Shown here one piece after another: positions 1 through 64,000 of a DNA stretch of 64,000 nucleotides; positions within the stretch are counted from its first letter, which is position 1, and each line of letters begins with the position of its first letter. The stretch is from Neelides folsomi (Eukaryota > Arthropoda > Collembola > Neelipleona > Neelidae). Made by a program: the position numbers and the translations under genes. The DNA lies in contig JAQGBZ010000088.1 of the NCBI GenBank assembly GCA_034687125.1, positions 62,001-126,000 on the forward strand. Reading direction: 5' to 3'. Below the pieces are notes generated by a model. That model saw only the letters and a list, made by a program, of their open reading frames with translations. It did not search any database and was not told the DNA's origin.

Positions 1-3000
1 TTCCTCAGGATTGTAGAGCACCGTAGAGTTTAGCGGGTCGAGATAGGAGGATGTGGAGGTCCAAGGCGGGAAGCGGGTAGAAGGGAGCGGGGCTATGCGA
101 AGAATGGCCTCATGTTCAGAGAGGTTGAGGCGGGATGTGGAGCGCGAGGCCGCCCACAACTTCCTCAGCAGTTGGATTTGTATGGGTGGTGGCCCTTGTT
201 CAGGCAGCGGGAGCATGGGGAGTTCAGGCCCTCCAGGCTCGGGAGCTTCAACTCCTACGGATGAAAAACATGATTGCCCCTATTGTGGTCGAAACTTTTA
301 TTTGGATTCACCTGATATTCTCTTTAATGGGAGAACTCGGAGAAAAGAACTCGTATGGGGGAGGAATGAAAGGGGGCAATTTGGGGAATTTATCCGCCTC
401 TTCCCATCATCACCTCGAGTCCACTACTTTCCTCTCTCATGTGTGTGTGTGTGAATGTGGGGGGGGAAGGCGGGGGGAGGCGGAGCGGAAGGAAAGGGAG
501 GAGAAGAGATAGTTGAGAATCTCTGCTGTCCATTTGAGACCTCTTTCCTTCTATTGATTTCGCACGGCGTTGTTGACCCCAGGAGGAGAATGGCTGCAGG
601 TGGGCGGCGGGTTTACCATATCTATCATATGAGTGAACGTGGCGCAGAGGGAATCAATCTGCTCTTCAACTTTCACTCTCACTTCTCGCTGCTTCCCATT
701 TTCTCTCGGACCATAAACCTTTCATTACGATGATTTTTCTTTAGTTTATGACAGGACACTCGTCCAGGGGCCAAGGGAGCGAGCGGCAAGGAGATAATGG
801 AATTAGCAAGTTTGCTCCGGAGAGAAGTGGGCCGCGGAGGAGCCATGAAAATGAAATTATCCCTTTTCTCCTCCTCCTCCTCTTCCCCCTTGTTTTCGGG
901 CCAAGGAGGAATTTATGAAGAAGTGGAATCGGAACGAGGCGACTCTTTTTTGGGGAAAAATTCAAACTTTTGCATTACATTTCTTATTCATTCGAGTCTC
1001 TCGTCGTCCCCAGCCGAACTCCGTTCGCATAGTTAGTGAATCCATAAATAGATCTTGGGAATATGTGTAGGATATGGAATTGTTCATATTTTCATATATA
1101 ACTTAACTATATGTAAAGAATATGAGTGAGGAGAAGGAAAGTTTAACTCACGGGGAACGGCGGATCCAAGGGAGAGGGCGAGGAAGAGACAACCGCAGAC
1201 CCACTTTCTGTTGTCTTCCGCCTGTGAAGAAGAGAAACACTCAGTTAGGATCTCCCTCATTGAGAACACATTGAAGCGGGATTAATGGGTTACCCTCAAA
1301 GCCTCCCCCAACTATGGGCTCTATGCAAATGGGAGAGCAATGAGGAGCTAATGGGACACTTGACACTCGAAGGCTCATTAGAATTCTGGCCCTCGCCACA
1401 AAGTTGGGATGTGCGAAGGTTCTCACTTTCAAGTGTCCTTGCCGGACCGCCGAACTTCACCCAACTAGCGACGGGCCTCTTTGGCAAAGTATCGCATGGG
1501 AGGAAGCAGTTCATATTCTTCCAGTCTGTCAATATTTATTTTAACTTCCTCTCCGAGAGGAATTCGGAGCTCGGCAGAGCTCGGCAAGCCTTTCTTCAAA
1601 TACTTTTCCCCATTCAATTACCCACAAATGGAGATCCTTCCGAGGGTGACTCAAAACCAGGAGTCTCTCCATCGGCTTCCTCAACACCATTTATAAATTA
1701 TGGGGCACGCAAGGAGGAGGAAATCCCCAATTACTCAATGGCAGCCCGAGAATAATCGGTCCTATGACGGAGGCGGGAACCAACACACGTTTCAGAACCG
1801 CGCTTCTTCCCCATTGTCGCTTCTCAAGAGACCATTTGTGGGTCTTTGGAGTGGGATAATGATCTTCTCATTAAAGGAAGGGATCGATGAAAGATTGGCA
1901 ATCAGCAGGGGATCAATTCCAATATGACCATCTCGGAACTACGTCTTTCCAAAGGCATGCGAGCCATGTTGTCGGACATCATTGTAAATTTTTTCGAGTC
2001 ATTTACTTGATGTCTTCAAGACATTCCTTTCCATCCCTCTGCTACTGCCCAGAGAGCGGACGCGGAAGTATGCCGCGAGTCCCCATAACCGCAGATAGCT
2101 CTCCTTTACCCGCGGTGAGTATTTGAGCCCATGCTAACGCCCGTATTATTTCTCTCTCACACTCCTCCGTTGGCTTCCTTCCTTTGTTGGCTAATTCCAT
2201 TTTTGTGAGGAAGAGGAAGTTTTCCGGCTGAGAAGGCCCATTGAGGGCGAGAGTGAATTAAGGAGAATTAATGGGCTTCTCTCTCTCTCCTCACTTGGCT
2301 CGCCTTCCTCTTCTGCATAAATTGAGTGATGGGGAGACGGGGAGCCGGGCGGGGATACCCGGCGGAATAAATACTAAACTTTTGCCATTAGGGAAAATAT
2401 TTGCGGAATGTGTCTATTAGAAAGTCGAGAAGGCGGCGGATGAACCCCGCCGTTCGATCTTTTTGATTCCTCGGAGGGAAACAATGGATGGATCTCCATT
2501 TCCTCCGTTTCCTTGATTTATGGCCCGCCTATGCATATATCGCCCATGTGGGCTACCCGCTGTAGTCCAGGCGGGTTTGGAAAGTCATGGTTCGCATATA
2601 GCTAATGTGGTTCTATTCACCCGAGACGGCCGCCCCTCATTTCTCCTCGCATGGAGGAAGAGAGACGTAATGGGAGGTGAGTCAGGCGGCCGCCGCGTAA
2701 TTGGATTGGATAATTGAGAGCCTGGCGGGTCCCAGTGGCCCTTCACAATTTACGTCCTAACTCACTCACTTAACCCGTATGAAAGATCCTCAGGAGGATT
2801 GGCAGTCTTCGCAGAGAGCTTCTGAAGAGTCCGCCCATCCTTCATTTCATGTACTCTACATAATGCTGGATTAATGAATTCGCCGATGCTCCGCTTCGAC
2901 CATAGACAAGAAAGGAACGCTATATCTAAGGAGAGTCTAAGTATTTATTACTTTGGATATAGCGAATGAGAAAAGAAAGGCTCGTACGAAATTCGTGTGA

Positions 3001-4624
3001 GAGAAACTTGGCTGTCGTGAGGGAGATTTCTCCCATTGTGTGCTCCCTCCACTTTTTCTCTCGAACCTCCTCGACGTCCCGGAGGAGAAGAAAGGAACAA
3101 ACTTTTCTCATTTCTGATCCGCGGGGAAGGGAAATAATAAATAAATAGAAGTGAAGAATCCTCTTACCCCAAAATATATTAATGTGAATTACGATGAATT
3201 AAGAATTCTCATTCTCGCTTGAATTAACTAGGACAGAATCCAAATTGCTATACTTTATGTCCTTTCTATTATATCATTTCCTCTTCTACGACAATAGTTC
3301 CAAAGAGCCTTTCGCTGTATAAAGTAGTCATAAATATTACCTTTTGCCTAAATACCTCATGCATACATTTATGTAGCACATTCATGTTGGGAATTCGCAT
3401 TTTAGAATTGTGCTAATGTAGAGATACGTTGTGAGACGTTACTCAAGCGTACATTCGCTACTTGGTAATGTAATCTCCTCCCCCATACTTGGCTCATTTA
3501 GGAAACGTCTTTCCTTAATATATGGTACAAAGCATTGTCTGTTCCATTGTCCTTCTCTTTGGTTCTAAAAGCCAAAGCGAAATATTGTAAGAACAGAATC
3601 AACTATTCTAACAATCTTCACAAACTCTTTCAACTATTTTAGTTGGTTCCGAGAGGTGGAAACAGAGATGTGTCATAAGAGTAATAGGAGGAATGTTAAG
3701 TGTTTGAGGAATAAGTCCCTGGCTGGGGCGCACATGTTTCCGAGAATGTTACAAGAGATTTTAATACTTCCTTGTCCAACCTTATGCAAATGGAGAGTAC
3801 GTGAACGCAGGAGATTAGATTCAAACATAAGTGCATTATGTACATGAACAAATGGAGGAATCAAGTTAAGAATCTCTTATATCGACCGAGTTGCTAATGG
3901 TCTTTCTGGTCTCTCAATCCGCGGCGGGTATCGGAATGCCGAGAGGGTTGAATTTGCATCAGGTGGCATTCCTAGGCCAAGGGACCGCCAGGAACGAGAC
4001 CGGGCCGGGAGAAAGCTGAGGAATGCGGGATCAATAGACGTATACACACACAACTTACCTCCATCCTGGTGGGGCAGAGCGAGACGAAGATCAATGACAC
4101 TTTCAGCGAGCCTTCCGTCTGCAAACCGACTGAGGATGGGAATCCGCCCGACCGGGTGACTTTATACTCACGCCCATTCGGTAGAACCGGCCGCGCAGTC
4201 GCCCTTCCCCATCCCGCCTTCCAAATACCCGCCTCGCCCCTTATCTCCCGGGTTGAGCGATCTTTGAGGGTCATTAAAAGGAGATAATCCTTGATGTCAT
4301 ACTGGAGATTGTTGAGGGTCGAAGCAAGGCGGCCGGAACTCCCGGCCTGATGAAGGGGAAATACCTTCGTTCTCTTGTAAAGAGTGGAGAGGAGAATATT
4401 AGGGAAGAGAAATGAGAAAAGTTGGGGTGCTTGCTCAGCGCCAATTCTTGAAATCTCCTCTTTTCCCACTCTCCCACGTGGGTTGGCCCTCGACCTTCTC
4501 GCAAAGAATTTCAGGGACGTTTGGCAAAACTCTTGCTCCACAATTAACACTTTTGCAATTCGAGCTAATCACTTGATAGACTTGTAGTTAAATAGTTAAT
4601 ACTCACACTGTTTAAGACGAGGCA
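1..4624. other. Gene-free GC-rich stretch upstream of the SMYD gene
   Basis: No open frame here shows a recognisable domain, and none has splice sites that link it to another coding segment. The longest frames (53-454 and 1285-1755 on the plus strand, 3972-4550 on the minus strand) have no family signature. The stretch is GC-rich with purine- or pyrimidine-rich runs, a CT run near 2280 and a short GT run near 440. It may be intergenic DNA or an intron of a gene lying outside the window. Confidence 0.5.
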
Positions 4625-7600
4625 ATGAATGGAGTTTTAAATTGTGATAGCGGAGTGATCAAGGCCGGCACGGTCCTCATTACATGTAAACCATTCATTG
4701 CGGCCCTGTCGAAGGAATTCACAAATAAAGCCTGTGATTTCTGCTTCAAAAGGTATGAAATATTTTGATATAAATATTTACAATTCGGAGGAGTTCATTA
4801 ATAATTCGGATCTAAATAAAGTGTAGATCTTGACTGGATCTGTTTTTCTTTATTCTCGTTGCTTCATCCTCTCTCTGTCGTTCTTCCTTTTTAATATTTG
4901 ATAAATGCATTCAATTTCCATACACTCCCCATTTCTGAAACTTCCATCTCAGCCAATTTGTGTAATCGTTTTGCACTTTTCCTGGTCCACGTAATCTTAG
5001 GGCTGTCAATTTGATTGTCGTTTTAAATTATGCATATTTTTCATTCCCCTCTTCCCAAGAATTCGAGGTTCGTTCGAGATCATCTCAACCCACTTCTCAT
5101 TTCGTATTAATGTTGGTACTTATGCAGGGCCTTGTTTGCAATCATAATCAAAATAATGTGTATGCAATTTTCCATTTAATCTCCGACGAGTGAAATTGTT
5201 TTGTTTTAATTAAATTTAATTAATTAAACTCGTAATTTTAATTAAAAGCTCTATTTAAAATAAATTATTTAATGTCGAATGTGGTGGATTGATTAGTGAT
5301 CAAATTCACGCGTCTTAATGTTAGTATTGAATTTGATCTTTATTATTAAAGCTGGTAAAGATAGATAATATTTATAATTTAATTGAGAATCGATATTGAC
5401 CCCAAACTGTCTTCTTTTCAAATATATAATTCATTTTCCTATTCTTTATCAAGAAAATAATAAGAAAACACTTTTACTTTGATACTAGACACCTGCCCAT
5501 GTTTTGATAATTAGGGTATTTCATTTATTATTTGACAATCCGATTTTTCAACATGTCAATGCTCTCATTTCTGCACATGCGAAGGATGGATAAGTATTAC
5601 ACGCTTCGTGTTTATTATGAGTGTTTAAACTCTCTCTGGATATAATTGCACATAATTGAGCCCTTGATTGGAAGAGAAGGATTCGAGAAATTGTTTATTT
5701 TATTTAAAATGTCTTTTTAAAAAAAATCCTATGCTAATGCATGCAAATTTTCACGTTGGTAACTCATTTTAATAAATTTTCAAGATCCTAATCCTTCTCT
5801 TCTAATAAACAGCTCAATTAACGACTTATCTTAATTAAATGCAAATTTAATCTATCAATCATTGTGATTCAGCTTGTAGTCGAACACAATGGAGTTAAAT
5901 ATTTTAATCCGTTTATCCTATTTCAAGTTAATTTATCAGCCTTTAGTAATGTGTATGCAAAATATTCCAACTGTTAGACTATTGATAATCCCCTCTATTA
6001 TAAAAGGGTAGCAATAATTAATTTGCACAATCAACATCTATCCTGTCTACTTTGGGGATTTTGAATTAAAAATACTCATTATTCGGAATCATACTAAAAT
6101 AGTGCCTTTTGGCATACAATCAGAGACTCATTTCATCCTGCATGTCTTCAGGAGCTTTTACTGGAAAATTTCGTTCCGGATTCGAAATTTTTTTCTCATT
6201 GAAAAAATTATTAATATTTAATTCAGTTTATTTATTTTTTTAAATCTCCAAGAGCAATTTTATTAATTTCATTAGATTTTCACAGTAAAATTATTTAAAA
6301 TGAACGGAATGCACTTGGAGATTTAAAAAATCAATAAGTCGTTCACTTTTATAATAAAATTATTTTTCTAAAAAGTTAAATATTTAATTAAATCTTCAGT
6401 GCCTGTGTGTAGAATGGTAGTTAAGAGGGGGACAGAAGTGGAACGGAGGGGGTTTACAGGGGGAATTTAGAATAAGTACGGATAAATTAATCGGATCGTC
6501 TCCAAGGGTGCTTGATACAATGTGATCTTACACCCACGGTTTTGATGGTTACCACGTTTTTGTGGGATACCGTTACTCGATGGGATACCGGCAAAGGGTG
6601 GACTCGTCGGGACGACGGATCCAATAATTAACTTTACCCAAATAATAGTGTGCTTAAGGATGGTCCGATCGGAATGGGATTTGCATTAATCGATTCTCAG
6701 ATATCCAACGGAGTGCCCTCAATAAAGCACCCTAACCCTCACGGTTCTCGAGTTATTCACCGACAAAGTCGAAATTTCGGTTCTTCGGGGGGAGGAGTTT
6801 CGACGTTTTTTTTGAAATTTGAAAAAGTTGTCGAGTTAATTTATTATATTCAATCTGTGGTTACTCGAAGGCATTTGAAGGGTCAAATGTAGTGAAATGG
6901 AAAATATTTCTAAAAAGTCGACGAGTTTATTTATTAAATTTCTACAAGTTACTAATGAATTTATTAAAATTAATCAAATGATGGAGAAAATGAAATTTTA
7001 TTGGAAAATTGGTAAGTTTGTTTATTAAATTGTCAAATGTAGCCAATGAGTTTATTTAAACGGGATACTATTTAAATTTCCTAATGTTTCAATTTTTATT
7101 AAAACGCCGAACTGATTTACAACTTTTTTTACATAATATTCCAGCCACTAATAAGTGATCCGTATGTGACGGGGACGGGTGACCCTAGCTAATTGTGATA
7201 CCATTACAAAATAGGTTATTAATAGCGGGTCAAAGGTCGCTTATGTGATGGTGATATTATGATAATCGTAGTTGATAGACTCACTGGTAATATAATGGGA
7301 AAGTCATACCACGGCAGTAGTTGAGATGCTGAATATTATTAATGATCGGCGTCAAAGGTAACAAATCCACCATTGACAGGTAAACAGACTGAGCAATTAG
7401 TGCGATCGAATTTGAATAAAACGCCAAATACTTAGAATTTATAACTTTTACACATTTACTACACTATTAATTTGATCCGTATGTGACGGGTGACCTTGGT
7501 AATTGCGATATCATTAAAAAATGGGTTATCGATAGCCGGTCATTTATGGGATACACATATTATGATAACCGTACTTGGTTGATACTCATTGGTAAATTGG

Positions 7601-9984
7601 AAATTAAGGTAGGAATACGAATTATTATTATATTTAGACGGATATTCCAATTATTCAGTAACCTGTCTCGGATAAACGGGTTACCGGTATTAGAATAACC
7701 GCGATTACGGGATCCTAATATCCTAATATCCACCCATTGAGTGACCCGTAGGTTACGGGTGACCGGCTCGTTCTTAATAAATTGGGAGTAAACAAGTATT
7801 TAGAGTAGCTTGCACGCCATTTTCTCTTTACAAATAATTTATCGCTTGACAAATTAGACAATAAATTATGAGAATGGTGACGAATAAGCCTTAAAAGGCT
7901 TTCTTCTCGGTCATAATGGTAAGAGGATTTGATGGAGCTGACACTATAATGAATGGACAGTGGGGAGGAGCTGTCACGATGTGGCGGGTGCAAATTAGTT
8001 CAATACTGCGATCGACTATGTCAAAAGAAAGGGTGGTCGGACGGACATCTCCTCGAGTGCCACGTGTTCAAAGAGATGGGGATTGTCTGCACGCCCTTTG
8101 CCCGGATCCTCCTTAGAGCAATTATCAAAATTGAGGTGAGGAGAAATTAACTTCATCTAATATTCAAGCTCTCATAATAATTTAGTAAATGGCGGTAATT
8201 AAATAAGAGGCATCTAACCTCGCTAATTTATTCATTAGTCGAAACGTGACTACAAAGACATGGTTTCTCCGAAAATCAATCGCAGGTTCAAAGATCTCGT
8301 CTCTCGTAAGCCTAATTAAATCAATTAAAACATCTAATTAATTAAATTCGCGCACTTCCCATTTGGTCCAATGTCCATTTCCCTTATTTAATCTCCTTAC
8401 TTTTTTAATTGACTAGATTACACTGACATTAAGGAGAATCCAAGTAAAATGGAAATTGTGTTCGCGATGGGCAAAGTAGTGGAGTCATTTTTAAAAAGGC
8501 AAAAGGAAAGTCATGAACGAATCGTAATGCCCAATCAAGTGCAGCTCATTGGAATTTGCGGACGGGTAATTTATCTATTATCCAGTAGACCACTTTCGCT
8601 TTTATAGATACAAAGTGTTTTATTAAAATATCCATTTACTCCATTTCTCTTCATGGTCTGGATTTGAAAGGTGAAATTTTGAATTAGTTGATGGTGAATT
8701 CGTTCAATGTGTTGGACGGGGATTTTCAGCAAATCGGAACAGCTCTATATCTGGGTGCGTCAATATTTGACCACTCTTGCGAGCCGCTGGCGGCAGCAAC
8801 ATTTGAAGCTAATACAATTTTTGTCCGCAACATTGTCGATCTTCCTGCAAACTTCCCCATTGATAAAGTGACGATCAGCTACAGGTACATACAAAGCAAA
8901 TTGTGTTTATTTAGTATGAGCAGTGTAGCCCACTTTTCGTTAGAAAACCTAACTTAGGGTTTGGGAATAAAGACGTATACTTAGGGCAGGGTTTGTAAAG
9001 TAATCCGAAAAGGGAACATTGGAGAGTTTTAAATATTTAATATGCTAACGTGTAACAGGGAGACAATCCGTCCTTCAGCTCTTCGAATCGCGGAGTTGCG
9101 AGATTCCTATTTCTTCGACTGCCTTTGCCCCCGATGTTCAGAACGGAAATTGGACCGGGAGATGAGTTCCGTGTGCTGCGAGCAATGTGGATCTGAGGTC
9201 CCGACCCATTTCCATCAAATCCATTAAATAATTGAGTGAAGATTGGCAGGTAGTGGTTGGAGAGAAGTGCGGGCGGTGCGGGCGCGAGCTCGAGGAATCT
9301 TACGTGGCCCGTCTTCAAGAGGCAACTGACATGATGACTGCCAAAATGTCTGAGATGAGCTCCGTGACGTGTGAGATTTTGACAAATTGCTCTCTCCCTT
9401 ATAACTTCATCATTATTAACTCACGGGAGCTATGTAAGGGTGCATTATTATTATATACTAACTCTCGCCCTCGTTCAGACATCGACTTGTGCGAAACGTG
9501 TCTGTCAGTCATGGAGTCTCTCCGGTTCTCTCAGACCCATTGGCTCAACATGGGTATGGCTTCCCTGGCGTTCGATGCCTCCATCGACCTACAACGATTC
9601 GAGAAAGCTTACCCATACGGCCTCTTGGCCCTCAAGGGATACAGGTAATGGAAAGGGAGTTCGAATCCTACTCAATCCCTTACTGGGTTTCCAGGGCATT
9701 GAGACCATCTTTCACCATTTACTAAACGTCAGGCCGAATGGCCCCCCGTCTTCTTTCCTCATTACCACTTTCTTCTGTGTCGCAGGAAGTATTTGTCGCC
9801 TTTCCACCCAGCCCTTGGAATTTTAAGCTTGAAGGTCTCCAAGCTCGCGTGGTTCCTCGGGAAAAATGAAGACGCGAAAAGGTTCCTTGTCGAGGCCAAA
9901 AGGATTATAGACATTACCCATGGGGCCAAATCAAGTCTTGGTGTTTTCTCCGTCGCTCCGCTCCTCGCCGAAATGTGCATTTGA
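4625..9984 (+). CDS. SET and MYND domain protein, SMYD3-like lysine methyltransferase
   Basis: Predicted protein-lysine N-methyltransferase using S-adenosylmethionine. Exons: 4625-4752, 7961-8135, 8239-8305, 8417-8565, 8688-8884, 9059-9197, 9250-9370, 9479-9644, 9786-9984; total 446 residues, a normal SMYD length. Exon 1 gives the N-terminal SET strand (KAGTVLITCKPF) and the first MYND cysteines (CDFCFK). Exon 2 completes the zinc finger (SRCGGCKLVQYC, then CQKKGW and H/C). Exon 5 holds the SET core with DHSCEP at the usual NHSC position. Exon 6 holds the post-SET cysteines (FDCLCPRC). The last exons form the TPR-like C-terminal lobe ending around DITHG. An in-frame TAA at 4613 fixes the ATG. 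AATAAA overlaps the stop codon. The catalytic-motif Asn is replaced by Asp. SMYD3 is the closest subtype by eye, but SMYD1/2 are not excluded. Confidence 0.9.
4753..7960 (+). other. Large first intron of the SMYD gene, AT-rich, with decayed repeats
   Basis: This 3,208-bp intron has a GTATGA donor and an ACAG acceptor. It joins phase 2 to phase 2, restoring a Ser codon between the two halves of the MYND finger. The interior is AT-rich and holds no coding exon I could find. The 3' third contains a degenerate tandem duplication, listed separately. Confidence 0.75.
7097..7775. repeat. Decayed tandem repeat, about 316-bp unit, two to three copies
   Basis: The motif TGATCCGTATGTGACGGG occurs near 7156 and near 7473. 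Similar flanks surround each copy: AAAACGCC about 55 bp upstream, then GGGTGACC, a TAATTG(T/C)GATA segment, GGTTAT..GATAGC, and TTATGATAA(T/C)CGTA downstream. A third partial copy begins near 7738 (GTGACCCGTAGGTTACGGGTGACC). Copies are diverged by indels and substitutions. The source element is unknown; it could be a satellite remnant or an old transposon. Confidence 0.6.
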
Positions 9985-10117
9985 ATAAATCTTGATCCTT
10001 TCACTCATTCTCTTTGAGCATGTTTAGGGCTGAGATGGAAATGGTCCCTTTACTCCCCTCATTTATTCATTCTTTGTATGGTTCTCTCCCAGTTCAACTT
10101 CCTGAACCTGGTTCCCC

Positions 10118-12062
10118 ATGCGGAGGATGAGTCGATTGGTGGGGCAGGCCAAGCTTTTGGAGCAGCTCAAGAACAACGATGAGCTTTGCAAGACTGCAAG
10201 GTCGCAAGGAAAGTTTCTCTTATTCTTTCGCGGACGACTGTTGTGGGGAGAAACGGCCGGAAAAGACGGACCATTGTGGACTCTGCTCTCCTCAATTCCC
10301 AAAACTTTGTACGTGGTCGAGGACTCTGCAGTTCTCGTCGACACTGAGATCAACGAGACTCCATTGTTCGCCTGCCCAGTGTCATCCGAGTTGGCTGGCG
10401 AGGAATTGAGGGGGCGATTTGTGGATATCCGAAGGAGTCTGTTCATCCTTGGAGCCCGAGATGCAGAGCTGGTCTCACGGGTGAGTGGGAAAGTTGGGTA
10501 ATCCCCTGGAGGAGGTGATACAGTCTCTGAAGTTAGATATAAGGACCGATTTCAGCCTACTTTCACCATGCTTCATCCTGCTCTCACCATACTTTATCTC
10601 CTATTAAACAAACTTTGGCCCACTTACACCCCTCCTTAGAGAGTCCCAAAGCTTTGCTCGACCCTTTTACACCATCGGAAAGGATTGGCAGGCCCTATAG
10701 AACTACCTTGATGGTCTCAAACAGCATTATGTAAGATGTCTGACGACTTTTAGGGCTACTCGCTCCTGAGTTGGCACGAGAAAATGTCCTTTTGTCCCTC
10801 CTGCAAGTCTCCGCTCATCCGGAACGTGAGTGGGAGTGTGAGGTATTGCAGCGGGGATTGCTCAGTCAAGAGACAACGGCATTTCTACCCACCTATAGCA
10901 CCCGTTGCCATCACGCGGGTCGTGGACGCGACCGGGGAGCGGGCTCTCCTTGTGCGACAGGTTCCCTATATTATTAATTGTGTGGGCATATGTATATCCT
11001 ACATTTAACTAACTAAATACATAAGATAAGAAGTTGTTGGGTTTCTCATGCAGCCGCAGCATCCGAGAGGAATGTTCTCATGCATAGCCGGCTTCATCGA
11101 GTCTGGTGAGAGGTGGGGAGGTTCGCGAAGGAATGCTTACCATTTGTTATCAAGGAGAAAGCTTGGAATCCACGGTCGTGCGGGAAGTTGCGGAGGAGAC
11201 TGGCGTGGCCGTGGAGTGTATCCAGTACTTTGGGTCCCAAACGTGGCCGCTGCCCCAGTCGTCCCTCATGCTCGGCTGCACAGCCATCGCCATGGAAAGC
11301 GACCACGTAAGCCCTTAATCCAACCCGCTCGACCATAAGCCACAAAGTCCGGCTATCGCGGAGTTGATTCGCATATTCTCTCTGCATACTCCGGCAAACT
11401 CCACCCTCGACCAACTTCCTTTAAAACCCCTCAAAAATGGATTACGGACTTACGGAAGATGATTTCCTACAACTTTTATTTTCCAATATATATGAATAGA
11501 TTGATTTGTAGATTGTAAAGGTTTCGGGAAAGAATATAAATCGAGGGCTTTTATGGCCATGTCAAGTGCGTCGTAAGTACGTAATCCAGTAGGTCGAGAA
11601 GTATAGACTCTTTTGATACACTTCACAACTCACAAGTTTATTACTTGATATATTACTACTGCGTTCTAACTTACCCTGTATAAAATGTGTATATATTTAC
11701 ACACTCACTCAGTCTCTCCTAGTCAAAATGGAAGTGGAAGAGAGCAAACGGCTCTCTTCAACCCATCTGGATTCTATAGGAGTTCCTTGAGAGTTGTTGA
11801 TTGAGTTACTCGAAATTTGTTATTAGAAAAGAGTTTGTCCCCATTTTAGGAATTGGACGTCGATCATTTGGAACTTGAGGACGCTCGATGGTTCACAAAA
11901 GAGGAGGTTCAAGGAGCTTTGGACCGAGTTCGAGAGAACCCAGGGCTCTTGATTCAAAATGAAGAGAAGCTCCTACTCGTTCCACCCAGAGGAGCAATTG
12001 CCTTTAATCTTCTCTCAGACTGGGTCAAGCCTCTAACGAAACTCTCCCCTTACCCGGTGTAA
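10118..12062 (+). CDS. NUDT13: NUDT13-like Nudix hydrolase (NAD(P)H pyrophosphatase type)
   Basis: Exons 10118-10480, 10754-10960, 11054-11105, 11155-11306 and 11850-12062; 328 residues against about 350 in vertebrate NUDT13. In that family the enzyme hydrolyses NAD(P)H-type dinucleotides, probably in mitochondria. Visible features: the N-terminal domain ending in the conserved [14 protein letters not shown] stretch; a zinc-ribbon-like CPSC followed by CSGDC; the segment [13 protein letters not shown]; and a full Nudix box ([20 protein letters not shown], then TG) assembled across an exon junction. The [12 protein letters not shown] motif that follows is typical of the NADH-pyrophosphatase subgroup. 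The intron between exons 3 and 4 is only 49 bp. ATG at 10118 is the first usable start; a second lies at 10127. The gene begins 133 bp after the SMYD stop. AATAAA signals lie at 12067 and 12088. Confidence 0.9.
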
Positions 12063-12066
12063 AATG

Positions 12067-12110
12067 AATAAATGAATGGGAAAGTGGAATAAAAGCACCG
12101 GATTTTTATT
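12067..12110. terminator. Opposed polyadenylation signals of NUDT13 (+) and TYW4 (-)
   Basis: Plus-strand AATAAA occurs at 12067-12072 and 12088-12093, just after the NUDT13 stop. Minus-strand AATAAA (TTTATT on plus) lies at 12105-12110, downstream of the TYW4 stop at 12149. The 86 bp between the two stop codons must hold both 3' UTRs, so the transcripts probably overlap at their tails. Confidence 0.55.
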
Positions 12111-12148
12111 TATAAAATCAGTTCCTCATAGATGACATAGGTTAGTTT

Positions 12149-14846
12149 TTAGGTGACAGTCGGATCGAGAATTTCCTCCGTTTCTTGAGGATCCACATCG
12201 GAGAGGCGAAGGAGCAATGCGACGTCGTTGGAATGGGTTCCGAATGAGAAGCAGTTCCCTCCGCCACCAAAGAGAATCAGCTCTTCGTCACGATGAAATG
12301 CACCGAACCCGAACGGGAGGAACAGATGGTGACCAGTGCTCTAAAGTGAACGAAAGATTTGGGTTCATTCCGCTCCCATCCACAATTCCACAATACTTCA
12401 ATTTCGAGGGTTCGGGAGAAGCCGCAGGAATGATAAGGACTTACGATTGAGAAGGAACGAGAAACGGAGGGATTCTTAGGATTGATGAGAGCTACAAAGT
12501 TGTCTAGATGATCCCCCGTCGACCCGTATCCTCCCACAAGTAGTAAAAAATCCGTTTGGAAGATGAACACCGAGTGCCCGGTCCGGGCCGTGAGGGAGTT
12601 GGAGGGCAAGAGAGACCATGCATTTGTACTCTTATAATCATAGGCCCAAAGTGCGTCTTCCACCAGTCGGCCTCCGCCGTCCATCCCCCCGACGAGGTAC
12701 ACCAACCCGGATGACTCGTCCACACACATAGAATGGGAGTGTCGGGCCGGAGGTCGAACCGAGAGCTCCTCCCATTCATTGTCTTTAATGTTGTAGATCC
12801 AGAGATCGCCCAACGTGTCCTAATTCCACAATCTCAATTCAGGTCTCATCTCAAGGAGCGGTCGTCTCACTCTCAGATTTTATTGATTATTGATCACGAA
12901 CCTTCCCATTCGTCCCACCGTAGAGGAAGAGGAAGGGAGTCTCGTTGTATGTGTAGGTAACGATCCCATGTCTCCATCTCAAACTTGGCTTCTTGGAAGT
13001 CGTCAGAATGATAAGCTCAGGTTGGCCGGTTTCGATCGACACGGAGACGAGATCATCTGTACAAGGATTCGCTGGAGACTTCCGCCCACCGAACAAGTAT
13101 AATTTGTCATTTGACGGAACGAAAGTCAGGCTCGCATGGACTCGTTCAAATAACCCATTATTCCCTATGACACTCGATTCAAAACTTTCTTCCTTCAATT
13201 CCCACTCTTGCAGGTCTGAGGAACGGACCGAGTTGGATCCCACGCCACCGACAGTGAAGATCCTTATGGAGTCCTTGGAGGTCGGGACGGCAGCGTGGGC
13301 GGAGAGTGACAGTCGTGCATTTGTTTGAAGGGTTCTTGTCGGGATGAGGTTTTTGTTCGCAGCGAGTCTCTGAGGGCGCTCAAAGTTTTCCTCAATGGTT
13401 GTGAGTAGGCGGGAGATGTTTGGGTCCTCTTTGATTCCCTTGAGCCCGAGCCGAAGAGTGTAGTGGAGACAAGTGGCCATGAGAGCTTCGTACTCGTCAA
13501 ACTGGTGGTTGGAGGCTGTAGGATAGAGAAGCTCCGTCCCGCGACTGAGGAATTCAAACGCGTCCCTGGCATTGATCACGAAGGAGTCATCGAAGCCCTA
13601 TGAATTTAAAATGAGGGTCTAGAATGAGATCCAACCATCGATTTCCCATTAACTGACAGATGAGTCGAGCTGCCACTCTTGTGTGACGGGATCTGGGTAT
13701 TCCCTGAGGCTGAGAAGAGGACACCCGTTCGCAGCAAAGTGTTCCATCATGAGCCGGCCATAGGGGTCCCCGGGGTAGCACTGTTCGTATGCGAACCACA
13801 CGCTTCGGCCCACGTTACGAGCAATCCAATACAAAACTCCGTCGCTCCTTGAAAAATGTTCAAAATAACAAAGAGTGAAACATGTTTGAACGGATTCCAA
13901 TGCGGATGAGGGCCATTCCTTTGAGTTGCGAACCATTCAAACTTAACCATCATGTACTCCAAGACTGCGGAGAATTACAACTCTCGAGTAAACTCAAGTT
14001 CTTTTTTAAATTGAATAATGGTATACAAACACAAATAGATGAAATAGTTCATCTTTAGCTTCTTGTTATATTGGGTCGTAAACATTCATTCGAGATTTAT
14101 TCATGGACCTTGAGAAAGCCCTTTGATATAATTTAAAATGATAAAAAAGTATTACTCTGAAGGTTTGAGATAGTTGACGACACATTCGGAGTAGAAGATC
14201 GTTGGGGCTCCAAAGTCAAAGTTGAGGTTGGAAAGAGCTTCGTGAAACTTGGGAATATCTCTGAGATCAGCTGGAACGAGGACGAGCTTTCCTTCAGCCA
14301 TGCTGCTCAAAACCGGCTCATTGGAGATAACTTTACCCTTTTCTTGAATCACCGTTTCGAAATCCACGTCGAAATAACGAGATAGCTTCTCATCGAATTC
14401 GGGAAGGAGTCGAAAGTACGTAGTATCCATTCCACACCCGAGCGATACAATCTGCAATGGTAATAATGGACTTATCCTTGCAAACAAAAAGAAAGGTTTT
14501 TAGGGGAAATTTTTATGGACGATGATGGGTTTCCCCTGCGGTTTCATGAATTATTTAAAACCTCCTTACATCCTAGTTCAGTACCTGAACGGGACACTCG
14601 AAGAGAGCAATGATTTTCCTCAAGAAGTAATCACAGACTTTGTGCCGCACGAAGTAGCCCTTGCAGATGAGCGACGTTCGCTTTGGCACCGAATTCTTGT
14701 TGAACATCGTGAAGAATGGATCTTCCCAATATCCATTTGAAATGCATGAGAGTTTTGAGTCGCTGCTCCAATCTCCGGTATTCCTCACTTGACTCTACAA
14801 AAAATTGAATAAATAAATTGAATAAATTCTTACAGATCACCACCAT
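12149..14846 (-). CDS. LCMT2: tRNA wybutosine-synthesizing protein 4 (LCMT2/TYW4): methyltransferase plus Kelch repeats
   Basis: In its family this enzyme carries out late steps of wybutosine synthesis on tRNA-Phe, using S-adenosylmethionine. Coding order: (first exon uncertain), 14585-14794, 14156-14451, 13658-13847, 12902-13597, 12445-12819, 12149-12340; at least 652 residues against about 686 in human. Visible features: the N-terminal DSKLSCISNGYWEDPF and KGYFVRHK segments; the SAM-binding SLGCGMDTTYFRL; YSECVVNYLKPSE; FAYEQ..PGDPYGRLMMEHF; and FDEYEALMATCLHY. Kelch blades follow (FLYGGTNGK, VYLVGGMDG) and the terminal GGGGNCFSFGTHSN. The start is unresolved. A short exon with ATG at 14846 and donor at 14833 could splice by a 46-bp intron to 14787. 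Alternatively an upstream exon splices to 14794, where the acceptor is better. Confidence 0.88.
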
Positions 14847-16309
14847 CGGAGATAAATAATTTTAAAATGGTTATTTTATTTATTTTTTATGTATTATTGT
14901 GTACATTTTCACTTTTATTATCAGCTGAGCGAGCAGATGATTCTCCAGAAACCTTCATTGTGAGTATTTGAGCGGAAATGGGAGATAAATCTCAGGAGAC
15001 ACGAAGCATTTCTCTTTTGTGAACAACTCTTCTGCGACAACTTTCTTAAAAGGCAAAAAAAGACAAAAGCCGCTAACCCCGCTTTGATAATGTCTCGACA
15101 ATAATATGTGAACCTATGGCGTAGGCGAAATCCGAAACGAAGGCGAAGATCAAGGACCAACTCGATTCGATTCTGCTCATCACGCGCCTTTCATTTCGGT
15201 TCTTCCACTATCCTTTATCCTCCTGGATAGACACTTTCTCATATATAACTCAAAATCCTTTTCCAGCGTTTACAGTAGATGCCTAAATCCACAATGACTT
15301 GTATGCTTTTACGATCAGTTAGATAATATAGATCTTATAATCATGATGATATACCCAACATTTTTTATAAATTACTTCAATGTTTAACTCAAATAACTTT
15401 AGGATCTGTCTATAAGTAATATATCTGAAATGCATAATTCGCAATAAAAGTTTGAATTGGATAAAAATTCGATTTGAATTGAACGAATCGAACTATTCTG
15501 TTATAAAGAGTGGATTAAGAATCTTGGCATCATTCTCCTTCGTGATTCTCTCAATGGAGTTTGGGAAGAAAATTCGTCTTTTGGATTTCCTTTTCGATTA
15601 TTATTTTCATCTCATCGTTTTCCAAGCTTTCTTCGTAATCTTATGAAGAAGTTTTTATTAAATTATCCACAAAACAATATAAATTGGATTTAAAAACTTT
15701 TCTCCTAAGCTGATGAAAAATTGGGTGGATTTTGTTCTTTACGATTGGATTAATTATTTGTCGACGAGTCTATAACTCAACATGAAAATTCAATCTGGAT
15801 CCAATGATGTAAATATTGAATGAGAGGAAAATCAGGACGGTGGTTATCAAGGCTGTCAATGTGCTTCTTCACTGGAACGAGAATGTCAATATGAAAGATT
15901 TATCAGTTCCTTCATTAGTTATTCGATCACGACTTTTTTGTTATTTCCTCGTGAATTTGAAAAATAACTTTTATCACAAATTGGAAACTCTTCAGTACTA
16001 TACATACCATGCATACTATACGTTTGCTTAATTATATAGGTTTAAAGTTTTTGTAAATCTAGCAATATGTAAAAGTAACTTATAAGCATCGACGCCTACG
16101 TGCTTTTGACACTCCAGAAAAATCGAATCATTCTCTCAACTTTATTGTTGTAATTCTCCTTCTGTAATTGGAAGCTCAACTACTCAACTAAAAATCTAGT
16201 CCATAATATTTTAACTTTTAACAATTTTCTCTTTATCTTTAAAAATAATTTCCTGTCATAAAGGTCTTTTATCGTTGTTGAACTTGTATCATTAGGTATT
16301 AAGCTAAAA
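14847..16309. other. AT-rich intergenic region between divergent TYW4 and IR93a-like genes
   Basis: About 1.46 kb without a supported gene. It should contain the 5' regions of both flanking genes, and possibly a short first exon of TYW4. I see no clear TATA or initiator pair that I would defend. Confidence 0.4.
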
Positions 16310-19300
16310 ATGTTAATTTCTAATCTTATAAGTTTGTTCGTAATTGCAAGTACATTAAAATTAATTAAAGCGCAAGAAGAAGCTTTTCAATTTAAAAGCA
16401 TAACTTTGGGTAAATTATTAATTAATTCTCAACTCACTTGCATATATATTTATAGCTATTGATTAAATGTTTATAATTATGATTTTATTAAGGTGTAATG
16501 TTATCGAGTGATGGGATTACCGTTCAAAATATCAGCAATGTTGAAAATAAAATGCAGAAGTTAATCAACTCTACAATTTTAAAAGCAAACTTGCAAGGTG
16601 TCAACGGTTCAACAGTAACAAAGGTTTCAAAAATAACTGTTGTGAACATCACTCCAAAGAGTGACAGCTTCAAAGGAATTGATGACATTGGAATCGTTTT
16701 CTCAGTGGCTAATTGTGAAAACACTCATTTGATTTATGATAGTATAACTGAACAGTTTGGCCCAATTGTTCAAATCGCCGTTACAAGTAATAGCAAAAGG
16801 AACATTACATAATTTGTTATTTTGTACATTATGTTATCTTAAATGGAAACCCCATTAATTATTATATTTTATCATGATCATATATTTGTAGATCCAGGAT
16901 GTCCAAGACTTCCAGCAGATACTTCAATAACAATTCCTCTTACTTGGTTTCAAAGCACTGATGATCTTCTTCAAATAATTATCGACATTCGGCAAATGAA
17001 GTAAAGAAATATATTATTACAATACAAACTTAAAAAATTGTCCCACATGTTTTAAAAGTAACTAATGCTTCTTTTTATTTGGGTTAATGTGCAGACTCTT
17101 GCCAAAATGGAAACATTCGATTGCTATTTACGACGAACGGGCTGGGATTGGCATACTGGACACAGTCATAAGAGGCTTTTCTCATTTTGAAGCTTTCTCC
17201 GACCTTGCACTTTCTATCTTTTCCATTGATACGCGCAGCAGGACCAAATCATTGTAAGGAACTTTGTCCATTTAAAGTACTCTTTTAATCATCTTTTACA
17301 ATTCTAGCGATCAACAATTGGAATCGATACTAAACAAATACAAACAAGATGACGTGAATTTTGTTGTCATAACTTCTTCACAAGTTGTGGATGCTTTTTT
17401 GGCAATTGTATGAACATTTCAAGATTTATTCCATAAGACTTTAAACCATGTTTTTCATTAAGGCTAAGCGCATGGATCGTCTCAAATGGAATTCCAAATG
17501 GCTATTTATCTCAAATGATGCAAAAAAGAATCAGGGCCAATGGAATTATATTCAAAATAGGATCATTGGGGATGGGGTTAATGTAGCTTTCATCTCAAAC
17601 CATTCAACGTCTGGAGATAGAAAAGTTAATTATATGGCATTTTCTTATTAAATTCTAATACCAATCCTCATTCTTTTTTTAATTTTGATAGAATCACCTT
17701 TTTTGTCATGTTGAATCGATATTAACGCTCTTGGGACAAACAATAGAAACTTTAGCAGATCAAGAATTCACTACTTTCAATCAAGTTTCAGATGAGGAAT
17801 GGGAAATTATAAGACCTACAAGAAACGATAGAGTTTCACAAATTTTACAGAATATGACGGTTGCTCATTAAATTTTAATTCATTTATAGTAAAATTAATT
17901 GGAATGGAATATTATAGATTTGTTATTGTGAAATATTTAAATATATATCCTACATATAGGACGCTTTAAATGAGCAAGTGCTTAAAAAATGTGACAAAAA
18001 TACTACTAATTGGATGCTCAATTCAGGAGAAAATGGGAAAACTGGAAAAAAGATTTTGGATGTTGGAGTTTGGAACACTGTAGTATGAAATATAATCAAA
18101 TTATTAACTTTATCAAGTTTTAGAGTACAAGAATCAAAGTTAATTTATTTACACCTTAATTATAAATACAGTATTAGTAAAAGAATAAAGGAGCTTTAAT
18201 TTCTGTAATATTATTATTCAGACAGGACTTCGACTTTTAGATGACATTTTCCCCCATGTAACAGGAGGATTTCGTGGGAGAACCATTAATATCGCTTCAT
18301 TTCATGTAAACTTTATAACTTAATATAATAATTTTAAGATAAGAGCTTTCACGGTTGTCTCCAAAAATAATTTTACCTGTCAAAATAAATCTTACTCTTC
18401 CCATGCAAGGAAAAATTGTTATTCCAACTTGTTCGTAAACTCCATGAGTAGAAAACGTGAATTTGTCTTCATACTACATAAATAACTTACTCCCAAAACC
18501 TACCTAGCCGTGCACTTCGGGACTTTAGCGTCATGTCAAGATTTGAATGTCTCATATTGCCTCAAGCAATATGAACGTACTCTCTGTTCCAAATAGCTAT
18601 GCCGATTCGTTGAGTCATCACTCCTCCTTCTATGTCGGTCTTATAACAAATGCATTATACTTTTAATAATTTGAATATTTTAAGTTCCACTATATTGTCA
18701 TATTTATTTTAAATAGTATCAATAAGCCCCACACAATATTACTACAGTGCATTGATTAATAGACATGCCAAGATGAAGTGTGATGACTCATAAAAATCGG
18801 CATAGCTATTTGGAACAGAGAGTATGTTAGGTATTTACATGAAATCGAAATTATCTTTTACTCCGTTCAGAAAAAAATTATAGAAATGTTCAAAACGGTA
18901 TAAAGGGCAATATGAGAAATTCAAACATTGATATGACGCTAAAGTCCCGAAGTGCACGGCTAGGTAGGTTTTGGGAGTATGTAGATGATGTATGTGTTTA
19001 TATATACCAATATTACATAAATATTTGATCGTTTCAGTATCCACCTTGGCAAATCTACGACAATGGGAGTTATAAAGGGCTTGTATTTCAAATCCTCAAC
19101 CACATGGCCGACACGCTCAATTTCACCTATCGAGTGAGCGAGCCCCGAGACGGAGGGGATTTCGGGGAACTTAAGAACGGCATGTGGGATGGGATGGTTC
19201 GAATGATTGTCGACGGCGAGGTTCAAGTTCAAATTAAACAAAAGTTGTGAATTCTCTCCTCTGCATTCACTCCATGCTTTGCACTCCCAATTGTCCTTTT

Positions 19301-21021
19301 ACGTCTTCAAAGTTTTTAAGCTCTATGTTTCTCATTTAATTGTTAGTTTTGTTAGGTTGTACTTGGAGCAGGAGCTGTGCGCTACACGAGAGAAAGAGCC
19401 ACCGCTGTTAATTTCACGACCCCATTTGAACGTGAGCCCTACACGTTTCTTGTCAATCTTCCCTTTGAGCTTTCGCGAATTGCATTGTTCGCAGAACCCT
19501 TTCGCTACGAGGTAAACTTTTTGGTCAACCATAAACCAAAAGATAAAAAAATACCAAACTTTTCTAAACATTTCATTCGGAAAATACTTTTTATTTAACT
19601 TTTTACTTTATTAAAAAGTGAACTTGTTCCAAATAGGTTTGGATCAGTATTTTCATCGCTCTCATGTTCATCGGCCCATTGCTCTTTTTAATTCATCGGA
19701 ACAGTTATTATTACACGTACCATGGATTGGCTGATGAAAAAGGCTTATTTAGAATGAGACATTGTATGTGGTACGTATATGGAGCACTTCTTCAACAAGG
19801 TTCTTCATTGTTCTGATAAGGACTCCCATATTTTGCTTTAAATAATGAACAAGCTTCACATTGGGTTTATTTATTTACCAACCTCGACCCTCTTATTTCT
19901 CAATTATTAATGATGGACTTAGGAGGAGTTCACCAGCCGAAAGCAATTAGCGGTCGGATGCTCGTAGGCTTTTGGTGGATTTTTGTTCTCATAGTTGTGA
20001 CGACGTATAGTGGGAATCTTGTAGCGTTTCTCACATTTCCGAAAGTGGAAAGTTCTGTCAACTCTTTCGATGACCTATTGAACTACAGGGGCGTAAGTAG
20101 CTGGGGCTATAAAAACGGAAGCATCATTCAAAACCACCTCATGGTACTGTACGATATTTTTCATAAAGAATTTTTACGGTTCATTTGTTACTTTTCCCAT
20201 ATTTTTTGGCCGTGTAGAATGTGAACGACACTAAAAGTCAATATTTGGTAGAGAAAGCGTTGATTCATGAGGAATTCGACCAAACCATATTGGATTTAGT
20301 TAAATATAAAAGCCACGCTTACATCGATTGGAAAATAAGTCTTTTGACAATCATCAGAGACTCTCTAAAGATGACAGGGAAGTGTGAATTTACTCTTGGT
20401 AATTCCATATCACTCATTTCTTAGCTCCCATGAATAGCAAAAGATTGGGAGCAGACGAGGATTAACTTTTTTTTTCAAGGCAAAGAAAATATTTTTGAAG
20501 AGAAGTTATCCTTCATCGTTCCACTTCACAGCCCATATCTTGAGCTGTTCAATAATGAGTATTAAATTTAATTATTAAATAACACTGATTTAATAAAATT
20601 CTTTAAAATTATGTAGTTCGTAATATGTGTAGAATCAAAGTGATGCTTGAGAATGGGCTGATTAAAAATTGGAGAGATACTTTCTGGCCTCCCAAAAATA
20701 AATGCAACACGCTTAAAATTGGTAAAATCACATGCTCAATAAAATAAAGTTTTATATTGGATAATAAAATAGTATCGTTCCAAATGATTTGCAACAGGCG
20801 ATCAAGCGTCATCGAGGACCGTTGGGATTGGAGACATTCAAGGTTCTTTCTATCTTCTTGCGTTGGGATTTTTTGTTTCCCTTCTCATTCTCATCACAGA
20901 ACATTTTCTCCATAAAAGAAGGAAGGAAAAAATGATGAATACAATTAAAATCATCGTCACTGGAACTACTGGAAAGACGAATAACTTTTGGCAACAAAGG
21001 AATCTCCAGTTTCTTCATTAG
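16310..21021 (+). CDS. Ir93a: Ionotropic chemosensory receptor, IR93a-like, complete 17-exon gene
   Basis: Variant ionotropic glutamate receptor; IR93a acts with other IRs in cool, humidity or chemical sensing in arthropods. Exons: 16310-16409, 16493-16786, 16892-17000, 17095-17253, 17308-17407, 17463-17624, 17692-17859, 17960-18079, 18222-18305, 19038-19220, 19356-19511, 19637-19799, 19923-20143, 20218-20398, 20480-20558, 20633-20721, 20798-21021; 863 residues. Order: signal peptide; amino-terminal LIVBP-like domain (about 30-400); S1 ligand lobe from YPPWQIY through [18 protein letters not shown]1; pore [12 protein letters not shown]2 with [16 protein letters not shown]2; M3; short tail. 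An intact amino-terminal domain limits the choice to IR8a, IR25a, IR93a or IR21a-like. The LVAFLTFP motif rather than NLAAFLT argues against IR8a and IR25a, so IR93a is assigned by elimination. Confidence 0.85.
18490..18977. mobile_element. MITE-like element with long inverted repeats and TA flanks
   Basis: It sits inside the intron 18306-19037 of the IR gene. The left end (from 18490, CTCCCAAAACCTACCTAGCC) matches the reverse complement of the right end (to 18977) for about 65 bp with few mismatches. A second inner inverted pair lies at about 18578-18625 and 18779-18825 (core TCTCTGTTCCAAATAGCTAT). Both ends are flanked by TA (18488-18489, 18978-18979), as expected for Tc1/mariner-type target duplication. 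The 488-bp element has no transposase frame, so it is non-autonomous. Confidence 0.75.
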
Positions 21022-21455
21022 AATTACAATCTTCTTTTTTAAGTCGTTGCGGTATAATGCAACACTTGAGGAAAGTCATTATCTTTTATGATTACCTGTA
21101 GCTTTGAAGCAAGCACTAGAAATTCTCACGTATAGAACGTGATGTTATTGCAGTTGGTACGTATCGCATCTTTAACACCTTAAATTAAAATCAACAAGCT
21201 GGCAAATTCAAATTGTACTGAATTTCCAAGAAATGTTGTAAGTTGTAATACTATATTAGATATGTTACTTAATGTTAGGAGAAGGGTTAATATTATACTG
21301 ATATTGATATACATATGGTCAATGTCAAAGCTATTAAAAGTTTATTGATGTTGACATAAAATTTACATTTATTTAAAATTTCGTGTGGCGAGACATTATA
21401 AAGTTTACATTGGCATATTTCAAAGTAAAATAATTTATTTAGAGAGGGACAAAAG

Positions 21456-21740
21456 TTAGCAAACACGAGGAAGAAATTCAGAAAAGAGAGCTGTAGGTCG
21501 GGAGAACATAAATTGATTAGGATGAGACCATCCCATGTATCTTCCGTCGAATTTCTTCCCAAGATATGGTGGGCATTCGCAAGGTTGACATTTTTTGCAG
21601 GTTGGCCCTCCGTTTGTTCCACAGGAAACGTCACCGCAGCAGTCAATGCGTTGGTCGCTATTGAAATTCCGCCAATGTCTGCACGAGTAATTTCCCTCTA
21701 TAACGTTAAATAAAATAATAAACGTAAGTGCATCTATCAT
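21456..21740 (-). CDS. Small secreted cysteine-rich protein, unknown family
   Basis: A single open frame of 94 residues. It starts with a credible signal peptide (MIDALTFIILFNVIEG) and carries nine cysteines, with the pattern CRHW, DCCGDVSCG, TCKKCQPCEC and a C-terminal Cys. I do not recognise the family. A strong acceptor (TTATAG) lies just before the GGAAATTACTCG segment, so this frame may instead be the last exon of the neighbouring cysteine-rich gene at 21812-22341. Its CRHWRNF segment resembles CWRDF in that gene, which suggests paralogous units. The phases do not permit a simple splice. A secreted peptide, inhibitor or cuticular role is possible but is a guess. Confidence 0.45.
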   Translation of the reverse strand: MIDALTFIILFNVIEGNYSCRHWRNFNSDQRIDCCGDVSCGTNGGPTCKKCQPCECPPYLGKKFDGRYMGWSHPNQFMFSRPTALFSEFLPRVC

Positions 21741-21811
21741 CTTAACATCAAAATCGAAATGGTGATTTATCTTCTCGGGTTTCAGAGGTTAAACATGGTT
21801 TAAGTAAAGAC

Positions 21812-22341
21812 TTACCATGGATTTCCCTTGGGATATTCCCATTCACACTTCATTTGTGGTCCCATTAAAGCTCTGACCTATATTTTGAATGAAATGCGTC
21901 CATATGAGATACAGAATTGTCGTTTATTTTATAAATAATATATCATTTCTATTAAAGAAATGCTGCAAGGGTTACTTTGTTGCAATCATAATGATAGTCA
22001 CAAGGGGCTGGAACGGCATAACAGCCAAGATTCTGAGGTTGGACAACTTCTGTCACAAAGTCTCTCCAACAATCTTTGACAATCGGATCTCTGAACCATG
22101 GTTGATCTAATTTTCCAATAAATAAGAAGAAATAAAACAACTGATAAAGATTTTAGCCAAAAGATTTATTTGATCATATCTCGGATATTTCACGTACCTT
22201 GATAAGGTTTGACGCAAAGCCTCTCACAATCTTTGTTCCATTTACAAGTCGTGAATCTTTGACAGCATCCTCTGTGTGGACAGGTAGGGGATGCATGCTT
22301 CTCCCTTGCTGTTGCAGCTCTTCCCACATTTACCTCTCGGA
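21812..22341 (-). CDS. Cysteine-rich protein, unknown family, 5' end not resolved
   Basis: Candidate exons on the minus strand: one ending at 22198 with its start between about 22300 and 22341; 22106-21976; and 21877-21812. They encode TCPHRGCCQRFTTCKW, CERLCVKPYQ, then DQPWFRDPIVKDCWRDF, a C/C pair (NLGCYAVPAPC) and MKCEWEYPKGNPW followed by TAA. Junctions are in phase with GTACGT, GTAACC, TTAG and ATAG sites. I found no convincing signal-peptide exon upstream. The stop TAA is embedded in a perfect GTAAGT donor (minus-strand start 21815), which suggests the exon once spliced onward or still does in another frame. No known function. Confidence 0.4.
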
Positions 22342-23918
22342 CTAAGCCCAGTCGTAAAGGATTTTTTCAACCCGTAATCATAGAGCCCTTTGTTGTCAGT
22401 AACTCTCAACGAAAAATTTGGTTCTTTTTGGCTCTTGCAAACCGAGCAGAAAGACATCGTGGACCGAATAGAGTAAAATTTGAATAATTAAATGAAATGA
22501 ATTTAACGCACAGAGAAATAAGATTCAAAGTGGTAAAAAATGTAAAAAATGTGTTATCCCTATAGTTAGATGCCAATGAAGCCATTCGGGGATTGTTTTT
22601 ACCCAACACGCCACAAACACTTCTTCAGCTCATAGAGCTAACAAAAACAATCGCGCTGAAAGGAAGTTGGGGTAAATCTCTTTATAAAAAATCATTGTTT
22701 CTCATTAAAAACCATCAACAGGAGAAGAAAGAAGTTCTAATGGTTGGGAATGAGGGTCGTTTGTAATTTTAAAGGATTTAAACGATATTCTTTGGATCTA
22801 TTTAGTCCCTGTCGTTAAGTCTTAGCTTCACTAAATAAAGCACTTAGGTTCGTCGTTACTCGCTCCAACGCATTTCCAACCATTGGAGCATAAGGCGAGG
22901 GAAAGGGTGAAATTTAAGGAGCGTAAATGCAATTCCATCGTACTTAAGCTCTCCCGAGGCTGAAAGTTCAAATTGATGGAGTTAAGAATCGAATAAGAGA
23001 TCTGCTATCAGCTTTCCATTATTGAGCATTCTTCCTCCCATTTTTCTACCGGATGACTGAATGGGAAGGCGTGGTGAAAAGGTGAAGGGTGAAAATGGAA
23101 ATGGCCTCCATCATCCCACATTATAAGTTGATATAAAAAGGATCCCATACACATACGCATTTTATTGTGTATACCCCGTCAGTGGTACAACTGGACTGGG
23201 AGATGAGGGAATGGGGAAAGTTAGGTAAAGGCAAGAGTAATTCCAAGACGAATTCGGGATATTTTTACGACGGAGGTTCCGTAGGGCAATAACAGTGAGC
23301 GTAACAGTAAAGAATGGGGAAAACCACCTCGAACTCCTTTGCTCCTATGCATTCCTCCCATTACTTTTTATTTTCCTCTTCTGTGACAATAGCCGCTCAT
23401 CTTCCCGTCCTGAATGCGAGCCCTAATATAAATATGGCCCTATCTCTCCCACTCCCTCATTACATTCCTCTCGGTGGACGTCAATGAAGAGATGGAAGAG
23501 ATCGACGGGGGAAGAAAGTCTTTCAACTCCTACTCAAATTAATTTATTCACATATTAGATAACAAAATGGGGAAAAGAAACTCTTTGTAATAGTAATAAG
23601 TAATAGCATAAAGAGAGAAAATTATTAACCCACGCGTTCCGGATCATAACAATGAAATTTACATACATACTTTCCATCTTTTATAAATAGAGATGAAGGC
23701 TGAGAAGAGAATTATACTTCGTCGGAGACATGGCCTGAAAAAATTCTTGCACTCTTTCCAATCTTCAAATAATTTTTTTACTCTAAACACTACTGACTTA
23801 AATATAAATAATATTATATTACAGGGTACCCAATTGAACAATAATTATTTTTTTTACAAATTATACATTCATCAGAGGAGTGCTATATCGATAAGGTACA
23901 ATAAGATGAACTCTTATT
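22342..23918. other. Intergenic region between the cysteine-rich locus and HRD1
   Basis: About 1.6 kb with no supported gene. It should hold the HRD1 3' UTR and the 5' end of the cysteine-rich gene. Short frames at 22242-22457 and 22406-22609 on the minus strand lack support. Confidence 0.35.
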
Positions 23919-26638
23919 CTATTGTCCGCCTGTTGGTGGAACGTTTCCGAATCTGTTCAGTCTTCTCCTTCGTACTTCCTCTTGGTCACTCAGAGGTGTT
24001 GAGGAACTTGTCCCTGCCTGGGGAACTTCCTCTGTTTCTCTTCCCGTACTTTCCACTTCTTCTTCTGGATGACTAAAATTAAAAAAATTAATCAAGATAA
24101 AATAACCTATTAAACTATTTTTTAAATTATGGTTATAACAGTGAGCAAACAGAATCATTTTAATGTCAAGTTTTAGCTATAATTAATTTTGTAAAATATG
24201 AATAAATTAAATAAATTTATTACGTAAGAGTAGATATGACGCTCGCATATTGCTGCATTTGAACGACAGCCGAATCGAGAAGAATTTGGACATTCCGAAG
24301 ACATTGAAGCCGGGCTTCTACGTGTTCCCTTGCATTTCCTTCCATCCTACGGAGTTCTTCTAAACTCAGCCCAGTCGTCTGTTGAAGTGGTGGAGGAGGA
24401 GGGACTTTTAATAAAATCATAACGACATTTCAGTTTCTTATCATAATTAGTCATAGTAAACCGTTTTCTGATTAAATATTAATTTTATTCACCTAGAGGG
24501 ATGAAGGGCATCGGAGGCATTGGAAATACAAAGTTCCCATCTGGAGTTGGCTGAGGAAATCCAGGAAAACCATATGTAGGGGGAAATGGTCCACCGGGTT
24601 GTTGCTGCCCATCTGCTCCAACATTGACTCCCGGTCCACCTTCTGCTCCAGGCATTCCGGTCTCGCCTTCGGGTCTTGCTTCTGGAGCTCCAGCAGCTCC
24701 AGCGCCTGAGTAATTTAAAATAATAATTTTATAATACCATTCCTTCGAGGGATATTTAATTTATAAAGTGTTTAAATATGTTTTTACATTCAATTTGGGA
24801 AAAATACCTTGTTGGGCCTGATTTTGCCAATTTCCCCACATTTGAGGCATTTGCTGAAATTGCTGCGGCTGTGGCTGAGGGGCTGGCTGAGCTTGTGGTG
24901 GTTGCATATTTGCAATTCGGAAAAATTGTCCTTGTGCAAAATTCTGGAAAGCGTTCATGCCAGGGAAGTTCCGTTGTTGAGGAGCATTTGCAGGGGGTAC
25001 TCGGAGTACATTAAGACGGCAAGTTGGACATGTCTGCTGTCGTTGGAACCAGGAACGGAGACAAGAAATATGGAAGATGTGATTGCATGGTAATTTCTTT
25101 GCTCCTATAAAGTAATGTTTTTTTAATTAAAGACAACTCTATTAATTTTTAAAGTGGAATAAAGAAATATAAAACTTTTTAGCTTACCAACTGTCATTTC
25201 TTCTCTGCAAATAATGCAAACATTGTCAGTTGCGGCAAGCTCTTCGGCCGTTACATCCGGATATAAGTTGTTCATATTATTTATTGCTCTTCTTGACATT
25301 ATGACATCGCTCAATGCTTTTTTAAATGCTCTAATTATAAAAGATTTACACAATTTGATTAACAATCTTGTAATTATTATATATATTCATTACAAGAATA
25401 GAAGAAAAAATAAAGGAACAAACCTTAATGCGAGGTATGTAGGCCGAAGTGCAAAGAGAGGAAGAGTGTAAATCCTCACCATAATAATGACAAAAAGGAT
25501 GTAAAGAATCACCTTGAAAAGTCCTAAATGGATAATAAATGTGTATTAAGAATAAATGTAGAATAATTGTCTTATATAAAATATGGGAATGATTTATGAT
25601 TTCATCATGAAATTTTACCGATAATGACTTCTGTATGAAGAACGAAAACAGCCTTATTATCCCATGGTGTATCGTTTTGCATGTCAACGAGATGATAAAT
25701 ATATTTTGCTAAAGTATTGAGAACAATTGTTGTAAGAATTGCGTATTCGAAACCAAATACGAGCTGGACTGAAGCTCCTTTTGTCAACGTTGCTTGATAG
25801 GCGACATTCACAAAGTATAAGTCAAGCGCAAGGAGTAAAGAAAGCAAACCTAAAAGAAACGTTCATTAAAAAATTAAGTTAACATTCGTTAAAAATTATT
25901 GAACAATGTTTGATAAATCTCTTACTTAAAACTCTGACATGAAATACCCATGTTATTACAGGGCTTCTTTCCATCTGAAATTAAAAATATCATAAGTAAA
26001 TAAATAATACAATTGAGGGATAATAAAGTGAGATCTATAGAAAAATATTTCAATGACTCACATAATCAACTCGCTCTTCTGCTAGCCAATGAAAAGACTT
26101 AAGAAAGAGGAGCATCGTAAAAAGGGCTAGGAACTTTGGACTGAAATCATCTCTAAATACTGTGAATGCAAGACAAGTCTCAGTCACAGCATACCATGAT
26201 CTCTCCATCAAATGCTACAATGAATAAAAAATTATTATTCAACAAGTAATTTTAAGTATTATGTAAAGATTATAAAAAAATCAAAAAACCTCAAATTCAG
26301 CAGCTCTTAATTGACCGAAAAAAATGGCACGGCAAAACTTCCCCATTGCAACAACGAATAGAAGAGCTTGTGCATACATGACCTACAAAGACAATTAAAT
26401 ATTTATTAATTTATTTATTAAGAAGTATAATGAAAATTGTAATTAACATTGATATGCTTATGTAAGTATAAACATTTTTGTACATTTATTTAAAACTTAC
26501 TGCCATGCTGGGTTTTGATTTTGTGATGTAGACTACTGTTGGGTAAAATTGTTTCTTTTGGTAAAAAGCGTTTCCTACAACTAGGGATGTGAGCACAGCG
26601 CTTGCAACAATCCAAATACTCCATCGTGCCCACCACAT
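23919..26638 (-). CDS. SYVN1: E3 ubiquitin ligase synoviolin/HRD1
   Basis: ER membrane RING ligase of ER-associated degradation; it ubiquitinates misfolded proteins together with SEL1L/HRD3 in other animals. Eleven exons on the minus strand: 26638-26501, 26382-26290, 26214-26062, 25974-25926, 25849-25619, 25523-25424, 25330-25188, 25104-24808, 24705-24493, 24404-24224, 24072-23919; 583 residues against 617 in human. Conserved stretches in order: [70 protein letters not shown] and [16 protein letters not shown]. The RING-H2 finger is complete (CIICREEM, then [15 protein letters not shown] and CPTC). A Pro/Gln-rich cytosolic tail follows. The C terminus keeps the family's [20 protein letters not shown] helix and an RRRRL motif. 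Confidence 0.95.
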
Positions 26639-27913
26639 GTTCAAAAATATTTGTTATTTTTTTGGTACAACAAAATAAATTTTCCTTCGAGGAAATTTAA
26701 TGAGTGGCTCTCATGAGTCTCTGTAATAATGAAATAAAAATATAATTAAAATTTCTTTCATATTTGTAATCCTATATAATTAAACAATCAATAGCTCAAG
26801 AGAAAATATTGTATAAAAGTATAAAATATAATATTGTATATTACCAGAATGGTGTAGTTGATGTTCCGATTCTTGTCAAAGAATCCAGATTAACTCGATA
26901 TAATTTTAAGAACCTATACACAAAATACATTTTAATTATAAACCAATTTTGCGTATGGATTAATATACTTTAATTTTCCACATTTAATTATTTCTAAAAT
27001 ACTATGTGTATTGGATAAATGTATGTTAGAAGGAAAATAAAGGAAAGCGAAGAGACACGTAATGTTTGTGAAATTCGCTCGAAACTTAAAGAGGAAGTAA
27101 AAATGGTTGGGCGCAGATGTAATGACTATTTATGTTATTAAATGAAAGGTGTATTGAAATCATTAATCGGTTTTACCTTCTGCCGAAGCCGCAGTTCAAT
27201 TCTTACATCATTTTCCACTAATTGATCCTTCCTCTTTCCGATATGTTTATGCTCTCAATCTACCACTCGATGAATTTGAATTTGAAAGCCAATTAAAGTG
27301 AATCGTTAAAAGAGAAATAACAAAACCTCTTTAACAGAGTGCAATTAATTATTATAAATTTTAATAATGAACAAGACAGATCCCCAGTCCGGTTAAGTCA
27401 ATTTGTTAAATATTACAATATTGAATGTGAAGTACGAAGTTCTCAGCTTTTATCGTTTTGCTCTTCCACATCTCGCAGCTAAGTGTGAAAAGCTGTAATT
27501 GAATGTGTGCAAAGTGCAGAGTGCAGTCTTTAATTCTTATTTGTATAAATAAAGCATCTAGTAAAGGGAGTTAAAGTTTTCAATGTGAGTAATTGATCAT
27601 AGAGATATTTATATAATTAGGCTTATTGTTCAGTTTAATTTAAATTTAACCGATATCGAATGAATAGTGTTTATTCAAGCTGATTTGTGAAACATTGGTT
27701 GAAACGCAGATCATAAAATGATGACAAATAAGTTTATAAAAAGTTTTATAAATAATGTTAAATTGCGACTTTGATTATACATTCAGTCACGATTATAGGC
27801 TTTAAATATTTATGAACACTTAATTTCCCGAGAACATTTAATTTGAATTAATTATAATAGTTTGCTCTTTCTTTATAAACATAAAAATTCTCATAAAAAT
27901 CAATTGCTTTAAA
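26639..27913. promoter_or_regulatory. Divergent 5' region between HRD1 and TMEM179
   Basis: The two start codons are 1,275 bp apart, head to head. The interval is AT-rich and holds no coding frame that I can support. It must contain the 5' UTR and promoter of both genes. No specific element is claimed. Confidence 0.35.
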
Positions 27914-29126
27914 ATGGCAATAGGGAACGTGCTTCTATTGAGTCAACTGACAGGTCACATTGTATTGGCGATTATTTCGTTATGTATAACGATTCCAATG
28001 AGTATTCACGAGACTGATTTTAGGTAAATTATATTTTTGTATAATTATTGATATTACTGACATTGAGTTTAATAAGCTTTGAGCATGAATTTGCCAATTT
28101 TTATTAACTTTAACTATTAACTATAAGGGACTTATTATTATACACATTAAGTATAATCAAATATTTTTTTACTATTTTAGAGGAAGATGTTTACTTTTCT
28201 CAAGTGGTGAATGGCAATTGGATGGTCAATTGGCAGTAAGTTGGGCCTCACCTGGATTCTGCAATTACACAGTTTTTGTTGGAGTTCTCCTATTTGTCAT
28301 CTCAATTGTTCAGATTTATAGATTTTCTGTTTTACTTTATCACGGTCAAGACAGGTAAAATATAAATTTCTTAAATAATACACATTTCACATTATATATT
28401 AAAAAAAATTTTACAAAATTTTTTCGATTATCTAATAACTAAACATATTTTACCTATAACCTTTGTATGGTATGTACAGATATAATAATCGTTTGCATTT
28501 TTTCATTTGGAATTTGTAGTACATTTTTGTCAGCATTTGGAGATGTGCTGGCGAGCTACATTGTTTGTGGCATGGCTGTCATTGGAGCTCTGATGATCAC
28601 TCTTGGGTTTGACACATGGTGTCAGTCTATCACAAAAAGATTCGAAACGTGAGTGAGCTACATTTCAACATTATGAATTAAATGAATAATTCTAGTTTAT
28701 AAAACTTTCTTGTTTTTCAGTTGTGAGGATGCAGCGGACAATGATATTGATAAGAAAGACGGGATTGACACATCGTCATTTTACATTCAGCTTGGAACAG
28801 CTCAGGTAATTTCCATTGTCATAAAAATATTAGTAAAGTAGTTTGGAAAAGTGAGTGATTATTAGAGTAATAAATGAATATTTATTGAGCAGTTTGGCGC
28901 TTGGGCTTCATGGGCCGTAACCGTTGGTCTCAGTGTTTTTGCTACTCTGAAGCTCTGCAGATATCACCAACAAGAGAACATGCGAGTCAGTATGGCAAGA
29001 GCAAGAGAGAGACTTCTGAGGAACGCAAGAAAAGGATTGGACTCTTCGGAATCCCCAAACTACGATGTTTCAGAGGGATCAAGAACAAACGAAAGAGTGG
29101 GAAATTACAACATGATGAATGATTGA
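27914..29126 (+). CDS. TMEM179: TMEM179-family four-helix membrane protein
   Basis: Exons 27914-28023, 28181-28354, 28520-28648, 28721-28805 and 28893-29126; 243 residues against 233 in human. The molecular role of this family is unknown. Diagnostic matches to vertebrate TMEM179: DFRGRCLLFSSGEW after the first helix; a second helix ending in YHGQD; SAFGDVLASYIVCG in helix three; GFDTWC; CED..DIDKKDGIDTSSFY; and AQFGAWASWAV opening helix four, followed by an (R/K)YHQQEN stretch. The cytosolic tail is Arg-rich and then Ser/Asn-rich. AATAAA sites lie downstream near 29264 and 29349. Confidence 0.88.
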
Positions 29127-31400
29127 TGGGTTACAATTTTGCAATCCGTATTTACATAAAAATGAAGTTGGAATTTGAAAGGAATAACCACGGGATGAAC
29201 GAGTCATTAGATTTTGCTAAGCTAACTTTAACCTGTATTCTGATTACTTTAACTTATTCATTAATAAAGCAAATTATTCATAAAATAATTTTTCAGAGAC
29301 GTACGCAAAAATATTTAATAGTCACTTGTTACGAGTTTTGTATTGATCAATAAATAATCGTTTTTGCAAACTTTTTCAATTTGTCTAATTAACTCGACAA
29401 TGCGAGCATAATTCGAACATTCCATAGTCCAAGGGCATATTAGTTGAAAATAAATATTCGTCATCTATTTACCTTTATACTCCAATTAAGTGTGTGCTTT
29501 CGCTCGAAAAAAAGATCTTTAGTGCTGAATCATTAATGAAATGAGGCAAAGTGGTCAGTTCAAGCCAATGCCAAACAGATCCTTTTCTTCTATGAACTTT
29601 ACATATGAACACTTTTTTGGTTTGGGTTTGGCCAGATTTGCTGAAGAGCATAAAGCATAATTCACCTGCCGAATACTCAAATTGGATTTAAAAAGTTAAC
29701 CAACAAGGGAATTCCTATTTTAGACATATTCTTTTATTATGCAATTGGTGATTCGATTACGGAGACAATGCCATTTTCTATAAATGATGCTGAAACTCTT
29801 TAAAAGTTCTTGTGTTAAAGTTAGTGTTAAGAACAAACGATATGTCACACACGCTGGCAATAGGTCTCCTTTTATGCCAAAACCTTTTAAAAACCAGGTG
29901 GTTGGTTGGAGTTAAAAGCCTTTAAATGGCTATTAAAACAATGAGTTTCTTTCATTGCTCGTATCTTTAATTGTAAAATATTTAGGTTTGGGTATTCCTC
30001 CTAAGAGGCCAAAATGAGGTTGAAGATGTTTGAGCTAAGGGGTTGTAACAATGGGTTGTCTTCTCACTACTTCTGATTAGATAGGGTTGTTTGAGGGAGA
30101 GGATCTGCAGCAGCGAGTCAAGGGGTGGTTTGCTCCTCACGTCCAATTCCTACCCAGTCTCGATTCCACCTCGGTTGGGGAAGTTGTGTGTTGTGTCGTG
30201 CGAGTGAAAAATGTGAGGTGTACAGATCGAGAGACCCTTGAAGGAATCGATGCAGAGAGTCCCTCATTCTCCCATGAGTGATTCCGGACATTCCGAGTGA
30301 GATCTCCTCAGAGGACCCTCAACCAACCCCACAGTAAGTGTCATTTAATCGGCGAGAGAACAGGGTTGGGGGCACAAGAGCCGTCACTGGGTTAGCAGGT
30401 TCCTCTCAAAATACTGACATGCATACATGTAGTATATATTCCTCGTTGTGAAGGCAGCCCCTTTGGCTATCCGCTCTCATTCTTCTTTTCCTCCTGCTCC
30501 AACTCTGCCACAACAATCGACTCTCGCTCGTTTATACATGCATGCATAATAAAGGGATCCTCCATTTGTAATTACTCAGAGTTAGAAAGTCCTGTGCATC
30601 CTTCTCAAAAATTCATGAGCTGAAACGATGGATTTAATTTACTCGCGAAGATGAGAGTTTGAGGAAAGAATTAGGCCATTGAGAATGCCGAGTCAAATGG
30701 ACGATGATGGAAATTCATTATGTACTTCTCTTCACTTATCTCTCTCTTCTCTGTTACAATAAAATAAGAGTCTCCCTTCTCCAAACTCCGCTTTCTATTG
30801 TAATAATTGTAAGTGACTGTAATGTTGATGTATTATGAGTGGCACGAGGGTGGTCGAGCGTTCGGCTCACAATAACGGACTTCCCTACCACAACTGATTA
30901 ATTCCACTATTACTTGCTTACTTAAGCTTTTATTTACTGTCTGAAGTCCATCCATCCAGAGATGAGCAAGGTTTTACAGCTTTGGATTCCGGATCTCCTG
31001 ATGACTCTCGACATCCCAATGGTTGTCACTTTTGACTCAGGTAGGAGTGAGAGTTTGCCAAGAGGTTTTGGGGTATATTATTAAATCCACGTTGGTATAA
31101 GGAGTCGTTGCTCTGCCCCTGCTTTCTCTTCTCCCCATAGAACGTGTGAGAGCGACGAGCCGTGGCCAGCTGACCACACCCAGAGATTGGCAGGGCTAAA
31201 AGTGGAGATCCACCTAAAAGGAGTCGAGATAGGAGTCTCATGGAGTCGGCCACCGAGTGCCGGAGGGGAATCAAATTTGGGTCGACGTATGCGACGACCC
31301 TCTCCGACCCAATCTGACTCTTCTATATCCTTTCGGAGATGATTTGAAATGGGGGAAAAGGATCATTTCTTATTTGCTTTTTGTTGGTTCTCAGGTGACG
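29127..31400. other. Intergenic region between TMEM179 and the mosaic inhibitor-like gene
   Basis: About 2.3 kb with no supported coding region. A splice-acceptor-like TTCTCAG at about 31388-31394, just before the downstream start codon, suggests a non-coding 5' exon of the next gene somewhere in this interval. Confidence 0.35.
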
Positions 31401-34400
31401 ATGTTCCTCCGGCGGGGCCTCGCCTTCTTCTTCCTAGTCACGGTCGCCAGAGTACCGGCAGGTGAGATTGAAATATTCGACAACCCATGGAATTCCACGA
31501 CACTCTTTTACAACCTTTTTCCGAGAATCCAAAAAGAACTTCTTTTGATGAGATGAGATAAGGGGGTAACAGGAGAGTCGCTTAGCTAAGTGATTGTGGG
31601 GAGGAACGGGATTCCTTTTGTAATATGAGGGGGCTTCATCTCAATGTAGGCCAACGAGTTGGGTCGTCCGCCCACGAAGGTCATCAATCACTGGTTTTTA
31701 TTTCCAGATGCCCGGTGTCCGGTTTCCGCCATGAACCAAGCCCTTTGCGACCCCAACGCCGAGGATCAGTGCAAAGATGATAGCGACTGCAGCGGTGACT
31801 CAATATGCTGCTCTACAGGATGCTCCAAAGTTTGCATTCTCCACCTTCACTCAGGTACACTTTTTTCATTCATCCCACTTATTCCTTTATTCCATGATGT
31901 TTTATGCCAAGCTGTGAGTAATATGATTTATACCGATGAGGCCGTACTTATGCCTATCTTGAATAGTAGGTCCGCATTGTATTGCCGTATATGCAATATC
32001 ATAAGTATTATTCGAACTGGCGAAGTGGATTCCCCACTTCCCCCATTCTAATTCTCTCAATTCACCTGCATTCTTCGCCGTTCCTCATTATTCACTATTA
32101 TTTCATGACCTGTTCCTTTACGCGGAGACTCAACTCCAATTGAAAGAAAAGAATAGGACGGTGCATAATAATGTGATACACTTCACATGATCCCCCTTCT
32201 TCCCTAATTAATAGTGAGTGTGATGCCGACTGGGAGCTAATGGATTCATTCTTCTCTCGCCGGAGACAAAGAGATGAAGGTCGTGATTTGAATTGTTCCT
32301 TGGCGAGGTCGCGCTCTCCAGCTGGTCCAAATTGACATCCTGAGGCTCCACCTCAGTTCGACATCATTACGCTTATCCTCCACGTCGGCCCCAATAACAA
32401 ACATGTCAAGTTGTTAAATTCGCTCAGGTGCTTCTTGAACTTGAATTGAATTGTCAGGAACTGGGAGATTACATCGCTCCTGTCCGACTCGTTTTAATTG
32501 CTCGTTAGCTAATAACACAAAATACAATTCATGGGGATTATGTTTCAATGGAATAACCTTCTCTTTTTATTTCTCCCATGCTAACCCAGAGCCCAAAGCT
32601 CTCATTAATATTTATGGGTTGATTGGACAAGCGTTGAGCGCGATTAATTAAATCTTTATTCTATTTAATTAATGCTCTCAATTTCATTTTATACTGCAGC
32701 CAGCAGGAAATGTTTGATTGCAAGTGTGATAATATTCATGAACGCCATGAATAAACATTCGGATTATCATTGTCCATACGATTAAAGTGTTATATAAACC
32801 TAAATATTCAATATCAGTTGCATTCAAATACCACATGCAGGTAAAAAATCATAACATTTTGATTTATTTTACCTCAGTTTTTTGCGTCTCAACTTCTTGT
32901 TACACTTATCGAGAGCGCATACCTTCACTTCAAATTTAAGGACGCCAGACGTCAACCAATTATTGTAGTTTAAATTGGCTTTTGGGCAACAAACATTCCT
33001 TAATTTATTGCAGTGGTTAAAAAACTTTATGAATCGGGGTATACTAAATTTAATTATTTTCCATTATACCAAATTAGCCCTTCCAGTGTTGGATGCTCAA
33101 AAGCAGAAGTGAGCATTAATATGATTGAATTAAATAAAGGAAGATTGTTCATTCGTTAAGGGAAAATGCTAAAGATGGGAAATGAATAATGAATATTTAA
33201 TATCTTAATAAAGAAGGTTACCGCAATTATGCATTAAACATGTGTGAGTTCTATCTTCCGCAAGAGCTCTCCTTTATGCATTAGCCGAGTTTATGCATGT
33301 TTGAATTAACGAGATTGTAAATGGTTGATCACCTTCATATAAGGAAAAGTAGACCTCCTCGGTTTGAGTTTTATTAAAAGTAATCGTTTGATGAATTAGA
33401 GCGAACCAAAGTATGTGTAGAGTAATTTGTGAATATGCCGACTCCTTTCCTTGAACATCGTTTTTATCCGTATATTGGACTTCTTTGTAATGAGTCTAAT
33501 GAGGTAAAGGTCGTTTGTTCGACTCGTCTCCACTTTTCCAATTTTTTTAAACTGACCACCAACGGGTTCTGAGTCGCCTCCATTCAATGACTTGTCTTTC
33601 AACATCAAAGATTCAATAATTCACCCTCTCACGCCTCTCTTTCGCCATTACCATCATTATGAGTTTAATAACAATGGAATATAGGGCTGTGAGGAGGCGA
33701 GCGTGGCTCAATTAAGATTTCTCTAATTAACTTCATCTCACCCCCGCGCTTGAGTTATCTCCATCGGGAAATTTCATCTGAGGGTGAAATGTGTACGATT
33801 GTCTACACAATTAAATTTACGAGTTGTGAATTAACCAAAGATGCATGCACGGACTCCCATTCAGTCCGATTGCCCATTCACTGTAAGTGAGACACTTTCT
33901 AAACAGGGTCTAATGAGGGATGGAGGAAAGTTGAGCGGAAGAGCGGCGCTTTAATTATAAGCAAAAACAGTGAAGAGGATTTGATTTGCCATTCTCCGCC
34001 CTCTGACACGGTGACTCCGGAAACGACGCCTATTTCGCAATTCCGCTCCGTCCACTTGCTACATATGATTAAGACCTACTCACTTGACTCCTCACTTGCT
34101 CTGATTCCCCACACTTTCCTCATATTCCTCTTCCGCCAGGAATATTCCCATATGGGATTGATGTGAATAATGAAAAGAATGGAAGAGTCTCTCACGCCCA
34201 CATCTACACACACATACTTGTCACCAAATTAGGGCTCCTTAAGACTTGATTATCACAACTGACAACTTGAGCAGTTCTTATCCCATTGTTTTTACATGTT
34301 ACTTATTCAAATGTTCTTTTCAGCCTGCGAGCAAGTGAAGGACTATGGCGAGAGACGAGCGAGGTTGTTGCCAGAAATCGAAGCCCTCGACGTCATCATC

Positions 34401-37400
34401 CCCAAGTGCGGCCCCACGGGGGAGTACGAAGAGATCCAGTGCGAGCGCAGCGGCCGCTGTTGGTGCGTCGACGAGGGAGGGCGAGAACGGCCTGGCACAC
34501 GAGTTAGCTCATTAAGCCTCGTCAACTGCACGAGTGAGTTGAATCGGCGGAACTACTTCAGCCCGTTGCATTTACTTGGATTTGCTTTTAACGCTTAAAT
34601 CCCCTTATTTAAACTCATTGTTAGAAATTGCTCGCAATGTTGAAGATAAAGTTGGAAGCCTAAATGGAAGTCAAATAGAGTATGTTGAAAATAATTGCAA
34701 AGAACTCCTTGATGTGTGTTTATGGGAAATGTGCAAGTTTCTAACTACCTTGATCCACTGCACTGAACACAGAAAGCCCAGAGAGATGTAAATAAATATA
34801 GTAAAGGGCTCTTACTAATTTGAGAGCTTGAAATCAAAAGGTGGAAAGTGAACAAATATTCCTTTGAACAACGGACAGGTTGTTAAACCGTACATCACGA
34901 GAAGTTATTATTAACAACGCTCTAAATAATATAATAAATCCACTCAAAACTCGTTCTTTAAAAGTAGAGTCAACATTAATTGTGCATGGTAGGAGCACAA
35001 TGTAAACACGATGAGTTGAATTGAGTTGATACAGTCAGTGAGTAATGCATTTAATGTTAATTAGCTTAAAACTGAACCACTCAAGACAAAAGTAGAATGA
35101 TCTATTGACATGAAGAATGTATTAAGAAATTAATTGAGCAAAATTAATTCCAGATCCGAGACAATGTCTTGGCCCTCAGTGTCGAATGCTCTGTCCTCAT
35201 GATTTTGAGCTTGACGAAGAGGGATGTCCCTTCTGCGAGTGCAGAGATCCTTGTAAGGGCGTAAAGTGCCCGGCCAATACTGAATGTACCTTAGAAGAGC
35301 CGCCGTGCAAAGACATGCATTGTCCTCTTGTTCCCTCTTGCAAGCAAGCAAGGAGCTTGGAGTCCCTTTGCTCCATCGGGGTCCCACTTGTCCTCCCCGA
35401 AACAGGGAATCCGTACCTCTGTGGCAATGAAGCTGGAAAACCCACATGTCCTGCTGCCTTCAAGTGCAACGTTCAAAAAGGTTCGTTTAATAATTAAATT
35501 AAAACTCGTATGTAATAAGTACTTGTTATCATTTGCTTTATGTACATTTTAATAACTTAATTCAAGTCATGTATCATGATTTGTAGTTATAAAAATAAGT
35601 ACGTGATTTATAACATGATTTTAAGTATACATGAAATGCACCGTTTTCCAAATTACAAAAAAAGACTTAACTATTATATTATACAATAGGCAATGACTAT
35701 GGAGTTTGCTGTGCCGAGAATATGAATTTTGAAAAGTCGGGAACATGTCCTTTGGTGGTTGGGGTTGTTGAAGGAGAAGAGTGTAAAACGCCATGTCGCC
35801 ACGACCTCGAATGTCCCGATGCTCTGAAATGTTGTATAGCCAATTGTGGGAAGACCTGCACGATGCCGGCTAATTTGACTCGTGAGGATTTAATTTTTAA
35901 AGGGCGTTAAGTCGGGCATAAGTGGATATTAAAAGAGGAACTGTTTGGGTTTAGTGTGTTTGGAGCAGAGAAGGATGGCCGAGTTGCTCTCAATGAAAGA
36001 GGTTGCTGGGAAAGGCTACGTGCCCCAGTGCGATGAGAGGGGCGAGTTCGTGACGAGGCAGTGCAGTAGGAATGGAAAGGTCTGTTGGTGCGTCGACCCC
36101 AGTGGAAGGAATTATCCCCAGTCGATGGGTCTTTCTGACAGCGTCAATTGTTCTCAAATGGCCAAACAACGAGGTATCAATGACATCATCTTACCCATTA
36201 AACCTGTAGTAACAATGAAATTAATGATTTGAAGTCGTGAGTGTTCAAACAAATCTGAGTTGGACAATCGAATAAATGAGCTTCATTGATTCCATTTAGC
36301 AGTGAGTAGGTTAGATGAGGGATGTAGGAACCTCCTTTGCCCAAATACATGCGACCTTGGGTTCAAAATTGACCGAAATGGATGTCAAACGTGCGAGTGT
36401 GTTGAGAATCCTTGTGATTCGTTCGAGTGTCCATCTGGCTCCCGGTGTTCTCTATCCAATCAACCATGCGATTCTTCAGCTAAATGCGTTCGAACTCCAA
36501 CATGTAAATTCAATTTTATAAACCTGATCTTTTTATTCAATGTTTCAATTTATCAATATGATATGTATATTATTTGTTATTAATGTGATTACGAGATATT
36601 ACGAGACATATAAGTACAATATAAATATAATACATAGATAATTATGATGTCATTATATTAAATCTTTCAATTGTGTAATATTTTACAATTGAATTCAGGT
36701 TTATCAGAAAGTTTATATGTGAACCCATGTGATGTTGGAACTCCACTGACCGATGTAAATTCTGGTCAAGTTGTGACTTGCTCTAACACAGCGACAACTT
36801 GTCCTTCGTCTCACATTTGTGTCGTTGTGTCAGTCAACAGAGCTGGACTTTGTTGTGTGAATAGGCCAAGAGTCGGTGAGTCAAAAATTGATATTTCATC
36901 ATTTATTGTTATACAGTTATTGTTATTAGTTTTTGCAACTTTTCGTATCACATTACAAAATAAGGCCAATACATAATAACACAATTATTGGCATATTACA
37001 TAAAGAGCCATAAAGATTAAATGAGGGATGAAACTATGTATTTATCTTGTAGAGTTTGTGAAGGCTGGGATGTGTCCGTTTCTGTCACCAAGTCTTTGCA
37101 ACGGGACGAGTGGTCTTGAGAGCAAGAAATGCCGTTCGGATAAAGAGTGTGAAGGCGACATGAAATGTTGTGGTGTGGGGGGATGCGGTGCCATTTGTGC
37201 TGATCCTCTTCTTACTCCATCACCCGCCACTCCAACACCAACTGGTAAGGGAAATGACGTTTTAGAAAAGACTCAACTTTCCTATTTTCCCACAGCGTGT
37301 GAATATTTACGAGACGCTCGTGGGCGGATGGTCGGGGCGCTGCAGCCGTTTAGTCTCGCAGTGCGAAATCCAACTTGCAAGGAAAACGGAGAATACGAGG

Positions 37401-40400
37401 AGGTCCAATGCGAGGGCGAATCATGCTGGTGCGTTGACGAATTTGGAGCCGAGATTTCCTCCACGAGGTAAACCATCTTGCTCAACCATAGTGAATGGAT
37501 CCGATGAAATAGAACCAATGAGTTTAACTAATTACATGCCTTCGCTTTTACGTTGAATTCTTAACCAGGATGAAGAAAGAAGGCGGCCTCACCACCCCCA
37601 TGAACTGTATTGAGAAACGTGTAGCTCCTGGCTGTTTGGAAATGAACTGTCGTCTCGGATGTGACTTTGGTTATGAAACCCTCGACGGGTGTCGAATCTG
37701 CGAGTGTCGGAACCTCTGCAAAGAAAGTCAATGTGGGGAAGGAGAAGAGTGCGAAATGGTTGATGTGGATTGTTGGGATGGACACTGCCCTGCGCTTCCT
37801 TACTGTGAGTTCAAAAGCCCTCAAGCCACAATTTCGCAGACCAATTATAGTTAATTTCAATTTATTTGTAATTGCAGGTATACCTAAATCACTTTCGCGA
37901 ATTAAATGCCCCAAAGGCGAGCCTTTCATGGATCCCGAGAGGAACGAGAGTATGAGTTGCAACCCTCGCGCAAGGATGTTACAATGTCCTGATGACTTCT
38001 ACTGCCATGACACGGAAACTCACCATGATTTTGGACTTTGTTGTCCTGTTCTGTGTAAGTTTACAAATAAACAATCTTTTCTGATAACTAACTTAAAGAT
38101 AAGGTGCTTAAATATTGTCCGTTTTTTCTTATCATCACTGCTATAATATAAAGAACTCCTTACAATATACAATAAAGTACTCGTACATTATATTGTAACT
38201 GCGTGTATGTAAATATATAATAATTTAGTATAATTCAATTGCTTTACATTCATGAATTAAAATAAATCAATCCATTGTTATTCATCAAGTTGTCGATGGT
38301 CGATGGATGAATTGCATTTGAGAGAAAGCAGTTAAATTGATTTCCTCTCAATTTCTATTCAGATGGAGAGGAAGCCGAGGAACGCTCAGGAGTTGAAGAT
38401 GTTGGGAATTCGCTTGAGCATACGGGAAAACTTGGGCAATGCCCATATCTTGTCCCACTGACTGGAGGAAGTTGTACTTTCGACTGCAAGGAAGATGCTG
38501 AGTGCGAAGACGACAGGAAATGCTGCTCCAACGGATGCGGCACCACATGTGTTCCGCCTGTTGTCCTCACCGGTAACATTTTATTTATATCGAACAATAA
38601 ATGGAATAAAATGATTCGCAAACAAGATTCACTAAATTCACTTATAAGGAAAAGCGTAACGAAAAAAGTCAAATCTTTCACAGCTTGTCAACACATGAGG
38701 AGTATTATTGTGCACAAAGCCCGTGAAAGTGGAGTTCCTGCACAGAGGATTTACATCCCTCAATGTAGTGTGGACAATGGAGCTTTCGAGCCCATCCAAT
38801 GCCACCCGGTGTCTGGAAACTGTTGGTGTGTAAATCCCACAGGTGAGGAGATTCAAGGAACTCGCTCTTTGGCTGGAACAATACCAAACTGTCAAGGTAT
38901 GTTGAATCAAACGTCAAGTGTTATACAAAATATTAGCAAAACAATAGTCTAATATGCAAAATATAAATAATTTAAACATTAAGAATTTCTCTTAAAAATA
39001 TTTTTATAAATAATAATAATTTGGCATTTTAAATATTTTATAATTGCTACAGGTTCGGACAATTGTCCTCTAAAGAAATGTGCATCTGATTGCCAATTCG
39101 GTTACAAGTTGGATTCGTCAGGATGTCATACTTGTGAATGTCGACATCCTTGTGAAGATGTTAAATGCGAGAGAATGTCCGATGAGTGTCGTCTGGTTGA
39201 TGTTTCATGTATTGGCGAACCTTGCCCTCCAGTTCCTATTTGTCTTCCCAAGCTTGAGAATCCTTGTGGATATGGAGAACCTCTTGAAGGGCCAATGGGA
39301 CGAATGACCTGTGGACCGACTTCTGGGTCATGTCCTTCTTCTCACAGTTGTAGTTTGAGCCCATTTAGAGAATATGCTGTCTGCTGTCCAAAACCCAGTA
39401 CGATCAATTTTTTACAAGGACTTAACTACAAATTAATTGACTGTTAAACAACAACATTATTGACAATTGGTATTAAATATTTATTAATGCTCATTTCAGA
39501 GGAGATTTGCTTCCAAGAGAAAGAAACTGGAACTTGTGACGGGGCCGTAACTAAATGGACATTCAATCACGAAACCAATGCTTGTGAAGAATTCACCTTT
39601 ACCGGATGTGGAGGAAATTACAACAATTTCGATACAAAAGAACATTGTGCTAATGTGTGCCCTGGTTAGAGCTATAACTATAAATTACAATTAGCATTCT
39701 TTACTACTATAAATTAGCAAGTGTACCATATTTTCAACCTCACTATCTTTTGAATTTGATGTATTTTAAAATCTTTAATGATACTAAATAGCCCTCACAA
39801 GCTGTGAAAAGATGAGAGAAAAGAAAAGAGAATCTCGCGACAAATATGGGCACTTAACTTATATCCCCAATTGTGCTCCGGAGAGCGGAGATTGGGAATC
39901 TGTCCAATGTCTACATGAAGTTGGCATGTGTTGGTGTGTGGATCGAAAGGGTGAGCCCATTAAAGGCACAATGACCAAAGGACAACCCATTTGCTCTTCG
40001 AGACAAGCTCGTGGGCGCCTCATTTCCTCTGACCCCGATCCTCCAGGTGAAAAAAACATTTTGGTACTATTGAAGATTTCTGCTTATTTATAACGTTAAG
40101 AATCTTGTTTCATTTTTTGTATTATTTGTGCTCTCTCTATACAAGTTTGTGGGGAAGGAGTTTCCATCCATGTGTGTGAGCCGAGGCTCTGCGAAGGAAA
40201 AGTGTGCATGAGCAATCCAGAAGCCACATGCCGCGTGAGTCCCTGTGGAACTTGCAAAGCCCAATTTTTTGACGCTAATAATCAAGAAGTGGATTGTGAG
40301 GTCGGACTGAAAAAATGCCAAAAAGAAGTGCAGAAATTTGTCAATTCACCAGCTTGGTCCAATCAAGGAAACAGCGCCTTGATTGAGGAAGACGCCGAGC

Positions 40401-43400
40401 CGTTCCTTGACAATACCCTTCAAGAGATTCTCATTGGGAGCTCAATGGAAGAACAGGACATGGCTGTCGCAAGAGAATTGGCTCCTCTCTTTGGAGGCAA
40501 TGTTTTAATGAGGGGGAGTGCTACAATTCTTGGCGGACATGGGCGAAGCATTGATCGTTCTGGCACCGTTGACAACATTGCCGACATCCTCGCTGATATT
40601 ATGAGGGATGAGAGGATGGATGACGAAGCAGATCTTTTGGATCTCATGCCGAGCAGTGCTCGACTTCTTCCAGCTTTCAACCAACCTCAGTTTTATGACT
40701 CTTCCTTCCCCTTCAGATTTAAAAGATCCTTGGAAAGTTTGGAAGAATCAAGGGAAGAATCCGGTGAAATTGGAGAAGACGTTCATGTTCCAGCTCACTC
40801 AGAAATTTTAGTGTCCATTTTACGTCCAAATGGGCAGAAAAAGGAAGGTTCGTGTCCGCCACCGAAATCGTTAGCGGTTCTCCTCCACCTTCTTAATGGC
40901 GACTGCCGAGATGAATGTCAATCTGATGAAGAGTGCAAAGAATCATTCAAATGCTGCATGCACGAGTGTGGATTCAAGTAATGAAAGTTTAAGTTATTGG
41001 AGATAGAGCAAAATCATCTAATTGATAAAATTAAAATAGTTTATATTAAATATATTTTAATATATTTCTTCCGTCCTTTAGATGCATGGAGCCTGTTGTA
41101 TCTCTTGGAGTTGTACGCGAGCCCATAACAAAAGAAGGAGAATGTCCAATCCCAACAGAAGTCGATCTCTCTTGTTTATCCCATCCATCAGCCTTTGAAT
41201 GTGGTTCGGATGAAGAATGTGAAGGAGCATTTAAGTGCTGCTTTGATGGATGTGCTACAAGATGCATTTCACCCAACAGTAATTATACCCTTTATCTATT
41301 CAAAGCATTGAATGAAAATCTTCAGTATTTGACTTTCATTGTTAAAATAGGAGAAGTTCGTCCTGCTGGAATGGTGGCGTCTCCTCCCGCTTGTGATGCC
41401 ACTGGAGATTTTGAACCTGTTCAATCCCAAGGAGAGCTTTCATGGTGTGTTGACCCAGAAGGAAATCCACTTCCACAAACTCTCACACGGGGACTTGTTT
41501 ATTGCGCTAAGAATGGTGAGGATGATCATAATCGGATTCGTTTCATACATAATATTTTATCGAACACTATGGACATTGATAAATTGATAAACAATTATAC
41601 TAAAAATTAACATTACCGATCAAAATCGATCTTATTCACTTTTCGGAAAAGTCTTTTCCACAGACCAATAATATAATATTGATAATTTATTTGAAATGTA
41701 TCGTTCATTAAATATTAAATTATATTTAATAGGAACTGTAATGAAAAGAGAGGCGAGAGGTGATGTGTGTTCAAATGGGCGAGAACCGACAGTTTGTGTT
41801 GACGAATGTCTCAAAGCATCTTGCTCTGCTCATCCAACAGCTCTTTGTATTGCGGATCCTTGCGACATGTGTTCAGTTGCATTTTTCAAGTGAGTTCACA
41901 GATTTGATATATGATTAGATGTTAGAAATGTCATTAATGCAAAAAAATTGCTTTAATTCATTTAAAAAACTTTTTATGTTTAGACAAACTGGAGAAAGAG
42001 TAAATTGTGACGAGAAATGCACGCAGTCAGTTGAACCCGGACTTTGCCGTGCTTCTTTCAGACAATACTTTTTCAACACGACTTCATCCCGCTGCGAGGA
42101 ATTCATATATGGTGGATGTGGAGGAAATGACAACAACTTTAGAACAATTGAAGAATGTCGAGCAGATTGCGAAAAACCGGGTAAAAACTATTCAATTGCC
42201 AATTTTTAATATCAAATTATGTGGCATTAAGACTAAAATCATATTTATTTTTTTAACAGTTGACATCTGTAAACTACCCTTAAAAATCGGATTGTGCAGA
42301 GCCAGCGTTGATCGTTGGTATTACGATTCAGAAACAGACACATGTGAAGAATTCATTTACGGAGGATGTGGAGGAAACGCCAACAATTTCATTTCAAAAG
42401 AACAATGCGAGTCACGATGTCCTGACATCACTTTATGTCCAAATATGATCGATGGGGAATTATCAACCTGCAGTCGTTCTTCGGCGTGCAGCAACTTCTC
42501 GTGCGGACATCTCGACAGTGACGAATTCATTTGCCGTGTTGATCCATGCACTTGTTCACCTCTCCGGGCTGAAGATGTCGATGGGCGTGAAATGGACTGC
42601 TCTGCAATTCCAACTCCACCAACCATTGAAACCGACACTGGAGATGATACAATTGTGATATTTGCTGATTCAAGAGAAGAATTGGCCACAGTGGGCCCTT
42701 CTATGGAAGAAAAGAAGTATGAAATGAAGAGAATACTTTCTTACTCTTTGGATAATCTCCCATTGAGTCGGTGTTTAGCAAGACAAGAAAAGGGAATGGC
42801 TAGTTGTGATGGGAAAGGTCACTTCATGCCAACACAATGTTCAAAAGAAACTCCACCCACGTGCTGGTGTGTTGACGGATCGGGGAATCAAATCGAAGGG
42901 ACTGGAACTTTTGTTAGAGGTGCCCGAAGATGCAGTCGAGTTTCCATCGTCAGAGTTGACATTTCCATCACTTTCCCCACTCGAGTACAAATAGGAGAAG
43001 AATTGGAAGAATTGATCGGAGTTTTGGCCTCCCGCTCAGTGACCAAAGAAGTCACACGATCGTCATTGAGAATCGTCGAAGAGGTTGAAACAAAAGTGTC
43101 GTTCTCAGTGGAAGGATCGGCCAGTGCAGATGTAGGATTCCAACTTGAAGAGCTTGTAAGGCGCGGTTTGTTAGCTGATGGCCATCCAGCTCATCCATCA
43201 TCATCCTTCCATTCAATTTTGGGGTCCAAAGAAGAGAATTTGGTATTTGAAGAAGCTGTCGTGGCAGCCGAAGTTGGAAAAGAAGAACATGACTCTGGAA
43301 TGTTGCTGATGGCTGTTGCCGCTTTCAGCGCTCTTCTCACCATTGTCGGCCTCTTCTTAGCTTTCAGAAAAAAAGAGAAAGATCCCCTTCCATTCGCTTC

Positions 43401-43494
43401 CCCACTCCATCAACTAGAAAAAGAAGAAAAAGGAGAAAAGGAGGACTTTAAAGCAAAAGTTATTCTCAAATTGAAGGGAATTCTTAAGAGATGA
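31401..43494 (+). CDS. Mosaic type I membrane protein with WAP, thyroglobulin-1, antistasin-like, lustrin-like and Kunitz domains
   Basis: Twenty-three exons, about 2,094 residues: 31401-31461, 31708-31854, 34324-34533, 35154-35480, 35690-35881, 35955-36173, 36300-36503, 36699-36875, 37053-37244, 37296-37467, 37569-37804, 37878-38054, 38363-38572, 38684-38896, 39053-39397, 39500-39664, 39792-40046, 40146-40977, 41082-41278, 41351-41515, 41733-41889, 41984-42180, 42260-43494. Signal peptide (1-20), then four WAP-Tg1-antistasin-lustrin units (about 21-1027), Kunitz 1, Tg1, a long acidic linker, two WAPs, a degenerate Tg1, two Kunitz domains and a last Tg1. A helix at about 2030-2052 and a Lys-rich 42-residue tail follow. 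CWCV marks most Tg1 copies. A furin-type RFKR lies in the linker near residue 1358. The modules are protease-inhibitor or matrix types, so an extracellular or cuticular protease-control role is likely but inferred. Confidence 0.85.
31855..34323 (+). other. Large intron of the mosaic gene between WAP 1 and Tg1 1
   Basis: A 2,469-bp phase-1 intron (GTACAC donor, TTTTCAG acceptor). It contains no additional cysteine-rich module that I could detect. The 5' half is mixed in composition and the 3' half AT-rich. Confidence 0.6.
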
Positions 43495-44837
43495 TTTTTG
43501 ATACTCAGAGACTGTTCAACTATATTAGCAAAGTTCCATTAAAATGATTCTCTGCGTCTTTCGAACATTACTAAATAACCTAATTATTACATCTACTTAT
43601 TAAGATAATGGATTTTAACTCGTACTTTTAATGCGGAATAAATCAACCCGACATTTGAATACGTGTGCTTTAAAAACTCTCAAAAATGCACCATGCCTTC
43701 CTATATATCCATTGTATTCGGATACTCCCAACTCCAGTGAGTGTCAATGCAGAATTACTTTGAAATCAATGTTTTAATTAAAACAATTCTACTCACTGAA
43801 TAAAAGCTCTTGATTATATATTTTACTTTTTGTGTTTTATTCATTCAAAATCATTGTGGTTTCAAGCGATTTTCTTTCGATAAAATAGTAACATGTTATT
43901 TTAAATACTCATAATAATGTAAAGGTCGAGATTTGGTAACATTCTTACATGTGTAATAGAGACATTTAATTTGCATCCATACATAACAGATTTAATTACA
44001 TTTATATTATGCGAATAATATTTTCGTCTCACTGAAATTCGCATACATTTGAATTTTAAACGCTTAACTTATTAATCTAATGATACTTAATATAATAATT
44101 TAATTATTAATAAATAGGAAATGCTAAGAAATTATATGCTGTGAATTTCCTAATCACTATCACATAATCGGCTTGTAACATTTTATATTATGTATATATT
44201 ATACGAATATATCACATATATTTAAACATACGATCTATTTTTAGACGAAGGATAAAAGCGAGCCACTTTTTCTATGTAGATACTTATTGTATAAACAAGT
44301 ACTTGTTGTTAAATATGTAAATATAAAATTGGCTAAATTTTATATCTCAAGGTCTCAGGATAGAAAAAACCAATAAGAAAACATACATTGAAATCATGTA
44401 CTTATTTGTTGTCAGCCTCAAGTGTTTAGTGGGAGCAAAAGAGCAGATAATAAAATTTGAATGCTAACCATGATTGCTATTATGTACCTAATGTAGTACA
44501 CACGACTCGTCCATATAATTATGCTGACAATGAAAATCATTTATACTTGAACCTCAAAACCCAAAGCAAAGTATTAAACTTCATTTCATTTCCATACTAT
44601 AAATAGCTATATAAATACATATTAGTACGCCAGTACCGACAATTCCCAATTGAATTAAATTATATCATATTGATAAGTGGATCTAATTTTTATAAAAAAT
44701 GCAAAATCGCGGTGGAATCAATAAAGGTTTTGAATTAAATGATGTTTATATTAATCTTTCAAACTTGGAATAAAGAAATGAAGCCAATGAAGGGAAAAAT
44801 CTATAGTTGGCTTTAGCTAATTTTGAATCGACCAAAG
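43495..44837. other. AT-rich intergenic DNA
   Basis: About 1.3 kb of AT-rich sequence following the mosaic gene. AATAAA motifs near 43636 and 43799 could serve its 3' end. No coding frame supported. Confidence 0.4.
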
Positions 44838-45122
44838 ATGTGGATGAACTTCGCAAAGGTCGAATCCTTTCCAGACTTCCTGAAGAAGGCATTTGCACTC
44901 TCACTGACCGTGGCTATTTTCCCATGGGCTTTGGCCAGCACGGTGTTCTTTCTCGCCATCCTTTGGAACTCGCTCCATTACATTATTACGAGTTGGTTTG
45001 CCATCGCCTTTATCTACACGGTTTATGTTGGAATTCTTTTCGTCTTTGCTTCAAGCAAACCTCCACCGGATTCAACTGCATCACAACTCCAACAAACAGC
45101 TGATAATAACAATAATTCTTGA
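44838..45122 (+). CDS. Small two-helix membrane protein, unknown
   Basis: A frame of 94 residues from ATG 44838 to TGA 45120-45122. An in-frame TAG lies upstream at 44814. Two strongly hydrophobic segments (about 20-43 and 50-75) are joined by WNSLHYIITSW, and the Gln/Asn-rich tail is polar. AATAAA follows at 45186-45191. The layout faintly recalls the N-terminal helices of DGAT2-type acyltransferases, but no catalytic part follows, so I do not assign a function. It could be a short gene, a terminal exon of a larger one (an acceptor-like TTTAG precedes it) or a remnant. Confidence 0.45.
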   Translation: MWMNFAKVESFPDFLKKAFALSLTVAIFPWALASTVFFLAILWNSLHYIITSWFAIAFIYTVYVGILFVFASSKPPPDSTASQLQQTADNNNNS

Positions 45123-51488
<6,366 letters not shown>

Positions 51489-54161
51489 GCAGTATTGGAA
51501 GTCAGCGATGAGGGCGAATTCCGCACCCGCTGAGGCTCTCCCGATTCACCACCTCCTTCTTTTATACGCGATGGGGCGTTGGGTCCCCTCCCACTCATCA
51601 TTGTGATTCCAGACACTCGCCCGGGCCTACGAGGGCTCTACTTCCCCAGCCCCCACTTATTTTATTTTTGTGATTTTAATTCCATTCTTAGACACATAAA
51701 TGAGTCATTTGTAAATAAATTATTTATGAGAATGTTTAAGCCATGCTTCGCCGAGGCCGGAGGTTCATTCCGCCTCGACGTCGCAGAGTTTGAAGAAAAT
51801 GAATTTTTAATGTGCCCTCTGGGGCACGGAGGTAACCGCAGGAACTCATCTCTTCCCTCCTTCTCCTCGCTCTCAATTAATCTCGGCTTTCATTATTCAT
51901 TCCCTGCTCCTACTCTCAATTTATCTTCAAAAGTGTCCATTTTGATGTCAACTGAGGGACTTAAATATTATCTCCGGTCCTCGTCACTAACAACCGATTC
52001 GAGGAAGGAGGCTGGAAGGACGAATCTCCTGTCGACTCCATTTAATGAGAAGTTAATTAAGAAATTGGGCTAGAGTTAGGAAGGTTCTATATTAGAGAAT
52101 CTCATCCTTTCTCTCGAGCACGGCCGTTTAGGAGCGAAGGAGCCGGGCTTAAAAGAACCTTCATATCACATCACTCTTTGAATGTCTCATTTGGGAGCAG
52201 AAGATGAAAGGGTTCTCTCATTCTACGATTGTTATGATGCTCTGCGAATGAAGAGAATGGGGAAATTAGAAGAGATGAAATTGAGAGAATTATATACACT
52301 CTCTTACCTCTCTCCATTCTCTTCATCTCTTCTGATGAAAATCCTTCTTCTCACATTCAAGGTGTTAGGTAGAGAAGAGGATTTAACTTTCACAGGGATT
52401 CTGTAAGTCATCATTGTATTGATCCGAGCTCAAGCTTCTTTTTTCTCTCAGGCCATTCATTCCTAACTTTGGAATGAGCATATTTCACCATTGTTTTTCC
52501 CTAAATTGAACCTTACGAACCTGCTCAAATGTCTGGAGGATATGGAAGGAAAAACTCGCGTTGCGGATTCCTCGGGGAGTTTAAAACTAACTTTTAATTT
52601 AAGCTAATACATTAAAAGGATTGGCTCATTCCGCTTTGTTCTTAAATTAACACGAGCAGTTGTAGCTACTCGAACAGCTTGTACAAAGTGAAAGTATCAG
52701 GAATATCTATGAAGTACAAGTCTAAGTAAGCAGTTAAACTACCAGTTAATTTACACGAAGAAAGTGTCCTCGGAAAGTTTGGATGGTCCTGAAACCATTA
52801 ATCAGAATTTTGGGCGACCTCGAGGAAGCTTTAAAGGTCAAGCGGTCCATCGGAATTTAATGTGCTGAAAAGAGGTCAGGAGAGCTCGGGTGAGAGAGAA
52901 GAGGTTCGGGCTGGGTGAGCTATTCCAATAATAATAATGTTCTTGTCTACACACTAATCCAGGAGGAATCCATACAGCGCATAGCAAAGAGGCCTACGTG
53001 GTCGGCAAACATGTAAGTTTAATAAGAGTCCAACTAATAGTCGAGAATAATAGGAGTGAGCATATACCTCAAACTTATTGTTAGTTTAAGTTTAAACATT
53101 TTGCATTTCTATCCTCCCTTCCTCACCGAGCTTTCATGCCAAATGCCAATCTGAACTCCTAAAACTTCGGCTTTCCTCCCACATTCCCGACTTTCCACTT
53201 TCCTATTAAACCACCTCCCTTTTCAAATGTCAAGTTGAGCTGACCGCTGGTGGAAGTAAACTCAAGCGGTCAGTGAGATTGACAGGAGAAGACATGGAAA
53301 ACAATTGGGATATTTCCACATTTCACCAGGCGTCATCCTAATAATTAACGATATGAATATGAGATCGGATCCCGGGGTTTGGGCATACCTTTGGACAAGC
53401 TCATAGTTTCGTGTAGTAAACATGTATCTAACTAGAAACTTGACTTTTGACGCCGTGCGATAGAACTTGTCTAAAATTAATTAATTTAACGAGGTGGCAC
53501 ACTTGCTACCGATTAACGCGACACGATAAAGTAGTTAAAATCCTTTCCAGGTCTAATTTACTCTCATAATTAAAATGGTGGATAATGAGATTGGAATGTA
53601 AATTGAATGAAGACCCACGGTGATGTGTTATTAACATGAAGATTTTAAAGAACTTCGTGTAACGACTCGTACTGTCAATATTTGCTCATGGACCGAGGAG
53701 GAGAGGAAGATAGGAGCAGAAGCGAGTCATTAGGACTCATTTGAGGGTCTTTAGATGTGAGGAAATGGGAGGTGGAGGAGGCGAAAGCCGAGAAATTCCA
53801 AATCGGGTTTCCCAAACGTTGTCGCATTACCCCGAAACCCGGGAGAAACCTGGGATGTTCGGGCTGGAGCTGAAGTGCCTGGATATGAGATGTGCGTGTG
53901 GGTGATGCTTCCAGAAGTCGACCGAGAACCTGGAGAAACGGGAGAAAGCTGCTTTTGAAATTTGAGCCGGGGAAAGTATGGGGCCAACATGGTGAGAGGA
54001 TTTGAATTTGGAGGGAGGAGACCGCGTGGGTTTGGGGGAGTTGGCACACGAATCCTCGCAGCCGGCGTGTCACTGTCTTTTTATCTCGTCTTCTTTCTCC
54101 TTTGACTTCTTGCATTTATTTAACGTGACAGCCCAATTAGTTGTCACAATCCTTAATTAAA
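51489..54161. other. Intergenic region between SIK and RPN2
   Basis: About 2.7 kb. The 164-codon frame at 51579-52073 directly follows the SIK stop, has no domain signature and is more likely 3' UTR. The minus-strand frame 53675-54115 is Pro/Ser-rich without support. No gene is called. Confidence 0.4.
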
Positions 54162-57100
54162 ATGACCAAGTCTTGGGTTGTTATCCCCATTCTTCTTTTC
54201 TCATCATATCTGACCAGCAGTGGGGACGAGGCGACAGGGCCAAAAATCGTCCCACAAGCCGCATTTACCAAAGCAGATGAAAGCCGCATTAAACTGGTCC
54301 TCGCCGGAGGATGGAATCTTAAAGATGCTGGAGCAACGAGCTATGCTGTCTTAACACACGCCATATTTAAATGGGATGTCCCGAAAGCTCCTGTAAGTTG
54401 ATTATAATTAATACACATTTACCAAAATTTCAAAATATTTTACTTTGGATGTAGATAATTTTCTTAAAATATTATAATTTGCACGGTGTAACCTTCTATC
54501 CTTCTTGTGAATACATGAATTTTAACCATATAACACGTCACGTAATTGCTAATGCATTTAATATTATGAATTTTGCCACTGAACCTATAAAAATAATTTT
54601 GTGATTATTATTTGTGTTAATTACAGGCATATAGGTATTTTATTTTTGAAATCATTGTAGATGAAAATGTCCAAAATGCGAATTATTTTATTCAATAATT
54701 CGCATTTTTTAACGATCAAAATAATTTACTTCAAATATAGGTTCAATATGCTTTAGTTTTCCTTATAGATTTAAGAATTTTATAATTACAGCTGCTATCG
54801 TCTATTTCACCATTTTATTCAAATTAGTTAATCACTTCTTTAGAAGCTACCCTTTATAAAATGTTTGTATTGTGTATAGAGAAATATTCATATTATTTAT
54901 TTTGATAATAATGTTAATAAATGCTGTATATATTTATTATAGAACAATATAGCACAGTATCACTCCAGCTTCCTCAGGAATCCGTTTTGATGATATTCAT
55001 TAATTAAAAAGCAAATTGTTTAATATAATATATTGAATGAAGAATAGGTTATCTCGGAATTAGATTCGTTTCTAACGATTTTTATCAAACAAATAATTTT
55101 AATGGACATTACGAATATAATGATAGTACATCAAATATAAGTTGTTCTTTATGGTAGATTATAATTGATAAGCAAATTTTCAATAAATATAATGAATTTG
55201 AGTGAGAAATGAGACAAAATAGAACTTTTGTCATCGATAGCGGAACAAAGAGAATCGCATTATGTAATTTGTTCATATTTCATTTTACGCGGAATAACCC
55301 ATGTTTGTTATAATACCGCTATGTCAAACGTCGATTAAAATTTTATGAATTTCCATTTCCAAAATCCGTTACTAACGAATTAAAAATTTCGAGATAACCT
55401 GTTCTTCTTTGAAATGTCACATATATATATTTAGTTATAAATTATAATTTCACGGAACAATACTTATTATGTAATTTATTTATTATCTTAATAAATAATC
55501 AGCTTACCAAACGGTTGGGGCCGGTCATAAGATTTGAGATTTTCCACGTTGAGTTGTTTCTTGACTCGACATAATTTTTATTATTTATTTATGAAGATGC
55601 TTTTACGATTAGTTTAAAATTTTAATTGGTTTTCATTTTATTGATATGATTTTAAATTATGCCATAAAGTGCTAGTTCATTTTAAGATGTGTATTTATGA
55701 ATTTAAATGAACTTTGAGCTAATGTAAGTTTGAGCTCAAGACCAACTTAGTGATATTTTCTTAAGAATCTCTTATTCGTATCTTGCATAGGAGCGAGTTT
55801 AGACCCATGAAGATATTTTCGGTCCAGAGAATTATGTTGTAATTTTGAAAGCTTGGTAGGAAAAATGTGCCAAATCTCGGCTGCACTTGGCATATTACTT
55901 ATTTATCCTATAAATTATTTATTAGATTAGTTTAAGTACCTACTTATTCATTGCGTTTACTCCACGACTTCGGTTTTATTAAAGCTATAACATTTCACTT
56001 AGCTCTCCAAATACCCTCTGAGCATAAATGACTTTTAGGAATGACGGAACGGGCCATTGATTGGTATTCTATTGACTTATCAATGGAGTATTTTCTTTAT
56101 TGGCCAAAATAAACTCCCTCCGAACTCTCCATTCTCTATTTCAAATAATAATTGAAAGATAAGAGATTTGATTGAAGGGAATAAGTCCTTTATTGGTAAA
56201 TATTTCTATTTTGAAAGTATATATAAAAAACGCTATTTTAGGAAGTCTGTAAGTTTCTTCAATCGAAGCTTGATGGAGAAGATGGAGTGAAACTGGAACA
56301 AGCCTTCGCAATCTCATCAGCTATTACGAAAATTCCTTCGTGCAAAAACTCTCCTTTGAAACAAGGGCTGAAGGACGTAAGTACTTCTTTTCAAATTCAT
56401 TTCCCCCAGCTTCAATCGGAACCTGACCCATGATATTGCTACTCAAATGGACCCATATTTGATGTGGTTATGCTCGTGGGTTAAAGTATTCCTGGTCATT
56501 CCTCTGTTGAGAATCCATTACAAGTTTATTTTAAATTTTATTTGCGTTTTTACTTATGGATATGACCAACAACAATTTCTCCATTAATCTTATTTTATGG
56601 CAAGACAAATTCCTGTCTCAAGTTCATGAAACCATTTCTCTTAACCCGAGATCCATATCTTCTCTTATATGGTGAAAATGGTTATGTTTAATTAAATGAA
56701 TGTGCCATTAAAGTCGTTTGTGTTGGTTCAATGTGAAACAGGCTGTCGGCAAAACTCTAAAGGATGGAGGAACATCTCAAGATATCTTTTATGCGGCCGA
56801 GATAAGCAAAGCTGCCGGGTTGGCCGTCGATGGAGCGAAAGTTGGAGAGCTTCTCAAAGCTTCTACCAAAGCAGACGATTCTCCTTCATCTCTCGGATAT
56901 GCCCTCTGGGCCTCGGCTGTTCATGCAACTAAAAAGGACCTCCTTTGGGATCGGATTGAGGACGTTGTGGCCCAAGCCGACGAAGTGGACAAAAAGTATC
57001 TCCAATTTGAAGGTGGGCTCTCAGTAACTGGACCGGTCGTAAGCGGGATTTTCCGAGTGGGGCAGGCGGCCAATAAATTGAACCTCACACCGGACCAGAC

Positions 57101-59524
57101 CATCAAGCTGGGTAACTACCTTGTCTCAAGAAAGACGGTGACGAGTCCTCGGGGCGTTTGGCTCTTTGCATCGGCCCTCGACGTCCTGAGCAGCAATAAG
57201 GTGAGTTGGAGGAGGATGCGGGGTTTTGTGGGCGGGTTCGGGTCGGCACGGGAGAGGAAGCGAACGGCTTTCCGTGCCAACTTTTCCTTACTCGTGGGAA
57301 AGAGCAGGAGTGAGAGGAGGAAAGGATAAGGGAAAACTTTGTGGATCAATGGGATTAGATTTATTCTCACGTACGTCTTTGGTGGCAGTTTTCAGTCCCG
57401 GTCTACATTGGAGTCGCGGACTCAAACATTCTGTCGGAGGGAAACAAAGTGATTTCCGTTCGTGCCTCCGATTTACTCGGCAGGCCGTTGGATATCTCTC
57501 TCCAATTAGAGTCTGTCTCTCATGCAAAGGATGGGAAGAAGGTCCCCAATGTGGAATTCATCCAAGCGGTCCAGGCGGCAAACGACAGGTACGTTGTTTC
57601 CCCATCAATCCTCCATCTCTTTCTTTTCCCTCACGCCCCAACCCTTATCACCCCCATTCTTTTATTCCTTAATGTCGCCCAAAGTGATAAGATCAACATT
57701 TTCTTCCAAAACCTCACGAAGATGCGGGAAAGTGAGTGAAATGAAAGGTTTTGATTCCCTTAGGACTCTTTTTGAAATTGACACCAAGACTCGCCCGCTC
57801 CCAAAGGGATTCTTCAAAATCACGTTCGTTCCCAAGAGCACTAAAGGAGAAAAGGCACTTGTGCTCCGCGACACGGCCCTGGATTGGAAAGTGGTTGGGA
57901 AGCTGGGAGCGGTAAAGGTGCGTGTTGGAGTCTCAGACCCCGACCAACAGAGCAAGGCCACCTACACCGACATCAACCGCGGAGAGAAGCTCAAGGGCCC
58001 TTTGGAAGTGGAAGGAGGAGAGAAACTCATTATTAAAATCGCCGCGTCCGACTCGCTCCATCAAGTATTTGTTCTTCTGAGGAACAAGGCGACAAAGAGG
58101 GAAGTTGCCTTCATTGCCCAGACTGAAACTGATACGAAGACGGATTATAAGCTTGAATTGGTAATAAGTCCCTACCCACCCCGGAGTATATAATTCCTCT
58201 CGTGGGTGCAGCCTTTATAATAGGTAATCTCGACGGAGCCATAGTCGAGAGGGGCTGGACAAGTTCCACGCCCCTGAATGCGAAATGAGCTTGCGGGGCG
58301 TAAATTGTGGAGCAGGGAAGGAAAGGAAGGTGAAAGGAGAGAAATGACATTTTGAGAGGGGGATAAGTGAGTGGTTGGGTTCCCTGGCTCCCTTTGACTT
58401 TTAAAATCTCGGCATGAATGGAATGGGTTTATTGATTGAGCTGAGCCCGGAGCTCCGTTTATGAGGGACATAAAGGCTTCACCCACTGGAGTTCTCTCTC
58501 TCGTGATGACAAATTATGGGATCTTCTGATTCGTGCTGAGAACCAGCCGCTGACAGATCCATTCATCCCCCCAAAACATCTCTATATTCGAACCATGTCC
58601 TTTGAATCTTTTTTATCATATTTTAGGACCCGGTAAGCCACGCGAAGGACTTGGGTTACGAGTCAGGAGCCTACGAAGTCCTTATCTACCTTGGTGACTT
58701 CCTCATTGAGGACTCTGTGGAGTGGGCCTTGGGAGAAGTGGTTCTGCAGGTGGCGGGTGGGAAGGCGAAGTCCGTCAACCCGCTCTACGCCGTCTCATAC
58801 GGACCGAAGGAGAACATCAAAGCAAGTCGTTTTTGTAGTATTACATAGTAGGTTTAACCAGCGCTCGTTAGTCGTGGCTTTGTAGCCCCGACTCCCAACT
58901 CGCTGGGAAAGGAAAGAAGGGACGGAGGGGCCTGGAGGAGCAGAGCCATTCTGCCTCGCCCGGCCACTAGCTTTCCCCACACCCACTTTCCCTACCTCAT
59001 CTCTCCCCACCCTGCTCACGTTTGCTTTTTTCTTATATATATGTATTTACAGCACACATTCCGTGTGCCAGAACCGAGGCCGCCGCGGGTTCTCTCTGAT
59101 GCATTTACGGCCTTCGCCCTCGCGCCGCTCCTCATCCTCTTCTTTTTGGTAAGATTGGATTCTGGGAGGGAGATTAGGAGGATTAGTGGGGTAATCCACT
59201 GGGTGAGGAGGTCTGGTCTTCCACTCTTAATCACTTCACCTCTAATTGGATGGAGGGGCCATTGTGAGTGGATCACACACTTCTAATGCTTCCTTTTCTT
59301 CACCTTTGCAGTGGTGGAAGGTGGGAGCGAATGTTCGAGGTTTGGAGCTGTCTCTCTCGGCCCTTGGATTCCACGCGGGACTGGTGGGGATCTTCGGCGT
59401 GTATGGAGTCTTCTGGCTCAAGCTCACCATGTTCGAGGCACTGAAGTGGATGGCTGTACCAGGGCTGGTCACATTTGTGTCTGGCCATCGCTTACTCTCT
59501 TCGATCTCGGAACGGCGGAAATGA
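54162..59524 (+). CDS. RPN2: Ribophorin II, oligosaccharyltransferase subunit 2
   Basis: Non-catalytic ER membrane subunit of the oligosaccharyltransferase that N-glycosylates proteins. Exons: 54162-54392, 56242-56376, 56742-57200, 57389-57588, 57764-58160, 58627-58821, 59053-59148, 59312-59524; 641 residues against 631 in human. Signal peptide at residues 1-22. The luminal part has the family's LTKxD-like start, the KKYLQFEGGL match to VYLQFEEGL, SVPVYIGV, and then HTFRVPEPRPPRVLSDAFTA before the three-helix C terminus (ALAPLLILFFL, WWKVGANV, LTMFEALKW). The ATG at 54162 directly precedes the signal peptide; a TTG-initiated frame at 54141 only extends it. Exon 6 must end at a GC donor (AAA/GCAAGT), giving a GC-AG intron. 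AATAAA lies at 59552. Confidence 0.92.
54393..56241 (+). other. Large AT-rich first intron of RPN2
   Basis: A 1,849-bp phase-0 intron with GTAAGT donor and TTTTAG acceptor. It is strongly AT-rich with no coding frame, and it contains the imperfect inverted repeat listed separately. Confidence 0.65.
55034..55412. repeat. Imperfect inverted repeat, possibly a decayed MITE
   Basis: The left arm (about 55034-55083: AGAATAGGTTATCTCGGAAT, then TTCGTTTCTAACGATTTTT) matches the reverse complement of the right arm (about 55361-55410: AAAATCCGTTACTAACGAAT, then TTTCGAGATAACCTGTTCTTC) at roughly 80 percent over 45-50 bp by eye. The arms enclose about 280 bp of AT-rich sequence without a frame. It lies in RPN2 intron 1. 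Target duplications could not be defined. Confidence 0.5.
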
Positions 59525-60288
59525 GAGCAGCTGCGAGGTTTTCCACACGTAAATAAAGTCTGTCTTGTCTACAACTCTCTTTAATGGGGACGGGGGGACT
59601 TTAGCATTTGGGGGGAAGGGTTGCATTCTTCCCGGTTCTTTATGTATTCGACGAGGAGAAGGAGTTCTTTGTGGAATGCGAGCTCGGAAGTTAAGCGGAT
59701 TAGGGAGTCTGTCCCTCGTGCGAGTGTGATTGTCCCATGCCAGTTAGGAGGATCGATCGCGAGCAGGTTGACTCTCCCGGCCGTCCTACCCGCTTTCATA
59801 TTCAATTATCGGTAGGGTGGGGGCGGGGTCATTACATCTACACTCAGCCCGGCCCTGTTCCCGGAAGGAAAGCTGTGAATCTCAGAGTGTATCGAGGGTG
59901 ATGAAATCGGAGGTGATTGTGGGAGCAATTAGGGGATGGGGGCTAATGGGCCGCAAGTGAGGTCCCTCGGGGCTCCAATTAGGTGCTCAGGAGAGCAGGT
60001 GAGGAGAAGGAACCTCCATGCGCCACTTCCCTATATTGATTTCTCTAAAGTGTAAAGTGGGGAGAGGAAATCAATTTCAATTGAATTAGTGGACTTAACA
60101 GAGGCCCTTAATTCATTTTCTCCATCGTCCTCGACCTTTTTTTATTCATATATAAAGAGCCGGTTAAAAACACTACAATAAAATAGAGGTTAGGGAGAGC
60201 TCGAGGGAGGAATGCGTGCCCTCAGTCGAACAGGTACATGACCGCCGTCGATTGTCTTTCTCAGTCGTCGTCGGGGGCTGGAATGCTC
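59525..60288. other. Convergent 3' region between RPN2 and the octopamine-like receptor
   Basis: Both genes end toward this 0.76-kb interval. AATAAA for RPN2 is at 59552-59557. A minus-strand signal (TTTATT on plus) at 60141-60146 suits the receptor gene. No other gene supported. Confidence 0.4.
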
Positions 60289-63218
60289 TCACACGTACGA
60301 CTGGCCCCCGCCGCCGCCGGAGCCTCCTTTCCGTGGAATCATGAACACGCACTGGATCGTCTCCTTGAACGCGTCTCGGAAGTCACGGTTGAAGTAGGCG
60401 TAGATGATCCTGCGAACAAAGTACAGGGGCTCATCCACGAGGGACTCGACAAGGCAGACGCTAATGAGGGTGGATGCCTCTCGGATCTCCTGCTTTCTCA
60501 TTTAGGGGAACTCGGTTAAGTAGATTGTGGAAATTCAATATTAAAAATAGCTCGAGCCCGATGAGATTTCCCCCCTCAACTTTCCTCACGTAATTGAGGA
60601 AATGGAATAAGGAAGGGAGTCGGAAAGAGGGAAAGTGTTTCTTTCCCAAACTTCTCAATTCGCCTTCCAATCAGTTAATGTGTCTCTCCGAATCTCCTTC
60701 TTCCCATCTCCCTGTCCACTCGGATGCCATAAGCTAAGGGCTGAGGCTTACGGATTGAGGGTGGAGTTGAAGTAGCCGATCCAGAACATTGTCTGCACCA
60801 CCCAGTCAGGGCTTTTGCACACCGAGCACACCGCGGACACGAGGTACCATGTGAAGAAGGGGACCCAGCAGAGGACGAACGTCCCCATGATGATACCTAA
60901 ACCAAACCAATTAAAAGAGGTTATAAATTGTAAACCCAGTATCAACAACAGAACGCTGGAGTAATACTAATGTAATTTCCCCATTTGCCTGTATAAGTGG
61001 TCGTGTCTACACTGGGTTGGTAAACATTGGATGGGAAAGCGGTAAGTAGCGCCTGGAGGAAGAATTGTATTAAATGGAAATTTGAGCTTTAAGGGAGCTT
61101 AGGCGCGAGTTAGGCCTTAAAACGCCTACGCTGGAAAAGGGAGATAATATGCAAAGTGTTATTTAATAGGGTATGAGGAGTGGAGGGAAGATCAACATAG
61201 CCTCTCATTCATCCTCTCAAAAATCAAGTTAGATTAAATGAATTGATGGACTAACCTAATAAAGTGGAAAAGGAAAAATGGATCTCTCTCGCTTCATTCA
61301 TGTCTCAATTGTCGAGGAGGATCCATCTCGTATGTAAATGGACCTATCATAACATCACTCCTAAAGATGCTTTTTACGTTGAGAGGGAAAGTTCTTTGAC
61401 GCGTCCTTCACCACAAAGGAAGCCCCAAATGAAAAGGCATTAAAGGTTTATTTACATAGATCTTTACGAATGAGGGTCGTATGTCTGGAAGTATCAATTC
61501 CTTGCTATCGCGGTCCTATCATTTCATGGATTATTTACGCACACAAAAGGGCACAAAACCCTCATATCCGACAATGGGAAGTACGTATTACCTGCCTATA
61601 CATTATTTATACCATGTGCTCGCTCTCCTATTTCGCCCAAAATTACATCAGACAGTGTATCGAGGGTCAAATTTCACAACAAAAGGCTCACCTAGTGTCC
61701 TCGCTGCCTTGTGCTCGTTCTTCCACTTGGCTTGGGACTTGTTGTCGCAGACAGCCGTCGACGTCGAACCTGGAACAACAACCAAGACTTCCAATTAACA
61801 TCCGCATACGTAGATAGATGGAGAACCCCTCATTATGAATTTGACAGTTAAAAATGGGAAACGGATTAGCTGCCGCTGCGGCTGTCACTTCTCAGCCCCA
61901 CATAAACGGATTTCATTTGACAAAAGCAAACAGATCCCCTTTCATCAAAGGAATCATAATACATTTCCCTGTTGCTTCCCCGTTTGAGGTCCGGAACTGG
62001 GGAAACCTCGGCGGCACGCGACGAGATTTAAAAACGTCTTACGGACCCTTTCTTTCACCACTACTTTTTATATGTTTTTACAAAGAGGAGATGACAAAGG
62101 CGGGCGGCTTACCGTTCTGGCTAATCTCAGATCTATATGAGCGTCTGTGGGAGGCGGACCGGGACGTTGAGTTCACATGTTGGAGGACGAGGCAGGCAGA
62201 GGTGGAGGAGAGGGCCCGCTTCTGCCGCAGGGCCTCTCGGAAGATCTTTGAGTACATGACGATCATGACGACGGCCGGGATCCAAAAGGAGATGGAGGAG
62301 GAGACGAGGGCGTACACTGCAGGCACAAACACACTTGACCTCAGGGATTGAACAAAACTGGCGGAGCATGGTGAGTTTCGCTGTTCCGAGTCAGTCCACT
62401 CGGATGGGTTCACAATCATGAATGTGGGGATTGGGGAAAGCACAGGGAGAAGAGAGATACCGCAAAGCCGGTGCCACTCCACATTGTCACTTTGAACAAC
62501 TTACCGGTATTGGGGATGAAGTCGCAGAGTTCGGGGTTGAGTTCCTTCTCCCTCAAGTACTCATCCGTCGTGTAGATCCCGAGGAAGATGGGGGTGAAGG
62601 AGAGGAATGAGGGGAGGATCCATATCGAGCCGATCATCACCCTCACCGTTTTGTGAGTCATCTTGAGAGGGTACTCCAAGGGTCGACAGATCGCGAAGTA
62701 CCTGTCAATCGAGATGCAGCAGAGGTGGAGGATGGAGGCCGTGGAAAAGTACACGTCCAGCGAGTTCCAGATGTCGCAGAGCACCTCGCCCCACAGCCAC
62801 CGCCCTGGGGACAACAACGTTGTTGACTGGGAGAGGAAGACGGGTCGAGGGTTACCTCCGTTGAGGGACAAGGCCGCATTGAAGGTCATGGCGCAGAGGG
62901 CGACGAGCATATCGGCCATCGCGAGCGAGACGTAAAAGTAATTTGTAAGAATTCGGAGTTTCCGGTGCCGCATGACGGAAACGATGACGAGCATGTTTCC
63001 GATCACGGCCGCCACGATGATGGAGACAAAGACGAGCCCCTTGAGGGAGAGGAGGGCGAGCTGGAAGGGAAATCGATTGGAGTGAAGAAACGGGGTAAGA
63101 CGGGACAACGGTCTTTTACCTCAAGATGCGGGGAGTCGGAGTCGGTGAAGTTCCCGCCGCGGGACCCATTTCCCCCGTCAGGGTCGGGGGCCGGGAGGAA
63201 TATGTCAGTCTCGTTCAT
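60289..63218 (-). CDS. Octopamine beta-like biogenic amine GPCR
   Basis: Rhodopsin-family receptor; beta-type octopamine receptors couple to Gs and cAMP. Seven exons on the minus strand: 63218-63120, 63060-62856, 62804-62505, 62316-62113, 61768-61691, 60896-60752, 60409-60289; 383 residues. The extracellular N terminus has two possible N-glycosylation sites (NGS, NFT). Helix 1 carries GNMLVI, helix 2 LAMADML and helix 3 the amine-binding Asp in NSLDVYFSTASILHLCCIS, then DRYFAICRPLEYP. The second loop has LCDF. Helix 5 has VYALVSSSISFWIP, helix 6 [20 protein letters not shown] and helix 7 [20 protein letters not shown]. The helix 3, 5 and 7 strings closely resemble insect Octbeta receptors. 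The subtype (beta1, 2 or 3) is not assigned. The C-terminal tail is short and Gly-rich. Confidence 0.9.
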
Positions 63219-63830
63219 GGCTCACCCATGTGGCGGCGGGAATAGCCGCTAAGAGGCCAAGCGGCGGCGGCGACTCCGGCGACAACGCCTACGTCCTTCC
63301 TCGCCAAGACTCACGGCGCGATTGCCCCTCTCCTCCTTCCGAGTCTTCCGAGGGTCTCAAGAAGTGGGCATGGTACGCATGGGCCGATCCGGCCCAGGGC
63401 CCACACCTACCCCGACCCTCACCGATCGATCCCTCTTGGTCACCGGCCAACTGTCGCCTCCAACCCGCCGCCCCGCCACCGACCCGCCCTGAGAAAACAC
63501 ATCCATCCCGTTACATTGGCCCGCCATGGGCCGCGGTTTTGGGTGGACAGGGAATTGATGCCGGATGGTCTCCCAAAGAGCCCGACCTGCTGGGCTTTGC
63601 TTTAAACCTGCGGATGAGGTTGCTCTCGCGTGGGACGAGATCATGAATTTCATGAAGGGAACTTGGCCAAAAATCGATGCTCTTCATTTCTCATCTTCGT
63701 TCTCCTGCCAGCAACCACGTGGTTCCCCGTTCCTTTTTTCAAATCCCATACCCGCGACCAGGTTACTCCTCAATTTCGCGAATTATTCGCGCCCCGCCAG
63801 TGTCAATCCTCGTCCACAACCAAGGAAAAA
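63219..63830. promoter_or_regulatory. Divergent 5' region between the GPCR and the right-edge gene
   Basis: About 0.6 kb of GC-rich sequence between the minus-strand start at 63218 and the plus-strand ATG at 63831. It is likely to hold both promoters. No individual element is claimed. Confidence 0.3.
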
Positions 63831-64000
63831 ATGGCCATGTCCGCTCTCCGCACCACGGTAAGCAATTTTCTATAACTTGAGCCATACAATTCGACCTCTG
63901 AATTATTTAATTCTAGCAAAATTGGCGCAAAGGTGCCAGGTGGGTATTAATTTCGCAATGTAGCAAATTATTCCTGTGAACCTCATGACGCTGGTTGGAG
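63831..64000 (+). CDS. Probable 5' end of an unidentified gene, truncated by the window
   Basis: An ATG in good context (AAAAAATGGCC) opens a 27-bp exon (63831-63857; MAMSALRTT) with a GTAAGC donor. A TTCTAG acceptor leads to an in-phase exon from 63917 (QNWRKGAR) with a possible donor at 63941 (GTGGGT). If that donor is not used, the frame stops at 63979. The basic, Ser/Arg-containing N terminus could be a mitochondrial presequence, but the product is not recognisable. Confidence 0.3.

Follow-up and report, generated by a model that had tools for sequence, protein, structure and literature searches.

The forward strand of the window, i.e., the 64,000-nucleotide stretch of Neelides folsomi DNA that was analysed, carries a gene whose 23 exons join into a single open frame of 6,285 bases, with a predicted product of 2,094 residues followed by a stop codon (Table 1). 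An independent rebuild of the gene gave a model identical in coordinates, exon number and length to the original prediction. All 22 predicted introns have GT-AG boundaries, and intron 2 spans 2,469 bases.

Nearly all exon junctions had been claimed to be in phase 1, and this is borne out by 19 of the 22 introns, the other three being in phase 2; among the 21 internal exons, 15 are symmetric (1-1). With the background frequency of phase 1 introns taken as 0.3, the chance of finding 19 or more among 22 is about 7e-8, and with an alternative background of 0.4, it is 1e-5. Sixteen introns lie between modules and six inside them, two of these six splitting only the codon of the last cysteine. The accompanying claim of nearly one module per exon is generous, 11 of the 21 internal exons containing exactly one module (manual count, split cysteine codons ignored). 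Phase 1 introns are typical of exon shuffling and duplication, and together with the introns that border modules, they speak in general terms for a history of shuffled exons and duplicated blocks.

Table 1. Features of the mosaic gene, with positions counted from the first nucleotide of the window
Feature	Residues	Position	Strand	Basis
Whole coding region, 23 exons, 202 Cys	2,094 aa	31401..43494	+	joined model; Cys count
Signal-peptide-like N terminus, exon 1	1-20	31401..31460	+	hydrophobic first window; first ATG of open frame
Repeat unit 1: WAP1, Tg1-1, antistasin 1, CXA1, lustrin 1	24-256	31716..35712	+	Pfam, Cys map
Repeat unit 2: WAP2, Tg1-2, antistasin 2, CXA2, lustrin 2	268-506	35746..36856	+	Pfam, Cys map
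Repeat unit 3: WAP3, Tg1-3, antistasin 3, CXA3, lustrin 3	520-768	37073..38044	+	Pfam (pieces, genome search, single scan), Cys map
Repeat unit 4: WAP4, Tg1-4, antistasin 4, CXA4, lustrin 4	798-1024	38440..39387	+	Pfam, Cys map
Kunitz 1, Asp at P1	1031-1081	39508..39660	+	Pfam, Cys map
Tg1-5	1087-1150	39803..39994	+	Pfam, Cys map
CXB1, 8-Cys, without Pfam match	1169-1218	40148..40297	+	Cys map
RFKR furin-type site in linker	1358-1361	40715..40726	+	sequence; sole RX[KR]R in protein
WAP5 and WAP6, tandem	1404-1446, 1466-1506	40853..41265	+	Pfam, Cys map
Tg1-6, degenerate, 3/6 Cys	1512-1562	41353..41505	+	Pfam, Cys map
CXB2	1578-1626	41768..42008	+	Cys map
Kunitz 2, Arg at P1	1630-1680	42018..42170	+	Pfam, Cys map
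Kunitz 3, Arg at P1	1687-1737	42268..42420	+	Pfam, Cys map
CXB3	1743-1797	42436..42600	+	Cys map
Tg1-7	1855-1908	42772..42933	+	Pfam, Cys map
Cys-free stalk	1909-2030	42934..43299	+	Cys map
Transmembrane helix	2031-2052	43300..43365	+	hydropathy
Lys-rich cytoplasmic tail	42 aa	43366..43491	+	sequence
First AATAAA 3' of stop codon		43637..43642	+	sequence

Module composition and membrane anchor

A Pfam search run on seven consecutive pieces of the protein (one residue, V1684, was left out) identifies thyroglobulin-1 (Tg1) in every piece. WAP modules come from five pieces, one of which has two; antistasin is identified in four, and lustrin and Kunitz in three each. The E-values of the module types range from 4e-22 to 8e-4, scores that exclude chance matches. 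For the whole protein, the Pfam totals are six WAP, seven Tg1, four antistasin, four lustrin and three Kunitz modules, confirming these five families of the original prediction. Two modules are less clear in the scan of pieces: antistasin 3 scores 20.3 bits in its piece (cut-off 21.2) and 27 bits in the genome search, and lustrin 3, absent from the listing for its piece, scores 39.3 bits (E 8e-10) when scanned alone.

A map of the cysteines places 201 of the 202 in 31 modules, the sole outsider being residue 1225, and reveals two further types of module. The first, denoted CXA, has six cysteines and is over no Pfam cut-off, with weak TILa scores in three of its four copies. The second, CXB, has eight cysteines and three copies, all in the second half of the protein, with zero Pfam matches at E <= 10; it corresponds to the recurring C-x-C module noticed earlier. 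The signal peptide is followed by four repeats of the order WAP, Tg1, antistasin, CXA, lustrin. The order WAP, Tg1, antistasin, lustrin had been described as a four-module unit, and it does recur four times, but the unit comprises five modules because in each copy CXA separates antistasin from lustrin. The second half, in the order Kunitz, Tg1, CXB, linker, WAP, WAP, Tg1 (degenerate), CXB, Kunitz, Kunitz, CXB, Tg1, stalk, membrane helix and tail, is as irregular as had been predicted, with its three Kunitz modules, two adjacent WAPs and recurring CXB. Six of the seven Tg1 modules keep all six cysteines, and Tg1-6 keeps three.

The two halves are connected by a long linker (residues 1219-1403) with a single cysteine. 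The highest hydropathy window of the whole protein, 2.55 at residue 2032, supports the C-terminal transmembrane helix of the original prediction, which the Lys-rich tail follows as described; no hydrophobic window above 1.6 was seen elsewhere in the protein in the hydropathy scan. An AlphaFold2 model of the stalk, built without an alignment, has a pLDDT of 39, and a comparison of the stalk with PDB sequences gives two matches, with E-values of 0.096 and 4.5. A search of viral contigs started with the stalk finds no relatives.

Relatedness of the repeats and place of the gene in the genome

Aligning the four units had been proposed as a way of dating the duplications. Pairwise identity of the units is 31.8-39.3% in all pairs (196-202 positions compared) and 19-28% without the shared cysteines; a quartet bootstrap distributes 2,000 replicates over the three topologies as 1,054, 919 and 27. 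With units so diverged and the bootstrap undecided, these old duplications are not datable from the gene itself. When placed in a tree with two Tg1 modules of other genes (nine modules in all, supports 0.24-0.87), the seven of this gene do not stay together: Tg1-2 pairs with one of the outside modules (support 0.51) and Tg1-7 with the other, which belongs to a third gene (0.24), the remaining five standing apart from these, so that the tree does not support descent of the seven Tg1 modules from one copy within the gene.

The assembly (75.1 Mb, 840 contigs) was searched with profiles in six frames, exon by exon, for best candidates, so that the counts are lower bounds; e.g., lustrin 1, which is split by an intron, is missed. 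All antistasin matches listed (at least four) and all lustrin matches listed (at least three) lie in this gene, as do six of at least 10 listed matches for WAP, seven of at least 13 for Tg1 and three of at least 24 for Kunitz. A second gene of the same make-up was not found among the best six-frame candidates in the 75.1 Mb. Of the genes outside the locus, one with a Tg1 module (contig C599) resembles the SMOC/SPARC type, with an EF-hand-like sequence, recognized by reading, after the Tg1 module, and contig C52 has a Kunitz cluster that is a candidate for the papilin of this genome. A search of prokaryote genome contigs started with the segment from unit 4 to Kunitz 1 finds no relatives. Over the 64-kb window, Rfam gives nothing at gathering scores; an NCBIfam search with four neighbouring pieces yields no useful match, and part of the ribophorin II gene matches nothing among PDB sequences at E <= 0.001.

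The mitochondrial contig of the assembly (C742, 15,157 bases) carries cox1, as detected by Pfam. By reading of the frames, nad2, cox1, cox2, atp6, cox3 and nad3 follow one another on one strand, succeeded by nad4 and nad4L on the opposite strand, nad6 and cob, and nad1, again on the opposite strand; nad5 is not among the frames listed, its expected place spanning the contig end, and the frame listing excluded frames running off the ends. ARAGORN in mitochondrial mode reports 22 tRNA candidates, of which 21 are assigned; tRNA-Leu (anticodon taa) falls between cox1 and cox2. A gene order with tRNA-Leu(UUR) in this place is ancestral for insects and crustaceans. The contig, with gene names assigned mostly by reading, fits this ancestral pancrustacean order, by which the genome is judged to be that of a pancrustacean and hence of an arthropod, as expected for mixed-type inhibitors. 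The mitochondrial gene order also rules out a nematode gene, an origin considered in view of the lustrin modules and the likeness to MLT-11 (see below).

Known arthropod relatives and proposed function

The WR1 domain of the inhibitor literature is presumably the Pfam family Lustrin_cystein. The Plutella xylostella protein PxSPI44 is listed with three WAP, two antistasin and one Kunitz domains, together with TY (thyroglobulin-1) and WR1 domains (PMC5309989); as far as this description goes, it combines the same five module types as the N. folsomi protein, in a ratio of WAP, antistasin and Kunitz of 3/2/1 compared to 6/4/3 here, a likeness by module set. The Bombyx mori protein BmSPI56, presented as a single "mixed-type inhibitor", has one Kunitz, three antistasin and two WAP domains and a cysteine-protease-inhibitor unit printed as "TSR" (PMC3278429), which we read as thyroglobulin type-1. 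This is most of the module set, but lustrin or WR1 is not mentioned in the parts of that paper available to us, and the word "transmembrane" is absent from its main text. Santamaria et al. describe thyropins joined to WAP and antistasin domains as common to insects, crustaceans and mites (PMC3407033), again a likeness by module set, the fourfold unit being unmentioned in the text that could be consulted. WAP, antistasin, Kunitz and Tg1, as well as lustrin, are all identified by Pfam in the one predicted protein analysed here. The original prediction knew of no named family with this module order. Because the same module set is published for PxSPI44 and most of it for BmSPI56, alongside the WAP-antistasin thyropins, the kind of protein is already known, and the N. 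folsomi protein would be a large member of it. The fourfold order itself is not described in the titles and abstract openings of the papers listed for these domain names in combination.

The fly member of this group is presumably Drosophila CG5639. Descriptions of CG5639 in print vary: it appears as a predicted peptidase or inhibitor of peptidases, under "serpin" in one table, and as the Drosophila equivalent of mouse Slpi. In late grainy head mutant embryos, a tabulated value for it is 2.36-fold. A survey from 2017 (PMC5673224), which covers 14 arthropods, lists no WAP proteins in Ixodes and Tetranychus, a mismatch with the mite (acari) part of the statement by Santamaria et al. For Daphnia pulex, its sole crustacean, the survey gives a single WAP protein (five WAP domains) and five thyropins (11 domains), counts that would fit one long protein of the present kind; for Drosophila, it gives two WAP proteins (three domains) and three thyropins (eight domains). 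In the parasitic wasp Pteromalus puparum, the WAP/antistasin/Kunitz type is reported to be absent.

The modules differ in the residues expected at their reactive sites. Kunitz 2 and Kunitz 3 can be aligned with tandem inhibitors of solved structure, e.g., SmCI and boophilin, and have Arg-Ala immediately after the second cysteine, as in inhibitory Kunitz domains. Kunitz 1, with Asp at P1, should be ill-suited to trypsin-like enzymes. Antistasin 1 aligns with the solved leech antistasin and keeps the arginine after the cysteine, which we take to be the P1, or reactive-site, residue; the equivalent alignment column holds Arg in antistasin 3, Pro in antistasin 2 and Ala in antistasin 4. Given the Asp of Kunitz 1, the Pro and Ala of antistasin 2 and 4 and the three cysteines lost from Tg1-6, not every module can inhibit.

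We moderately favour the interpretation, made from sequence, that the gene encodes a type I membrane, mixed-type protease inhibitor with 31 disulfide-rich modules that would be located at an epithelial surface. The protein would consist of an extracellular string of small modules, mostly of protease-inhibitor families, tethered by the C-terminal helix, probably on epithelial cells that face an apical matrix, such as the cuticle as it forms. Trypsin-like enzymes would be the targets of Kunitz 2 and 3 and of antistasin 1 and 3; Tg1 proteins such as the tick IrThy are described as inhibitors of cathepsins, and the intact Tg1 modules would act on cathepsin-like cysteine proteases, other modules perhaps acting on other proteases. 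Many inhibitory heads held at the surface would restrain proteolysis of the matrix, and a cut at the furin-type site may free the N-terminal 1,361 residues from their membrane anchor. It is unlikely that a more elaborate scheme holds, in which a tethered array of trypsin-type, cathepsin-type and silent heads is laid out over the four five-module units, the furin cut yields a released matrix inhibitor in cuticle renewal, and CXA and CXB represent two undescribed module families.

A somewhat unlikely alternative is that the product is mainly a structural or adhesive protein of the matrix or the cell surface, its modules serving as disulfide-rich spacers or binding sites and inhibition being vestigial. 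The non-canonical heads (Kunitz 1, antistasin 2 and 4, and Tg1-6) would be accounted for in this way, and mollusc shell-matrix papers, as seen in part, mention lustrin, WAP and Kunitz together. Moreover, C. elegans MLT-11 is reported to show no overt phenotype when its Tg1 module, lustrin modules or furin site are removed (PMC13181417, PMC8733821). Retention of Arg at P1 in Kunitz 2 and 3 and antistasin 1 and 3, and of all six cysteines in six of the seven Tg1 modules, argues against such a loss of inhibition.

It is highly improbable that the protein is specific to its lineage and was shuffled independently, with the likeness to the moth inhibitors reflecting merely the same common modules. 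The module numbers do differ from those given for PxSPI44 and BmSPI56, which are smaller at one to three for each type counted, the phase 1 layout eases repeated shuffling, and the type is reported as missing from the wasp, as are WAP proteins from two chelicerates; yet five module types in one protein would be an unlikely coincidence, the WAP-antistasin thyropins are described from insects, crustaceans and mites (PMC3407033), and no other antistasin or lustrin gene appears among the genome matches listed. Fusion of two transcripts in the model, e.g., one for a secreted product, with its end in the linker, and one for a membrane-bound product that begins there, is even less probable. The long one-cysteine linker that parts the halves and the length of intron 2 are compatible with such a fusion, but the linker, between CXB1 and WAP5, is part of a single open exon that has both on it, and the chain of phases is unbroken. 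No second signal peptide stands out either, because hydropathy exceeds 1.6 at the membrane helix only.

A membrane-tethered mixed-type inhibitor thus remains the preferred reading. It suggests that this type of inhibitor, known from short descriptions in moths, can apparently be a membrane protein of 2,094 residues with a fourfold five-module repeat. A group that has been little studied thus gains a long member of regular build with a predicted membrane anchor, along with two module types that match no Pfam family over its cut-off; the kind itself is known. The cysteine patterns of CXA and CXB, over no Pfam cut-off, could become families. Given that no second antistasin or lustrin gene was found among the matches listed in this compact genome, the role of such a protein could be probed by knocking down its homologue in an arthropod kept in the laboratory.

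Comparison with other mosaic proteins

Thyropins of the SMOC/testican type combine Tg1 with a SPARC-type EF-hand or a Kazal module; neither an EF-hand nor a Kazal family appears in the Pfam scan, and this identity was rejected. Papilin and lacunin, in the descriptions available in part, are matrix proteins of large size in which Kunitz and WAP modules occur alongside TSP1, Ig and PLAC domains. Identity with papilin or lacunin was likewise rejected, Pfam detecting no TSP1, ADAM spacer, Ig or PLAC at E <= 0.05. C. elegans C08G9.2 was discarded as a possible relative, the portion of its paper at hand naming no such modules.

Another mosaic used for comparison is C. elegans MLT-11, a large protein that, according to the accounts consulted in part, functions in molting and in the synthesis of the cuticle (PMC13181417, PMC8733821). 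Besides a signal sequence and a predicted furin site, it has one Tg1, three lustrin and ten Kunitz modules. The two proteins are alike as mosaics of Tg1, lustrin and Kunitz modules with a signal sequence and a predicted furin site. They differ in that the domain list of MLT-11 names neither WAP nor antistasin, and the words "WAP" and "transmembrane" are absent from the main text of its paper; its composition is not matched by the three Kunitz, four lustrin and seven Tg1 modules found here, with six WAP and four antistasin modules in addition. By analogy, the likeness to MLT-11 suggests that such mosaics may guard the cuticle at molting across molting animals.

Cysteine loss in the sixth thyroglobulin-1 module

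The sixth thyroglobulin-1 (Tg1) module of the mosaic protein (window 41353-41505) lacks the cysteines of both the QC motif and the first position of the CWC motif, a loss that, going by the usual pairing in Tg1 modules, would amount to one disulfide. The first cysteine of the module is gone as well.

Neighboring genes and further candidate inhibitor-type loci

The gene adjoining the mosaic gene encodes a protein kinase. The exon at 48450-48980 comprises the end of the Pkinase domain together with a SIK3-type UBA domain, and the exon near 45820, as read from the sequence, probably encodes the kinase-like N-terminal part. By its sequence, the Kelch-repeat gene is possibly of the LCMT2/TYW4 type. 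Elsewhere in the assembly, the Kunitz cluster on contig C52 is a candidate papilin gene, and L008, a locus on contig C150 where the Tg1 matches appear to be preceded by a cysteine-rich, IGFBP-like N terminus, is a candidate for a second kind of thyropin in Neelides folsomi.

Genes in the window and on two other contigs of the assembly
Feature	Location	Strand	Evidence
Kelch-repeat gene	window 12277-13597	-	matches to Kelch families only
Protein kinase gene	window 45820-48983	+	two exons
Ribophorin II (oligosaccharyltransferase subunit) exons	window 56712-58193	+	Pfam, E 2.9e-38 and 2.5e-10
Rhodopsin-type GPCR exon	window 62416-63120	-	nearest solved chain, octopamine beta2 receptor, E 9.5e-53
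Eight clustered Kunitz matches	G000 contig C52, 226151-229556	-	Kunitz search of genome
L008, further Tg1 gene	contig C150, 18732-21845		at least two Tg1 matches

WAP proteins of acari in the literature

With respect to known proteins of this kind, two papers disagree, at least in the statements compared here: a passage of the 2012 paper (PMC3407033) places WAP-antistasin thyropins in acari, whereas the table of the 2017 survey (PMC5673224) lists no WAP protein for Ixodes or Tetranychus.
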